Assembly (NCBI RefSeq): GCF_001425235.1
Contig: NZ_LMEA01000008.1
Coordinates: 434,001-498,000 of the forward strand
Length of the DNA: 64,000 nucleotides
Direction of reading: 5' to 3'
From: Devosia sp. Root413D1
GTDB taxonomy: Bacteria; Pseudomonadota; Alphaproteobacteria; Rhizobiales; Devosiaceae
This document shows, piece after piece, positions 1 through 64,000 of the stretch; the stretch's first letter is position 1, and the number at the start of each line of letters is the position of its first letter. The notes under the pieces are model-generated. The model saw only the letters and a list, made by a program, of their open reading frames with translations. It was not told the DNA's origin and ran no database searches. Made by a program: the position numbers and the translations under genes.

Positions 1-437
1 AGCGCCCGCTCGAGCGTCGGCAGCGCCGCGTAGAACACTGCCGTTTTGGTCAGCTCGCTCGCTGCCCGGTGGTCCTTGTGCCAGCTGCCCTGCCAGTGGG
101 TGATCACCACCTCGGGCTTCAACTCACGCAGCACATCACACACCGCCAGCGCCGTGGCGTCGTCGCTGGGCAGAAATCCGTCCGGCAGCTCGAGGCTGCG
201 CCAGCTTATGCCCAGCCGCTCGGCGGCCGCGCTTGCCTCACTCCGCTTCTGCTCGGCATAGAGTGGAGGCGCGAGGCAGCGGTGGCCCTGCTCGCCCATA
301 GTCAGGTGCAGGAACGTCACCTCGGCTCCACGCGCCGCTGCGACGAAGGCAAGCGGCCCGGCAATCACTTCGGCGTCGAAGGCATGCGCCCCGACCACGA
401 GAATGCGCTTACTGGCGTAGACCTGGGCTTCGATCAT
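1..437 (-). CDS. PIG-L/LmbE family deacetylase (C-terminus off window)
   Basis: Predicted metal-dependent deacetylase of the PIG-L/LmbE family, which removes acetyl groups from N-acetylated sugars or related small molecules. About 145 N-terminal residues are present; the rest lies beyond base 1. A hydrophobic strand runs into GAHAFDAE, the position of the family's AHPDDE metal motif, with the first Asp replaced, and HKDHRA follows near residue 128 as the second metal/catalytic cluster. ATG at 437 overlaps the stop of the upstream permease (ATGA), so it is translationally coupled to the importer. That context suggests it acts on the imported sugar; the substrate is unknown. Confidence 0.82.
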   Translation of the reverse strand, partial: MIEAQVYASKRILVVGAHAFDAEVIAGPLAFVAAARGAEVTFLHLTMGEQGHRCLAPPLYAEQKRSEASAAAERLGISWRSLELPDGFLPSDDATALAVCDVLRELKPEVVITHWQGSWHKDHRAASELTKTAVFYAALPTLERA

Positions 438-1264
438 TTCACGGCTCCCGACGCTGCGGCGCCTTCGCGGATCTGGCGCGCCAACAGCAGATACATCGCC
501 AGCACCGGGGCAAGCGAGATGCCCAATGAGGCAAACACCATGCCCCAGTCGGTGCGGAACTGCCCGACGAAACCGGTGATCGCCAGCGGCACCGTCTTGA
601 GGTTGTTGTCGAAGATGAAGATCAGCGGGAAGAAGAAGTCGTTCCACACCGCGATGGTGGTGAAGATGGCGACGATCGACACCGCCGGCGCCACCACCGG
701 CAGGATGATGCTGAACAGGATGCGCAACTCGCCCGCTCCATCCAGCCGCGCTGCCTCCTCCAGCTCGCGCGGCAGCACCCGCATGAAGTTGGCGAAGATG
801 AAGATGGCGAACGGAATGCGGATCGCGACATAGACCGAGATCAGCCCGAGGTGGCTGTCCAGCAGCTCGAGGTCGCGCATCAGCGTGAACAACTCCACCG
901 AGGCGAGGCGGATCGGCAGCATGATGCCGGCAAGAAACAGCGCCAACATCCAGACGCCCCATTTGAGGCCGTAGCGGCTCAGCGGATAGGCCGCCATCGC
1001 CGCAACGACGATGGTGACGATCACCGCGCCGCCGGTGACGATGAGGCTGTTGATCAGGTTGCGGCCGAGGTCGGCGCGCTGCCAGGCGTTGATGAAATTG
1101 TCGAAGCTGAGGTTCTGCGGCAGCCCCAGCGGATCGGCATAGATCTGCTGCGTGGTTTTGAAACACGACACTACCAGCGCATAGAGCGGCAGCAGTACCA
1201 CGACGGTCCAGCCGAGCAGCACCAACCAGCGCGGCAGGCGGGAGAGGAAACCTGCGGGCGTCAT
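434..1264 (-). CDS. ABC sugar transporter permease, MalG type
   Basis: Inner-membrane permease of a CUT1-type carbohydrate ABC importer, 276 residues, about six hydrophobic helices. The EAA loop that contacts the ATPase is visible as EEAARLDGAGE followed by ILP. The ATG at 1264 is chosen because it overlaps the stop of the partner permease (ATGA) and gives the usual MalG length; upstream in-frame sequence lies inside the partner gene. It is third in the operon binding protein, permease, permease, deacetylase. No ATPase gene is in the operon, so a shared MsmK/UgpC-type ATPase elsewhere is inferred. Confidence 0.92.
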   Translation of the reverse strand: MTPAGFLSRLPRWLVLLGWTVVVLLPLYALVVSCFKTTQQIYADPLGLPQNLSFDNFINAWQRADLGRNLINSLIVTGGAVIVTIVVAAMAAYPLSRYGLKWGVWMLALFLAGIMLPIRLASVELFTLMRDLELLDSHLGLISVYVAIRIPFAIFIFANFMRVLPRELEEAARLDGAGELRILFSIILPVVAPAVSIVAIFTTIAVWNDFFFPLIFIFDNNLKTVPLAITGFVGQFRTDWGMVFASLGISLAPVLAMYLLLARQIREGAAASGAVK

Positions 1265-2196
1265 GGCTGCACCGTCGCGCGGTCGAAGGCGCGCAGCAGC
1301 AGCAGCGTGCCGACGCTCAGCAGCAGGAACAGCATGGTGCCGAGCGCCAGCGCCAGCCCGATATCGGTAATGCCCACCGCGCCCTCGGCGCCGAACGCCA
1401 GGCGGTAGAAATAGGTGACGAGCGTGTCGGTCGAGAAGTTCGGGTTCCCCTGCACACCCTGCATCACATAGACGATGTCGAACTGGTTGAAGGTGTTGAT
1501 GAAGCTCAGCGTCGTCACCGAGGAGATCGATGGCACCAGCAGCGGCAGCGCCACCGTGGTCAGCATGCGGGTGGAACCGGCGCCGTCGAGCTTGGCGGCC
1601 TCGAACACCTCGTAGGAGATCTGGCGCAGCCCGGCGGTGAAGATCAGCACCGGCAGGCCCATCCAGTTCCACGCATCGATGGCGATCAGCACCCACAGCG
1701 CCCAGCCGGAATCGCCCAGTACCGTCAACCGGCCCTCATGCAGGCCAAGCCCGTTGAGCATCCATTCGACCACGCCGTTCGGCGCCAGCAGCAGCCGCCA
1801 CAGCGCGCCGACGATCACCGGGCTCAAAACCGCGGGAAAAAAGAACACCGATTGGAAAAAGCTCGCGCCTTTCCGCGACCAGAACAGCAGGTAGGCGAGG
1901 ATCAGCCCAAAGCCGTTCTGGAACAGCATGATGCCGAAGAACCAGGCCACGTTGTGCCAGAGCGCCCCGAACAGCTTCTCCGAATTTGGAAAAGTGAACA
2001 GCCGCAGGTAGTTGTCGAACCCCGAGAAATCGAGCTGGCGCAGCCCGCGCCACTCGAACAGGCTGCCCCACAGCGAGGTCAGCAGCGGGTAGAGCACGAA
2101 CAGCCCGTAGATCAGCAGCGCCGGCAGCACGAAGCCGAGCGCGGCAAGGTGCCGTGACAGCCTGGCGGGTTCGGTGCGGTTGGCGGCGTCGCTCAT
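1261..2196 (-). CDS. ABC sugar transporter permease, MalF type
   Basis: First permease of the importer, 311 residues, with a cytoplasmic N-terminus, then about six membrane segments. The EAA motif is EAAKLDGAGS with LPLLVPS following. It lies 67 bases after the binding-protein gene and overlaps the next permease by four bases, the common layout of CUT1 sugar importers. Substrate cannot be read from the sequence. Confidence 0.92.
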   Translation of the reverse strand: MSDAANRTEPARLSRHLAALGFVLPALLIYGLFVLYPLLTSLWGSLFEWRGLRQLDFSGFDNYLRLFTFPNSEKLFGALWHNVAWFFGIMLFQNGFGLILAYLLFWSRKGASFFQSVFFFPAVLSPVIVGALWRLLLAPNGVVEWMLNGLGLHEGRLTVLGDSGWALWVLIAIDAWNWMGLPVLIFTAGLRQISYEVFEAAKLDGAGSTRMLTTVALPLLVPSISSVTTLSFINTFNQFDIVYVMQGVQGNPNFSTDTLVTYFYRLAFGAEGAVGITDIGLALALGTMLFLLLSVGTLLLLRAFDRATVQP

Positions 2197-2263
2197 CGTG
2201 CGGGGGGTCCGGAGGAGGGGAGGGCGGCCCGCCTGGGCGGGCCGCCGACAAACCTAGCTGTCG

Positions 2264-3514
2264 TTACGGCTTGGGCTTGAACCAGGTGCTGACCGCCGCA
2301 TTGACGTCGGCGGCGAGCTTTTCGGGCGTGATGTTGCCCTCGACCATGTCGATCACTTCGGCCTGGATCACCGACGAGGCCGTCGGGGTTTGCCAGCGGT
2401 AGCCGACGAGGCTGAGATAGGGCGTGGTATTGCCCTGCATCGCGATCATCGCCTTGAGCACCGGATCTTCCGAGGTCACATCGGGACGGGCCGCCGGCCA
2501 GCCAAGCTCGTCGGCGAACAGCTGCGCAAACTCGGGCGAAGCGATGAAGTTCAGCACCTTGGTCGCCGCTTCCTTCTTCTCGCTGTCGGCCACCAACCCG
2601 TACGAGCCATCCGAGAAGGCCGCGACCAGCGGCTTGTCGGTGGCGGCATCAGCGGGGAACGCGAATACCGAGAACTTCAGGTCCGGGTTCTGCGCCTTGA
2701 AGCTGCCATTCTCCCATGAACCGCCGAAGAACATCGCGGCCTGGCCGTTGATGAACTGCTGCGTCGAGGTGGTGTAGTCGATGCCGGCAAAACCATCCGA
2801 ATAGTAGGGCTTCAGCTCGGCGAAGCGCTTCAGCGTGGCGATGAAGCGCGGGTCCTCGAAGCTCGCCTTGCCCGACATCATCTCGCCGTAGAAGTCGGCG
2901 CCGTAAATGGTCGGGCCGATCATGCCGACGCCAATCTCGAGCGCCCAGGCCGAGCCCTGCGCCCCGCCACTGGCGATCGGCGTGACACCGGCGGCCTTCA
3001 GCTTCTCGCAGGCTGCGAGGAACTCGGCGTAAGTGGTCGGTACCGCAATGCCATTCGCCTCGAACAGGGCGGTGTTGTAGAACACGCCAAGCACCGGCAC
3101 CGAGTACGGCACGCCGTAGAACTTGCCGTCGGCAACACTGATCACGCCACCGGTGGCGGTCTCAGGCATCTCGGCAATAGCCGGCACGCTGTCATTCAGC
3201 GGCTCGAGATAGCCGGCCTCGACCAGCGGCTGCAGCTCGCCATAGGCCTTGAGCTGGGCGATGTCGGGGCCCTTGCCGCCGCGCAGCGCCGTGGCCAGCC
3301 GGTTCTGGTAGTCGGCATCGGGCGTGAACTGCAGGTCCACCTTGATATCGGGGTTGGCCGCCTCGAAGGCCGCGAAAATGCGGCCCATGGCAGCCTGGTC
3401 CTCGGTGCGCCAGCTCCACAGCTTGACGGTTTCCTCGGCGGCGGCAAAGGACATGAACGGGGTGCTGGCGGCGAGCGCCAACCCGATGGCGAATAGTCTG
3501 CGAGACAACGGCAT
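2264..3514 (-). CDS. Extracellular sugar-binding protein of ABC importer
   Basis: Periplasmic solute-binding protein of family 1 (MalE-like), 416 residues. The N-terminus is a Sec signal peptide (MPLSRR, a hydrophobic core, cleavage probably after SFAAA). The mature start EETVKLWSW, the GKGPDIAQL stretch and the GKFYGVPY strand are typical of the family. A purine-rich AGGGAG lies just upstream of the ATG. It begins the operon, whose control region is 3515-3643 and includes the palindrome at 3607-3628. The ligand is unknown; the deacetylase at the operon's end hints at an N-acetylated sugar. Confidence 0.93.
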   Translation of the reverse strand: MPLSRRLFAIGLALAASTPFMSFAAAEETVKLWSWRTEDQAAMGRIFAAFEAANPDIKVDLQFTPDADYQNRLATALRGGKGPDIAQLKAYGELQPLVEAGYLEPLNDSVPAIAEMPETATGGVISVADGKFYGVPYSVPVLGVFYNTALFEANGIAVPTTYAEFLAACEKLKAAGVTPIASGGAQGSAWALEIGVGMIGPTIYGADFYGEMMSGKASFEDPRFIATLKRFAELKPYYSDGFAGIDYTTSTQQFINGQAAMFFGGSWENGSFKAQNPDLKFSVFAFPADAATDKPLVAAFSDGSYGLVADSEKKEAATKVLNFIASPEFAQLFADELGWPAARPDVTSEDPVLKAMIAMQGNTTPYLSLVGYRWQTPTASSVIQAEVIDMVEGNITPEKLAADVNAAVSTWFKPKP

Positions 3515-3606
3515 CTATCAAAGAGCTCCCTGGACTCATTGGGTGAGATCGGCGGAACGCAAACCGACCCGGAAAGCTAAGCAGCAATGCTGGAGCAGGT
3601 AAAGAG

Positions 3607-3628
3607 GTTATAACGTCATTTCGTTATA
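3607..3628. promoter_or_regulatory. Palindromic operator candidate, ABC operon 1
   Basis: A perfect 7-base inverted repeat, TATAACG-TCATTT-CGTTATA (3609-3628), lies upstream of the binding-protein gene that starts at 3514. The 13 bases GTTATAACGTCAT (3607-3619) recur, on the opposite strand, upstream of the second sugar operon (within 6975-6990). The shared core suggests one repressor or activator controls both; no regulator gene is next to either operon. Confidence 0.6.
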
Positions 3629-3643
3629 TCCACTGCCGGCCGC

Positions 3644-4519
3644 TCAGCCCTTCACCCCCGAACTGACGACGGAATCGACGAAAAAGCGCTGCAGGATCAC
3701 GAACAGCAGCACCGGCGGCAGCACCGCGAGTGTGGCTCCGGCCATCACCAGGCCGGTATTCATGGCGCCGCGGTTGTAGCTCAGCAGCCGCGAGAGCGAG
3801 ATGACGATCGGGTACTGGTCGGCACTCCCCTGCAGCACCGTCAGTGGCCAGAGATAGCTGTTCCAGTGGTAGACGAAGGCGAACAGCACCAGCGCTGCGA
3901 TAGCCGGCATCACCGCTGGGGTGACGATCTGGAACAGCACCCGCAGCTCCGACGCGCCGTCGACCCGCGCCGCCTCGATCAACTCATCGGGCACGCCCTT
4001 GATGAATTGCCGCATCAGGAAAATGCCGAAGGCATTGGCGAGGTTGGGGACGATCACCCCGGCGAGGCTGGCGTTGAGCCCGAGATAGCCGGTGATCCGA
4101 TAGAGCGGGATCAGCGTCACGATCGGCGGCAGGAACATCGTCGCGATCAGCAGCGCGAACAGTGCTTCCTTGTAGCGGAACTCGTACTTGGCGAAGGCGT
4201 ATCCGGCCATCAGGCTGGTGACGATGATGGCGGTCGTGGTCACCACCGCGATCACCGCCGAGTTGAGGAATGAGCGCCCGAGGCTCACCACTTCGGCCAC
4301 CTGCGTATAGGCGTCGAGGTTGGGCGCGCCGGGCAGCCATACCGGCGGCACCTGCATCGTCTCCTGCGGCGTCTTCAGGCTGGTGAGGATCATCCAGGCT
4401 AATGGAAACGCTGCGATCACTGCCACGACGATGATCACCAGCACCAGCACTGCGCTGGCCGGCGTCGCCTTGAAGCGCGGGCCCTCGAGCCGGCGGCGGT
4501 CTGCAATTGCGGTGGTCAT
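3644..4519 (-). CDS. ABC sugar transporter permease, MalG type (operon 2)
   Basis: Second permease of the second importer, 291 residues, six predicted helices after a short N-terminal arm. The ATPase-contacting EAA loop reads EAARVDGASELR, followed by a conserved Pro-rich turn (TPAVMPA). Its ATG overlaps the stop of the upstream permease by four bases. It is the last gene of operon 2 and ends just beyond the regulatory region of operon 1. No ATPase gene is present. Confidence 0.92.
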   Translation of the reverse strand: MTTAIADRRRLEGPRFKATPASAVLVLVIIVVAVIAAFPLAWMILTSLKTPQETMQVPPVWLPGAPNLDAYTQVAEVVSLGRSFLNSAVIAVVTTTAIIVTSLMAGYAFAKYEFRYKEALFALLIATMFLPPIVTLIPLYRITGYLGLNASLAGVIVPNLANAFGIFLMRQFIKGVPDELIEAARVDGASELRVLFQIVTPAVMPAIAALVLFAFVYHWNSYLWPLTVLQGSADQYPIVISLSRLLSYNRGAMNTGLVMAGATLAVLPPVLLFVILQRFFVDSVVSSGVKG

Positions 4520-5412
4520 GCGGATTTCGTCTCCCGCGAACGGGCGAAGGCGAACAGCAGCGCGATCGCCACGACCAGCGCCAGCATCAGCGTCACCGCC
4601 ATGGCCGAGCCGAGCCCGCCCTGCGCCCTTTCGATGCCGACGCGGCGGATGTGATAGGTGAGGACGTTGGTGGCATTCACTGGCCCGCCCTGGGTGATCA
4701 GCGCCACCGGCTCGAACACCTGCACCGCGTTGATGATGGCGATCACCGACGAGAACAGCAGCGTATTTCCGAGCAGTGGCAGGGTGATCGAGAAGAAGCG
4801 CTGGATCGGGTTGGCGCCGTCGATCTTGGCCGCCTCGTAGAGCGAATCCGGGATCTGCGTCAGCCCTGCGACCGCCAGTACGGTGAAGTAGCCCACCTGC
4901 TGCCAGACATTGAGGATGACGATCGCGAACAGCGCCGTCTGCGGCGCACTCAGCCAGGTCTGCGGCGGGATACCGACCCAGCCGAGGATCTGGTTCAGAG
5001 GCCCCTCGGTCGGCGAGTAGAGCTTTGAGAACACCAGCGCTACCGCGATCATCGGCACCATGTAGGTCGAGAACAGCACGGTGCGGAGGAACACCCCGCC
5101 TGGCGCGATCTTCTGGTGCACCAGCAGCCCCAGCAGCACCGACAGCGGCAGGATGATCGCCACCGAGCCCACGGTGTAGAGCGCGGTGTTGACCAGCGCC
5201 GCCTTGAAATCGCGGCCCACCGAGTTGCTGGCGAAGATATCGATGAAGTTCTGTACGCCGACGAACGTCGCCGTCTCGAACCCGGTCTGCGTCGACCAGT
5301 TCTGAAAGCTGAGCCAGATCGTCAGCAGCATCGGGATGATGATGAAAACTGCCAGCAACCCGGTCGCGGGCGCCAGCATGAAGACCGCTGATCGGTGCTG
5401 AGTGTTGGTCAT
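4516..5412 (-). CDS. ABC sugar transporter permease, MalF type (operon 2)
   Basis: First permease of the second importer, 298 residues from the ATG at 5412. A longer in-frame reading exists, but its extra N-terminus is encoded by the palindromic repeat at 5454-5586 and looks non-coding. From MTNTQHRSAVFML the first membrane helix begins at about residue 12, as in the family. EAA motif: EAAKIDGANP, then LPLLGNT. It is separated from its binding-protein gene by about 210 bases holding the repeat, which could lower permease expression relative to the binding protein. Confidence 0.92.
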   Translation of the reverse strand: MTNTQHRSAVFMLAPATGLLAVFIIIPMLLTIWLSFQNWSTQTGFETATFVGVQNFIDIFASNSVGRDFKAALVNTALYTVGSVAIILPLSVLLGLLVHQKIAPGGVFLRTVLFSTYMVPMIAVALVFSKLYSPTEGPLNQILGWVGIPPQTWLSAPQTALFAIVILNVWQQVGYFTVLAVAGLTQIPDSLYEAAKIDGANPIQRFFSITLPLLGNTLLFSSVIAIINAVQVFEPVALITQGGPVNATNVLTYHIRRVGIERAQGGLGSAMAVTLMLALVVAIALLFAFARSRETKSA

Positions 5413-5453
5413 ACGGTTTTTGGTTCTACTCGAAGTGGCGGTGGTTGTGGCCG

Positions 5454-5586
5454 CCCCCACCCTTGATCCCTCCCCACAAGGGGGAGGGAGACGACTGATG
5501 GCAAGGCACGAGCTCGGCAGTTCTTGCGCCTCCCTCCCCCTCAGGGCGCTACCGCGTCCCTTGTGGGGATGGAATGAGGGTGGGGG
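5454..5586. repeat. C/G-tract palindromic element A
   Basis: An imperfect inverted repeat of about 29 bases per arm. The left arm starts CCCCCACCCTTGATCCCTCC; the right arm ends GAGGGTGGGGG. About 75 bases separate the arms, and the left part also folds locally (CTCCCC-ACAA-GGGGGAG). It is the most diverged of three copies in the window (others at 17981 and 38781), all preceded by a GGTGG(C/T)TGTGG block. It sits inside operon 2, between binding-protein and permease genes. Confidence 0.8.
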
Positions 5587-5624
5587 TGGCAACACGCTCC
5601 GACGCGCGTTGCCACCCCAGGGCG

Positions 5625-6920
5625 TTACTTAGCGTTACGCTCGAGGATCTCGGTCGCGTCGGCCTGGGCCGTCGCCTGCGCATCGGCGGCCGAGAGCTGG
5701 CCGAACTGCATGGCTTCCAGCGTCTTCTGCAGCGATTCCGAGAACTCCTGCCCGCCCAGCACCACCGGGAACGGCTTGGCATTGGCCAGCGTGCCGGTAT
5801 AGCCGGCGAGGAACGGATCGCTCGACAGCCGCTCGGCGAACGCCGTGCCGTCAGAGGTACGCGACGGCAGGATGCCCATCGACATCAGGATATCGCCCAT
5901 CGCCGAGGCGCCGGTCGGACCCGAGTCCGGCCCGTTGAGCCAGTTGAGGAAATCCCAGGCCGCAGCCTGCTCCTCGGCCGAAGCCTTGGCATTGACCACG
6001 GTCATCCACGAGTAGGAGATCGAGCGGGCGGTATCGCCCGACGGTCCGACCGGGATCGGGGCCGTGGCGATATCGGCGAAGTTGTCGCCCATGCCGGCCT
6101 TCAGCGCCGATTCCCACCAGTTCGCCATGATGATCATGCCGGTCTTGCCGGACACGAAACTGTCGAGGAACGGTCCGGTGGTGTTGGCGTCGGCCGTGGC
6201 CATCGCCGGGTCCGAGTAGCCCGATTTGATCAGCTTCTCGTAAAGCTCGAAGGTCTGCTTGGCCGCCTCGCTGTCGAGCACCGGCTTGCCGTCGACCACC
6301 AGGTCGCCGCCGTTCGAAACCAAGAGCGACGAGAACGGGTGGAGGACGCCCGCCGCCCACGAGTTGATCAGCCCGAAGCCTTGCTGGCCCTTGGATTTGT
6401 CGGTCAGCTTCTCGGCTGCGGCGAGGAACTCGTCCCAGGTCTTGGGCGCCTCGGTGATCCCGGCAGCTTCGAACAGCTTCTTGTTGTAGTTGAGCGCATA
6501 GACGTCGATCTCGTTCGGGATGCCGTAGAGCGTGCCGCCGATAGAAGCCGCCCCGATCACGCCGGCCGGCCAGTTGGCCTTGGTGTCGGCGGCGATAGCG
6601 TCCGGCACCGCTGCGACCAGCTGGTCCTTGGCGAGATCCGGCAGCCAGGCATCATAGATGCCGGCAATGGTCGCCCCGCCGGCGCCGCCGCCCGAAGTGC
6701 GGAGCGTCGTCAAGAGGTCGCCGAACGGCACGGCGCGGACGGTGATTTTGGTATCGGGGTGCGCCTGCGTGTAGGTCGCGGCGGCCGCCTCCAGCTTGGC
6801 CACCGTATCCGGTGCCCAATGGGTGAGGAACGACACATCCGCGGCCTGGACCAGTGCGGTGCTCGAAAGCAGGACCGCGACCGCCCCCGCGGAGCGCGTG
6901 AAAGCCTGGAACAGCTGCAT
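5625..6920 (-). CDS. Extracellular sugar-binding protein of ABC importer (operon 2)
   Basis: Periplasmic binding protein, 431 residues. ATG at 6920 is preceded by AGGGAGAA at good distance. It starts with a signal peptide (MQLFQAF, hydrophobic core, likely cleavage at VQAAD). The mature protein shows family-1 features: FLTHWAP near the start, a GIYDAWLPDL segment, GTLYGIPNEIDV, and a Trp-rich hinge (MANWWES). It is the first gene of the second importer operon. It is not closely similar to the binding protein at 2264-3514, so the two systems probably take different sugars although they share an operator core. Confidence 0.93.
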   Translation of the reverse strand: MQLFQAFTRSAGAVAVLLSSTALVQAADVSFLTHWAPDTVAKLEAAAATYTQAHPDTKITVRAVPFGDLLTTLRTSGGGAGGATIAGIYDAWLPDLAKDQLVAAVPDAIAADTKANWPAGVIGAASIGGTLYGIPNEIDVYALNYNKKLFEAAGITEAPKTWDEFLAAAEKLTDKSKGQQGFGLINSWAAGVLHPFSSLLVSNGGDLVVDGKPVLDSEAAKQTFELYEKLIKSGYSDPAMATADANTTGPFLDSFVSGKTGMIIMANWWESALKAGMGDNFADIATAPIPVGPSGDTARSISYSWMTVVNAKASAEEQAAAWDFLNWLNGPDSGPTGASAMGDILMSMGILPSRTSDGTAFAERLSSDPFLAGYTGTLANAKPFPVVLGGQEFSESLQKTLEAMQFGQLSAADAQATAQADATEILERNAK

Positions 6921-6964
6921 GTTTGAATTCTCCCTGTGGCGCCAGTGAGCTCTATGCCCGCCTG

Positions 6965-6990
6965 ACGTCATAGAGTTATGACGTTATAAC
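6965..6990. promoter_or_regulatory. Palindromic operator candidate, ABC operon 2
   Basis: Two overlapping palindromes upstream of the binding-protein gene: ACGTCATA-GAGT-TATGACGT (6965-6984, perfect 8-base arms) and GTTATGACGTTATAAC (6975-6990, one mismatched pair). The reverse complement of the second contains GTTATAACGTCAT, identical to 3607-3619 ahead of operon 1. Confidence 0.6.
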
Positions 6991-7235
6991 AACATTGGTC
7001 AAGAGCCATGCCGGAGCTGTGGAAGCGTATGGGTGCGGTGAGGAAAGAGGCGAGGATCTTTGCGCCCGGGCCAGGGCAGGTTCGGCCTTGCCGAAGCGCA
7101 CGCTCTGGAGAGCTGAGTCAGCCCGGCGATGCGGGTCTGAGCGGCCAACAACAGCGCCCCGCGTTGCGCGCCGGGAGACCGCCGTCGGGGCCAGGGGCGA
7201 CAGGCCGGACAAGCCGGCCCATCGCGGATCGTCAA
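6991..7235. other. Intergenic region without a supported gene
   Basis: Sequence between the operon 2 control region and the stop of the next gene. Open frames here on both strands have arginine- and proline-rich compositions typical of GC-rich shadow frames and no ribosome site. I see no gene, RNA or repeat. Confidence 0.5.
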
Positions 7236-7775
7236 TCAGTCGGCGAGCAGCGCGTCGATATACGCTTTGACCGCCGGATCGTCGGACTTGGTGATTGCCG
7301 CCAGCGCCGCATCCCGGTCGCCGACCGCCTCGTCCAGCGCCGCCTGGGCGGCTGCCAGCGCCCGCCCCTCTGGGCTATCCAGCGCTTCGGCCTGCTCTTC
7401 CTCAGTAAGGTCGTCGAAGTCCGGATAGGCGTCGTCGAAGTCAGTCTGCGCGTCGGTCACGGCCTGCTGCAACTCGCCCGACTCCACCGCGGCGTCGAGG
7501 GCCGCATAGGCACGAACCTTGCCGACCATCGATTTGTCGCTGGCATGCGCCAGTCCTTGCTCGGAGGCATGCGCCGCATTGCCGCCGCCGGCCTTGGAGG
7601 CAACGCTGCCGTTGCCATTGCTATTGCTGTTCTCGCTGCCGGCGTTTTCATGCGCCGATTCCGAGTTGCCGGGGCTTTCGGGGCGGCCGGCGGCGACTGC
7701 GCCGCTCAGGTTGGCGGCAACCAGCGGCGACAGGGCGAGCAGCCCGACCAGGGCGAATTTCGACAGTGATTTCAT
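7236..7775 (-). CDS. Secreted acidic protein of unknown function
   Basis: 179 residues from the ATG at 7775, where a clear signal peptide begins (MKSLSKFALVGLLALSPLVA). The mature part has a Gly/Asn/Ser-rich low-complexity segment (about residues 32-62), then a helical, acidic C-terminal half with DAQTDFDDAYPDFDDL and EEEQAEALD stretches. It has no cysteines and no catalytic motif that I recognise. It is probably exported to the periplasm. It is monocistronic, between sugar operon 2 and the pseudogene. Confidence 0.7.
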   Translation of the reverse strand: MKSLSKFALVGLLALSPLVAANLSGAVAAGRPESPGNSESAHENAGSENSNSNGNGSVASKAGGGNAAHASEQGLAHASDKSMVGKVRAYAALDAAVESGELQQAVTDAQTDFDDAYPDFDDLTEEEQAEALDSPEGRALAAAQAALDEAVGDRDAALAAITKSDDPAVKAYIDALLAD

Positions 7776-8034
7776 GAGCGTGGCCTCATCTGCAAAGGGA
7801 TGCCCGTTCCTGCGGGCGGCCCTCTGGTACCACTGGCGCCCTGATCTCCGGCTGAGCTGCCGTGTCAGCACAATTACAGGAAACGGCCGCCCGCCACGCG
7901 GCCCCGCGCCAATTACATGCTAATCGTCCAGAGGCTTACAGGGTTTCGGCAACCCGGGGCTGCCATGCTGACCCGATCCGGACGCCTCACGCACCCAGCG
8001 CTTTCCCGGAGCGCCACGCGTGAGGAGACGCTTG

Positions 8035-8386
8035 ATGCGAGAATTCGCCTGGCCCTTCGTTGCCACTCTCGTCGCCGGCCTGTCGCGCGGCACCCCGGCC
8101 ACCGCCCAGTACTGGAACAACGACCACAACTACGGCTGGCTGCCAGCCCCAATAACCGGAACTTCGATCCGGCGGCCGCGGCCATCAACGCGCTCAACAC
8201 CTCGTTCCCGCGCCGGCGAGGCTACTCCACCCCGATTGATTCAGCCTGATCGACGCCATGGAACGCGGCGATGTCAGAGCCTACTCCACCCACCGGACCC
8301 GCTGCACCGCCCGCTTCGTCACCTACAGCGCCTCCACCGACAGCTATGTCGGCAATGACGGGAGGCTGAAGCGCTGCAGGCTCTAG
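8035..8386 (+). pseudogene. BA14K-like secreted protein, two frameshifts
   Basis: The frame opens with a good ribosome site (GAGGAGA, spacing 5) and ATG at 8035. It encodes a signal-like start (MREFAWPFVATLVAG), TAQYWNNDHNYGW, then loses sense near 8148. Sense resumes in the next frame as NNRNFDPAAAAINALNTS until a stop near 8247, and again in the third frame as LIDAMERGD to CTARFVTYSASTDSYVGNDG, ending at the TAG at 8386. The last part resembles the C-terminal repeat of BA14K-family proteins (C.RF.SYD...TY.G.DG). I read it as a decayed gene; two sequencing indels are the alternative. Confidence 0.6.
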
Positions 8387-8429
8387 GCGCACAGCAGTCG
8401 AAACATCGGCAGTATCAGAAGGAGAGGGC

Positions 8430-8503
8430 TGGCTGGGGAACCTGGATTCGAACCAAGATTGACGGAGTCAGAGTCCGCAGTTCTACCATTGAACTATTCC
8501 CCA
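8430..8503 (-). tRNA. tRNA-Gln (CTG)
   Basis: Minus-strand cloverleaf with acceptor stem TGGGGAA/TTCCCCA, D-arm with AATGGTAGAA, anticodon stem CGGA/TCCG around loop CTCTGAC (anticodon CTG), T-arm GGTTCGAATCC, discriminator G and an encoded CCA at 8430-8432. It reads CAG glutamine codons. It stands alone between the BA14K remnant and ppx. Confidence 0.96.
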
Positions 8504-8701
8504 AGCGCTGAGCCTGGATGCTGTCCGGCGGAACCGTCAGCATTCGGTGCGCCTTCTAGCGGCAATCGATCGTCTGATCAACACCCCTTTTCGGCATTCT
8601 TCAGCCTTTGCGATCCGGCCCGCCGCCGTTCAAGTTTGCGGCAGATTCAGGGCGTTGCGTTGGCGGGTATCATCCTCTACCCTCATCGGCGACACTGAGA
8701 T

Positions 8702-9949
8702 ATGCCCGTGTCGGGCGCCCACGGCTTCGGCCGGATGCCGGCGACTGCGCGGGGAAATGGAGCAAGGTTGACCGATCAAGATCGGTCCGCCGCCGCAGCC
8801 GGGGCCGAGAGCCTGGAGCGGCACCGTGACGGGCAGGGCCGTAGCCCCGCCCAGACCACCGCGAATCCTGGGGGGCAACCTGGGCCTGGCGGAGCGGAGC
8901 GGCGGACGCACCCCGCAGGGAATCCCTCTTCGCGCCGGTCGCGAGGGCCGCTCTACGCGGCGCTCGATCTTGGCACCAACAATTGCCGCCTCCTGATCGC
9001 CCGCCCGCACGAGAACAGCTTTCGCGTGCTGGACGGTTTTACCCGCATCGTGCGCCTCGGCGAGGGCCTGTCGACCACCGGAAAGCTGTCCGACGCCGCC
9101 ATGGAGCGGACGATGGAGGCGCTGCGGCTCTGCCGTAACAAGCTGCGCGAGCACGAACCGACCCGCATGCGCCTCATTGCCACCGAGGCGTGCCGCTCGG
9201 CCTCGAACGGCGCCGAGTTCATCGCCCGGGTCGAACGCGAGCTCGGCCTCGTGCTCGAGATCGTCGACCGGCAGACCGAGGCCTCGCTCGCGGTCACCGG
9301 TTGCGCCGACCTGATCGAGGAAGAATCGTCGGGCGCCCTGATGTTCGATATCGGCGGTGGGTCGTCCGAACTCGCCTGGCTCGATTTCCGCGGCGGCCGC
9401 CCGCGCCGCCAGGGCCGCATGTCGTCGTCCATCCGCTCCTGGCAGTCGCTGCCGGTTGGGGTCGTCTCGATCGCGGAAAAATTCGGCGGCGTGAACGTCA
9501 CCCCCGAGACGTTTGAGGACATGGTGGCGTTCGTCGCCGGCCAGCTCCGCCAGTTTCGTGGCCGCGAAAAGCTGCGCCAGATGATCGCCGAGCACCCGGT
9601 GCACCTGATCGGCACTTCCGGCACTGTCACCACGCTGGCCGGGCTGCATCTCGGCCTCGAGCGCTACGAGCGCCAGAAGGTCGACGGCCTGTGGATGACT
9701 CGCGCCGATGTCGATGCCACCATGACGGCGCTGCTCGGCATGAGCTTTGACCGCCGCGTCGCCCATCCCTGCATCGGCAAGGACCGCGCCGATCTGGTGC
9801 TGCCCGGCTGCGCCATCTTCGAGGCGATCCGCCGCGAATGGCCGACCGAACGCGTGCGCGTCGCCGATCGCGGTCTGCGCGAAGGTATTCTCATCTCGCT
9901 GATCGACGCCGACCGGGCTGATCGCGCCAATAGTCGCAGGAGTCGCTGA
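8702..9949 (+). CDS. Ppx/GppA family phosphatase (exopolyphosphatase)
   Basis: Hydrolase of the ASKHA fold that releases phosphate from polyphosphate or pppGpp. The domain begins at about residue 83 ([16 protein letters not shown], the phosphate-1 loop), continues with [11 protein letters not shown] and the second phosphate loop [10 protein letters not shown], and later [11 protein letters not shown]. The first 80 residues are polar, Gly/Pro-rich and atypical, so a later start is possible; 415 residues if the first ATG is used. Its stop overlaps the rlmE start by one base, so the two are cotranslated, a pairing common in this order. Confidence 0.9.
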
Positions 9950-10662
9950 TGGCCAAGGGAACAGGGCAGGGGGCCGGACGCAAATCGGCGACGGGCCTCA
10001 AGGTTCACGTAAAGACCGCCAAGGGCCGGAAGATTGGCTCGACGATCTGGCTGCAGCGCCAGCTCAACGACCCCTATGTCGCCAAGGCCCGGACCGAGGG
10101 ACTGCGCTCGCGTGCCGCCTACAAGATCAAGGAACTCGACGAGCGCTACCACTTGTTCAAAAAGGGCATGCGCGTGGTCGATCTCGGCGCGGCCCCCGGT
10201 GGCTGGTCGCTGGTGGCGGCGCCCATCGTCGGCACCACAGCGGATAAGCCGCTGATCGTCGGGATCGACTACCTCGAGATGGATGCGATCGAAGGCGTCA
10301 TCCTCCTGCAGAAGGATTTTAACGACGAGGACGCTCCCCAGGCGCTGATCGATGCGCTGGGTGGGCACAAGGCCGATATCGTGATGTCGGACATGGCGGC
10401 GCCGACCACCGGGCACCGCGCCACCGACCACATCCGGATCATGCAACTGGTCGAACTCGCCGCCGATTTCGCGGTCAAGGTCCTGGCGCCGGGCGGGACC
10501 TTTGTCGCCAAGGTGTTCCAGGGCGGCACCGAGCACGAGCTGTTGCACTTGCTGAAGCAGCACTTCACCACCACCATCCACGCCAAGCCCAAGGCGAGCC
10601 GCGCCGATTCCGCCGAGACTTACCTGCTGGCCCGCGGCTTCAAGGGCAACGCGCCGGAGTAA
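9949..10662 (+). CDS. rlmE: 23S rRNA 2'-O-ribose U2552 methyltransferase RlmE
   Basis: FtsJ/RrmJ-type methyltransferase of 237 residues that methylates the 2'-OH of U2552 in the 23S A-loop late in 50S assembly. The SAM loop DLGAAPGGW and the catalytic tetrad elements are visible: Lys in SRAAYKIKE, Asp in VMSDMAAP, Lys in FVAKVFQGG, and Glu in [10 protein letters not shown] basic N-terminal tail ([15 protein letters not shown]) likely binds rRNA. It overlaps ppx by one base. Confidence 0.95.
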
Positions 10663-10714
10663 GTGCTTTGGTGCGCGGTGGTCGAACGACCCAGTGTGAT
10701 CACCCCACCTCCGA

Positions 10715-10794
10715 TGTCATCCCAGCGAAAGCTGGGACCCAACTACCCACAGGCTCGGGCTGCAAGATGGGTCCCAGCTTTCGCTGGGTTGACA
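10715..10794. repeat. GCGAAAGC-family paired palindrome D
   Basis: The left unit TGTCATCCCAGCGAAAGC and the right unit ending GCTTTCGCTGGGTTGACA form a long inverted repeat around a 26-base spacer; each unit also contains its own small hairpin (CCCAGC-GAAA-GCTGGG). It lies between rlmE and the convergent MFS gene, so it may also end transcription. Confidence 0.85.
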
Positions 10795-10857
10795 GCCGGT
10801 GGTAGGTTTAAGGCCGAGCCCTAATCACCGGGTTCGCGCAGCCCAATGATCCGCTGA

Positions 10858-12255
10858 TCACTCCGCCGGCGCGCCGCTCTCGGCCCGGTGGCTGTGCATG
10901 TTGGCGCTCCGCGGAACCCGCAGGAAGATCAGCGCCGAGATCAGCGTCACCGTTGCCATGGCCCAGAAGGCAACGTGGAAGTCGTTGAGCCCTGGGGCTC
11001 CGCCATGCAGCAGGTGGACGCCCTCAAAGATGCCGCCGCCGATCGCCACGCCGAAGGCGAGGGAGAGCTGCACGCTCACCTGGCTCAGCACATTGGCTTG
11101 CCCCGCATCCTTGTCGGCGACATCGGCGAAGATGAAGGCATTGGTGGTGGTCCAGAACAGCGACTGGAAGAAGCCGGTGATCACCAGCAGCGCCAGCATC
11201 AGCGGGGTCGGGGTGTCGGGCGTGTAGAGGCCCATCGCCAGCACCCCGCCGGCGGTGATGGTGCAGGCGATCACCAGCGCCCGGCGGAAGCCGAGCCGCG
11301 CGATGAAGCGCTCGGCCATGAACTTCATGGTGAAGGCGCCGACCGCCGAGGCAAAGGTCACCATGCCGCTCTCGAACGGGTTCAAGCCAAAGGCGAGCTG
11401 CAGCATCAGCGGAAACAGGAACGGCATCGCACCGGTGCCGAGCCGGAAGATCGTTCCGCCGATCATCGTCAGCCGGAACAGCGGCTGGCGGAAGATCCTC
11501 AGGTCGAGCAGCGGGTACTCGGTCCGGCGGAAGTGGAACCAGTAGGCGATAGCGGCCACCACACCGAGGAACAGCGAGCCATAGCCAAAGCTTGCGGGCA
11601 GGGCCGGCAGCGTCAGCACCGAGATGCCGAAGACAAGGCCGGCAAAGCACAATCCGGCCAGCAGAAAGCCGGTGAAGTCCAGCTTGCGCGGCTCGTTCCG
11701 ATGCCACTCCGGCAGGTACTTGTGGACCAGGATGATTCCAAGGATGCCGATCGGCACGTTGATCAGGAAGATCCAGTGCCAGCTCGCAAAGGTGGTGATG
11801 AAGCCACCGATCGGCGGCCCGACGATCGGGCCGACGAGCCCCGGGATCGACAGCCACGCCATGGCATCGACCAGTTGCTGCCGCGGCGTCACCCGCACCA
11901 GCACCAGCCGCGCCACCGGCGTCATCATCGCTCCGCCCATGCCCTGCAGGAACCGCGACAAGACGAACGTCAGCAGCGAGTTCGAGATGGCGCAGCACAC
12001 CGATCCGAGAATGAACACCACGATCGCCCAGGCAAAAATCCGCTTGGCGCCGAACTTGTCGGCCATCCAGCTCGACACCGGGATGAAGATCGCCAGCGCC
12101 ACCATGTAGGTGGTGAGCGCCAGCTTCAGCGCGATCGGCTCGGTGCCGATATCGTGCGCGATGGCCGCCAGCGAGGTCGCGATCACCGTCGAATCCATGT
12201 TTTCCATGAACAACGCCACGGCGAGGATCAGCGGAGTCAGGCGGAGCGCGGACAT
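10858..12255 (-). CDS. MFS transporter, DHA2 type (second of tandem pair)
   Basis: Proton-driven drug or metabolite exporter, 465 residues, about 14 hydrophobic helices. The first helix carries MENMDSTVIATSL (motif D1 of the 14-helix DHA2 group); WMADKFGAKRIF is motif A after helix 2; FLQGMGGAMMTPVARL and PIVGPPIGGF (motif C-like) mark helices 4-5. It follows its paralogue with an 8-base gap and shares long identical blocks with it, so the pair arose by tandem duplication. Substrate unknown. Confidence 0.92.
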   Translation of the reverse strand: MSALRLTPLILAVALFMENMDSTVIATSLAAIAHDIGTEPIALKLALTTYMVALAIFIPVSSWMADKFGAKRIFAWAIVVFILGSVCCAISNSLLTFVLSRFLQGMGGAMMTPVARLVLVRVTPRQQLVDAMAWLSIPGLVGPIVGPPIGGFITTFASWHWIFLINVPIGILGIILVHKYLPEWHRNEPRKLDFTGFLLAGLCFAGLVFGISVLTLPALPASFGYGSLFLGVVAAIAYWFHFRRTEYPLLDLRIFRQPLFRLTMIGGTIFRLGTGAMPFLFPLMLQLAFGLNPFESGMVTFASAVGAFTMKFMAERFIARLGFRRALVIACTITAGGVLAMGLYTPDTPTPLMLALLVITGFFQSLFWTTTNAFIFADVADKDAGQANVLSQVSVQLSLAFGVAIGGGIFEGVHLLHGGAPGLNDFHVAFWAMATVTLISALIFLRVPRSANMHSHRAESGAPAE

Positions 12256-12263
12256 CGGAGCCT

Positions 12264-13670
12264 TCAGAGTGTTGCCGGAACCGGCTTGGCGATAGGCTTT
12301 GCCTTGTGGCCCGACACGTCGCTACCTGCGTCGGGTGGCAGCCGCATGAACGGGATGGCGCTGCAGATGGCGACGGCAGCGACGACGAACCAGGCGATGT
12401 GGAAATCCGCCAGCACCAGCTCGCCACCATGCATATTCGAGGCGATTTCCAGCGCGCCACCCGCCACCGCGACACCGGCCGCGACGCTGAGCTGCTGGCT
12501 CACCGCATTGATCGCTGTGGCCTGGCTGGCATGTGCTTCGTCGACATCGGCAAACACCAGGGCGTTGACGCCGGTAAAGAAGAACGAGCGGGTGAGGCCG
12601 CCGAACAATAGCGAACCCATCAGCAGCCAGTGCGGCACCGCCGGGGTGAAGAAGCCGTTGATGGCGAGAAAAGTGCAGCCGAGCAGCGCCGTGACCATCA
12701 GTGTCCGCGGGAAGCCGAAGGCGGCATAGAGCTTTTCAGCGCCGAACTTCGAGAGGATCGCCCCGATCGCCGCGATGAAGGTGGTGAGCCCGGATTCGAA
12801 CGGCGTCAGTCCGAAAGTCAGCTGCAGCATCAGCGGCATCAGAAACGGGAAGGCGCCGATGCCGATACGGAACAGCGAGCCGCCGATGATGGCGTTGCGG
12901 AACAGCGGCAGCCGGAACATCTTTGGGTCGAGAATCGGGAACGGCGTGTGCTTCGCATGCCGCAGGTAAAGCAGCCCCGCGATAACCCCGACGACAATCG
13001 AGCCGTAGCCGGCGACGGTCGGGATGGCGGGGAGGCTGATCACCGAGAAGCCGAACATGATGCCGGCAAAGGTGATGGCCGAGAGAATCAGCCCCGGCAC
13101 GTCCACCGGTCGCTCGTTCCGGCCGTCGGCGGCATTGAGGTATTTGGTGACGAGGACCAGCCCGATGAGGCCGATCGGGATATTGATCCAGAAGATCCAG
13201 TGCCAGCTGAGATAGGTCGTGAGGAAACCGCCCAGCGGCGGGCCGGTGATCGGGCCGATCAGCGCCGGGATGGTGAGCCAGGCCATGGCCGACACCAGCT
13301 CATTGCGCGGTGTGGCGCGCACCAGCACCAGCCGCGCCACCGGCGTCATCATCGAGCCGCCAATGCCCTGGAGGAACCGCGACAACACGAAGGTCAGCAG
13401 CGAATCCGAGAAGGCGCAGCAGATCGAGCCGGCCATGAACACCACGATGGCAACGCGGAAAATGTTCTTGGCGCCGAACCGGTCGGCCATCCAGCCCGAC
13501 AACGGGATGAAGATGGCGAGCGCCACGAAATAGGCGGTGAGCGCCAGTTTCAGCGAAATCGGCTCGGCCCCGATATCCGCCGCGATCGCCGGCAACGAGG
13601 TCGCAATGACAGTCGAGTCCATGTTTTCCATGAACAGCGCGACCGCGAGGACGAGGGGGATGATGCGCAC
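12264..13670 (-). CDS. MFS transporter, DHA2 type (first of tandem pair)
   Basis: Inner-membrane exporter of the same family, about 468 residues if started at the GTG at 13670, which has GAGG eight bases upstream and gives a length matching its partner. A longer start at 13751 is open but adds a polar tail before helix 1. Motifs: MENMDSTVIATSLPAI, WMADRFGAKNIF, FLQGIGGSMMTPVARL, PITGPPLGGF. It is first of a two-gene operon, divergent from the gene at 13844. Confidence 0.9.
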   Translation of the reverse strand: MRIIPLVLAVALFMENMDSTVIATSLPAIAADIGAEPISLKLALTAYFVALAIFIPLSGWMADRFGAKNIFRVAIVVFMAGSICCAFSDSLLTFVLSRFLQGIGGSMMTPVARLVLVRATPRNELVSAMAWLTIPALIGPITGPPLGGFLTTYLSWHWIFWINIPIGLIGLVLVTKYLNAADGRNERPVDVPGLILSAITFAGIMFGFSVISLPAIPTVAGYGSIVVGVIAGLLYLRHAKHTPFPILDPKMFRLPLFRNAIIGGSLFRIGIGAFPFLMPLMLQLTFGLTPFESGLTTFIAAIGAILSKFGAEKLYAAFGFPRTLMVTALLGCTFLAINGFFTPAVPHWLLMGSLLFGGLTRSFFFTGVNALVFADVDEAHASQATAINAVSQQLSVAAGVAVAGGALEIASNMHGGELVLADFHIAWFVVAAVAICSAIPFMRLPPDAGSDVSGHKAKPIAKPVPATL

Positions 13671-13843
13671 GTAGGGAGCCTCGATCGAGGCACTGTTAGG
13701 ATTGAAACTATCGGCGTGAGCTTTACGGTGCGTGGGGCTGCAACGCAACACGTACCTCTGTCATTAATCGCTCGGGTCCTAACCGATTGACCCCCCAAGC
13801 CAACACGTGGCTTATTGTGGTCACATTTTGTTCGGGTTGAACC

Positions 13844-15160
13844 ATGAAGAGCTTTTCGTCGTCGAGCTTCGCCAGCAATCATGCCGAGGCGCTCGACCTT
13901 GCCTTTGCAGCAGTGCAGAAGAACCCACAGGCGCTGTTCACCAATTTCCAGTGGTTCCTGTACACCGGCAAGGACACGATCTTCTTTACCGCCTTCTCCA
14001 AGGAGAAGTTCGACAAACAGAAGCTGAAGGAACTGGTGGCGCAGGTGGTGGCGCTGGCGCCGCAGCTGACGCACGGCTTTGTCGGGGCGCGTCCGGGGCA
14101 CCCGTTCACCGAGAGCCAGCTCGACGCCATCACTTCGGTCGAGCTGGTTGACAGCTTTGACGGCTACCCGGACAAGTGGCTCGGTAAAAGCGCCGACATC
14201 TTCGATCACCCCGACCTGCCGCTGTTCCGCTTCATGGCGGCGACGCTGAAGGACGGCCCGGATGCCGAGGGGCGCATCTCGGTGATCCAGGTGCGCGCCG
14301 CGCATTGCGTGCTCGAGGGTTCGGATTCGGCGCTGCTGTCGCGCTCGCAGACCGCCAATCACGGCATCCAGTCCAACAAGGACAACAAGGTCAGTTTCGG
14401 CGCCCGCTTCAAAGGCGCGCTGCAGGCCGGTATCGGCGTGTCGCTGCACCTGTTCTTCGCCCACATCATGTCGCCGCCCGACAAGCCGTTCGGCTTCAAG
14501 ACCCTGCCTTTGCGCCGCGACCGGCTGCGTCGCCTCGCCAATCGGCTGGGGGTGCGGCAGCGCTCGCTCTACTTCGCCATCGTCACCCATGCGCTCCATT
14601 CCGATACCGACCGGCGCCTCAACGAGGCGGTGATCGCCGCGGCTTACACGATGCTGGATACCCGGCGCACTGATGCCGACGACGACTTCTTCCGGGTGCG
14701 CGCGCTGCAGGCGAAGTTCCCCTACAAGGAGGATTTCGTCGAGTATGTGCGCTCGGTCGACGATGTCGTCAGCCAGATCGAGAACAAGGACATTACCTCG
14801 TTCCAGACCCAGATCATGGCGCTGTTCGCCATGCACCGGAAGCTCCATAGCTGGTTCCCGTTCCTCTATGGCCCGCGCTTCTGGCGCTTTTCGGGCCGCG
14901 TCGACACCGTGCTGACCCTGGTGCCGCCGCACCGCACCCTGGGTCCGGTGACCCAATGGATGATGGAGCCGATCTATTGCGGCGCCTACCACCCCGCCTC
15001 CAACATCGCCACCTTCTGCCCTGGCCGGGAGTACATGACGGTGAACTTTGTCATGGAGCAGCGCCACATCGATGCGGTCGAGCGGATCGAGCCGCTGATC
15101 GCGAGGATCGAGGCACTGGATCTGCCGGAGCCGGTGAAGGGTGTGGGCGTCGAGGCTTGA
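13844..15160 (+). CDS. Condensation/WS-DGAT-fold acyltransferase-like protein
   Basis: 438 residues. The order of segments resembles CoA-dependent acyltransferases of the wax-ester synthase/condensation superfamily. AHCVLEG at residues 153-159 is in place of the catalytic HHxxxDG, keeping the second His (H154) but with Ala and Glu in the other positions. RLRRLANRLGVRQRSLYFAI near residue 228 matches the ALG-TVNDVVLA helix. A C-terminal hydrophobic strand (NIATFCPGREYMTVNFVME) matches the bridging strand. Whether it is active is uncertain. It is divergent from two exporters, which suggests a shared role with a lipid or peptide-like product. Assignment is by fold likeness only. Confidence 0.55.
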   Translation: MKSFSSSSFASNHAEALDLAFAAVQKNPQALFTNFQWFLYTGKDTIFFTAFSKEKFDKQKLKELVAQVVALAPQLTHGFVGARPGHPFTESQLDAITSVELVDSFDGYPDKWLGKSADIFDHPDLPLFRFMAATLKDGPDAEGRISVIQVRAAHCVLEGSDSALLSRSQTANHGIQSNKDNKVSFGARFKGALQAGIGVSLHLFFAHIMSPPDKPFGFKTLPLRRDRLRRLANRLGVRQRSLYFAIVTHALHSDTDRRLNEAVIAAAYTMLDTRRTDADDDFFRVRALQAKFPYKEDFVEYVRSVDDVVSQIENKDITSFQTQIMALFAMHRKLHSWFPFLYGPRFWRFSGRVDTVLTLVPPHRTLGPVTQWMMEPIYCGAYHPASNIATFCPGREYMTVNFVMEQRHIDAVERIEPLIARIEALDLPEPVKGVGVEA

Positions 15161-15213
15161 GGCGTCTGCTTAGGCACGCGGGCGGTCTGTGGTGGGCATA
15201 AATCTCACCACAA

Positions 15214-15370
15214 CCACCGGCCGTCATCCCGGCGAAAGCCGGGACCCAGTGCTCCGACCGCTCAACGAGCGCGAAACCATCCGACCTTGCCGTGATGGAC
15301 CGGCGCGATCCCTGCCTGCCCTCCCGCTCGAGCAGTGGGTCCCGGCTTTCGCCGGGATGACGGCCGGTGG
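15214..15370. repeat. GCGAAAGC-family paired palindrome E
   Basis: Left arm CCACCGGCCGTCATCCCGGC then GAAAGCCGGGACCCA; the right arm is its near-perfect reverse complement ending CCGGTGG, with about 87 bases between. It is the longest arm match of this family in the window (about 35 bases). It lies between the convergent genes at 13844 and 15415. Confidence 0.85.
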
Positions 15371-15414
15371 GTGGTGGGAGATCGGGACACCCCGCAGGTG
15401 CCGGAGGGCCAGAG

Positions 15415-15711
15415 TCAACCAGCAATCTCGTCCCACAGGTCATCCCAGCGTGGGTTCGCCGCTTCGATCAGCTCCACCTCCCACGGTCGTCGCCATTCCT
15501 TGATCCGCTTCTCACGCGTGATTGCCGCCTCGGCGTCGCCCTGTTCTTCGAACCACACCAGCTGTGTCACGCCATATCGTGCAGTGAAACTGTCGGCGAT
15601 TGCGTGCGTTCGATGTTGCCAGACGCGACCAACCAGATCGGACGTCACGCCGGTGTAGATCGTGCCGCGCCTGCCGCTCGCCATCATGTAGACGAAGAAC
15701 TGTTTGTCCAC
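15415..15711 (-). CDS. GIY-YIG nuclease domain protein
   Basis: 98 residues, the size of the stand-alone UPF0213-type GIY-YIG proteins. The core is FVYMMASGRRGTIYTGVTSD (the GIY and YIG strands appear as VYM and YTG), then an Arg-containing helix LVGRVWQHR, a Tyr in ARYGVTQLVW, and the metal-binding Glu in ITREKRIKEW. Start is GTG at 15711. Cellular role of such small proteins is mostly undefined. Confidence 0.88.
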   Translation of the reverse strand: MDKQFFVYMMASGRRGTIYTGVTSDLVGRVWQHRTHAIADSFTARYGVTQLVWFEEQGDAEAAITREKRIKEWRRPWEVELIEAANPRWDDLWDEIAG

Positions 15712-15767
15712 CTGCGCCCCCGAACCATCGGATCAACGCAGGCGGACGCTGTCAACGTAGGACCGGC

Positions 15768-19715
<3,948 letters not shown>

Positions 19716-19750
19716 GGCCGGCCCTGCCACGTTGCTGCCAACTCCACCGG

Positions 19751-19833
19751 GTCATTCCCGCGAAAGCGGGAATCTCCGTTGGGGATGGCGCAGCAGGCGC
19801 AAAAACCGAGGTTCCCGCTTTCGCGGGGATGAC
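19751..19833. repeat. GCGAAAGC-family paired palindrome F
   Basis: Left GTCATTCCCGCGAAAGCGGG, right CCCGCTTTCGCGGGGATGAC, 35-36 bases after the guaB stop. It is very similar to the copy at 37836. Each unit is itself a hairpin with a GAAA-type loop. Confidence 0.85.
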
Positions 19834-19865
19834 GCCGTGGTTCCCGGAAGCAGCGAGGCTATCGG

Positions 19866-20285
19866 TTGACCTCATTCTGGCTGATCGCCGCCATCCTCGC
19901 CCAGGGCGCGCTCGCCCTGGGGCTGCTCTGGTACCTCGGCACCATTCGGCTCCCGATGGTGATGAAGGGCGAGGTGCGGATCGACGACATCGCGCTCGAG
20001 CGTAAGGCTTGGCCGAAGCGCGAATGGCAGGCGTCCAACGCCTTCGACAACCAGTTCCAGCTGCCGGTGCTGTTCTATGTCGGGGCTGGGCTGGCGCTCT
20101 ATTTCGGCCCGACCCCTTTCGAGATCGGGCTGGCCTGGCTGTTCGTCGCGTCCCGCTACGTACATGCCTTCGTGCACATTACCGATAACCACGTGGTCCG
20201 GCGCTTTGCCGCCTACCTGGTCGGGCTGCTGCTGCTCTGCGTGTTCTGGCTCGACCTGGTGGCGCGGCTGCTCCTCGCGCTGTAG
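19866..20285 (+). CDS. MAPEG family membrane protein
   Basis: 139 residues from a TTG start, four hydrophobic helices. The MAPEG signature is in the loop after helix 1 (MVMKGEVRIDDIALE, WPKREWQASNAFDNQFQLPVL), including the conserved Asn-Gln-Phe-Glu-like NAFDNQFQLPVLFY. Eukaryotic members use glutathione and lipid substrates; bacterial members are mostly uncharacterised inner-membrane proteins. It lies between guaB and the rRNA methyltransferase. Confidence 0.85.
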   Translation: MTSFWLIAAILAQGALALGLLWYLGTIRLPMVMKGEVRIDDIALERKAWPKREWQASNAFDNQFQLPVLFYVGAGLALYFGPTPFEIGLAWLFVASRYVHAFVHITDNHVVRRFAAYLVGLLLLCVFWLDLVARLLLAL

Positions 20286-20346
20286 CGAGCTTGATCCGCG
20301 TGCCGCATCGTGGCACGGACGCGGCTGACGAGAAGAGGATCTTCCA

Positions 20347-21639
20347 ATGAGACTGCCCGGCCGGATTGCCGCCGCCATCGCTGTGCTCGCCGATATCGAT
20401 GCGCACAAGCGCCCGGTGGCCGAGGCGCTGAAGGCCTGGGGGCTCAACAACCGCTTTGCCGGCGCCGGCGACCGCGCCGCCATCGGCAACCTCGTCTACG
20501 ACACGCTGCGCCGCAGGAGTTCGCACGCCTTCGCCATGGGTTCGGACGCGCCGCGGGCGCTGGTGCTGAGCGTCGTGGTGCGCGAGTGGGGCGAGAACAT
20601 CGATGAGCTCAACCAGAGCTTTGGCGGCGATCGCTTCGCCCCTGCGCCGATCGATGCCGAGGAGGCGGCAAAGCTTACCGCCGCCGATCCGCTCGCCGGT
20701 GCGCCCGACCACGTGCGCGGCGATGTGCCCGAATGGGTCGCGCCGCACCTCGCCGAGAGCTTTGGGGAGGACTGGGTCGCCGAAGCGCACGATCTCTCCG
20801 GCCGACCGCCGCTCGACCTGCGCGTCAACACGCTGAAGGCCAACCGCGACAAGGCGCTGCGGGCCCTCGGGCGCTTCGCTCCCGATGCCACCGTCACCAT
20901 CCCCGAGGGCATCCGCTTTCCCGCCGGCGACCGCGACAGCCGCACGCCGAACGTCCAGAGCGAGGAAGGCTACATCAAGGGCTGGTTCGAGGTGCAGGAT
21001 TTCGGCAGCCAGATCGTCGCCGCGCTGGGCGGCGCGCGCGGCGGCGAGCAGGTGCTCGACCTCTGCGCCGGGGCAGGGGGCAAGACCCTTGCCATGGCCG
21101 CCGCGATGCAGAACCGCGGCCAGATCTTCGCCTATGACAGCGATCGCACCCGGCTCGCTCCGATCTATGACCGCCTGAAGCGCGCCGGCGCCCGCAACGT
21201 ACAGGTCCGCGCCCCGGGCGAGGGCGTGCTCGACGACCTGATCGGCAAGCTCGATCGCGTCGTGGTCGATGCGCCATGCACCGGCTCGGGCACCTGGCGC
21301 CGCCAGCCGACCGCCAAATGGAAGCTGACGCCCGAGCAACTCGCCGTCCGCGTCGAAGAGCAGCGCGCCATCCTCATCGAGGCGGCGAAGTATCTGAAAC
21401 CAGGTGGCACGCTGGTCTACATCACCTGCTCGGTGCTGCCTGAGGAGAACGCCCGACAGGCTCAGGCCTTCCTCGAAGCCAACCCGGACTTCAAGGCCAT
21501 CGCCGGCAACAAGCTCTGGATGAGCCACTTCTCCGGCGCCAGGCTGCGCGCCCGCTTCTCGCCCGAAGGCGGGATATCGCTTACTCCGCATCTCACCGGC
21601 ACGGATGGCTTCTACGTCATCGCCATGCAGCGAGGCTGA
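20347..21639 (+). CDS. RsmB-family RNA (cytosine-5) methyltransferase
   Basis: 430 residues. An N-terminal helical region (LADIDAHKRPVAEALKAWGL) is followed by a SAM-dependent Rossmann domain: LDLCAGAGGKTLAMAA (SAM loop), DSDRTRL, VVDAPCTGSGTWRRQP (motif IV Cys) and YITCSVLPEEN (motif VI catalytic Cys). Both cysteines of the RsmB/F mechanism are present. The target is probably a 16S rRNA cytosine, though the family contains several specificities. It has an AAGAGGAT ribosome site and is followed two bases later by a small membrane protein gene. Confidence 0.92.
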   Translation: MRLPGRIAAAIAVLADIDAHKRPVAEALKAWGLNNRFAGAGDRAAIGNLVYDTLRRRSSHAFAMGSDAPRALVLSVVVREWGENIDELNQSFGGDRFAPAPIDAEEAAKLTAADPLAGAPDHVRGDVPEWVAPHLAESFGEDWVAEAHDLSGRPPLDLRVNTLKANRDKALRALGRFAPDATVTIPEGIRFPAGDRDSRTPNVQSEEGYIKGWFEVQDFGSQIVAALGGARGGEQVLDLCAGAGGKTLAMAAAMQNRGQIFAYDSDRTRLAPIYDRLKRAGARNVQVRAPGEGVLDDLIGKLDRVVVDAPCTGSGTWRRQPTAKWKLTPEQLAVRVEEQRAILIEAAKYLKPGGTLVYITCSVLPEENARQAQAFLEANPDFKAIAGNKLWMSHFSGARLRARFSPEGGISLTPHLTGTDGFYVIAMQRG

Positions 21640-21641
21640 GG

Positions 21642-22046
21642 ATGATCCGCGATGATGCCGGCGGCTTGTCGCCCCTGTTCATCTTCACCGTCGGCTCGAT
21701 CGCCTTCCTGCTGATCGTCGGGGCGGTGGTCTGGTTCGCCATTCCGGGCGCCAGCGCCAAGCACCATTTCGTCTCGCCGTCGGGGCGCGTCGCGCTCGAC
21801 ATCGGCGAGACCTGTGGCGAGGCGAGCTGCGAGCGCCGGATCATCGCCGAGACCATCGCCGCTGACGGCAGCAAGTCGCGCCGCGGCTGCCGGGTCCCAC
21901 TGACTGATACGCATCTGGTGCTGCTCAACGCCTTCCCGCTTTGGGCCGCCGACGAGCAGACCGTCGAGATCGTCTATGCTGATGCCGCGGGGCAGGGCGG
22001 CAAATTCCCGCTGAACTTCGCCGCCGACTGTACCGCCACCGAGTGA
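21642..22046 (+). CDS. Single-pass membrane protein of unknown function
   Basis: 134 residues with one hydrophobic segment near the N-terminus (LFIFTVGSIAFLLIVGAVVWF) and a periplasmic domain of about 95 residues. The domain has five Cys in all (GETCGEASCERR, RRGC, ADC), which could form disulfides after export. It is two bases after the methyltransferase stop, with GAGG inside that gene, so cotranscribed. I do not recognise the family. Confidence 0.75.
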   Translation: MIRDDAGGLSPLFIFTVGSIAFLLIVGAVVWFAIPGASAKHHFVSPSGRVALDIGETCGEASCERRIIAETIAADGSKSRRGCRVPLTDTHLVLLNAFPLWAADEQTVEIVYADAAGQGGKFPLNFAADCTATE

Positions 22047-22078
22047 AACTTGCCTTCGCCTCGCACGTTACTCGAGGC

Positions 22079-22564
22079 ATGAGCACCCTAACGATATCCG
22101 ACCTCAAGACGCCGCGAGCCTTGATCCTGCTGGCGGTTTTCCTTGCCGTGGTGATCGGCGTTGGCGCCGTTATCGGCGTTTCGACCGCCCCGGGCGAATG
22201 GTATGCCGGCCTCGCCAAGCCGCCGTTCAACCCTCCCAACTGGCTGTTCGGCCCGGTCTGGTTTGCGCTTTATGTGCTGATCGCCATCGCCGGCTGGCGC
22301 ACCTTCCTCAGCGAACCCAATGGCCTCGGCATGAAGCTGTGGTTCGGCCAGATGGCGCTGAACTGGCTGTGGTCGCCGGTGTGGTTTTCGCTGCACCTGC
22401 TCTGGCCGGCCTTCATCGTGATCATCGCCATCTTCGCGCTGATCCTCATGTTCATCGCCAATCGCTGGGGCCGTGACCGTGTCTCGGCCTGGCTGTTCGT
22501 GCCCTATGCGGCCTGGGTCGGCTTTGCCAGTCTCCTGAACCTCGCCATCGCCACGCTGAACTAG
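22079..22564 (+). CDS. TspO/MBR family protein
   Basis: 161 residues, five hydrophobic helices. Family marks: WYAGLAKPPFNPPNWLFGPVW between helices 1 and 2, ALNWLWSPVWF, and WVGFASLLNLAIATLN at the end. TspO proteins are outer- or inner-membrane tryptophan-rich sensors that bind porphyrins and modulate tetrapyrrole and stress responses. I chose ATG at 22079 (usual length); a GTG at 22043 overlapping the previous stop is also possible. Confidence 0.93.
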   Translation: MSTLTISDLKTPRALILLAVFLAVVIGVGAVIGVSTAPGEWYAGLAKPPFNPPNWLFGPVWFALYVLIAIAGWRTFLSEPNGLGMKLWFGQMALNWLWSPVWFSLHLLWPAFIVIIAIFALILMFIANRWGRDRVSAWLFVPYAAWVGFASLLNLAIATLN

Positions 22565-22569
22565 CCGGC

Positions 22570-23145
22570 CTAGTGCAATTCCCGCGAGATCGGCTCACCC
22601 AGCGCCAAGCGGGTGAAGCTGACTTCGAGCCCCTCGCCAGTCGGTGAGCAGGTCATCGGGCCGACCTCCACTGTCTCGCCCATGCGGAGGAAGCAGAGCC
22701 GGACCAGTTGCCAGCTGCCATCCGGCTGAAGCAACTGCACCCGCAGCGCTTCGGCATGCCGGGTGAGCCGCAGCGTCACGGCAGCGTCGACCCGTCGATC
22801 GAGCTTCAGCACCGACCAATCCGACTGGTCATCACGGGTCACCACGACCGAAAAGTGCATCGCCCCATCGGTGAACTCGACCCCGCATTTCAGCCAGTTG
22901 TCGCCGTCGACGAACAGCATCGCTCCGGCCTGGTCGTAGAGGCGCTGGTAGTTGGCGGTGAAGCTGAGCTCGAAGCTGAAATCCCCGCTCACCTCGGTGG
23001 CGCGAAAATGCCCGTCGGCGTGCTTGAAGCCGTAGAAGGTGTTGTTCCAGTAGTCGGTCTCCGGGCCCGTCCGCACCACGAGGGTGCCGCCGCGCTCCTC
23101 GTAAAACGGCGGCTGGTTGCGCCAGAAGGTCTTGCCGGTTTTCAT
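22570..23145 (-). CDS. DUF1349 domain protein
   Basis: 191 residues filling one concanavalin-like beta-sandwich of the DUF1349 family: TDYWNNTFYGFKHADGHF, YDQAGAMLFVDGDNWLKCGVE and VEVGPMTCSPTGEGLEVSF are typical. There is no signal peptide, so it is cytosolic. The family is found with carbohydrate genes and its function is unproven. The start is four bases beyond the stop of the upstream acyltransferase gene, so the two form an operon. Confidence 0.85.
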   Translation of the reverse strand: MKTGKTFWRNQPPFYEERGGTLVVRTGPETDYWNNTFYGFKHADGHFRATEVSGDFSFELSFTANYQRLYDQAGAMLFVDGDNWLKCGVEFTDGAMHFSVVVTRDDQSDWSVLKLDRRVDAAVTLRLTRHAEALRVQLLQPDGSWQLVRLCFLRMGETVEVGPMTCSPTGEGLEVSFTRLALGEPISRELH

Positions 23146-23149
23146 CAGG

Positions 23150-24376
23150 TCATTCCGCCGCCGCAGTGATTGTTGCCGAACCGGTGCTGCGCCGCTCCTT
23201 GCCGCGCGCCCACTGAATCATCGGGTTCTCGACCAGATGATACGACAGGTGCGCCACGGTGAAAGTGATGACCGTGATGATGGTACAGGTGACGATGAAG
23301 CGGACGGGATCGGACGACTGCCCGTGGTCGATCTGCGGATCCCAGTAGACCCGCACCAGTTCCAGCACCGGATAGTGCCAGATATAGATGCCGAACGAGA
23401 TCTTCGCGACATAGCGCGTCACCGGGTTGTCGAGCAGTTGGCCGAGCAGCGCGCTCGATGGCGAGGACGAGAGAAACAGCCCGACCGCCAGCACGAACCA
23501 GGGGAAGCCATAGGGCACACCCAGCCAGCCCCAGCCATCGGCGGTCTTGGCCGAAAGCTGCACTTGCATGAGGTAAATGCCCCAGGCGAACGCTGCGAGT
23601 GCGACAAGGTCGAACAGCGCGTGCCGGTACTTCGCCCAGCGCACCTGCAGGCCACCGGCCAGCGCGCCGATGGCGAACATGGCGAAGAAGGCGAACGGGT
23701 TGAAACGCGGCATCCAGTACTTGGCGCCGCCGATCAGCCCGTAATCCCAGCCGCGCTGGTGCGTGTCGACGCGATAGTAGCGGGCGAACAGCCAGTGCGC
23801 GGCGAGCGCCAACCCGATGACCCCCAACCATATCAGGCGCGATTGCCAGCCCTGGCCGCTCCACCGTCCCAGCAAGAACAGCGCGGCAAAACCGAGCGGC
23901 AGCAGCAGGTATGACGTGACCTCGAAGCTGATCGACCACAGCGGCCCGTTCACCTCGACCGGAAACAGCGTGATCCAGTGCCAATCGGCAACCGTGAAGA
24001 TGCCGGCGACGAGCCGCAGCACCAGCTGCCCGTCGAGCACCGCGCCGAACACCGTGATGCTGAGGACGAAGGTGACGAGCAGCGCCAGCCAGAACCCGGG
24101 CAGGATGCGGGCGGCGCGCCGCATGGCATAGACCCGCAGCGATGGCGCCGGCTCACCGCGATCCAGCGCCTGCCAGAACGGCCGCGACAGCAGGAAGCCC
24201 GAGAGGACGAAGAACATCGCCACGCCGAACGTGCCGATCTGCGCGAATACCCGAAACCACTCGACGCCGCCGAGCTGATCCTGCCAGCTCATGCGTTGCG
24301 CCAGATGGTGGAACAGCACCGTGAGGCACGCAGCCGCGCGCACGAAATCGGCGCCATTCAGGCGGTTATCAGTCAT
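23150..24376 (-). CDS. Acyltransferase family 3 membrane protein (OafA-like)
   Basis: 408 residues from ATG 24376, with GAGGGGAA upstream. About ten hydrophobic helices. The N-terminal LNGADFVRAAACLTVLFHHL carries the family's Arg-Ala and catalytic His (FHH); FFVLSGFLLSRPF is the second signature. These enzymes move acyl groups onto surface sugars or lipids. It is in an operon with a DUF1349 gene and divergent from the Popeye-like genes across a 204-base region. Confidence 0.9.
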   Translation of the reverse strand: MTDNRLNGADFVRAAACLTVLFHHLAQRMSWQDQLGGVEWFRVFAQIGTFGVAMFFVLSGFLLSRPFWQALDRGEPAPSLRVYAMRRAARILPGFWLALLVTFVLSITVFGAVLDGQLVLRLVAGIFTVADWHWITLFPVEVNGPLWSISFEVTSYLLLPLGFAALFLLGRWSGQGWQSRLIWLGVIGLALAAHWLFARYYRVDTHQRGWDYGLIGGAKYWMPRFNPFAFFAMFAIGALAGGLQVRWAKYRHALFDLVALAAFAWGIYLMQVQLSAKTADGWGWLGVPYGFPWFVLAVGLFLSSSPSSALLGQLLDNPVTRYVAKISFGIYIWHYPVLELVRVYWDPQIDHGQSSDPVRFIVTCTIITVITFTVAHLSYHLVENPMIQWARGKERRSTGSATITAAAE

Positions 24377-24580
24377 CGGTTCCCCTCGCGTGGCACGCCG
24401 CGTCTGCCGCGCGGTAGTTCGTGCAATCGATTTCATTTGGCACCGCCAAGGGCTGCTGCGCAACCCCCTTGCGCTCGTCGCAGACGCGTCAGCGAACAGG
24501 CGCGGCACGAGCGGAGGTAGCGGTTGACGCGAGGCTGTCGCTGCGTCCTACTGGCGCAATACTTATCGTGTAGAGGCCAA

Positions 24581-25282
24581 ATGATTTTTCAGGATTTTGT
24601 CACACGGATGATGGATCCAAGTCATCTGCTGACTCACGTGCCGTATGCTCTACTTGTCATCTCTATGCTGATGAACGACATGGGCTGGCTTCGTGCTATT
24701 GCCATTGCTGCAGGCATAATACGTATTATCAATCGCGCCTTCTTTGAGATCGACCCGATCATCGTGTTCTGGGAAGTGATCTTCGTCGCGGTGAATGTCG
24801 TTCAACTGTTGATCCTCTGGTACTACGCCAGGCGGCATCGGTTTTCCGAGGACGAGCAGCGTTTCGCCTCGATCATGCCCGCCAGCATCGATCGACGAAC
24901 CGTCCGTCGCTTGCTGCGCCTCTCCAGGCTTCGCCATGCCCACGAGGGCCAGAAGCTGACTGAAGAGGGCAGGGCCGTCAGCGAGCTGGTGTTCATCGCC
25001 GATGGCGTAATGCAGATCGAGCAAGCCGGACGAATCGTCGCCGTGTGTGGACCGGGGGATTTCGTCGGCGAGATGAGCTTTGTCACCGGCGCCCCGGCTT
25101 CGGCCACTGCCATCGCTGCCAAGCCGGTGCGCTACCTCGCTTTCGAACAGACGAGGTTGCGCGCCGCTGTCGAGGCCGACAGTGATCTTCGCCAGGCGCT
25201 CGACGCCAGTCTCAACCACAACCTCGTCGGCAAACTGGCAAAGGCCAACGTCGCTCGTCCTGAGCAGGTCGCTGCAGCCTAG
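24581..25282 (+). CDS. Popeye-domain membrane protein with cNMP-like domain (first of pair)
   Basis: 233 residues from ATG 24581 (AGAGG upstream). Two or three membrane helices (about 20-80) end in FFEIDPIIVFWEVIFVAVNV and the basic exit YYARRHRFSEDE, which closely resembles the transmembrane end of animal Popeye (POPDC) proteins. A cyclic-nucleotide-binding-like beta roll follows. Its phosphate-binding cassette region GDFVGEMSFVTGAPASATA (160-176) lacks the conserved Arg of CAP/PKA. LNHNLVGKLAKAN resembles the Popeye C-terminal helix. Bacterial Popeye relatives are known but unstudied. A paralogue follows 75 bases later. Confidence 0.75.
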   Translation: MIFQDFVTRMMDPSHLLTHVPYALLVISMLMNDMGWLRAIAIAAGIIRIINRAFFEIDPIIVFWEVIFVAVNVVQLLILWYYARRHRFSEDEQRFASIMPASIDRRTVRRLLRLSRLRHAHEGQKLTEEGRAVSELVFIADGVMQIEQAGRIVAVCGPGDFVGEMSFVTGAPASATAIAAKPVRYLAFEQTRLRAAVEADSDLRQALDASLNHNLVGKLAKANVARPEQVAAA

Positions 25283-25357
25283 AACATCGAGCCCCTTGTT
25301 TGTGACAGTGGGAGCGGGCTAGGCCCTCGGTCTCAGTGTTTGCTTTTGCGGTGCACC

Positions 25358-26062
25358 ATGTCGGGCCTGGTTGATCAGTTGTTCGTGGGTTTCACCAACC
25401 CGGTCATCCTGTTTGGGCACTTCACCTACTTCCTGCTGATCGTCTCGATGCTGATGCGGCGCATGGTGTGGCTGAGAAGTTTTGCCGTAGCGTCGGGCGT
25501 CGCCAAGATCGTCTACCGGGCGTTCTTCGTGTTCGATCCGGTGAGTGTCCTGTGGGAAACCGTGTTCGTGCTGGTGAACATCGTCCAGCTCCTGCTGATC
25601 TGGTACTACGAGCGCCACCACCGCTTCACCGACGAGCATCGCCATTTCGTCGACAGCATGCCGCCCAGCGTGGAGCGCCGCGCCCTGAAGCGCCTGCTGG
25701 CCTTTGCCACAGTGCGTGAGGTCCCAGCCGACGAAGTGCTGGTGCGCGAAGGGGAGGTGGTCAAGGACCTGCTCTATGTCGCCAGTGGCGTCGCGCGGAT
25801 CGAGAGCGCCGGCCGGATCATCGCAGTGTGCGGGCCGGGCGATTATCTCGGTGAGATGAGCTTCCTCAGCGGCGAGCCGGCAACCGCCACCGTAGTGGCA
25901 TCCAGGCCGATGCGCGTGCTGGCCTTCGACCAGCAACGGCTGCACGTCGCGGTGGCCTCCGACGCCGCCATCCATCGCGCCATGGAAGCCGGATTGAACC
26001 GCAACCTCGTTGGCAAGCTGGTGCGCGCCAACACGACCAGGGTGGCACCCCTCTCGGCATAG
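25358..26062 (+). CDS. Popeye-domain membrane protein with cNMP-like domain (second of pair)
   Basis: 234 residues from ATG 25358. Same layout as its neighbour: N-terminal helices, [33 protein letters not shown], then a beta roll with [19 protein letters not shown], again without the cassette Arg, and the terminal helix [13 protein letters not shown]. The two are clearly paralogous over their whole length. Probably an inner-membrane sensor that oligomerises with its neighbour; ligand unknown. It lies 56 bases ahead of guaA. Confidence 0.75.
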
Positions 26063-26118
26063 GTGCCTTGACCGGGAGGAGGCTTGCACAATCCCCGTCC
26101 GGGCTTTATTTCCCCGCC

Positions 26119-27687
26119 ATGACAGACATCGCCGCCGCCCCCGCCGAGTCCATTCTCATCATCGATTTCGGGTCCCAGGTGACCCAGCTGATCGCGCGCC
26201 GTCTGCGCGAGACTGGCGTCTACTGCGAAATCCATCCGTTCCAGAGCGCCGCCGAGGCCTTCGCCCGGCTGCAGCCGCAGGGCGTGATCTTTTCGGGCGG
26301 TCCTGCCTCGGTGACCGACGAGGGCAGCCCCCGCGCGCCGCAGGAAGTGTTCGATTCGGGCGTGCCGATCCTCGCCATCTGCTATGGCCAGCAGACCCTG
26401 GCGCTGCAGCAGGGCGGCAAGGTCGAAGGCGGCCACGCCCGCGAGTTCGGCCGCGCCGATGTCGAGATCAAGGAGCAGAGCCCGCTGTTCGATGGCTTCT
26501 GGAAAGTCGGCGGCCGTTACCCGGTGTGGATGAGCCACGGCGACCGCGTCACCGAGCTGCCCGAGGGCTTTACCGTCATCGGCACCTCAGAGAACGCGCC
26601 GTTCGCCATCGCGGTCAACGAGCGCAAGCGCTACTACACCACCATGTTCCACCCCGAGGTGGTGCACACTCCCGATGGCGGCAAGCTCCTCCAATCCTTC
26701 GTGCACAACATCGTCGGGCTCAAGTCCGACTGGACCATGTCGGCCTATCGCCAGCGCGCTGTCGACAAGATCCGCGCCCAGGTCGGCAAGGGCAGGGTGA
26801 TCTGCGCGCTCTCGGGCGGCGTCGACAGCTCGGTCGCGGCGATCCTTATCCATGAAGCGATCGGCGACCAGCTGACCTGCGTGTTCGTCGATCACGGCCT
26901 GATGCGGATGAACGAGGCCGACGAAGTGGTCTCGATGTTCCGCGACCACTACAATATCCCGCTCGTTCATGTTGACGCCGCCGACAAGTTCATCGGTGCG
27001 CTCGAGGGCGAGGCGGACCCCGAGACCAAGCGCAAGACCATCGGCCGGCTGTTCATCGAAGTGTTCGAGGAAGAGGCCAAGAAGCTCGGCGGTGCGCAGT
27101 TCCTGGCGCAGGGCACGCTCTACCCCGATGTGATCGAGAGCGTCAGCTTCTCGGGCGGCCCGTCGGTCACCATCAAGTCGCACCACAATGTCGGCGGCCT
27201 GCCTGATCGTATGAACATGCAACTGGTCGAGCCGCTGCGGGAGCTGTTCAAGGACGAAGTCCGGGCGCTCGGCCGCGAACTCGGCTTGCCCGACCGCTTC
27301 GTCGGCCGCCACCCGTTCCCGGGCCCCGGCCTCGCCATCCGCCTGCCGGGCGGGGTAACCCGCGACAAGCTCGACATCCTCCGCCGCGCCGACGCCATCT
27401 ATCTTGACGAGATCAGGAAGGCCGGGCTCTACGACAAGATCTGGCAGGCCTTCGCCGTGCTGCTGCCGGTGCAGACCGTCGGCGTGATGGGCGATGGCCG
27501 CACCTACGAGTTCGTGTGCGCGCTGCGCGCCGTCACCTCGGTCGACGGCATGACCGCGGATTTCTTCCCCTACGACATGAACTTCCTCGGCCGCGCCGCC
27601 ACCCGTATCATCAACGAAGTGCGCGGCATCAACCGGGTGGTCTACGACGTGACGTCAAAGCCGCCCGGCACCATCGAGTGGGAGTGA
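26119..27687 (+). CDS. guaA: GMP synthase (glutamine-hydrolysing)
   Basis: Converts XMP to GMP with ATP and glutamine. 522 residues. The glutaminase domain has Cys88 in AICYGQQ and the His in MFHPEVVHT; the ATP-pyrophosphatase loop is SGGVDSS (about residue 234); the C-terminal dimerisation domain ends in the invariant [12 protein letters not shown] 26119 is chosen over an upstream in-frame start because the family begins close to ILIIDFGSQ. The last codons overlap a GTG for the following fucosidase. Confidence 0.97.
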
Positions 27688-29084
27688 GTTCGCTAAGCCG
27701 CATCGCCGAGGCCTCGTCGGTTCGGCCGACGCCGCGGCAACTGGCCTGGCAGCAGCTGGAATTCTACGGCTTCATCCATTTCGGCATGAACACCATGACC
27801 GATCGGGAATGGGGCCTCGGGCACGAGGATCCCGCCCTGTTCGATCCGGCGCAGCTGGATGCGGACCAGTGGGTCGAGAGCCTCGCCTCGGCCGGCATGC
27901 GCGGCCTGATCCTCACCTGCAAGCACCATGACGGGTACTGCCTGTGGCCGAGTGCGGTCACGCGGCACTCGGTGGCGTCCAGCCCGTGGAGGGTTGGCGG
28001 TGGGGACCTGGTGGCGGAAGTCTCGGCGGCCTGCGCGCGTCGTGGCATGAAGTTCGGCGTCTACCTGTCCCCATGGGACCGCACCGAGCCTGCGTACGGC
28101 ACCGGGGTCGGCTACGACGACTTTTTCGTCGCGCAACTGCGGGAACTGCTCTCGGGCTATGGCCCGATCTTCTCGGTCTGGTTCGATGGCGCCAACGGCG
28201 AAGGCGCCACCGGGAGGAAGCAGTATTACGACTGGGACCGCTACTTTGCCGTGGTCCGGGAGTTGCAGCCCGATGCGGTGATCAGCGTCTGCGGCCCCGA
28301 CGTGCGCTGGTGCGGCAACGAGGCCGGGCACACCCGGCCCAACGAGTGGAGCGTGGTGCCTGCCTCGCTGCGGGACGCCGAACGCACCGCGTCAAACTCG
28401 CAGCAGGTCGATGACGGCAGGTTCTCGCGCCTCGTGCGTTCGGACGAACAGGACCTGGGGAGCCGGGCGGCCATCGGCGCCTCGAGCGATCAGCTCGTCT
28501 GGTACCCCGCCGAGGTGAATACCTCGATCCGGCCGGGTTGGTTTCACCACGCCAGGGAAGACGCCGAGGTCCGCTCCGCCGACGAGCTGTTCGACATCTA
28601 CCGCGCATCCGTCGGCGGCAACGCCACGTTCCTGCTCAACGTGCCGCCGGACCGCGCCGGCCTCGTCAGTGCGGCAGATCGGCTCGTGCTGTCGCAATTG
28701 GGAAAGCGCATTACGGGCCTCTACGACGCCGACATCGCCCCAGCGGCCACCGTGTCGCCCGCTGGAGCCCTGGACCAGGAAGGCGCATGGATCGTCGACT
28801 CCACCGGCGCCAGCCTCGTTCTGTCGTGGCCGGAGCCGAGGCGGATCGCTGGCGTGATCGTCGATGAGGACATCGCCCTGGGCCAGCAGGTCGAACGACT
28901 TCAGGTGGAGGTCCGAACATCAGGTGATCGATGGCTTCCGGTCGCCGAGTGCGGCTCGGTCGGTTATCGCCGGATCATCTCGTTCCCCGCCGTGGAGACC
29001 GACGTGGTCAGGCTGTCGGTCACCGCCGCGCGGGGGCCGGCACGACTGCGAAGCCGGGTCTTGCAGGCCGGGGAGGCTGGCTGA
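27684..29084 (+). CDS. GH29 alpha-L-fucosidase
   Basis: About 466 residues. GH29 catalytic domain: [31 protein letters not shown], then [12 protein letters not shown] with the nucleophile Asp (near residue 168) and [17 protein letters not shown] beta-sandwich C-terminal domain follows ([18 protein letters not shown]). It releases L-fucose from glycans. There is no signal peptide, so it acts in the cytoplasm on imported oligosaccharides. Start is probably GTG 27684, overlapping the guaA stop (GTGA); GTG 27678 is alternative. Confidence 0.88.
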
Positions 29085-29088
29085 TCTC

Positions 29089-29487
29089 ATGGAGCAGGAC
29101 CGTCCAGACGGGGTCTCGGCCCGCATGGTGCGCCTCGGGTATCTCGTCGCTGGCTTCGCCCTTCTCGCGCTCGGCATCATCGGCGCTTTCCTGCCGCTGA
29201 TGCCGACGACCATCTTCGTCATTCTTGCCGCCGGCTGCTTTGCCCGCTCCAATCGCCGGGTCGAGGCATGGTTGCTCAATCACAAGAGTTTCGGCCCGAC
29301 CATCAAGGCCTGGCGGGCCGAGGGCGCCATCTCGCGGCACGGCAAGTCGCTGGCCACGGGCGGCATGGTGCTCGGCTATGTGCTGTTCCTGATCGGCGCG
29401 CGCCCCGACCTGCCGCTGGCGCTCTTCGTCCTCACGGTCTTCGTCGCCTGCGCCTGGTACGTGCTGTCGCGGCCTGAGCCGTCGTGA
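29089..29487 (+). CDS. YbaN family (DUF454) inner-membrane protein
   Basis: 132 residues. Signature LGIIGAFLPLMPTTIFVILAA with CFARSNRRVEAWLLNHKSFG after the first helix pair, then two more helices (GMVLGYVLFLIGA, ALFVLTVFVACAWYVL). Function of YbaN proteins is unknown. It starts four bases after the fucosidase, in the same transcript. Confidence 0.9.
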   Translation: MEQDRPDGVSARMVRLGYLVAGFALLALGIIGAFLPLMPTTIFVILAAGCFARSNRRVEAWLLNHKSFGPTIKAWRAEGAISRHGKSLATGGMVLGYVLFLIGARPDLPLALFVLTVFVACAWYVLSRPEPS

Positions 29488-29595
29488 TGCCCGAGGGCGC
29501 AGCCGGGCTTTAGCACGCGGCCACATAGAGTGTTTCGCGGCCCTCGGGGCACCGTGAGGCCTCAGTAGAAGGGGCCATCGTCGGTAGGTGTCCGG

Positions 29596-29985
29596 CTATG
29601 CGTCCTTCCTCATCAGTGCGTCCTGGCTCGTCAGCGGCCCGAAAAAGCCGATGACGCGGGTTACTCGCTTCTGGTTGGGGTCGAGGAAGGCGATGTCCAA
29701 ACCCTCGGGGAGAGACGATCCGTCGAGCATCACAAACTTCCAGGCAAAGCGCGCGACCCCATGATGAACATCCACATCGCTCGTCCGAACAATCCGGGCG
29801 CCGGGATGCCTGGTCTGAATGCTGGCGATATGCGCGAGCAGCTCTTCCGCACCAGCGGCATGGACCGTGGGATCGGTGTAAGTGGCGCCATCGCCCCATA
29901 TCGGCAGCAGTAACTCTCGTCGCTGCTGGGCATCTTCTCGAGACCACGCGGCGCAGTACCTATCGACGAGCAGCGGCAACGACAT
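29596..29985 (-). CDS. SnoaL/NTF2-like fold protein
   Basis: 129 residues forming one NTF2-like alpha+beta barrel: LVDRYCAAWSREDAQQRREL, GATYTDPTVHAAGAEELLAHI, VHHGVARFAWKFVMLDG, EGLDIAFLDPNQKRVTRVIGFF. Small proteins of this fold bind or isomerise hydrophobic ligands. The ATG at 29985 lies inside the end of the upstream reductase gene (26-base overlap), so the two are cotranslated. Confidence 0.8.
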   Translation of the reverse strand: MSLPLLVDRYCAAWSREDAQQRRELLLPIWGDGATYTDPTVHAAGAEELLAHIASIQTRHPGARIVRTSDVDVHHGVARFAWKFVMLDGSSLPEGLDIAFLDPNQKRVTRVIGFFGPLTSQDALMRKDA

Positions 29986-30877
29986 TCTGTGTGCCTCCGG
30001 ACTTTCCCATGAATTGCGATAACGCCGCGAAATCATCCTGCAGGTGGCCAGCGGCAATCGCCCTTTGGAACATCGCGTCGTAAGCGTCGACCACCGAGCG
30101 GTCGATCGCGCGGGCGTCCATAACCTCCAGCAGGTGCTGGAATGCGCTGTAGTGCGGGGAGATCGACGAGAGCGTCTCGTCGTCGCTGGCAAAGCGGCCG
30201 GCTTTCGTCCGCTTGATGAGGTCGGCGACGAGGCCATCGACAACAGGCGCTGTTGCGCTCCACTGCCTCGCCAGCTCGCTGAGGTCGATCTCTTCGGCTT
30301 GGCTCACCGCGATTGCATGGAGAGCTCCGAACAGCGCGCCCCACATCAGCGCCAGCAGCGCGCTGTCGAGTGCATTGGCCCGCCCCGGGTCGTCCCCGAC
30401 ATGCTGAACATTGCCGCCCAGGGCACGAAACATGTCCGGGTTCGCGTCGAAGCTCGGCCTTGGTCCCGAGATCAGGATCGTGCCGGCCTCGGTGCCGATG
30501 AAATCCGGTGTGGCCATCATCGCGCCGTCGAGGTAGCTGGCCCCGTGCCCAGCAAACCAGTTATGAGCCTCGCGCGCTCCACCCGGCGTTCCGGAGGTGA
30601 GTTGCACGATCAGCTTGCCGCGTAGGGCCGAGGCAACAGCATCGTCGCGTAGGAGGGCGGCAGCCGCCTCATAGTCGGTTACGCACACGATGATGATCTC
30701 AGCCGCACTGACGACCTCCGGGATGGACGCCGCGACGGTGGCGCCGAGCGCGGCCAGCGCTTCAGCCTTTGGCTTCGTCCTGTTCCAGACCGTAGTCCGG
30801 TATCCTGACTCAAGCAGGGCTCGGGCGAGAGCCGATCCCATACGACCCGTTCCTACGACACCGATTGAAAGCTTCAT
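29960..30877 (-). CDS. NADPH-dependent 6-phosphogluconate dehydrogenase-like / imine reductase-like oxidoreductase
   Basis: 305 residues. The N-terminal Rossmann domain opens with GVVGTGRMGSALARALLESG and has WNRTKPKAEAL at the second strand end, the Arg being typical of NADPH use. The all-helical C-terminal domain (ALMWGALFGALHAIAVSQAE) is the type that forms imine reductase dimers. The Lys of classic beta-hydroxyacid dehydrogenases is not obvious, which favours an imine reductase-like group. It is divergent from an HxlR regulator across 54 bases. Confidence 0.85.
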   Translation of the reverse strand: MKLSIGVVGTGRMGSALARALLESGYRTTVWNRTKPKAEALAALGATVAASIPEVVSAAEIIIVCVTDYEAAAALLRDDAVASALRGKLIVQLTSGTPGGAREAHNWFAGHGASYLDGAMMATPDFIGTEAGTILISGPRPSFDANPDMFRALGGNVQHVGDDPGRANALDSALLALMWGALFGALHAIAVSQAEEIDLSELARQWSATAPVVDGLVADLIKRTKAGRFASDDETLSSISPHYSAFQHLLEVMDARAIDRSVVDAYDAMFQRAIAAGHLQDDFAALSQFMGKSGGTQNVVAAARR

Positions 30878-30931
30878 TGCAACACCCCATCTCGATTGCT
30901 TGCCGGTGACGCAGAGCTGGGGTGCGGGGCG

Positions 30932-31348
30932 ATGAGCGCCAATACGCACGGCGGCGTAAGTGGTTACCTCTGGGTAAGGGAAGATGAGATGCCTGCGGAA
31001 AATGGATTCTCGACGGCGATGAGGATGGTCTCCGGCAAGTGGAAGATAGATATCCTCTGCGAACTCGGAGCAGCGCCACGCAGGTTCGGCCGGTTGCGGC
31101 AGTCGATTCCGGCGATCAGTGAAAAGGTGCTGACGCAGCACCTTCGGGAACTGGAGGCTGACGGGCTGGTGCACCGAACGGTCCATCCCGGATCGTCGAT
31201 AAAAGTGGTCTATTCGCTGACCGAGAGCGGAGCGGCGCTCAATGCCGGAGCGGCGGGGCTATGCAGCTGGGGTGAGCAATTCCCTTCCCCCACCCGTGTT
31301 GCGCAATCCGGCAACGTCGGGGCGCCCTCGAGCTGCTCGGTCCGCTAG
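30932..31348 (+). CDS. HxlR family transcriptional regulator
   Basis: 138 residues from ATG 30932; ATG 30989 is a plausible shorter start with GGGAAG upstream. Winged-helix HxlR domain: MRMVSGKWKIDILCELG, RRFGRLRQSIPAISEKVLTQ, HLRELEADGLVHR, KVVYSLTESG. These small dimers often sense electrophiles or oxidants and control the divergent gene. The neighbour is the reductase at 29960-30877, its probable target. Confidence 0.9.
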   Translation: MSANTHGGVSGYLWVREDEMPAENGFSTAMRMVSGKWKIDILCELGAAPRRFGRLRQSIPAISEKVLTQHLRELEADGLVHRTVHPGSSIKVVYSLTESGAALNAGAAGLCSWGEQFPSPTRVAQSGNVGAPSSCSVR

Positions 31349-31394
31349 CAATCGCATCGGGCAGCGGTGCGTGCACCCGCGCCGACCACTGCTG

Positions 31395-31814
31395 TCAGCC
31401 CTTCACCCGAATGCTCACATTGCCGCTGCCGTGCTGCAGCACCAGGTTGTAGAGCCGGCGGGCGTTCTCGGGGGAGAGGCGGACGCAGCCATGCGAGGCG
31501 ACGCGTCCCAGGCGCTTGGTGTCATAGGTGCCATGAATGGCGTAGCCGCCGCGAAAGAAGATCGAATACGGCATCGGCGACCAGTCGTATTTCTTGGAAT
31601 AGTACTCCTTGTACATCCGCTGTACGCCATAGCTGCCCTTGGGCGTGGTGTAGCCTTTGCGGCCGGTAGAAACGTCGAAACTGTATTTCGTCGCGCCGCC
31701 CACCGACACCCGCATGTGCTGATCCGATAGGTCGATGACGATGGAGACGTTGGCGGCGGCGGCGGGTGTTGCAATGGCGAGAAAGGCAACAAGCAGTAAA
31801 ACGCGGCTGAACAT
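31395..31814 (-). CDS. L,D-transpeptidase (YkuD domain)
   Basis: 139 residues: signal peptide (MFSRVLLLVAFLAIATPAAA), then a minimal YkuD catalytic domain. Active-site motif YAIHGT (His94) and SHGCVRL with nucleophile Cys110. It cross-links peptidoglycan 3-3 or attaches proteins to it in the periplasm. There is no LysM or other binding domain. Monocistronic. Confidence 0.93.
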   Translation of the reverse strand: MFSRVLLLVAFLAIATPAAAANVSIVIDLSDQHMRVSVGGATKYSFDVSTGRKGYTTPKGSYGVQRMYKEYYSKKYDWSPMPYSIFFRGGYAIHGTYDTKRLGRVASHGCVRLSPENARRLYNLVLQHGSGNVSIRVKG

Positions 31815-32023
31815 CTTGATGAACTCGAACTGGCGCTGTCGAAAGCTTCGCGCCAGCCCGTTGCAGACAGATTAATTTGCTTGCTTGCATCTGCAACTTC
31901 ACGCGCTCGTGACCCCTGGTGAGCATGGCGTGTCCGTTGGGAACACCCGCGTCTGCGGGTTTGCATTCGCGCGGACGCCTCACTATGGTGCGCCGAAATT
32001 CGACCCCGTTTCACTTGAGCTTC

Positions 32024-32935
32024 ATGTCCAACGAAAACATCATTCGCGAAATCGACGAGGAACTGCGCAGCGACCGCGCGCGCAACCTGTGGCGTCGGTT
32101 CGGCCCCTATGTGATCGGCGCGGCCGTAGCCATCGTCCTTATCGTGGCGGTGAAAGAGGGCTGGGACTGGTGGCAGAACTCGAACTCGGCCCAGTCGTCG
32201 GACCAGTTCTATGCGGCGCTGCAGCTGGCCGACGGCACCGATGCCGAGGCAGCCAAGAAGGCGCTCGACGAGGTGATCGCGGCCAACCACGGCGGCTATC
32301 CGGTGCTCGCGCGCTTCCGCGAAGCCGCGCTGCTGGCCAAGGATGGCAAGACCGCCGAGGCGGTGGCGGCCTATGACGCCCTCGCCGCCGGTCAGCCCAA
32401 CAAGTATCTGCGCGAACTGGCGCTGGTGCTCGCCGCGAACCTTTTGGTCGACGGTGGTGATGTCGCCCAGGTCGAGCAGCGCGTCGGCGGCCTCGTCGGT
32501 TCGGCCAGCCCGATGCGCAACGCCGCCCGCGAGGCGCTGGGCCTCACCAAGTACAAGGCCGGCGATCTTGCCGGTGCCCGCCAGAGCTTCGAAGATGCGG
32601 CCAACGATCCGCAGGCGAGCCAGGAGCTGCGCAGCCGGCTGACCGTCTATCTGGCGCAACTGGTGGCCGAGGGCGTCGCCCCGCCGGTGGCGGAAGCTGC
32701 CGCGACCGAGACGCCTGTGGTCGTTGACCCTGCTACCGCCGCGCCGGCTGCGACTTCGGTCGGCGACGGACCGGCGCTCGATACCGCTCCGGCGCCCGAG
32801 GCTGCTCCCGCCATGGAGGCGCCGGCGATGCAGGCTGCTCCCGCGATGGAAGCCGTCCCGCCCGCGTCCACGGACGCACCCGCGTCCACGGACGCACCCG
32901 CGTCCACCGAAGCACCTGCCGCGCCCGCGAACTGA
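32024..32935 (+). CDS. YfgM-like tetratricopeptide membrane protein
   Basis: 303 residues from ATG 32024. Short cytosolic arm (NIIREIDEELRSDRARNLWR), one helix (VIGAAVAIVLIVAV), then a TPR-type helical periplasmic domain to about residue 215 (TPR_21/YfgM class). The last 80 residues are Ala/Pro-rich and end in near-perfect six-residue repeats (ASTDAP). YfgM associates with the SecYEG translocon and periplasmic chaperones in E. coli. It precedes der, an order often seen in this class. Confidence 0.85.
   Translation: MSNENIIREIDEELRSDRARNLWRRFGPYVIGAAVAIVLIVAVKEGWDWWQNSNSAQSSDQFYAALQLADGTDAEAAKKALDEVIAANHGGYPVLARFREAALLAKDGKTAEAVAAYDALAAGQPNKYLRELALVLAANLLVDGGDVAQVEQRVGGLVGSASPMRNAAREALGLTKYKAGDLAGARQSFEDAANDPQASQELRSRLTVYLAQLVAEGVAPPVAEAAATETPVVVDPATAAPAATSVGDGPALDTAPAPEAAPAMEAPAMQAAPAMEAVPPASTDAPASTDAPASTEAPAAPAN
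32861..32914 (+). repeat. 18-base tandem repeat, three units, inside the TPR gene
   Basis: Units at 32861-32878, 32879-32896 and 32897-32914; the first two are identical (CCCGCGTCCACGGACGCA), and the third differs at two bases. It encodes PASTDAPASTDAPASTEA. Copy number may vary between strains without breaking the frame. Confidence 0.9.
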
Positions 32936-32969
32936 GGTTCGCGTCCGGCTCTAAATACTGGGGTCTCGC

Positions 32970-34400
32970 TTGACCGTTACCGTCGCCATTGTCGGCCGTC
33001 CCAATGTCGGCAAGTCGACGCTGTTCAACCGGCTCGTCGGGCGTAAGATCGCGCTCGTCGACGATACGCCGGGCGTCACCCGCGATCGTCGTGAAGCCGA
33101 GGGTCGTATCGCCGACCTGCGCTTCAAGGTGCTCGACACCGCCGGCTACGAAGACAAGACCGACGGTTCGCTCGAAGATCGGATGCGCCAGCAGACCGAG
33201 ATCGCCATCCGCGATGCCGACGTCATCCTGTTCATGATCGACGCGCGGGCAGGGGTGATGCCGCTCGACGAGCGCTTCGCCCAGGTGTTGCGCCGTGCCG
33301 GCAAGGACGTGCACCTGATCGCCAACAAGGCAGAAGGCAAGGCCGCCGATCCGGGCCTGTTGGAGGCGTACAATCTCGGCTTCGGCGAACCCGTGGCGCT
33401 CTCTGCCGAACATGGCCTCGGTCTCTCCGACCTGCACGCCATTGTTTCGAAAGCCGTGGATGCGGCCGCCGAGAAGGCTGAGGCCAGGGCGCCGTCGCTG
33501 GATGTGATGCCCGAAGTCGATGTCGACCTGCCGGTCGATGACGGCTCGACCGAGGAGGGCCCGGTCAAGCGCTGGGATCCCAAGCGCCACCTCAATGTCG
33601 CGATCATCGGCCGCCCGAACGCCGGCAAGTCCACGCTGATCAACCGCATGGTCGGCGAAGACCGCCTGCTGACCGGGCCGGAAGCCGGCATCACCCGCGA
33701 TTCCATCCTCGTGCCGTGGGAGTACGAGGGCCGGACCATCAACCTGGTCGATACCGCCGGCATGCGCCGCAAGGCGCGCATCGAACAAAAGCTCGAAAAG
33801 CTCGCGGTCAGCGATTCCCTCCGCTCGATCCAGTATGCCGAAGTGGTGGTGCTGCTGCTCGATGCGCAGATCCCGTTCGAAAAGCAGGACCTGACGCTGG
33901 CCGATCTGGTTGAGCGCGAAGGCCGCGCCCTGGTGATCGCTGTCAACAAGTGGGACACCATCGAGGACAAGAATGCCAAACTCGCCGAGCTGCGCGAGCA
34001 GTGCGAGCGCTACCTGCCGCAGCTCAAGGGCATCCCGCTGGTTACCATCTCGGGCCTGCAGGGCCGCAACATCGACAAGCTGATGTCCGCGATCTTCGCC
34101 ATCGAGCGCAAGTGGAACAGCCACGTCTCGACGGCGCGGCTCAACCGCTGGCTGAGCGGCATGACCGAAAGCCATCCGCCGCCGGCCGTCTCGGGGCGTC
34201 GCCTGAAGCTGCGCTACATGACGCAGGCCAAGATCCGGCCGCCGAGCTTCATCCTGTTCGCCTCGCGCCCCGAAGCCGTGCCGAACGCCTACCAGCGCTA
34301 CCTGGTCAATGGCCTGCGCGACGCCTTCGACATGCCCGGCACCCCGATCCGACTGTGGCTGCGGGGCGGCAAGAACCCGTTCGACAAGAGCGATAAGTAG
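32970..34400 (+). CDS. der: Ribosome assembly GTPase Der (EngA)
   Basis: 476 residues with two tandem G domains and a KH-like C-terminal domain. G1 motifs GRPNVGKS (9-16) and GRPNAGKS (about 213); DTAGYED and DTAGMRR are the G3 regions; NKWD is the second G4. Essential for 50S subunit maturation. TTG start at 32970, 34 bases after the TPR gene. The linker between G domains is long and acidic, usual for the class. Confidence 0.97.
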
Positions 34401-34401
34401 C

Positions 34402-34429
34402 GGCGGCGGTCGCCGTGACGGCCGCCGCC
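34402..34429. terminator. GC-rich hairpin between convergent genes
   Basis: GGCGGCGG (34402-34409) pairs with CCGCCGCC (34422-34429) around a 12-base loop, one base after the der stop and eight before the end of the convergent reductase gene. There is no T tract, so it may be only an assisting structure. Confidence 0.4.
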
Positions 34430-34436
34430 ACCTGGC

Positions 34437-36476
<2,040 letters not shown>

Positions 36477-36495
36477 TTAAGCGACCCGATGCTGA

Positions 36496-37800
36496 GTGCG
36501 GGGCCGCAACCTTGAAACGACATTGTTCCTCGAAATTCTGATTGTCGCCGTCCTGACGCTGGTCAACGGCCTGCTTGCAATGAGCGAACTGGCGGTGGTC
36601 TCCTCCCGCCCGGCCCGCCTCAAAGTCCTCGCCGCCGAAGGTAAGCGCGGCGCCACCGTGGCGCTGAAGCTGCAGGAGGACCCCGGCAAGTTCCTCTCCT
36701 CGGTGCAGATCGGCATCACCCTCGTCGGCGTACTCTCGGGTGCGTTCTCCGGCGCCACGCTCGGTGAGCGCCTCGGTGACACCTTGATTGGCGCCGGCAT
36801 CAACCCCACCGTCGCCGCGCCGCTCGGCGTCGGCATCGTGGTCATCATCATCACCTACCTGTCGCTGATCGTCGGCGAGTTGGTGCCCAAGCAGATCGCG
36901 CTGCGCGATTCCGAGGGGGTCGCCGCACGGGTGGCGCCGGCGATGGCGCTCATCGCCTCGATTGCGGCGCCGCTGGTCTGGCTGCTCGACATCTCGGGCA
37001 AGCTGGTGCTGCGCCTGCTCGGCCAGAGCGGCGAGACCGACGAACGGGTGACCGACGAGGAGGTAAAAACCCTCATTGCCGAGGCCGAGCATGCCGGCGT
37101 GCTCGAGACCGAAGAGCGTCACATGATCTCGGGCGTCATGCGGTTTGCCGACCGTTCGGCCCGCGGCCTGATGACCCCGCGTCTCGATGTCGAGCTCATT
37201 GACCTGAGCGAGACGCAGGAAGAAATGATCGAAAAACTCCGCGCCACCCGCCACTCGGTGCTGCCGGTGCAGGACGGGGCGGTGGATACGATCGTCGGCG
37301 TGATCGTCCGCAAGGACCTGGTCGAGAACGTCCTGGCCCGCGAGCCGCTGGACATGCGTACTCTGGTCAAGCAGGCGCCCGTAGTGATGGATCGCTCCAG
37401 CGCGCTCGATGTGCTCAAGGCCATCCGTGGCTCGCTGGTGCACATGGCGCTGGTGTTCGACGAATACGGCCACTTCGAAGGCATCGTCACGCCCGGCGAC
37501 ATCCTCGAAGCGATCACTGGCGCGTTCCAGGAAGAAGAGGGCGACGAGAAGGCCTATGTCACCCGCCAGGATGGCTCATACCTCGTCTCGGGCTGGATGC
37601 AGGTCGACGAGTTCCAGGCGCATCTGGGCGTGCCCGTGCCCAAGGACGCCAAGTTCGAGACCGTCGCTGGTTTTGTGTTGGCCGAACTCAATCACCTGCC
37701 GGCAGTGGGCGAGACGTTCGAGCGCGGCCACTGGCGCTTCGAGGTGCTGGACCTCGATGGCCGCCGCATCGACAAGATCCTGGTGACGCGGCTGAACTAG
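36496..37800 (+). CDS. CorC/HlyC family protein (CNNM domain, CBS pair)
   Basis: 434 residues. The CNNM (DUF21) membrane domain opens with ILIVAVLTLVNGLLAMSELAVV, includes FLSSVQIGITLVGVLSG and YLSLIVGELVPKQIAL; a CBS pair follows (MTPRLDVELIDLSE, VFDEYGHFEGIVTPGDILEA); the CorC/HlyC C-terminal domain includes YLVSGWMQVDEF. Inner-membrane protein linked to Mg2+/Co2+ efflux. Start taken as GTG 36496; no ATG is available before the first helix. Confidence 0.9.
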   Translation: MRGRNLETTLFLEILIVAVLTLVNGLLAMSELAVVSSRPARLKVLAAEGKRGATVALKLQEDPGKFLSSVQIGITLVGVLSGAFSGATLGERLGDTLIGAGINPTVAAPLGVGIVVIIITYLSLIVGELVPKQIALRDSEGVAARVAPAMALIASIAAPLVWLLDISGKLVLRLLGQSGETDERVTDEEVKTLIAEAEHAGVLETEERHMISGVMRFADRSARGLMTPRLDVELIDLSETQEEMIEKLRATRHSVLPVQDGAVDTIVGVIVRKDLVENVLAREPLDMRTLVKQAPVVMDRSSALDVLKAIRGSLVHMALVFDEYGHFEGIVTPGDILEAITGAFQEEEGDEKAYVTRQDGSYLVSGWMQVDEFQAHLGVPVPKDAKFETVAGFVLAELNHLPAVGETFERGHWRFEVLDLDGRRIDKILVTRLN

Positions 37801-37835
37801 GCGGTTCCCGTCTGCGCTCCAAACGCGCCGTTATC

Positions 37836-37922
37836 ACCGGGTCATTCCCGCGAAAGCGGGAACCTCCGTTTGCGGTGCCTGCGGCCAGACGCAGATCCCC
37901 GCTTTCGCGGGGATGACCCGGT
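37836..37922. repeat. GCGAAAGC-family paired palindrome G
   Basis: Left ACCGGGTCATTCCCGCGAAAG, right CTTTCGCGGGGATGACCCGGT; arms nearly identical to the copy at 19751. It lies between convergent genes, 35 bases after the CorC-like stop and 21 before the SDR stop, so it may act as a two-way terminator. Confidence 0.85.
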
Positions 37923-37943
37923 ACAGGCGACTCTGCGACGGGC

Positions 37944-38678
37944 CTAGAGCGGCCGCAGCTCCGACTTCTCCCAGTCGAACAGCATGCGGTTCTCGGTGAA
38001 CTCCGGCGCGATCATGTCGATCAGCTTGGGGGTCAGTGCCGCGGGGCGGGGCAGGGTGTCGGGGTTCTCGCCCGGCATCGCCTTGGCCCGCATCGCGGTG
38101 CGCACGGCGCCCGGATAGAACACGTTGACCCGCACCGGCGTGATGCCGCCGACTTCGGCCGCGTAGCTCTTGGCCAGCGCCTCGACTGCCGCCTTGCTCG
38201 CCGCATACGGGCCCCAGTTGGCCCGCGCCGAGCGCGCCGACGACGAGGAGACGATCACCACGCGGCCCGCCACCGACTGGCGCAGCAGCAGGTCGAGCGA
38301 GCGGATCAGCCGGTAATTGGCGGTGACGTTGAGACCCATCATTTTGTCGAACTCCCTGGGCTCGACATGCGCCAGCGGGCGCAGCTCGCTCAGCATCGCC
38401 GCATTGGCGACGAACCCGTCGAGGTGCCCCCAGCGCTCGAAGATCGCATGCCCGAGCCGGTCGATGCCGTCGAAATCGCTGAGGTCCATCGGCACCAGCG
38501 TGGTGCTGCTGCCGGCTTGCTGGATCTCGTCGTCGAGTTCTTCCAGCCCACCGATGGTGCGCGCCACGGCAATCACATGCGCCCCGCGCCGCCCCGCTTC
38601 GAGCGCCGCCTGATAGCCGATGCCGCGCGACGCGCCGGTAACGAGGACGATCTTGCCGGCAAGCGAGTTGGTGGTCAT
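37944..38678 (-). CDS. SDR family oxidoreductase
   Basis: 244 residues, classical short-chain dehydrogenase. NAD(P) loop TGASRGIG, NAAM for NAG, catalytic Ser in IVSSSSARSA, and YAASK with the Tyr-Lys pair. The neighbouring order purF-SDR is conserved in rhizobia; the substrate is unknown. It is 244 bases from purF, with element C between them. Confidence 0.93.
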   Translation of the reverse strand: MTTNSLAGKIVLVTGASRGIGYQAALEAGRRGAHVIAVARTIGGLEELDDEIQQAGSSTTLVPMDLSDFDGIDRLGHAIFERWGHLDGFVANAAMLSELRPLAHVEPREFDKMMGLNVTANYRLIRSLDLLLRQSVAGRVVIVSSSSARSARANWGPYAASKAAVEALAKSYAAEVGGITPVRVNVFYPGAVRTAMRAKAMPGENPDTLPRPAALTPKLIDMIAPEFTENRMLFDWEKSELRPL

Positions 38679-38780
38679 GCGTGAGATTCCCTGGAGTTTC
38701 GGCCCGGGTTCTAGCGGGGGAGCTGAATGTGGGGAAGGGTAAAGGTGTCACAGCGATGGCCGGCATGCCGGTGGCTGTGG

Positions 38781-38884
38781 ACCCCCACCCTTGATCCCTC
38801 CCCGCAAGGGGGAGGGAGACGACAGTCTCAATGTCAGTGTAGGGGTCTCCCTCACCCTTGCGGGGAGGGGACAGGGGTGGGGGT
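38781..38884. repeat. C/G-tract palindromic element C
   Basis: Left arm ACCCCCACCCTTGATCCCTC to GCAAGGG, right arm CCCTTGCGGGGAGGGGACAG to GTGGGGGT; about 45 bases apart. Its left arm matches element A and its right arm element B. It is in the purF-SDR gap. Confidence 0.85.
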
Positions 38885-38922
38885 CAGCGCGCGCCGGATT
38901 TCTGGATCATTCCAGAACCCCG

Positions 38923-40413
38923 TCAGCTCGCTTCCTTCATCAGCGACAGCGTCTTCGGATCGTTCTTGCTGCGGCCATTGAGGTCGGTGAGCTTGGTCGG
39001 GTAGTCGCCGGTGAAATGGTGGTCGGTGAACTGCGGGCTCAGCGGGTTGCGCTTCACTCCGCCGACCGCGTCGTAGAGCCCGTCGATCGAGAGGAACGCC
39101 AGTGAATCCGCGCCGATGAACCGGCACATCGACTCGAGGTCGGGGTGCTGGTTGGCGAGCAGGTTCTCGGGGTCCGGCGTGTCGATGCCGTAATAGTCGG
39201 AGTAAAAGATCATCGGCGAGGCGACGCGGATATGCACCTCGCGCGCGCCGGCTTCGCGGATCATCTGCACGATCTTCACCGAGGTGGTGCCGCGCACGAT
39301 GGAATCATCGATCAGGACCACACGCTTGCCTTCGATCTCGGCCCGGTTGGCCGAGTGCTTCAGCTTCACGCCAAAGGCGCGGATCGACTGGGTTGGCTCG
39401 ATGAAGGTGCGGCCGACATAGTGGTTGCGGATGATGCCGAGCTCGAACGGGATGCCGCTCGCCTGCGCATAGCCGATCGCCGCTGGCGTGCCGCCATCGG
39501 GCACCGGCACCACGACGTCGGCTTCGACCGGCGCTTCCTTGGCGAGGTTGATGCCCATGCGCTTGCGCGCCGAATAGACCGGGCGGCCGGCGACGATCGA
39601 GTCCGGACGGGCGAAGTAGACATACTCGAACAGGCAGATGCGCTCGGGGCGGGGGGCTAACGGCTTCACCGAGTCGATGGTGATGGTGCCATCCGGCTGG
39701 GTCTCGCAGATCACCACTTCGCCGTTCTCGACATCGCGTACGAACTTGGCGCCGATAATGTCGAGCGCACAGGTCTCCGACGCAAAGATCGGCTTGCCGT
39801 CTAGATCGCCCAGCACCAGCGGGCGGATGCCGTTGGCATCGCGTGCGCCGATCAGCTTGGTGCGGGTCATCGCCACCAGCGCGAACGCGCCCTCGAGATG
39901 CATCAGGGCATCGATGAAGCGATCCGAGGAGGCGATTTTCTTGGAGCGGGCGATCAGGTGCAGCACCACCTCGGTGTCCGAGGTCGACTGGCAGATGGCG
40001 CCCTGTGAGATCAGTTGCTTCCTGAGCGTCAGGCCGTTGGTGAAGTTGCCGTTATGGGCGATGGCGATGCCACCGACTTCCAGTTCGGCGAACAGCGGCT
40101 GCACGTTACGCAGGATCGTCTCGCCAGTGGTCGAGTAGCGCACATGGCCCATGGCGAGGTGGCCGGGCAGGCGTCCGACAGTCGCCGGGTCGGTAAAGTG
40201 ATCGCCGACGAGGCCGAGCTGGCGTTCCGAATGGAACTGTTTGCCGTCGAAGCTGACGATGCCCGCCGCTTCCTGTCCGCGGTGTTGCAGCGCGTGCAGG
40301 CCAAGCGCGGTGAGGGTTGCGGCCTCGGGGTGGCCGAGGATGCCGAACACGCCGCACTCCTCGCGCAGCGTATCATGGTCCCATTCCGCGATCGGTTTGG
40401 CGTTCTGGGTCAT
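38923..40413 (-). CDS. purF: Amidophosphoribosyltransferase
   Basis: First committed step of purine synthesis: PRPP + glutamine to phosphoribosylamine. 496 residues from ATG 40413 (GGAGGTG six bases upstream). The glutaminase nucleophile is Cys20 in EECGVFGI, exposed after propeptide removal; LQHRGQEAAGI and HNGNFTN follow. The PRPP loop is VVLIDDSIVRGTTS. CDIIG and the C-terminal FIG segment fit the family. Downstream of cvpA in the same direction. Confidence 0.97.
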   Translation of the reverse strand: MTQNAKPIAEWDHDTLREECGVFGILGHPEAATLTALGLHALQHRGQEAAGIVSFDGKQFHSERQLGLVGDHFTDPATVGRLPGHLAMGHVRYSTTGETILRNVQPLFAELEVGGIAIAHNGNFTNGLTLRKQLISQGAICQSTSDTEVVLHLIARSKKIASSDRFIDALMHLEGAFALVAMTRTKLIGARDANGIRPLVLGDLDGKPIFASETCALDIIGAKFVRDVENGEVVICETQPDGTITIDSVKPLAPRPERICLFEYVYFARPDSIVAGRPVYSARKRMGINLAKEAPVEADVVVPVPDGGTPAAIGYAQASGIPFELGIIRNHYVGRTFIEPTQSIRAFGVKLKHSANRAEIEGKRVVLIDDSIVRGTTSVKIVQMIREAGAREVHIRVASPMIFYSDYYGIDTPDPENLLANQHPDLESMCRFIGADSLAFLSIDGLYDAVGGVKRNPLSPQFTDHHFTGDYPTKLTDLNGRSKNDPKTLSLMKEAS

Positions 40414-40505
40414 CGGGCACCTCCAGGGTTCAGGTCGGGCCAAACAAGACGGGACCGCAGATGCGGCCCCGTTCACGAATATGCAATGCGCTCACCCGAA
40501 TTTCA

Positions 40506-41156
40506 TCAGGCGTTGGGCGCGGCCCCCTCGGCCGGCGGCTCCAGCGGCGCGTCGTTCTCGAGCTGGTCGGTGCCCTCTTCGTTGGGCACGTCGGCATCCG
40601 GCGTCGGCACGTCGTCAGGCGACGCATCCTCGCCCGTGCCGCCACCGGCGCCACGCTGCAGGATGTCGGTGACCTGCTTCTCGAGATCAGGCGGCAACAG
40701 CGCGATCAGGCTGTCGCCGAAATTGCGAAGGATCGGCAGCGAGCGCGACTCGGCCGCCCAGGAGGGCAGGTTCGAGGGCATCAGCCACAGCCCGAAGATC
40801 ACCACGATCACCGCAATCAGCACGCCACGGGCGACGCCGAAGATGAACCCCAACGTGCGGTCGAGCGGCCCGACGCGGCTGTCGACGACGAAATCGGCGA
40901 TCCGCATGGTGATCAGGTGGAGGATGATCAGCGCCACGATGAAGGTGCCGAGCACCGTCACGATGTCGGCCACGATCGGCTCGGCGATATAGCCGCGCGC
41001 GATCTCTTTGTGGTTGAAATAGGCATAGGCGGCAATCGCCGCGGAGCCCGCCCAGGTCGCTAACGACAGGATTTCACGCGTGAATCCACGGGCCGTAGCC
41101 AGGATCGCCGAAATCAGGACGAGAACGCCGATGCCGACGTCAAATGCAGTCAACAT
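40506..41156 (-). CDS. cvpA: CvpA family membrane protein
   Basis: 216 residues. Four hydrophobic helices in the first 150 residues (FDVGIGVLVLISAILATARG, TREILSLATWAGSAAIAAY), with the CvpA signature RGFTREIL. The C-terminal tail of about 65 residues is acidic and Pro-rich and probably disordered. CvpA is needed for colicin V export in E. coli and for purF expression there. Adjacent to purF as usual. Confidence 0.9.
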   Translation of the reverse strand: MLTAFDVGIGVLVLISAILATARGFTREILSLATWAGSAAIAAYAYFNHKEIARGYIAEPIVADIVTVLGTFIVALIILHLITMRIADFVVDSRVGPLDRTLGFIFGVARGVLIAVIVVIFGLWLMPSNLPSWAAESRSLPILRNFGDSLIALLPPDLEKQVTDILQRGAGGGTGEDASPDDVPTPDADVPNEEGTDQLENDAPLEPPAEGAAPNA

Positions 41157-41280
41157 AGAGAAAATCCGCCCCTGGGACCCGCTTCAGGGTCCCGTGTAAC
41201 CATTAATCGTGGCAAAGCCAAGCACGGAGGATGAGGTGCATGGCCGATGTTCACGGAAAGCAGAAGGCGTGGCCAAAGCG

Positions 41281-42669
41281 CTACTCTGCCGCCTGCCGCT
41301 GACCACGGGCCGCGATACGTCCGATGAGCTCGGCGAGCTCGGCATACTCGCCCACGGCGATGCCGTTGGGCACGTCGCCCTTGCCCAGCCGACCGGTTAC
41401 CGCGCCCAGGAAACCGAGCTTCTGCGCCTCACGCAGGCGCTGCGCCGCATGGGCCACCGGGCGTACGCCGCCGGCCAGCGAGATCTCGCCGAAATAGACA
41501 TTGGACGAGGGGAGTGGCGAGCCGGTCAGTGACGAGATCAGCGCCGCCGCCACCGCCAGGTCGGCCGCCGGCTCGTTGATTTTCAGCCCGCCCGCGACGT
41601 TGAGATAGATGTCGTTGGCGCCGATCCGTACCCCGCAGCGCGTCTCCAGCACCGCCAGCACCATCGAGAGCCGTGACGAATCCCAGCCGATCACCGCGCG
41701 GCGCGGCGTACCGAGCGGCGAGGGCGAGACCAGCGCCTGCACTTCACACAGCATCGGGCGTGTGCCTTCCATGCCGGCGAACACGGCGGAGCCCGCCGCG
41801 TCCTTGTCGCGTTGGTCGAGGAACAACGCCGAGGGGTTGGCCACTTCGCGCAGGCCCAGCGTCGACATCTCGAACACGCCGATTTCGTCGGTGGCGCCAT
41901 AGCGATTCTTCACGCCGCGCAGAATGCGGAAGGTGTGGCTGGAGTCGCCCTCGAAATACAGCACCGCGTCGACCAGGTGTTCGACGACGCGCGGTCCGGC
42001 AATCTGTCCGTCCTTGGTGACGTGTCCGACCAGCACCACGGCGGCGCCGGATTTCTTGGCGAAGCGGGTCAGCGCCTGCGCCGAGGTGCGCACCTGGGTG
42101 ACGGTACCCGGAGCGCTCTCGACCCGGTCGGTCCACAGCGTCTGGATCGAATCGATGATCACCAGGTCCGGCGGCGGGCCGTTCTGCAGCGTGGCGAGGA
42201 TGATCTCGACATTGGTCTCGGATGCCAGCAGCACGGGACGATCGCCCAGCTCCAGCCGCTGCGCCCGGAGCCGGATCTGCGCCACCGCTTCTTCGCCGGA
42301 GACATAGACGATGCGCCGGCCGCGTTCGGCCAGCGCGGCCGCCGCCTGCAGCAACAGGGTGGATTTGCCGATGCCCGGATCGCCACCGATCAGCACCGCC
42401 GAGCCCATGACGAAGCCGCCGCCGGTCACCCGATCGAGCTCGCCGATGCCGGTCTCGACCCGCGCCGCCGTCTCGGTTTCACCGGCCAGCGGCAGCAACT
42501 CGATCGGCCGGCCACCGGCGATTGCCGATTTCGGCCCGGCGCCGACGCCCGAATCGACGATCTCCTCGACGATGGTGTTCCACTCGCCGCACGCCTCGCA
42601 CCGCCCCTGCCACTTGGTGGTCAGAGCGCCACAGGCCTGGCAGACATAGGAGGTTTTGGTACGCGCCAT
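41281..42669 (-). CDS. radA: DNA repair protein RadA
   Basis: 462 residues from ATG 42669. Cys4 zinc finger (C10, C13, C24, C27), RecA-like ATPase with Walker A GGDPGIGKS (about 95-103), the RadA-specific KNRYG at 254-258, and a Lon-like C-terminal domain (NVAGGLKINEPAADLAVAAA). It drives branch migration in recombination. First of radA-cvpA-purF. The longer open frame upstream is not coding. Confidence 0.97.
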   Translation of the reverse strand: MARTKTSYVCQACGALTTKWQGRCEACGEWNTIVEEIVDSGVGAGPKSAIAGGRPIELLPLAGETETAARVETGIGELDRVTGGGFVMGSAVLIGGDPGIGKSTLLLQAAAALAERGRRIVYVSGEEAVAQIRLRAQRLELGDRPVLLASETNVEIILATLQNGPPPDLVIIDSIQTLWTDRVESAPGTVTQVRTSAQALTRFAKKSGAAVVLVGHVTKDGQIAGPRVVEHLVDAVLYFEGDSSHTFRILRGVKNRYGATDEIGVFEMSTLGLREVANPSALFLDQRDKDAAGSAVFAGMEGTRPMLCEVQALVSPSPLGTPRRAVIGWDSSRLSMVLAVLETRCGVRIGANDIYLNVAGGLKINEPAADLAVAAALISSLTGSPLPSSNVYFGEISLAGGVRPVAHAAQRLREAQKLGFLGAVTGRLGKGDVPNGIAVGEYAELAELIGRIAARGQRQAAE

Positions 42670-42812
42670 GAGATGCCCCGGAGGAGTCGACGACAGGTAG
42701 CCGACTATGGGGGCAAAGGCAAGAACGAAGAGTGAACAACCGGCGGCCGCAGTCACCGTCTCATCTCCCCTTTGCGGGGGAGAATTCCAAGGGGCCCATG
42801 CGCCAACTGATG

Positions 42813-42840
42813 GATGGGTCCCAGCTTTCGCTGGCATGAC
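42813..42840. repeat. Lone half of a GCGAAAGC-family repeat
   Basis: GGATGGGTCCCAGCTTTCGC followed by TGGCATGAC matches the right arm of the element at 10715-10794. No left partner is seen within 200 bases. It is in the 245-base gap between radA and the RNA ligase-like gene, which otherwise holds nothing I recognise. Confidence 0.7.
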
Positions 42841-42914
42841 ACGCGGTGGGGGCGGAGGCCCTGTGCCTCCCATCGGCGCCAACGGGGAGATGGGCTGGTG
42901 GAGCGTCCGTGCCT

Positions 42915-43529
42915 TCACCGCCGTGGCCACTCCCCGATCACCTCATACCGTCCCTGCCCATAAAAACTGCGGACCAGCGCGAACCCGTCCACCCGCAATG
43001 TCGGCGGCCGCTCCAGCACCACCTCGGGCGCGTGCACCCGGTCGTAGCAGAGCGTCAGGTGGAACGCCTCGCTGGCGGCCGAGCGCACCTCGAAGCCGCG
43101 CTCCAGCATGCCCCAGCGCAGCAGCCGGGCCAGCTCCACCAGCGGCGTGTCCGAACCGGGCCTGAGCACCAATGGTGGCGAGCCCACCTTGCGGCGGAAG
43201 CTGGCGAGCCGGGTGAGGGCGATATCAAATGGCTGAAAGCCGATCGCCTCACCGGTCGCCATCGCCACCGCGAGATCGCTGCCGCTCAGTTCCTGGTAGA
43301 AGCCGACGCCGACCAGCGAGATATGGAGCGTCGTTGCCGGCAACAGCGCCGCCGTGATGCCGTAGAGGCGCCGCTGCTCGTCGACAATCTCCTGCAATGC
43401 CGGGCGGATCCGGCCACCGACCAGCACCGCGAAGAAGACCGGGTCGCGCCCCTGTCGTGGCGGCACCCTGATCGACTTGAGCGGCCGCGTGTCCTCAGCG
43501 AACATCGACAGCTGTGGCAGATCGGTCAT
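42915..43529 (-). CDS. 2'-5' RNA ligase / cyclic phosphodiesterase-like (2H) protein
   Basis: 204 residues from ATG 43529. The two HxT/S motifs of the 2H phosphoesterase fold are present: TLHISLVG (about residue 70) and FHLTLCYD (about residue 160). FFAVLVGGRIRPAL is the usual first strand and helix. Related proteins open or form 2'-5' phosphodiester or cyclic phosphate bonds in RNA or nucleotides; the substrate here is unknown. Divergent from the ManD-like gene. Confidence 0.85.
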   Translation of the reverse strand: MTDLPQLSMFAEDTRPLKSIRVPPRQGRDPVFFAVLVGGRIRPALQEIVDEQRRLYGITAALLPATTLHISLVGVGFYQELSGSDLAVAMATGEAIGFQPFDIALTRLASFRRKVGSPPLVLRPGSDTPLVELARLLRWGMLERGFEVRSAASEAFHLTLCYDRVHAPEVVLERPPTLRVDGFALVRSFYGQGRYEVIGEWPRR

Positions 43530-43731
43530 CTCATCGGTCCTCCGGCTTAGGGACACACAAGGAACCAGTGAGGCCGAACGGGAGTCAAGAACAAAAAGAG
43601 AACAAATTGCACCGAAGCGGTGCGCTCGACCTTCGCCCAACTTGCCTCCGCCGCCGCTGGTTGCGAAGCTCACCTCCTCGCGACTCCGAACGGCCCGACC
43701 AGCGGCCGGAACAAGCAGACATAGGGAAGAG

Positions 43732-44946
43732 ATGACCAAGATCACCGGGATCGAGACGATCCGCACGCGCGCCGACGGCACCTGGCTGTTCGTCAAGGTT
43801 CTTACCGATCAGCCCGGCCTCTACGGCATCGGATCGGCCTCCGACCACTACCGCGCCAAGGTGGTAGAGGCGGCGATCGAGAATGTCACGCCCCTGCTGA
43901 TCGGCCGCGACGTCAGCCGCATCGAGGACATCTGGCAGTCCGTCTATACCCAGAGCTACTGGCGCAACGAGGCCATCGGCAACACCGCCCAGGCCGGCAT
44001 CGACATGGCGTTGTGGGACATCAAGGGCAAGGAAGCCGGCATGCCGGTCTACCAGTTGCTCGGCGGCAAGACCCGCAGTGCCGTCGCCGCCTACGCCCAC
44101 GCCCAGGGCGACTCGCTCACCGAGCTCGAGGACGATGTGCGCCGCTACTGGGAGGAGGGCTACACGGTCATCCGCTGCCAGCTGGGCAATTACGGCGGCG
44201 GCGGTTTCCTCGATCGCGCCAATGCCCGCGGACCGAAAGATCACTGGCCGCAGGACAAGGCCTTTGACGACGACGCCTACCTGCAGGCCATCCCCGAGAT
44301 GTTCGCGCACCTGCGTGACAAGCTCGGCTGGGGACCGAAATTCACCCACGACGTGCACGAGCACCTGGCGCCGACCAATGCCGTGCAGCTGGCCAAGCTC
44401 CTCGAGCCCTATCGGCTCTACTTCCTCGAGGATCTGCTCTCGCCCGAACAGGTCGGCTGGTACCGCCAGGTGCGCCAGCAATGCGCCACGCCGCAGGCAA
44501 TGGGCGAGCTGTTCGTCAACCCGCACGAATATCTGCCGCTGATCACCGAGCGGCTGATCGATTTCGTCCGCGTCCGTATCTCGAAGGGCGGCGGCATCAC
44601 CCAGGCGCGCAAGATCGCGACGCTGTGCGAATGGTTCGGCGTGCAGACCGCCTGGCAGGAAGGTGGCGACAACGACCCGGTGAACCAGATGGCGGCGATG
44701 CATGTCGATCTCGCCTCCACCGCCTTCGGCATCCAGGAGGAGAACCACTTCAAGCCCGAGGAGTACGAACTGTTCCCCGGCCATGCGCTGCTCGAAGGCG
44801 GCTACCTCTACGGCAACGAGCAGCCCGGGCTTGGCATCGATATCGACGTGAAGAGGGCCGAAGCGCTGCTCGATCCGGACAAGGCGGCGAAGTCGCACTA
44901 CATGGCCGAAGACCGCCGCCGCGATGGCGGCATCGTCCGGCCGTAG
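43732..44946 (+). CDS. Mandelate racemase/enolase superfamily, ManD/RspA-type sugar acid dehydratase
   Basis: 404 residues. Enolase fold: N-terminal lid (KITGIETIRTRADGTWLFV), then barrel with metal ligands in FTHDVHEHL, FLEDLLSPEQ and MGELFVNP. ALWDIKGKEAGMPVYQLLGG is the superfamily signature. The sequence is closest in pattern to the D-mannonate/D-gluconate dehydratase subgroup including RspA; many members have weak or no activity on mannonate. AGGGAAGAG precedes the ATG. It starts a plus-strand pair with the S41-like gene. Confidence 0.88.
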   Translation: MTKITGIETIRTRADGTWLFVKVLTDQPGLYGIGSASDHYRAKVVEAAIENVTPLLIGRDVSRIEDIWQSVYTQSYWRNEAIGNTAQAGIDMALWDIKGKEAGMPVYQLLGGKTRSAVAAYAHAQGDSLTELEDDVRRYWEEGYTVIRCQLGNYGGGGFLDRANARGPKDHWPQDKAFDDDAYLQAIPEMFAHLRDKLGWGPKFTHDVHEHLAPTNAVQLAKLLEPYRLYFLEDLLSPEQVGWYRQVRQQCATPQAMGELFVNPHEYLPLITERLIDFVRVRISKGGGITQARKIATLCEWFGVQTAWQEGGDNDPVNQMAAMHVDLASTAFGIQEENHFKPEEYELFPGHALLEGGYLYGNEQPGLGIDIDVKRAEALLDPDKAAKSHYMAEDRRRDGGIVRP

Positions 44947-44985
44947 CGAGGGCCGGCGGGCGGACTCGATTGAGGGAGGCGGACC

Positions 44986-46089
44986 ATCGAAAGCTCCATT
45001 GACTGGCAGGCCGACCTGGCTCACCTGGCCGAAGGGATCGTCACCCGGCATCGACAGCCGTTTCATCTCATCTCGCAGGCGGCGTTCGAGGCGAAGGTGG
45101 CCGAGCTGTCTGCTCGGCTGCCCTCGCTATCCGATGCCGCGGCGGTCGTTGCCTTGCGCGGCATCGCGGCCAGCATCGGCGACGGCCACACCTTCGTCGC
45201 CACGCCGCCTCGGCCGAAATTTCCAGTCGAGTTCTGCTGGTTCGGTGATCAACTTGCGGTGGTTCGCGCCACGGCTGCCCACCGCACGTTGATCGGCACC
45301 CAGCTGGTGGCGATCGGCGAGCAACCGGTGGCGGATGTCCAGGGGCGGTTGCAACAGCTCATTCCGCAGGGCGAGAACGCCGGCTATGTGCTGGCGCAGA
45401 GCGTCGAGCTTATGCGGGAGCCCGAGGTGCTCTCGGCTCTGGGCATTCCACCGCGGTTTCGCTTCATCGATACCGCCGGAACCGAGGTGGCTGTCACCCT
45501 GGGCCCAGGCGACGAGCCGCTGCTGACTGCCGAGCACGCTCCGCTCTCGATGCAACGGATGGACGAACCGTTCTGGTTCTCGCATGTGGCCGAACGGGAT
45601 GCGGTCTACGTGCAGTTTCGTTCCTATGGCGGGCTCGAGGCCAATGCCATCAGGCTGTTCGACGACCTCAGGCAACAGCCGGCGCGACGGCTCATCGTCG
45701 ACCTCCGGCGGAACGGTGGCGGTAACTTCCTCGCGGGTCGGCAGTGGCTGCTGCTCCCCATCGAACTGCTGGGGCTGGTCGCTGGCCAACTGTTCGTGCT
45801 GGTCGGCCGCCGCACCTTCTCCGCGAGCATGGTCAACGCCATCGATTTCCACCGCGAAACCGAAGCGATCCTCGTCGGCGAGCCGATCGGCGCCCGGCCA
45901 TTCGGGTATCAGGAGAACGGCTGGTTCACGCTGCCCGGCTCCGGGCTGCGGGTCTCGGCCGCGACCCGGCTCTACCGGTTCGGTCCGGAGGACGCCGACA
46001 GCTTTCATCCGGACCAGCAGATCGATACCAGCTATGCCGACTTCGTCGCTGGCCGCGATCCGGTACTCGAGTGGGCGCTCGGCGCCTAG
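44986..46089 (+). CDS. S41 family protease-like protein, non-standard start
   Basis: C-terminal processing protease fold: FCWFGDQLAVV, VDLRRNGGGN and GRRTFSASMVNAIDF (Ser nucleophile in FSAS) are visible. The coding sense extends upstream of the GTG at 45097 to about 44986 (DWQADLAHLAEGIVTRHRQP, a family N-terminus), and GGGAGG at 44974 sits seven bases ahead of ATC 44986. No ATG, GTG or TTG lies between, so it starts at ATC/ATT or the start was lost. 367 residues in the long form, 330 from GTG. No signal peptide. Confidence 0.75.
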   Translation: MESSIDWQADLAHLAEGIVTRHRQPFHLISQAAFEAKVAELSARLPSLSDAAAVVALRGIAASIGDGHTFVATPPRPKFPVEFCWFGDQLAVVRATAAHRTLIGTQLVAIGEQPVADVQGRLQQLIPQGENAGYVLAQSVELMREPEVLSALGIPPRFRFIDTAGTEVAVTLGPGDEPLLTAEHAPLSMQRMDEPFWFSHVAERDAVYVQFRSYGGLEANAIRLFDDLRQQPARRLIVDLRRNGGGNFLAGRQWLLLPIELLGLVAGQLFVLVGRRTFSASMVNAIDFHRETEAILVGEPIGARPFGYQENGWFTLPGSGLRVSAATRLYRFGPEDADSFHPDQQIDTSYADFVAGRDPVLEWALGA

Positions 46090-46553
46090 AGGTCCGGCAT
46101 GTCGCTGAACACTTCGAGGATCACCCCGATATCGGGGGCGCTGTCGAGATAGTGCACCTCGATGCCGGTGAAGGTGCCGCTGAGGCTCGATTGGCCGCCG
46201 CGCACCTTCTGGTCCCTCAGCGCCTGCCGGAAGTCCGGCGTCCTTACCGCGACATGGTGCACGCCGCCGACCCCGCCGCGCTGGGCGAGGAACTTGCCGA
46301 ACATGTCGTTCTCGTCCCGCGGCTCGATCAGCTCCCACATCACATCGCCGATCATCGTGATGGCGATGCGCGAGTGCCATTCGGCCGGCTTGCCGTCGAC
46401 CAGGACGTTCTCGGCGTTCTCCGGACCGATCTCCATGAACTCCCATGGCCCGATGCCATACTGCTCCTCATAGGCGCGGACCGCGGCCTCGAGGTTGGGC
46501 ACCACGATGCCGAGCTGCATGGTCTTGGTGAAGGTTGGCTGCTTTGCCGGCAT
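46086..46553 (-). CDS. VOC family (glyoxalase-like) protein
   Basis: 155 residues from ATG 46553 with GGAG six bases upstream. Two babbab modules: MQLGIVVPNLEAAVRAYEEQ in the first, GGVHHVAVRTPDFRQAL in the second, the His-His and the Glu in VILEVFSD being candidate metal ligands. Likely an isomerase, lyase or dioxygenase on a small metabolite. Its control region holds a large palindrome. Its 3' end overlaps the S41-like gene by four bases, tail to tail. Confidence 0.88.
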   Translation of the reverse strand: MPAKQPTFTKTMQLGIVVPNLEAAVRAYEEQYGIGPWEFMEIGPENAENVLVDGKPAEWHSRIAITMIGDVMWELIEPRDENDMFGKFLAQRGGVGGVHHVAVRTPDFRQALRDQKVRGGQSSLSGTFTGIEVHYLDSAPDIGVILEVFSDMPDL

Positions 46554-46565
46554 GTCGGGCTCCAA

Positions 46566-46603
46566 TATTCAACAAAAGTGTTGATCAACATTATTGTTGA
46601 ATA
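46566..46603. promoter_or_regulatory. 38-base compound palindrome between VOC and SDR genes
   Basis: Symmetrical about 46584/46585: outer arms TATTCAACAA and TTGTTGAATA match perfectly, the centre TGTTGATCAACA is perfect, and only two pairs of nineteen mismatch. It can also be read as two tandem sites, CAACA-N4-TGTTG at 46571-46583 region and 46587-46599. It is AT-rich within GC-rich DNA, 13 bases ahead of the VOC start and about 90 ahead of the SDR. A strong operator for a dimeric regulator, possibly GntR-like. Confidence 0.75.
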
Positions 46604-46694
46604 CGAGTGAGCATCCTCTGTCAAGCCGGTGGGTTGGTCGACCTCGCGACTGCCGCTAGGGTGCCCGCCCACGCGAACACCTGGGGAGTACGGG

Positions 46695-47465
46695 ATGCGG
46701 TTCGAGGGCCAAGCGATTTATGTCACCGGGGCAGGGCACGGCATCGGCCGCGCCACTGCGCTACGCCTCGCCGCCGAAGGTGGCTCGATTGCGGTCTCCG
46801 ATATCGATGGCCCTGCGGCGGAGGCCGTCGCCGCCGAGATCGCCGCGACGGGCGCGCGAGCCTTTGCTACCACGTGCGACGTCACCAGCCGTGACGCCGT
46901 CGATGCCTCCATCGCCGATACAGTCGGTCGTTTCGGCAAGCTCAACGTTCTCGTCAACACCGCGGGCGGCGACTGGAACGAGCCGGCGCTCGGCGAAATT
47001 CCCGATGAGCTGTTCGACCGCAAGATCGACGTCAACCTCACCGGCGTCTTCCGCTGCGTCCGCGCCGCCCTGCCGGCGCTGATCGCGGCCGGACCGGGCA
47101 GCAACGTTGTCAGCATCGGCTCGATCAACGGCAACTGGGCCTTTGGCGGCTACGCCTATTCGGCGGCGAAGGCCGGGCTCGAAATCCTCACCAAGAACCT
47201 TGCCGCCCGCTACGGCAGCCAAGGCGTCCGCTTCAACCTGATCAGCCCCGGCACTATCCGCACCCGCAACTGGACGGTGCGCGACGACGACGGCGGCAAG
47301 CGCGCCCGCAAGTACCCGCTCGGCCGCCTCGGCGAACCGGAGGACATCGCCGCCGCGGTGGCGTTTCTCGCCTCGGCCGATGCCGCATGGATCACCGGCA
47401 TCAACTTGCCCGTCGAGGGCGGCATCATGACCGGCGGCCTGCACGACCTGATCATGGAGGGCTGA
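46695..47465 (+). CDS. SDR family oxidoreductase
   Basis: 256 residues. TGAGHGIGRATAL (cofactor loop), SDIDGP (Asp after strand 2 favours NAD+), NTAGG, Ser in SIGSINGN, catalytic YSAAK, and RLGEPEDIAAAVAFLASADA at the end. Divergent from the VOC gene across the palindrome; the pair may form a small catabolic unit with the ManD-like dehydratase, which is an inference from position. Confidence 0.92.
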   Translation: MRFEGQAIYVTGAGHGIGRATALRLAAEGGSIAVSDIDGPAAEAVAAEIAATGARAFATTCDVTSRDAVDASIADTVGRFGKLNVLVNTAGGDWNEPALGEIPDELFDRKIDVNLTGVFRCVRAALPALIAAGPGSNVVSIGSINGNWAFGGYAYSAAKAGLEILTKNLAARYGSQGVRFNLISPGTIRTRNWTVRDDDGGKRARKYPLGRLGEPEDIAAAVAFLASADAAWITGINLPVEGGIMTGGLHDLIMEG

Positions 47466-47509
47466 TCAGTCGCGGCCGGTGTGTGGGGCGCCCGCCGCGA
47501 CCGATAACA

Positions 47510-48052
47510 TTACGCCGTTCCGGTCAACCGGTCGCGGATCTCGGTGTCGGATTGCGGAATGTTGCCATCCGGGGTCAGCCGGTCAACTGACTCGGGAATT
47601 GCAGTGGCGAGACGCTTCAACAGTTCCTCGCGTGACAGGCCGGTGCGCTGCGACAGTTCGGCCAGGTTCTCTGCGCCCACCGCCTGCTCGACCTGTGCGG
47701 GCGACAGGCCCTTGGTAGGAACGCCTACAGTGACCCAGGAATCGGCAGTTTCCGATTGGCCCGAGTTGCGGAAGCTGTCCATCAGGTCGCCGAGCCCGCC
47801 GGTGAGCACGTTGCCGTTCCCGCTACCAGCGGGCCGGCTCGCGTCTGTGCCATTGCCGCCACCACCGAACAGGTCGCCGAGGCTGCCCAGAATGCTCGAA
47901 AGCCCATCCTGGGCCGGAGCTCCGTCGGGGCCGGTGCTCGTTCTGTTCTGAAAGCCCTTCAGCGCTTCGGCAATCTTGTCACGGTTCTGGTAGCCCGCCA
48001 CGGCAAGCAACCCGAGCAGGGCGACCATTGAAGGCATTGAGTTCTTGGCCAT
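47510..48052 (-). CDS. YidB family (DUF937) protein
   Basis: 180 residues from ATG 48052. The N-terminus is weakly hydrophobic (MVALLGLLAVAGY), a Gly/Asn-rich linker follows, and the C-terminal helical domain carries the YidB marks DSWVTVG, ENLAELSQRTGLSREELLKR and AIPESVDRLTPDG. Function unknown; often a stress-linked cytosolic or surface protein. In an operon with the GlsB-like gene upstream (32-base gap). Confidence 0.88.
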   Translation of the reverse strand: MAKNSMPSMVALLGLLAVAGYQNRDKIAEALKGFQNRTSTGPDGAPAQDGLSSILGSLGDLFGGGGNGTDASRPAGSGNGNVLTGGLGDLMDSFRNSGQSETADSWVTVGVPTKGLSPAQVEQAVGAENLAELSQRTGLSREELLKRLATAIPESVDRLTPDGNIPQSDTEIRDRLTGTA

Positions 48053-48084
48053 GTGACTGGTCCTTTCAGGGATGGATTGGGTCG

Positions 48085-48339
48085 TCAGGTGCGACGGCGC
48101 ATGAATGCGCCCCAGGCGAACAGCACGAGCACGGCACCGACGACGGCGCCGATCAGCCCGGCACCTTCGCCGGGCGCGTACAAACCAAGGGCCTGCCCGA
48201 GGAAGGAGGCGACGAACGCGCCCACGATGCCGAGCACCGCTGTCATCACAAAGCCCGACGGTCCGCCGCTGTTGGGCAGGATTAGTTTTGCCACGATGCC
48301 GGCGACAAGACCGATGATAATGGTCCACAGAATGCCCAT
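48085..48339 (-). CDS. GlsB/YeaQ/YmgE family stress membrane protein
   Basis: 84 residues with three hydrophobic helices (GILWTIIIGLVAGIVAKLI, GFVMTAVLGIVGAFVASFLG, AGLIGAVVGAVLVLFAWG). Transglycosylase-associated/GlsB signature spacing. Members are induced by acid or general stress; mechanism unknown. Precedes the YidB gene. Confidence 0.93.
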   Translation of the reverse strand: MGILWTIIIGLVAGIVAKLILPNSGGPSGFVMTAVLGIVGAFVASFLGQALGLYAPGEGAGLIGAVVGAVLVLFAWGAFMRRRT

Positions 48340-48478
48340 AGGCGAAGTCCCCTAAGCCCTCGCGCAAATGCGCGGAGGTCTCGGACAACGCCCAGTTGCT
48401 GACAGTGTTCCGGTCCTGGGGAGATTCGGGTCGAGATCACCAGTGCACCGGCAAGCCAGGTGCTGGCGACAGGAGGGG

Positions 48479-49294
48479 ATGGTGTTGTTCAAGGCCGGAC
48501 GCAGCAAGGTGACGCGCGACTCGGGCGGTTTCGTCATCCGCCTCAACATGCCCGGCTGGATCTTCCCGCGTCCCACCGATCATGGGCACGGCGCGTTGGC
48601 GCTGGTGGTCGAGTCGTTCCTCGCGCCGGGCCGTCTCGTTGCCCTGCATCAGCACCGCAACGACGAGATCATCTCGTGGGTCCCTGACGGCGTGATGCGC
48701 CACCACGATGACGTCAGCGGCGACCTGGTCACCGACCCCGGCCACCTGCTGGTGATGAATGCCGGCCGCAGCTTCTGGCACTCTGAGCGGACGCTGCCGA
48801 CCGACCCGCCCTTGCGCATGCTGCAGATCATGGTGCGTCCACGTAGCATCGACCTCGAGCCGAACATCCAGCACGGGCCGCTTCCAGCCTGGATGCCGAA
48901 CGTCTGGCGGCACCTGTTCGGACCCGAAGGCAGCAGCGCTCCCTTCTTCGTGCGCAACACCATCGACTTCTTCGATATCCGGCTCACTGTCGGTGCTCGT
49001 GTCACGCTGCCGGATATCCCCGGCCGTGACGTCTATTTCTATGTCTTCACCGGCGACATCGAAGCTGGTGGCCAGAGTTTTGGCGAAGCCGAGCAGGGCC
49101 TGTTGCTCGCCGGCGAGACGCTGGCGATCAAGGCAAAGACTGCCGCGGTGGTCGTGGCCTTCCTCATCGATCCCACCGCGCAACTGGTCCGCCAGGGTAC
49201 CATCGGCGATAGCGCAAAGATTCCGCCGCCCTCACGTGCACGGTTGCTGCTCTGGCTTCTCGGCGTGCTGCAATGGTTCCGGCGGCGAACGTGA
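48479..49294 (+). CDS. Pirin family protein
   Basis: 271 residues from ATG 48479, with AGGAGGGG upstream, among the best ribosome sites in the window. Cupin signature: HQHRNDEIISWVPDGVMRHHDD, GHLLVMNAGRSFWHSE with metal-binding His residues, and a second barrel (DVYFYVFTGDIEAGGQSFGE). Some pirins are quercetin dioxygenases; others are regulators. A hydrophobic C-terminus (RLLLWLLGVLQWFRRR) is unusual. Confidence 0.8.
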   Translation: MVLFKAGRSKVTRDSGGFVIRLNMPGWIFPRPTDHGHGALALVVESFLAPGRLVALHQHRNDEIISWVPDGVMRHHDDVSGDLVTDPGHLLVMNAGRSFWHSERTLPTDPPLRMLQIMVRPRSIDLEPNIQHGPLPAWMPNVWRHLFGPEGSSAPFFVRNTIDFFDIRLTVGARVTLPDIPGRDVYFYVFTGDIEAGGQSFGEAEQGLLLAGETLAIKAKTAAVVVAFLIDPTAQLVRQGTIGDSAKIPPPSRARLLLWLLGVLQWFRRRT

Positions 49295-49298
49295 TCCA

Positions 49299-49793
49299 TC
49301 ACCGGAGCCCGGCGAACTCATCTATCTCACCGCGGTTGCCAAGCACGTACTTCGTCCCCTCGAAGCCATCCCACAGCTGCTGGTGCGCCTGCCGCGAGTT
49401 GGCGTTGCTCCTCGTCGGATACTCGGCAACCCAGGCCAGCAGCGCCGCGAACGAGGCCTCGCTGCCGCCGCCCTGGTTGCCGCGCCGGCGCACATTGTCG
49501 AGACACTCTTCCACCGGCAGATCGAGGAAGATGAACTCGCTGGCGCGGGGCAGGGCGGCCGGCAGCAGCCAGCCATAGACGCCCTCCATCACCCACGAAC
49601 CCTCGGTGGCGCGTTCGACCACCTCGTCGAACACCACCCGCTTGTCCCGCTCCTTGCCGCCATAGGCACCCTCCCAGTAGAGGTCGTCGAGCCGCACCAG
49701 CGGCACCGCCAGGCGCCGCGACAACCGCTCGCCCAGCCAGGTCTTGCCAGAGCCGCCATTGCCGGTGATCAGCACGCGCACGGCGTCAGCCAT
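49299..49793 (-). CDS. Small P-loop nucleoside/adenylate kinase-like protein
   Basis: 164 residues. Walker A GNGGSGKTW, then LAVPLVRLDDLYWEG, MEGVYGWLLPAALPRASEFI and LDLPVEECLDNVRRRG; this pattern is that of the topology-modulation (FlaR-like) proteins related to adenylate kinase. Substrate unknown. In line with dnaB-alr, 21 bases after alr. Confidence 0.85.
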   Translation of the reverse strand: MADAVRVLITGNGGSGKTWLGERLSRRLAVPLVRLDDLYWEGAYGGKERDKRVVFDEVVERATEGSWVMEGVYGWLLPAALPRASEFIFLDLPVEECLDNVRRRGNQGGGSEASFAALLAWVAEYPTRSNANSRQAHQQLWDGFEGTKYVLGNRGEIDEFAGLR

Positions 49794-49814
49794 CGATCGG
49801 TACCCCGCCCTGGC

Positions 49815-50951
49815 TCATACGGTCGGCGCGGCGCTTTCCATGTAGTTGCGCGAGTAACGACCCTTAAGGCTGGTCAGCACTTCGTAGCCGATGGTGTTGG
49901 CGATGTCGGCATGGTCGTCGACGGTGATCTGCCTGCCGATGATCTCGGCCATCTCGCCCGGCGCCGGTGGCCGCGGCAGGTCGGTGACATCTACCCCGAT
50001 CATATCCATCGACACGCGCCCGACCACCGGGCAGGGCTGGCCATTGATCACCACATGCGTGCCGCGGTGGTTGTTCGACGAGCTCAGCGAGCGGAAGAAA
50101 CCGTCGGCATAGCCGATGGCAACGATGGCGAGGCGGCTGTCGCGCGACATGGTCTGCAGCGCGCCATAGCCGACCGTCTCGCCGGTCTTGACGTCCTTGG
50201 TCATCAGCACCGGCGCCTCGAGCATCACCACCGGCGCCATCGGGTTGCGCCGCCCGGCGACCGCCCGCCCGCCATAGAGCGCGATGCCCGGGCGCACCAT
50301 CTGGAAATGGTTATCGCGGTTGCTCATCAACCCGGCCGAGTTCGAGAGCGACGCCGGAATGCCGGGGAACTGCGCCATCACCGAGGTGAACAGCGCCAGT
50401 TGCGTGCGGTTCTTCTCGTGCGCCGGCATATCGGCGCAGGCGAGATGGCTCATGATCATCTGCGGCGCATAGCCGATCGAGTCGATCAGCCGCTTGACGA
50501 TCGAGGTCTCGTTGAGCCGGAAGCCGAGCCGGTTGATGCCGGTATCGAAATGCAGCGCCGCCGGCAGCGCCTGATTGGAAGCGGCGCAAGCCGAGAGCCA
50601 TTCCTCCAGCATCGGGATCGAGGCCAGGCACGGCATCAGTCGTTCGCCGACATAGAGCGGCGCCGACCCCGGATAGAGCCCGGAGAGGATGAAGATGTGG
50701 CTGTCCTCGGGCAGCGCCGCGCGCACCGCGATGCCTTCGTCGGGCGTTGCCGCAAAGAAGAAGCGGGCGCCCGCCTCGTAGAAGGCGCGCGAGGCCTGGG
50801 CGATGCCTGTGCCATAGGCATCGGCCTTCACCACCGCGCCAGTCAGCGCGCCGCGGCTCACCTTGTCGAGAGCCTGCCAGTTGCGCTTCAGCGCGCCCAG
50901 GTCGACCGTCAGCCGCCCGCCGTAACCGGTCGCAATGGCCGGTGCCGCCAT
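49815..50951 (-). CDS. alr: Alanine racemase
   Basis: Makes D-alanine for peptidoglycan. 378 residues. PLP-binding Lys42 in AVVKADAYGTG; second catalytic Tyr in ETVGYGALQT; VSMDMIGVDVTD near the C-terminus. It starts two bases after dnaB (ATG 50951; a GTG at 50954 overlaps the dnaB stop), so both are cotranslated. Confidence 0.96.
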   Translation of the reverse strand: MAAPAIATGYGGRLTVDLGALKRNWQALDKVSRGALTGAVVKADAYGTGIAQASRAFYEAGARFFFAATPDEGIAVRAALPEDSHIFILSGLYPGSAPLYVGERLMPCLASIPMLEEWLSACAASNQALPAALHFDTGINRLGFRLNETSIVKRLIDSIGYAPQMIMSHLACADMPAHEKNRTQLALFTSVMAQFPGIPASLSNSAGLMSNRDNHFQMVRPGIALYGGRAVAGRRNPMAPVVMLEAPVLMTKDVKTGETVGYGALQTMSRDSRLAIVAIGYADGFFRSLSSSNNHRGTHVVINGQPCPVVGRVSMDMIGVDVTDLPRPPAPGEMAEIIGRQITVDDHADIANTIGYEVLTSLKGRYSRNYMESAAPTV

Positions 50952-50953
50952 CA

Positions 50954-52444
50954 CTATTCCATCCTTTCGGGAAGGTATTCGGAGCGCGCCAGATTGCCGA
51001 AGCGCGTGAACTGCGCCTCAAAGCTCACCTGCACGGTCCCCGTCGGGCCGTGACGCTGCTTGCCGATGATCACTTCGGCCTTGCCGTGCACCTGTTCCAT
51101 CTCGCCCTGCCACGCCATGTGTTCCGGCGTGCCCTCCTTGGGCTCCTTGTTCTTGAGGTAGTACTCCTCGCGATACACGAACAGCACCACGTCGGCGTCC
51201 TGCTCGATAGAGCCGGATTCGCGCAGATCCGAAAGCTGCGGATGCTTGTCGTCGCGGTTTTCCACCTGTCGGCTGAGCTGGCTGAGCGCGATGATCGGCA
51301 CTTCCAGCTCCTTGGCCAGCGCTTTGAGCGTGGTGGTGATTTCGGTCAGTTCCTGCACGCGGTTCTCGCTCGACTTCTTGGACGAGCCGCTGAGCAGCTG
51401 CAGGTAGTCGACGATCAACAGGTCGAGGCCTTTCTGCCGCTTCAGGCGCCGGGCGCGGGCGGCCAGCTGCGCCACCGAGATGCCGCCGGTATCGTCGATA
51501 TAGAGCGGCACCTGCGCCATCAGGTTCGAGGTGTCGACGAGCTTCGAAAACTGGCTCTCGTGAATGTTGCCGCGCCGGATGTCGGACGAAGAGATCTCGG
51601 CCTGCTCGGCGAGAATACGCGTCGCCAGCTGCTCGGCGCTCATTTCGAGGCTGAAGAAGCCGACATGCCCGCCATCGATGGTCTTGCTGTGCCCATCCGC
51701 CTGCACTTCGCCGCGAAAGCTCTTGGCCACATGGAAGGCGATGTTAGTGGCGAGCGACGTCTTGCCCATGGCAGGACGCGCCGCGAGGATGATCAGGTCG
51801 GAGCGCTGCAGCCCGCCCATCAGCCGGTCGAGATCGGTGAGCCCGGTCGAGGTGCCGCTGAGCGTGCCGTCGCGGCCATAGGCTTCGCCGGCCATCTTGA
51901 TGGCTTCGGTCAGCGCTGCCGAAAAGCTCTGGAAGCCGCCGTCGTAACGGCCCTTTTCCGCCAGATCGAACAGCGCCTTCTCGGCCTCCTCGATCTGCTT
52001 GTTGGCCGTCGCCTCGACATCGGAGTCATAGGCGATCTGCACCATCTCCTCGCCGATCTGGATCAGGTTGCGGCGGATCGCCAGATCGTAGATCGATTGG
52101 CCGTAATCGGCCGCGTTGAGCACGGTCGTTGCTTCCGCCGCCAGCCGCGCCAGGTATTGCGGCATGGTCATTTCAGCGGTCAGGGCGTCGGCGAGGTAGG
52201 TCTTAGCGGTGATCGGCGTCGCCGTCTTGCCGGCGCGGATGATCTTGGCCAGCACCTCGTAGATGGTGCGATGGATCGGCTCGTAGAAGTGCTCGGGTAT
52301 GAGGAAGTCGCTGACCCGGTAGAACGCCTCGTTGTTGACGAGGATCGCTCCCAGCAAAGCCTGCTCCGCCTCCACATTGTGGGGCGCGAGGCGGAAGCCC
52401 TTTTCGTCTTCCGGACGCAGGCGATGCACGTTGTTGTCGGCCAT
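50954..52444 (-). CDS. dnaB: Replicative DNA helicase DnaB
   Basis: 496 residues. N-terminal helical domain (PHNVEAEQALLGAILVNNEA), then RecA-type motor with Walker A ARPAMGKTSLATNIAF, Walker B DLLIVDYLQLL and ALSQLSRQVENR (H3). The hexamer unwinds DNA at the fork. No intein. It is preceded by a 191-base region before the convergent-facing MarR gene. Confidence 0.97.
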   Translation of the reverse strand: MADNNVHRLRPEDEKGFRLAPHNVEAEQALLGAILVNNEAFYRVSDFLIPEHFYEPIHRTIYEVLAKIIRAGKTATPITAKTYLADALTAEMTMPQYLARLAAEATTVLNAADYGQSIYDLAIRRNLIQIGEEMVQIAYDSDVEATANKQIEEAEKALFDLAEKGRYDGGFQSFSAALTEAIKMAGEAYGRDGTLSGTSTGLTDLDRLMGGLQRSDLIILAARPAMGKTSLATNIAFHVAKSFRGEVQADGHSKTIDGGHVGFFSLEMSAEQLATRILAEQAEISSSDIRRGNIHESQFSKLVDTSNLMAQVPLYIDDTGGISVAQLAARARRLKRQKGLDLLIVDYLQLLSGSSKKSSENRVQELTEITTTLKALAKELEVPIIALSQLSRQVENRDDKHPQLSDLRESGSIEQDADVVLFVYREEYYLKNKEPKEGTPEHMAWQGEMEQVHGKAEVIIGKQRHGPTGTVQVSFEAQFTRFGNLARSEYLPERME

Positions 52445-52635
52445 AGCGACTCGATACTCCCCCGCTCGTTAAGGTTTGCTTTACCAGCGGCTGTCCCGGC
52501 GACGGTCAAAAATGTGACGCCGGGGTGACCGAATCGGGTCCTCGGCGCGACGCCTGTGGTTAGTGTTGAAAGCGGGGGAAACCAAGGCGGCGCGTTTGCA
52601 TTCGCGTCATCAGGCCGATCGCCGATTCGTACCCC

Positions 52636-53073
52636 TCATTCAGTGCCGGAATCGCGCTCCAGCGCTGCGATGATCCGGCGCATCATGCCGTAAAACACCT
52701 CGCGCTCCTCGGGCTCTAATGCATCGGTGGCGAGGCCGTTGACCTCGATGGCGGACACGAAAGCGGCCCTGGCGCGCTCGCGCCCGAGCGGCGTCAGCGA
52801 CACCCGGGCGCTGCGTCGGTCGTTGGGGTCGGGCGTCCTCGCCACCAGCCCGTCGCGCTCCATGCGATTGAGCGTGTTCGCCATGGTCGGCTGTTCCACC
52901 GCGGCAAGCAGGGCCAGCTCTTTCTGCGTCATCGCCCCACCGTCCTGCAGCGCGAAGAATACCGGCATCGGTCCCGAACTGCCGCCCGCCAGTCGCCGCT
53001 CGATGGCGCGGGCGAATAGCCGCGCCGCCCAGTTGGTGAGGTAGCCGGCTGAGGTCTCGCGGACATAGCTCAT
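52636..53073 (-). CDS. MarR family transcriptional regulator
   Basis: 145 residues. Winged helix: MTQKELALLAAVEQPTMANT, LNRMERDGLVARTPDPNDRR (the Asp-Arg-Arg wing), SLTPLGRERA. Most members are repressors released by a small ligand or oxidant. Its start abuts two palindromic sites shared with the divergent cytochrome b561 gene. Confidence 0.94.
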   Translation of the reverse strand: MSYVRETSAGYLTNWAARLFARAIERRLAGGSSGPMPVFFALQDGGAMTQKELALLAAVEQPTMANTLNRMERDGLVARTPDPNDRRSARVSLTPLGRERARAAFVSAIEVNGLATDALEPEEREVFYGMMRRIIAALERDSGTE

Positions 53074-53113
53074 TTACATAGCTTGCTATTTAAATCCATA
53101 GTGTGCTATGTAA
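53074..53113. promoter_or_regulatory. Double MarR-type operator
   Basis: Two 12-base palindromes, ATAGCTTGCTAT (53078-53089, perfect) and ATAGTGTGCTAT (53098-53109), have centres 20 bases apart. The outer arms TTACATAGC and GCTATGTAA also form a perfect 9-base inverted repeat (53074-53113). The position between the MarR and cytochrome b561 starts fits a site through which MarR represses both genes. Confidence 0.75.
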
Positions 53114-53146
53114 CCGTCGTTGGCCACGAAACGCAAGGAGCCTTCG

Positions 53147-53680
53147 ATGTCCGCAACAAGCAGTTCGACGCGCTACGGCAGCGTCGCCATCGCTATCCAC
53201 TGGCTCACCGCGCTGATGATCGTTGCGCTGTTCGCCACGGGCTTGCTCGCCGCCGCGCAGGTCGACCCGGCCGCCAAGCTCGTATTGTTGCGCGCCCACA
53301 TTCCGTTCGGGGCAGGGGTGTTGCTGCTGACGCTGCTGCGTATCGTCTGGTGGCTCGCCATCGATCGGCGCCCGGCTCCGCCCGCCGATCAGCCCGGCTG
53401 GCAGAAGCTCGTGGCCAAAGCGGTGCACATCGCCCTCTATGCGGTGGTTCTCGTCACCGCCTCGAGCGGCATTGCCACGATCATCCTGTCGGGTGCGCTT
53501 CCCGCCATCATCGGCTCCGCCACGCTCCCCAACCTGGAGACCGTTCTGCCGCGTGCCGTCCACGGCATCGCCTCGCGCCTGATGCTGGGGCTGCTTGCTC
53601 TCCATATCGGCGCCGCTCTCTACCACCAGTTCATCCGTCGCGACCGCCTGCTGGCCCGAATGGGCGTAGGGGTCGCCTAG
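53147..53680 (+). CDS. Cytochrome b561 family membrane protein
   Basis: 177 residues from ATG 53147 (CAAGGAG upstream). Four helices, with the haem-ligand His residues in IAIHWLTALM, LRAHIPFG, AVHIALYAVV and LLALHIGAALYHQF. YHQFIRRDRLLARM closes the protein as in bacterial b561. It moves electrons from the quinone pool, often to superoxide. Likely repressed by the adjacent MarR. Confidence 0.93.
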   Translation: MSATSSSTRYGSVAIAIHWLTALMIVALFATGLLAAAQVDPAAKLVLLRAHIPFGAGVLLLTLLRIVWWLAIDRRPAPPADQPGWQKLVAKAVHIALYAVVLVTASSGIATIILSGALPAIIGSATLPNLETVLPRAVHGIASRLMLGLLALHIGAALYHQFIRRDRLLARMGVGVA

Positions 53681-53688
53681 CGCACTTT

Positions 53689-54471
53689 CTAGCGCCCGGC
53701 GATCAGCGCCTCGATCCCGTCGAGCAGCCGCTCGAGGCCGAAGCGGAAGGCCTTCTCACCCCAGAACTCGCCCTGCCGTGCCGCCGTGGCAGCCTGACCC
53801 ACCCGTGCCGTGAGGGGAAAGCGGCGCGGATCGACTAACCGCTCAAGCTGCGGCATGGCCTCGCGCCACCATTCCGGATCGCCCAGCCCCGTCTTCTCCC
53901 GTTCCGCCAGCAGCCCGGACCGCAGCGCGGCGGTGTGGGCCGCGTGGTTGAGCACGGCGGCCAGCGCCTGCTCCATCTCGAAATCCGTGAGGCCGATGCC
54001 CTCGAGCACTGCCAGTTCGACCTCGTTCTTCTCGATCTCGTGCGGTCCCATCGGCGAGCGCGCCGGGCGCGCTGCGGTTAGCCACGCGTTGGCAAGGAAC
54101 AGCCTATGGTTCGCCTCGGCGACTAAGCTCAGTCCTTGGCGCCAATTGCGGCCATGCGGCGGGGCTCCATCCGGGTAGAGGCCGGCATAGACCCGGTCGA
54201 CCATCAGCGCCAGCAACGCCGCCTTGCCTGGTGCGAAGCTGTAGGTCGCCATGGTCCGCACGCCCAGCCGAGCGGCAATGACACGCATCGACAGCGCCTC
54301 GAGCCCCTCGGCCCGCACCAGCTCGGTCGCCGCCGAAACGAAGTCGTTGATGGTGCGACCGCTGCGCCCGACTGGACGAGAGTGGTCACTCCACAGCAGC
54401 GCAATGGTGTCGGCAAGGGAGCTATCGGTGTCGTTGCCGGCCAAAATTGTCTCCGGGCTGATGCTCCTCAC
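53689..54471 (-). CDS. TetR family transcriptional regulator
   Basis: 260 residues. Helix-turn-helix at about residues 40-90: TINDFVSAATELVRAEGLEA, LSMRVIAARLGVRTMATYSF. A long C-terminal ligand domain (HEIEKNEVELAVLEGIGLTD) of the TetR_C type follows, plus an unusual 35-residue N-terminal arm. It probably controls itself and the divergent SRPBCC gene. Confidence 0.93.
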   Translation of the reverse strand: MRSISPETILAGNDTDSSLADTIALLWSDHSRPVGRSGRTINDFVSAATELVRAEGLEALSMRVIAARLGVRTMATYSFAPGKAALLALMVDRVYAGLYPDGAPPHGRNWRQGLSLVAEANHRLFLANAWLTAARPARSPMGPHEIEKNEVELAVLEGIGLTDFEMEQALAAVLNHAAHTAALRSGLLAEREKTGLGDPEWWREAMPQLERLVDPRRFPLTARVGQAATAARQGEFWGEKAFRFGLERLLDGIEALIAGR

Positions 54472-54524
54472 TCCATAGCACCGTCACTTGGCTCGACCAT
54501 AGGTTTGACGATCAGTTCTGCAGC

Positions 54525-54552
54525 CGATACAGTGTATCGGTACATTGTATCG
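54525..54552. promoter_or_regulatory. TetR operator candidate
   Basis: CGATACA at 54525-54531 and TGTATCG at 54546-54552 are perfect inverted arms. Inside, GATACAGTGTATC (54526-54538) is itself a palindrome, and TGTATCG recurs at 54533. It lies 14 bases ahead of the SRPBCC start and 53 ahead of the TetR start. Confidence 0.7.
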
Positions 54553-54566
54553 AAAAAGGAGCGATC

Positions 54567-55043
54567 ATGACCACGGACGACACGGTTCGCATCGAGGACA
54601 CGCTGGCCTGGAGGTTCGCCGGGGAGGGGAGACTTGATCCCTCCGCCCCGGTTGCCGCGTCGGGGCACATTGAGATAGCCCGTGCTCCCGAAGTGGTGTG
54701 GCGCTTGTTGCACGACGTTACCAACTGGCCCGACATCCGTGCCGATGTTCAGGACGTGGTCGTCCTGGACGGCGGCGCCTTCACCTGGTCCGCCGGCCCG
54801 ATCCCGGTTCGCTCCCGCTTTGTGCTCACTGAACCAGGGTGCACGCTGACCTGGTGCACGCTGGCGGCGGGCCTCGAGGCCGTACATGTCTACCACTTCG
54901 AAGCGGTTGGTTCGGGCACCCGGCTAGACGCGGCGGAATCGATGAGCGGGCCGCTTGCCGGGCCGGCAATCAGCAGCGCGCAGCTGCAATCCCAGATCGC
55001 TTCCTGGCTTGAGGGTATCAAAGCGCTCGCCGAGACGCGCTGA
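54567..55043 (+). CDS. SRPBCC (START-like) family protein
   Basis: 158 residues, one SRPBCC barrel: SGHIEIARAPEVVWRLLHDV, TNWPDIRADVQDVVVLDGG, FVLTEPGCTLTWCTL, VYHFEAVGSGTRL, and the C-terminal helix LQSQIASWLEGIKALAE. Such proteins bind hydrophobic ligands in a deep pocket. AAGGAG is well placed before ATG 54567. Expected target of the divergent TetR. Confidence 0.9.
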   Translation: MTTDDTVRIEDTLAWRFAGEGRLDPSAPVAASGHIEIARAPEVVWRLLHDVTNWPDIRADVQDVVVLDGGAFTWSAGPIPVRSRFVLTEPGCTLTWCTLAAGLEAVHVYHFEAVGSGTRLDAAESMSGPLAGPAISSAQLQSQIASWLEGIKALAETR

Positions 55044-55051
55044 AAACAAAA

Positions 55052-55075
55052 AGGCCGGGATCGCTCCCGGCCTTG
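55052..55075. terminator. Bidirectional terminator
   Basis: Perfect 10-base stem AAGGCCGGGA / TCCCGGCCTT with loop TCGC, flanked by AAAACAAA on the left and TTGTATT on the right. It lies between the convergent SRPBCC and outer-membrane protein genes and can stop both. Confidence 0.85.
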
Positions 55076-55097
55076 TATTCGCTGCGATTGTGCCGGC

Positions 55098-55805
55098 TTA
55101 GAAGCCGAAGGTCAGACCGACCTGCACCACGTGCGAGCCGAGGTCCGCAACGGCATCGATGGCACCGCCCTCAACTTCAGCGCCGACGATCGCCTTGTAG
55201 CGATAGCCGAGGTCGAGCGTCATATTGTCGGCCACGTCGACCTTGACGCCGGCGCCGACCTGGTAGGCCCAGCCCCAGCCGGACAGGTCGACCGAGGTGC
55301 CGACGGCGGTGCCGTCGGCGGTCACATAACCGGCGCCGAGACCACCGCCGATATAGGGCGTGAAACCCGAACCGGTGTCGATATCGAACCAGAGGTTGCC
55401 GAGCAGGTAGGTGGTAGAGGCCCAGCCGTCCGTGATCGGGTAGGTGTCGTTATCGAACAGTGCGGGCGGGCCGCCGCTGATCGTCACGTCAGGCAAGCCA
55501 ACCGCGCCGGTCGACAGTTCGACTTCGCCGCGCAGATTGTCGGTGAAGTTGGCGCCGAGTGCGACGCCGAACTGCCAGCCGATATCGCTGTCGAAGTCAA
55601 AGAACTGCCCACCCGGCGGCGAGCTGTCATCGGCCGAAATAGTGGTCCACTGGGCGCCGCCAAAGACGCTCAAGTACCAGCCCATATCAGCAACTGCCAC
55701 GGGCTCGTCGACCGGGACGTCAACGACCAGATCCGCTGCCAGGGCAGGGGTGCCGACAATCAGCGCCACAGCAGCAGCGCCGCTGAGCAGTTTGAACATG
55801 TTCAT
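55098..55805 (-). CDS. Outer-membrane beta-barrel protein
   Basis: 235 residues from ATG 55805. Signal peptide (MNMFKLLSGAAAVALIVG, cleavage after ALAA), an acidic linker (DLVVDVPVDEPVAVAD), then an eight-strand OmpA/Omp25-like barrel with alternating strands (GWYLSVFGGAQW, QFGVALGANFT, AYQVGAGVKVDV) and terminal Phe (QVGLTFGF) for BAM recognition. A surface porin-like protein. It is flanked by two similar terminators. Confidence 0.9.
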   Translation of the reverse strand: MNMFKLLSGAAAVALIVGTPALAADLVVDVPVDEPVAVADMGWYLSVFGGAQWTTISADDSSPPGGQFFDFDSDIGWQFGVALGANFTDNLRGEVELSTGAVGLPDVTISGGPPALFDNDTYPITDGWASTTYLLGNLWFDIDTGSGFTPYIGGGLGAGYVTADGTAVGTSVDLSGWGWAYQVGAGVKVDVADNMTLDLGYRYKAIVGAEVEGGAIDAVADLGSHVVQVGLTFGF

Positions 55806-56068
55806 AATGGGAGCCTCCCGCAATTAAGTTGGCACCATGATTTGCAGATGAATTGTATTCGTGGAAGTAGGGAACGCAGCTTTCAAGGCATCAATTTCGG
55901 TCGTGGCACATAATGGCAACACCAGGCAGAAAGTGAGGCAAGCAACCAGGCCGCGGCCGTTGCTGATACATTCCGGATCGGAAGAAATCCGACCTGTCCA
56001 AAAGCTGGACTCGGGCCGTACCGCCAAGCTCTAGCGGAAGGTCGCCGCCCGGCCGGGGCGCGCAAACA

Positions 56069-56096
56069 AAAGGGCCGGGATTGCTCCCGGCCCTTT
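56069..56096 (-). terminator. Terminator of the rpsF-rpsR-rplI operon
   Basis: 12-base stem AAAGGGCCGGGA / TCCCGGCCCTTT with a 4-base loop, 22 bases after the rplI stop, followed on the minus strand by TTTGTTTG. The core is almost the same as the hairpin at 55052-55075. The 263-base stretch 55806-56068 holds no gene I can support. Confidence 0.88.
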
Positions 56097-56118
56097 CTCG
56101 TATCGATGCGATACGTTC

Positions 56119-56697
56119 TTACTCTTCGTCGCCGAAGGCCTCGGTAGCGGCGGAGCCGACTTCGGCCTGGCCAGCAGCGAACTGTTCGGCCGCTTCGTCG
56201 TCGTAGTTGATCGCGGTGAGATCTTCACCGGCGGCCTGACGGGCAGCCTCGTCTTCCGAGCGCGCCACGTTGACGGTGATCGACACGGCAACTTCGGCGT
56301 GCAGGTGCAGCGGCACCGGGTGGACGCCGACGGTCTTGATCGGGTTGGCGAGGTCGACCTGCGAACGCGAGACGGTGAAGCCGTCCGAGATCAGTGCGTC
56401 GGCCACGTCACGCGACGATACCGAGCCGTAAAGCTGGCCGGTTTCGCCGGCCTGGCGGATGATGACCACCGACTTGCCGTTGAGGCCCGACGCGATACCG
56501 GCAGCGGCCTCGCGGCGCTCCTGGTTGCGCTGCTCGATGTCGGCGCGATCGCGCTCGAACTTCTTGCGGTTGGCTTCGGTGGCGCGCAGCGCCTTCTGCT
56601 GCGGGAGCAGGAAGTTACGGGCGAAACCGTCCTTCACCGACACTTCGTCGCCGATGTGGCCGTGCTTGCCGATACGCTCGAGGAGAATGACTTTCAT
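56119..56697 (-). CDS. rplI: 50S ribosomal protein L9
   Basis: 192 residues. The N-terminal domain starts [20 protein letters not shown] with [17 protein letters not shown], the L9 signature; a long helix links to the C-terminal domain ([16 protein letters not shown]). About 40 acidic residues follow ([17 protein letters not shown]...), an extension usual in Hyphomicrobiales. Binds domain V of 23S rRNA. Last of the rpsF-rpsR-rplI operon. Confidence 0.97.
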
Positions 56698-56781
56698 GGT
56701 GCTTTCCTTTGCTGTCCTGCCTCGAAGGCAGTTAGGAGCCGCCGACGATCGGCAGCCCCAGCGAGTCCCTGAAACCGGTTC

Positions 56782-57036
56782 TTACTGAACGGCGTAGGGC
56801 ATGATGCCGATGAAGCGGGCGCGCTTGATGGCCTTGGCCAGTTCGCGCTGCTTCAGGGCGGAGACCGCAGTGATGCGGGAGGGGACGATCTTGCCGCGCT
56901 CCGACACGTAGCGCTGCAGCAGGCGAACGTCCTTGTAGTCGATCTTCGGCGCGTTCGGGCCCGAGAACGGGCAGGTCTTGCGGCGGCGCTGGAACGGACG
57001 GCGGGCCGTGGTCGTGGTCAGGTCTTTGATGGCCAT
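56782..57036 (-). CDS. rpsR: 30S ribosomal protein S18
   Basis: 84 residues. Basic N-terminus and [20 protein letters not shown], then [20 protein letters not shown] with [20 protein letters not shown]. Forms the S6:S18 dimer on the 30S platform. Second in the operon, 78 bases after rpsF. The next gene is rplI directly. Confidence 0.97.
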
Positions 57037-57114
57037 TTGGCTTATCCTTCTGGGTGGGTCGCATTCCGAACCGGAAAAGTTTGCAACTTTTCCTGGAATA
57101 CTCCCGAAGCGTTC

Positions 57115-57528
57115 TTAGAAGCGGCGCGGGCGACGGTCGCCGCGGTCGAAACCACCACGGTCGCCACGCGGGCCACCCGGACGGTCACCGCGGTCGTCAT
57201 CGCGATCGCGCTTCTGCATCATGGCCGACGGGCCTTCCTCGAGCTCGTCCACCCGGATGGTCATGAAGCGCAGGATGTCTTCATTGATGCCCATCTGGCG
57301 CTCCATCTCGGCCACCGCGGCGTGCGGAGCGTCGATGTTGAGCAGGGTGTAGTGCGCCTTGCGGTTCTTTTTGATGCGGTACGAGAGCGACTTCAGGCCC
57401 CAGTACTCGTTCTTGGTGACCTTGCCGCCGCCATTGCTGAGCACTTCGGTCAGGGCTGCGGTCAGCTCTTCCACCTGCGTGGGGGAAACGTCCTGGCGGG
57501 CCAGGAAAATGTGTTCGTAAAGGGCCAT
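57115..57528 (-). CDS. rpsF: 30S ribosomal protein S6 with charged C-terminal tail
   Basis: 137 residues, longer than the roughly 100-130 usual. Core: [60 protein letters not shown]. From about residue 106 to the end is an Asp/Arg/Gly tail ([10 protein letters not shown]..., [13 protein letters not shown]). S6 can be glutamylated in some bacteria. First gene of the operon; the 296 bases upstream (57529-57824) hold its leader and promoter, and I could not identify an S6:S18-binding motif there. Confidence 0.97.
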
Positions 57529-57824
57529 AAGCGCCTTCCTTCAAGTTGGTTCACAACACTTCCACTCGGCGCGGAGCCCCTTTGAAGCCGGAAAGGCGAT
57601 CAAAGCAGTCTTCTAAAGAGCGGGAACACGGGAGGACGGGCGAACCCTATCGTACAAATGCACGAACCCTCCGTTCAGCCCCCGGCCGAACGAATGCGAG
57701 GCGGGCTATAGGGGAAAACGCCGGCAATGGCAAGCGGCGCGGGGCGGTGACGTCCCGAAGGCGTCTGCCACAGGCGGAACGATATCGGCCAGCCGACCCT
57801 TTCCCTTTACATAAGGAGAAGGTC

Positions 57825-58013
57825 ATGACCAATCGCAAAACGCCAGTGCCGCCTGCCACCCAGCCCGACGACATCCCCTTGGACATTCCCGATGCCGAGC
57901 AGACCGAGAGGGAACTGCCGGAAGGACAACTGCCCGGCCTGCCGGTATGGCGCGATCCGCTGCTGAACCCGGGGCCGACGCCTTCGGAGCGCGAAACGCC
58001 ACCGCTCGACTGA
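57825..58013 (+). CDS. Small acidic, proline-rich protein of unknown function
   Basis: 62 residues. ATG 57825 has a strong AAGGAGAAGG site. The sequence is Pro- and acid-rich (TQPDDIPLDIPDAEQTEREL, PLLNPGPTPSERETPPLD), likely disordered and cytosolic. It ends five bases before the convergent small gene. I do not recognise the family. Confidence 0.65.
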   Translation: MTNRKTPVPPATQPDDIPLDIPDAEQTERELPEGQLPGLPVWRDPLLNPGPTPSERETPPLD

Positions 58014-58018
58014 TCCGG

Positions 58019-58216
58019 TCAGCCCGATGCGGAGATCTCGCCGGCGCGCTTCGGGATCTCATATCCCTCTGATACCAGCAGCGAGGTGATGGTCGGCGTC
58101 AGCGCCCGGCAGCCGCAGTGCTGGGCGTGCTCGTAATGCCAGGCGGCGCGCTGCTTTTTGGTCGCATTGGCCGGCATCCGGTGTTCGCGGTGCCACTCGG
58201 AGTTGATCTTGCCCAT
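58019..58216 (-). CDS. Small His/Cys-containing conserved protein
   Basis: 65 residues from ATG 58216 (another in-frame ATG at 58234). MGKINSEWHREHRMPANATK, QRAAWHYEHAQHCGCR: five His and two Cys in the first 40 residues could bind a metal. Similar short proteins occur in rhizobial genomes without a known role. Confidence 0.7.
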   Translation of the reverse strand: MGKINSEWHREHRMPANATKKQRAAWHYEHAQHCGCRALTPTITSLLVSEGYEIPKRAGEISASG

Positions 58217-58297
58217 CGTCGCGGCCTCTTTCATCGTCCCGACACTTGCTTTAGGCAGGCCGGGCGGCTCCACTATGTTAACCTTGTCGAGACCGCC

Positions 58298-59254
58298 ATG
58301 ACCACCACCGAAGCTGTCGCGTCTGCTCCGCCTGATCGCAACGCGATCCGCGCCGCCGAAGCGGTGATCCGCCCGCACATCCGGCGCACCCCGGTGGGCG
58401 AGGTGGCGGCGGCCGATTTCGGGCTCGATGGTGCGCCGTTCTCCTTCAAGCTCGAATTCATGCAGCACTCCGGCACCTTCAAGGCCCGCGGCGCCTTCGC
58501 CAACCTCTTGATCCGGCCGGGCGCCGCACGCGGCGTGGTAGCGGCCTCGGGCGGCAACCACGGCGCCGCGGTCGCCTATGCGGCGCATAAGCTCGGCATC
58601 AAGGCGCATATCTACGTGCCGCGGATCTCCTCGCAGGCCAAGATCAACCGCATCCTGCAATATGGCGCCGAGATCGTCATCGGCGGCGACACCTACATCG
58701 ATGCCTACAATGCCAGCCACGCCTTCGCGGCAGAGAACGACCTGCTCGAGGTCCACGCCTACGACATGTTCGAAACGCTCTGCGGGCAGGGCACCGTCGG
58801 GCTCGAATGGCTGGAGCAGGCCCCCGGGCTCGACACGCTGCTGGTCGCCGTCGGCGGCGGTGGCTTGATCGGCGGCATCGCTGCGGCGGCGGCTGGCCGC
58901 GTCCGCATCATCGGCGTCGAGCCGGAGAACGCGCCGACGCTGCACCGGGCTATCGAGGCGGGCCGCCCGGTCGACGTGCCGGTGAGCGGCGTCGCCGCCG
59001 ACAGCCTTGGCGCCCGCCGCATCGGTAACCTGAGCTTCGCCCTCTCCGGCTTCATCGACCGCTCGGTGCTGGTTACCGACGAAGCCATCGTCGCGGCGCA
59101 GAAGGCGATCTGGGACGTGTTGCGCGTGGCGGTGGAGCCGGGCGGGGCCGCCGCAATGGCCGCCGTCCTCTCAGGACGCTATGTTCCGGCGCCGGGTGAA
59201 AAGGTCGGCGTACTGCTCTGCGGCGCCAATACGACGGCGGTGAAGTTCGACTAG
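58298..59254 (+). CDS. Threonine/serine dehydratase-like PLP enzyme
   Basis: 318 residues, fold type II. PLP Lys62 in HSGTFKARGA, phosphate contact ASGGNHGAA, and the Gly-rich loop VGGGGLIGGIAAA. It lacks the ACT regulatory domain of biosynthetic IlvA, so it resembles catabolic threonine dehydratase or serine racemase. It is monocistronic, ahead of the fatty-acid cluster. Confidence 0.88.
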   Translation: MTTTEAVASAPPDRNAIRAAEAVIRPHIRRTPVGEVAAADFGLDGAPFSFKLEFMQHSGTFKARGAFANLLIRPGAARGVVAASGGNHGAAVAYAAHKLGIKAHIYVPRISSQAKINRILQYGAEIVIGGDTYIDAYNASHAFAAENDLLEVHAYDMFETLCGQGTVGLEWLEQAPGLDTLLVAVGGGGLIGGIAAAAAGRVRIIGVEPENAPTLHRAIEAGRPVDVPVSGVAADSLGARRIGNLSFALSGFIDRSVLVTDEAIVAAQKAIWDVLRVAVEPGGAAAMAAVLSGRYVPAPGEKVGVLLCGANTTAVKFD

Positions 59255-59368
59255 CCCGCCTTGACTTTGCCATCCCCCTCCTGCAAACGCCGCCGCCAAC
59301 TGGACGCCTGTCCGGGCGGGGCTTAGGCTCGGTTGCAACGACGAAGAACAACAGCGGAGGCCACCACC

Positions 59369-60319
59369 TTGACCAAGCGCGCATTCACCTTCCCGGGGCA
59401 GGGCAGCCAGGCTGTCGGCATGGGCAAGGATCTCGCCGACGCTTACCAGGAAGCCCGCAACGTCTTCGCTGAAGTTGACGACGCGCTCGGCCAGAAACTC
59501 TCGGCCATCATGTTCGAGGGGCCGGACGAGACGCTGCGCCTCACCGAGAACGCCCAGCCAGCGCTGATGGCCGTCTCCGTCGCGGTGACGCGCGTGCTCG
59601 AAAGCCGCGGCTTCTCGCTGAAGGACAATGCCGCCTACGTCGCCGGCCACTCGCTCGGCGAGTACTCGGCGCTGGCTGCCGCCGGCGCCTTCAGCCTCGC
59701 CGATGCGGCGCGGCTGCTGAAGGTCCGCGGCCAGGCCATGCAACAGGCCGTGCCGGTCGGGCAGGGCGCCATGGCGGCAATTCTCGGGCTCGACCTCGAA
59801 ACCGTGCTGCGCGCCGCCAACGACGCCGAGGATGGTGAGATCTGCGGCGTCGCCAATGACAATGCCCCCGGTCAGGTGGTGATCTCTGGCCATGTCGGCG
59901 CGGTCAACCGCGCGATCGAGCTGTTGAAGGCGGCCGGCGCCAAGCGCGCTTTGCCGCTGCCGGTCAGCGCCCCGTTCCACTGCGCCCTGATGCGTCCTGC
60001 CGCCGATGCGATGGAGCACGCGCTCAACCAGGTGACGGTGAAATCCCCGGTCGTGCCTGTGGTCGCCAACGTCCTGGCCAAGCCCATCACCGATCCCGAC
60101 GAGATCAAGAAGCGCCTCGTCGAGCAGGTCACCGGCATGGTCCGCTGGACCGAATGCGTTGGCTGGCTGGTGAAAGACGGGGGCGTGACGCAGCTGGTCG
60201 AGCTCGGCTCAGGCAAGGTGCTCTCGGGCCTCGCCAAGCGCATCGCGCCGGAAACAGCGACGGTGTCGATCGGCGCCCCGGCCGATGTCGATGCGTTCCT
60301 CGCCGAATTCGGCGCTTGA
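59369..60319 (+). CDS. fabD: Malonyl-CoA:ACP transacylase
   Basis: Loads malonate onto ACP for fatty acid synthesis. 316 residues from TTG 59369, with GGAGG eight bases upstream. FTFPGQGSQAVGMG, nucleophile Ser95 in GHSLGEYSALAAAGAF, the Arg in KVRGQAMQ, and His in PVSAPFHCALM. First gene of fabD-fabG-acpP-fabF. Confidence 0.96.
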   Translation: MTKRAFTFPGQGSQAVGMGKDLADAYQEARNVFAEVDDALGQKLSAIMFEGPDETLRLTENAQPALMAVSVAVTRVLESRGFSLKDNAAYVAGHSLGEYSALAAAGAFSLADAARLLKVRGQAMQQAVPVGQGAMAAILGLDLETVLRAANDAEDGEICGVANDNAPGQVVISGHVGAVNRAIELLKAAGAKRALPLPVSAPFHCALMRPAADAMEHALNQVTVKSPVVPVVANVLAKPITDPDEIKKRLVEQVTGMVRWTECVGWLVKDGGVTQLVELGSGKVLSGLAKRIAPETATVSIGAPADVDAFLAEFGA

Positions 60320-60345
60320 ATCAGTTTCTCCTGAGGAGTCCGTAA

Positions 60346-61086
60346 ATGTTTGATCTCACGGGCAAACGCGCCCTCGTCACCGGCGCTTCCGGCGGCATCG
60401 GGCGCGAAATCGCCAAGGCCCTCGCCGCTTCCGGCGCGCGCGTGGCGCTGAGCGGCACCCGCGTCGGTGCCCTCGAAGAGACCCGCGACCTGCTCGGTGG
60501 CGGCGACCACCCGATCCTGCCGACCAACCTGTCGGACCTCGACGCGGTGGATAAGCTGATCCCATCGGCCGAGGCGGCTTTGGGCGGCATCGACATCCTG
60601 GTCAACAATGCCGGCGTCACACGCGACAACCTCTTCATGCGCATGAAGAACGAGGAGTGGGACGAGGTGCTGGCGGTGAACCTTACCTCGGCCTTCCACC
60701 TCACCCGCGCCGTGCTGCGCGGGATGATGAAGCAGCGCTTCGGCCGCATCATCGGCATCACCTCGGTCGTCGGCGTCGTCGGCAACCCGGGGCAGGGCAA
60801 CTATGCTGCCTCCAAGGCCGGTCTCATCGGCATGAGCAAGGCCCTGGCCTATGAGGTCGCCTCGCGCAACATCACGGTCAACACCGTGGCGCCCGGCTTT
60901 ATCGGCTCGGCCATGACCGACGAATTGAACGATAAGCAGCGCGAAAGCATTCTGGGTAAGGTGCCGGCTGGTCGGCTCGGCGCCGCCGATGAGGTTGCTG
61001 CTGCGGTGGTGTTCCTTGCCAGCAACGAGGCCGGCTACATCACCGGCCATACGCTGAACGTCAACGGCGGCATGGTGATGCTGTAA
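60346..61086 (+). CDS. fabG: 3-oxoacyl-ACP reductase
   Basis: 246 residues, SDR fold. TGASGGIG loop, NNAGVTRD, catalytic Ser140, Tyr153 and Lys157 (GNYAASKAGL), and GRLGAADEVAAAVVFLASNE. NADPH reduction of beta-ketoacyl-ACP. 26 bases after fabD with CTGAGGAG upstream. Confidence 0.96.
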   Translation: MFDLTGKRALVTGASGGIGREIAKALAASGARVALSGTRVGALEETRDLLGGGDHPILPTNLSDLDAVDKLIPSAEAALGGIDILVNNAGVTRDNLFMRMKNEEWDEVLAVNLTSAFHLTRAVLRGMMKQRFGRIIGITSVVGVVGNPGQGNYAASKAGLIGMSKALAYEVASRNITVNTVAPGFIGSAMTDELNDKQRESILGKVPAGRLGAADEVAAAVVFLASNEAGYITGHTLNVNGGMVML

Positions 61087-61215
61087 GCCGGAGCGTGAGC
61101 AGCAAAAGTTGCAGACTTTTGCGGTTCGCGAGCGCGACAAAGGAAAAAGGCGCAGCCGGAGCGTGAGCAGCAAAGGTTGCAGACTTTTGCGGTTCGCGAG
61201 CGCGACAAAGGAAAA
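61087..61215 (+). repeat. 68-base tandem duplication between fabG and acpP
   Basis: Unit 1 at 61087-61154 and unit 2 at 61155-61215 (61 bases aligned, one mismatch). Each holds GCCGGAGCGTGAGCAGCAAA, GCAGACTTTTGC and CGCGAGCGCGACAAAGGAAA. Within a unit, GCAAAAGTTGCAGACTTTTGC folds as a hairpin, and CGCGAGCGCG is near-palindromic. Confidence 0.9.
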
Positions 61216-61442
61216 CGTGCCATCGCGAAGGCTGGGGAAACCGGGGTCTGCGCAATATGGCAATGGCGGGGGAAGTATGTTACCTCCGCCGCTGATTTCG
61301 GGTTCGGCCCGTACTTGCGAGGGTACGAAGCCGCGCCTACAGTCTGCCGCGAACGGCGGCAAAGGTCGGTGGGCCCGGGCAATTCCGGTGTCTGGGGCCG
61401 CGTACGAACGAACAACCTGTTTGGTAACAAGGGAAGTCAAAT
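61216..61442 (+). promoter_or_regulatory. acpP upstream region
   Basis: Rest of the 356-base gap between fabG and acpP. Highly expressed acpP usually has its own promoter, and the AACAAGGGAAGTCAAAT just before the ATG is a fair ribosome site. I could not fix a -35/-10 pair. Open frames here are short and have no ribosome site. Confidence 0.4.
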
Positions 61443-61679
61443 ATGAGCGATATCGCTGATCGCGTCCGCAAGATCGTGGTCGAACACCTCAACGTCGATG
61501 CGGAGAAGGTCGTCGATAAGGCCAGCTTCATTGACGATCTGGGCGCGGACTCGCTCGATCAGGTCGAGCTGGTTATGGCTTTCGAAGAAGAGTTCAACGT
61601 CGAAATCCCGGACGATGCCGCGGAATCGATCCAGACCTTCGGTGACGCCGTCGCCTATCTGACCAAGGCCGTCGGCTGA
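61443..61679 (+). CDS. acpP: Acyl carrier protein
   Basis: 78 residues, acidic. Phosphopantetheine Ser37 in [18 protein letters not shown]; helix [30 protein letters not shown] at the end. Carries the growing acyl chain. Usual order after fabG and before fabF. Confidence 0.98.
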
Positions 61680-61706
61680 TCGCCGACCGCTAACGGCTCT
61701 TCTTCG

Positions 61707-62975
<1,269 letters not shown>

Positions 62976-62980
62976 GCGAC

Positions 62981-63013
62981 CGAACCCTGGCATCCTGCCG
63001 GATGCCGGGTTCG
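62981..63013 (+). terminator. Terminator-like hairpin after fabF
   Basis: CGAACCC(T)GGCATCC pairs with GGATGCCGGGTTCG: a 14-base stem with one bulged T and a TGCC loop, five bases after the fabF stop, with TTTTT about 12 bases further on. It may reduce read-through into mltG. Confidence 0.6.
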
Positions 63014-63064
63014 CATTGATGTCATTTTTCAAGCGATTAGTGCGCGTTTCTGGAGGTTCGACCG

Positions 63065-64000
63065 ATGGCTAACGAGCGCAGCGAGAAGCGAGCCCGCAAG
63101 AAACGGCGGAGCGGCGGTCTCCTCAGCGTCATCAACGCGCTGCTGACTCTGCTCGTGCTCGGCATCCTCGTTGCCGTCGGGATTTTCCTTTACGGCGCCA
63201 GCCAGTTTTATGCCCCAGGCGCGGTCAAGACCGAGGCCAACTTCACTGTCGAGAAGGGCTCGTCGGTAATGACCACGGCTCGCCGGCTCGAAGAGCAGGG
63301 GCTGATCCCGCAGGGCCAGTTGCTGCCGTCCGAATGGTTGTTCTGGGGCGGCGCTCGTGCCTTGAAGAAAGAGGGTGACCTCAAGGCCGGCGTCTACGCG
63401 CTGAAGCCGAATTCGTCGATGGCCGACATCCTCACCGAGCTGACCGAGGGCAAGCCGCTCGATTTCTTCGTCAACGTCATCCCGGGCGATACTTCGTTTC
63501 AGGTGGCCGAGCGGCTGAATGCCGTAGGCCCGAACCTCACCGGCGAGCCGGTCCCGGTTCCCCCGGAAGGGACGCTCCTGGCGGTGCGCTATGATTTCTT
63601 CCCCGGCGACTCCCGCATCTCGGTGCTCGAAAAGATGCAGGCCGAGATGAAGAAGACGGTCGACGAGATCTGGGCCGGCCGCGACCCTGCCATCGACCCG
63701 GTGATCAAATCGCCGGCCGAACTGGTGACCATGGCTTCGATCGTCGAGAAGGAAACCGGGGTCGCCTCCGAGCGCCCGCAGGTGGCCGCGGTGTTCATCA
63801 ACCGGCTGAAGAAGTCGATGCGCCTACAGACCGACCCCACGGTCCTCTACGGTGTTACCGAGGGTAAGGCGGTGCTGAGCCGTGGCCCGACCTCGTCGGA
63901 GCTCAAGGCCAAGACCGCTTACAACACCTACCAGATCGACGGCTTGCCCCCCGGCCCGATCGCCAATCCGGGCGAGGACGCGCTGCGCGCCGTCGCGCAC
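63065..64000 (+). CDS. mltG: Endolytic transglycosylase MltG (C-terminus off window)
   Basis: 312 residues present, frame open at the window end. Basic cytosolic start (MANERSEKRARKKRRSGG), one helix (LLTLLVLGILVAVGIFLYG), then a LysM-like region and the YceG domain: ASIVEKETG with the catalytic Glu, VAAVFINRLKK, RLQTDPTVLYGVT and NTYQIDGLPPGPIANPG. Cleaves nascent peptidoglycan strands. It follows fabF, a conserved order in alphaproteobacteria. Confidence 0.95.
   Translation, partial: MANERSEKRARKKRRSGGLLSVINALLTLLVLGILVAVGIFLYGASQFYAPGAVKTEANFTVEKGSSVMTTARRLEEQGLIPQGQLLPSEWLFWGGARALKKEGDLKAGVYALKPNSSMADILTELTEGKPLDFFVNVIPGDTSFQVAERLNAVGPNLTGEPVPVPPEGTLLAVRYDFFPGDSRISVLEKMQAEMKKTVDEIWAGRDPAIDPVIKSPAELVTMASIVEKETGVASERPQVAAVFINRLKKSMRLQTDPTVLYGVTEGKAVLSRGPTSSELKAKTAYNTYQIDGLPPGPIANPGEDALRAVAH

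Follow-up and report, generated by a model that had tools for sequence, protein, structure and literature searches.

Two adjacent genes on the forward strand of the window (the whole 64,000-nucleotide stretch of Devosia DNA analyzed here) raise the question of whether bacteria carry relatives of the animal Popeye (POPDC) proteins, and what such proteins could do in a bacterial membrane. The original prediction had read the genes, at positions 24581–26062, as tandem Popeye-domain proteins with altered nucleotide-binding cassettes. In the available text of two reviews, the Popeye domain is called unique to POPDC proteins and the origin of POPDC genes is put at the base of the animals, with some protozoan members (PMC5872366, PMC6562197). 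Four POPDC reviews, in the portions available, give CAP/CRP as the nearest bacterial relative and make no mention there of bacterial membrane homologs, and the open-access literature searched yielded no account of Popeye relatives in bacteria.

Both open reading frames lie where they had been predicted. The PopA gene (24581–25282, forward strand) encodes 233 amino acids and the PopB gene (25358–26062, forward strand) encodes 234, and the two products are paralogs with 49% identity over 221 residues in a gap-free pairwise alignment (E 2e-86). The closest named relative is found on a Devosia insulae contig (95% identity), with further relatives in Devosia metagenome bins. Since relatives with conserved neighbors occur in other genera and families, PopA and PopB are not chance open reading frames. 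A promoter and terminator scan gave no signal above chance.

AlphaFold models of PopA and PopB (mean pLDDT of 89.5 and 88.2, from input alignments of 50 and 57 sequences, respectively) have the same order of elements from N to C terminus: a short helix, three membrane-length helices (predicted membrane helices at residues 13–30, 34–56 and 59–85 in PopA; 15–32, 36–56 and 61–87 in PopB), a linker helix, a beta roll with a phosphate-cassette helix that forms the cyclic-nucleotide-binding (CNB) domain, and finally a long helix at the C terminus (201–232 in PopA; 203–229 in PopB). The models thus agree with the claim that the domain order is that of animal POPDC proteins. What had been described as an exit segment (FFEIDPIIVFWEVIFVAVN in the PopA translation, with a 19-residue counterpart in PopB) corresponds in the models to the loop between helices 2 and 3 together with helix 3, and the basic stretch (RRHRF / HHRF in the pair) comes after helix 3. 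Across 51 relatives, the mean charge is positive in loop 1–2 and negative in loop 2–3 and at the N terminus, while the stretch after helix 3 is mixed, with no net positive charge (mean K+R of 2.9 versus D+E of 3.6). At the N terminus and in both short loops, the charges are compatible with an N-out/C-in topology, the topology reported for POPDC. Taken together, the AlphaFold helices and this charge pattern predict for PopA and PopB the Popeye layout, in which a CNB-like domain on the cytoplasmic side comes after three membrane helices.

The CNB domain itself is well defined. PF00027 (cNMP binding) scores 51.6 bits in PopA and 64.5 bits in PopB, above its cut-off of 27.5 in both, and residues 88–234 of the PopB model match CNB domains (Foldseek, VIA-align), including CAP (1g6n; Z 16.7, rmsd 2.5, 125 aligned residues) and MtbCRP (3i54; Z 17.3), which share the fold of a CNB domain with a C-helix. 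No solved POPDC structure was among the best structure-search rows, which were mostly CNB domains and barely probed the membrane part. Unlike CAP/CRP, PopA and PopB have a membrane anchor in front of the CNB domain, no helix-turn-helix behind it, and no phosphate-binding Arg. MloK1-type cyclic-nucleotide-gated channels also place membrane helices before a CNB domain, and the CNB sequence matches Mll3241; PopA and PopB, however, have three helices only and no match to an ion-channel family. Pfam searches of PopA and PopB returned neither an ion-channel family nor a helix-turn-helix, and from sequence and models the two proteins appear to carry no DNA-binding or catalytic domain.

The HMM evidence for the Popeye domain is divided. 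PF04831 (Popeye) scores 21.8 bits in PopA and 25.2 bits in PopB, below the 28.1-bit gathering cut-off in both. The pair is thus connected with POPDC by way of its relatives and of profiles, and is itself not Popeye in the strict sense. The cut-off is exceeded by six of 20 bacterial proteins scored singly (L104, 48.5 bits; L100, 46.4; L099, 42.7; L101, 41.3; L109, 39.4; L107, 35.9), and therefore such bacterial members may already be listed under Popeye in databases. Matches to PF04831 at E<=0.01 were found in 42 of the 57 aligned sequences, and a six-frame search of the phylum sample placed 1 of 398 genomes above the cut-off. Among 14 control genomes, six match at E<=1, none at E<=0.001 and none above the cut-off.

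That the pair falls below the Popeye cut-off, with far higher scores for PF00027, could mean that an ordinary bacterial CNB domain has been set on an unrelated three-helix anchor and that POPDC shares the CNB fold only. We compared profiles of the bacterial family with human POPDC1 and POPDC2 (sequences not taken from a database record, scoring 157 and 171 bits with Pfam Popeye) in a background of 4,743 sequences, made up of POPDC1, POPDC2, 400 shuffled POPDC sequences and the 4,341 ORFs of the window and loci, among them family members. The membrane part alone, as a profile of 57 bacterial rows, matches POPDC1 with 36.9 bits and an E value of 7.5e-10, where the best clearly unrelated ORF reaches E 3.4 and the best shuffle E 9.3; POPDC2 is barely matched (E 0.002). 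A profile of 26 rows (Devosia-type and near kin) still matches POPDC1 (E 2.6e-5 for the membrane part and 2.1e-11 for the whole length; POPDC2: 0.92 and 1.9e-7), its "best non-family" hit being an ORF (o2298_L073) from G140, the genome of L106, that we read as a broken piece of a family member. Among the shuffles listed across these POPDC profile tests, the best had E 0.6 or worse.

Over the whole length, the 57-row profile gives 72.2 bits for POPDC1 (E 1.1e-20) and 42.8 bits for POPDC2. About 11 ORFs with CNB domains of other proteins nevertheless outscore POPDC1 (73 to 116 bits), so the whole-length score is not specific and the kinship claim rests on the membrane part. A profile of the CNB part only gives POPDC1 an E value of 0.0033, and one of the C-terminal helix region alone matches neither POPDC1 nor POPDC2 among the 4,743 sequences. 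Comparison of the bacterial family with POPDC by whole-length hhalign gives a probability of 98.7% over 214 columns.

Some of the CNB proteins related to PopA and PopB carry a different membrane module, and such fusions evidently occur: five of the 10 relatives scanned match NF047864 (CBU_0592). These proteins are similar in size and have the same type of CNB domain, with Glu and without Arg. We observed the Arg-free CNB type joined to this other module in L103, L105, L135 (5712–6401), L140, L141 (5882–6580) and L143 (4944–5660); the NF047864 scan covered all of these except L135, and all five match. Convergent pairs of unlike paralogs, one Popeye-like and one CBU_0592-like CNB protein, were also seen in three genomes of one other family (G489 with L135, G464 with L141, G518 with L143). 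The whole-length profile of the CBU_0592-type rows still finds POPDC1 with E 6.1e-5, as would be expected if the CNB fold alone were shared. The membrane profile of the six CBU_0592-type rows, however, matches neither POPDC1 nor POPDC2.

Together with the six relatives above the Popeye cut-off and the whole-length hhalign result, the membrane-part matches make a chance likeness improbable in our judgment. We conclude from these comparisons that the family shares descent with POPDC, a conclusion that has good support from POPDC1 and weak support from POPDC2. Two positions are invariant in all 57 aligned sequences, R40 and K220: the Lys, at the end of the C-terminal helix, stands opposite a Lys in human POPDC1 and POPDC2, and the Arg, after the first membrane helix, stands opposite an Arg in POPDC1, whereas POPDC2 has Phe there. 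POPDC proteins also have an extra C-terminal region, according to the available text of PMC6562197, whereas the PopA and PopB chains stop near the end of the C-terminal helix in the AlphaFold models. Of the claim that these are Popeye-domain proteins, what holds is kinship, in both the membrane-part and the whole-length comparisons (most strongly with POPDC1), and the presence of relatives above the cut-off, and what does not hold is a Popeye match above the cut-off in the pair.

The ligand pocket differs from those of both CAP and POPDC. In PopA, the phosphate-binding cassette GEMSFVTGAPASATA (25067–25111, forward strand) retains Glu and has Ala in the Arg position, and in PopB (25850–25894, forward strand) Glu166 is retained and Ala175 takes the Arg position. 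The cassette motif first put forward is visible in both translations, with the PopB version slightly unlike the motif as written, and the predicted absence of the phosphate-binding Arg from both is borne out. Among the 57 aligned sequences, the Glu position holds Glu in 55 and Asp in two, the phosphate-Arg position holds Ala in 49, Ser in six and Thr in two, and the residue after the former Arg is Thr in 29, Ser in 24, Asn in two and Ala in two. With Arg in 0 of 57, the canonical Glu and Arg cassette of the CAP and PKA type is absent from the family. As a control, the same profile was used to collect 32 CNB stretches from other proteins, a set that is biased to similar domains and includes two-domain proteins; here the position is Arg in 22, Ala in three, His in three, Thr in two, Pro in one and Asn in one. 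Loss of the Arg is therefore not unique to the bacterial Popeye-like family (10 of 32 controls are without it), yet in that family it is complete. Elsewhere in the Devosia genome, four further CNB proteins (L006, L007, L008 and L010) keep the Glu and have His or Asn in the Arg position (PHSATV, PNSATV and ADHSANV types).

The altered cassette is not POPDC-like. POPDC has DSPE and FQVT motifs, with DSPEF and FQVT of POPDC1 aligning at this place, whereas all 57 bacterial sequences lack both and have instead a GE or GD core followed by ATAT/SATA-like stretches, with Ala for Arg in PopA and PopB. The bacterial pocket thus stands half-way, with the Arg of CAP gone and the Glu that POPDC has lost retained.

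The absence of the phosphate Arg from every aligned sequence could also result from a pocket that is no longer used, in which case the CNB domain would bind no small ligand, would serve dimerization or protein binding, and the pair would be structural. Drift would be expected in such a pocket, whereas the Glu position is Glu or Asp throughout and the residue after the former Arg is Ser or Thr in 53 of 57; moreover, proteins of this fold that lack both the Arg and the Glu bind ligands other than cyclic nucleotides, according to the available text of PMC5872366. We consider a dead pocket unlikely for these reasons. The Devosia genome has four class III cyclase matches above cut-off, and this organism may therefore make a cyclic nucleotide.

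Trypanosomatid PKA regulatory subunits, which are soluble kinase subunits, offer a different model for a pocket of this type. Their CNB domains are also without the phosphate Arg and bind nucleosides, with an extra Glu that binds the ribose hydroxyls (PMC10959531, in the text available). The replacement of the Arg in both PopA and PopB, next to a GMP synthase gene, could accordingly point to a nucleoside sensor of this kind that reports the purine supply. That gene, guaA (26119–27687, forward strand), starts 56 bases past the PopB stop and flanks PopA/PopB together with a divergent acyltransferase gene; it lies in the same stretch in 13 of the 21 loci compared with the genes of the window. The position of the extra Glu (that of PKA Ala202) is never Glu in the 57 sequences and is instead Ser in 34, Thr in 11, Ala in nine and Gly in three, and with the nucleoside-specific Glu missing from all of them the pocket is not that of the trypanosomatid proteins.

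The neighborhood offers little more. In eight of nine queried genomes without Popeye-like genes (G006, G009, G016, G018, G020, G022, G024 and G028), rsmB and guaA are together on one contig within 6 kb, and in the ninth (G007) they are on different contigs. Conversely, the Popeye-like gene is away from guaA in G045, G047 and G050, and on a separate contig from the rsmB-guaA block in the drafts G008 and G017. Since the rsmB-guaA block exists without Popeye-like genes, nearness to guaA is mostly inherited gene order and is weak evidence of function. A functional link to guaA is weakened accordingly, and a nucleoside sensor of the trypanosomatid kind is, in our estimate, very unlikely. Outside the Hyphomicrobiales block, no recurrent neighbors were found, apart from a few unnamed ones common to some loci.

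Other genes at these loci deserve mention. Fourteen of the 21 loci contain a match to the TspO family gene of the window (PF03073; 22082–22561), which sits between rsmB and guaA wherever a locus has both genes. In G017, a CNB gene with the canonical Arg (L054, 5824–6345) lies directly upstream of guaA, with the Popeye-like gene on another contig. A large protein in G005 (L060, 1300–3153), by eye a glutaminase with an Arg-bearing CNB domain, adjoins the Popeye-like gene.

To place the pair among its relatives, we searched near and distant genomes. With PopB as the query (E<=1e-15), 20 of 61 near genomes match, including 14 of 19 of the genus of the window. A search with a 30-row alignment matches 29 of 240 genomes of the class, and the membrane part is spanned in only eight of those 29 (match start within the first 31 profile positions; rows read by eye). 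In the phylum sample, 19 of 398 genomes match. Besides that of the window, one belongs to its order, 14 to its class and three to other classes; of these three, two match only across the CNB part, and G372 (L140) carries the CBU_0592 membrane module. Among the genomes sampled from this phylum, full Popeye-type proteins were thus seen only in the class of the window. Plasmid relatives were not found for PopB or L144; there was one weak plasmid match for L104 (a "hypothetical protein"), and three weak, partial ones for L136.

Copy number bears on whether the two paralogs work as a unit. At least two copies are present in seven of the 21 loci (three copies in one), and the gene is single in 14; the seven include G012, where a copy cut by the contig end is counted, and some of the 21 stretches are contig-cut. 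The A type occurs alone in G014 and G015, and the B type alone in G001 and G011. Paired paralogs therefore recur, but the pair is neither obligatory nor a conserved unit. In trees, the A group has modest support of 83/54 (84/81 once G004a is included), with no single supported clade for the B-type rows; a wider quick tree, with SH-aLRT only, gives 98 for an 8-row A group and 97 for an 11-row B group. The tandem pair of G019, outside the genus of the window, is its own younger duplication (support 100/99). In the wider tree, which is unrooted, POPDC forms a very long branch that attaches close to the L107/L109 and L099 groups. As for the row sets, A1 includes the contig-cut L048; A2 excludes L048, L106 (broken frame at the N end), the second copy of G012 and L038 (the last two both contig-cut), and contains near-duplicates (L145/L146, and L047 beside the window rows); A3 excludes L146, a near-duplicate, as well as the six CBU_0592-like rows.

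The suggestion that the pair forms a mixed sensor had drawn on a tandem arrangement of POPDC2 and POPDC3 in animals. The animal tandem is in fact POPDC1/POPDC3, and POPDC2 is on another chromosome (PMC4918794, PMC8706714, in the text available). As a general rule an obligatory A-B pair is rejected by the single-copy loci and the A-only and B-only genomes, and an obligatory mixed dimer is disfavored because of the genomes with A alone or B alone. The two proteins may still form a mixed A-B sensor.

Our preferred reading, to which we assign a probability of roughly 0.6, is that PopA and PopB represent a bacterial branch of the Popeye superfamily, inner-membrane CNB proteins that act as ligand-switched membrane adaptors. 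Computation supplies the predicted architecture, the sequence kinship with POPDC (membrane part and whole length), the retained Glu and the missing Arg; we infer the ligand, the dimer state and the partner, and draw the mechanism from homology and anatomy. In CAP and POPDC, the C-terminal helix is the dimer interface. In the CNB domain, Glu166 and the Ser/Thr beside the former Arg would hold a small ligand, and binding would shift the C-terminal helix and thereby change the way in which homodimers or mixed dimers contact a further membrane protein. One candidate ligand is cAMP, bound without the Arg in the manner reported for POPDC; another is a purine-like compound that is uncharged or carries a different charge. 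With no output domain of their own, PopA and PopB would most likely be adaptors for membrane partners, comparable to POPDC1, which is reported to act with the TREK-1 channel as a ligand-switched membrane adaptor (PMC5872366, in the text available).

Placing a branch with this layout in the Alphaproteobacteria would shift the origin of POPDC away from the base of the animals. Tentatively, and with the balance still against it, animal POPDC might descend from this alphaproteobacterial family, through the mitochondrial ancestor or a later transfer, in which case the cassette with Glu kept and Arg lost would be an intermediate to the POPDC pocket. If true, Arg-free ligand sensing by membrane CNB proteins would have begun in bacteria, and the paired paralogs would have arisen there independently. 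PopA and PopB may also serve as a simple model of pockets that work without the usual Arg. As small, confidently predicted proteins, they would give a handle on whether cyclic nucleotides bind to a CNB pocket that has no phosphate Arg, and on the way in which a CNB domain lacking an output module can signal across a membrane complex.
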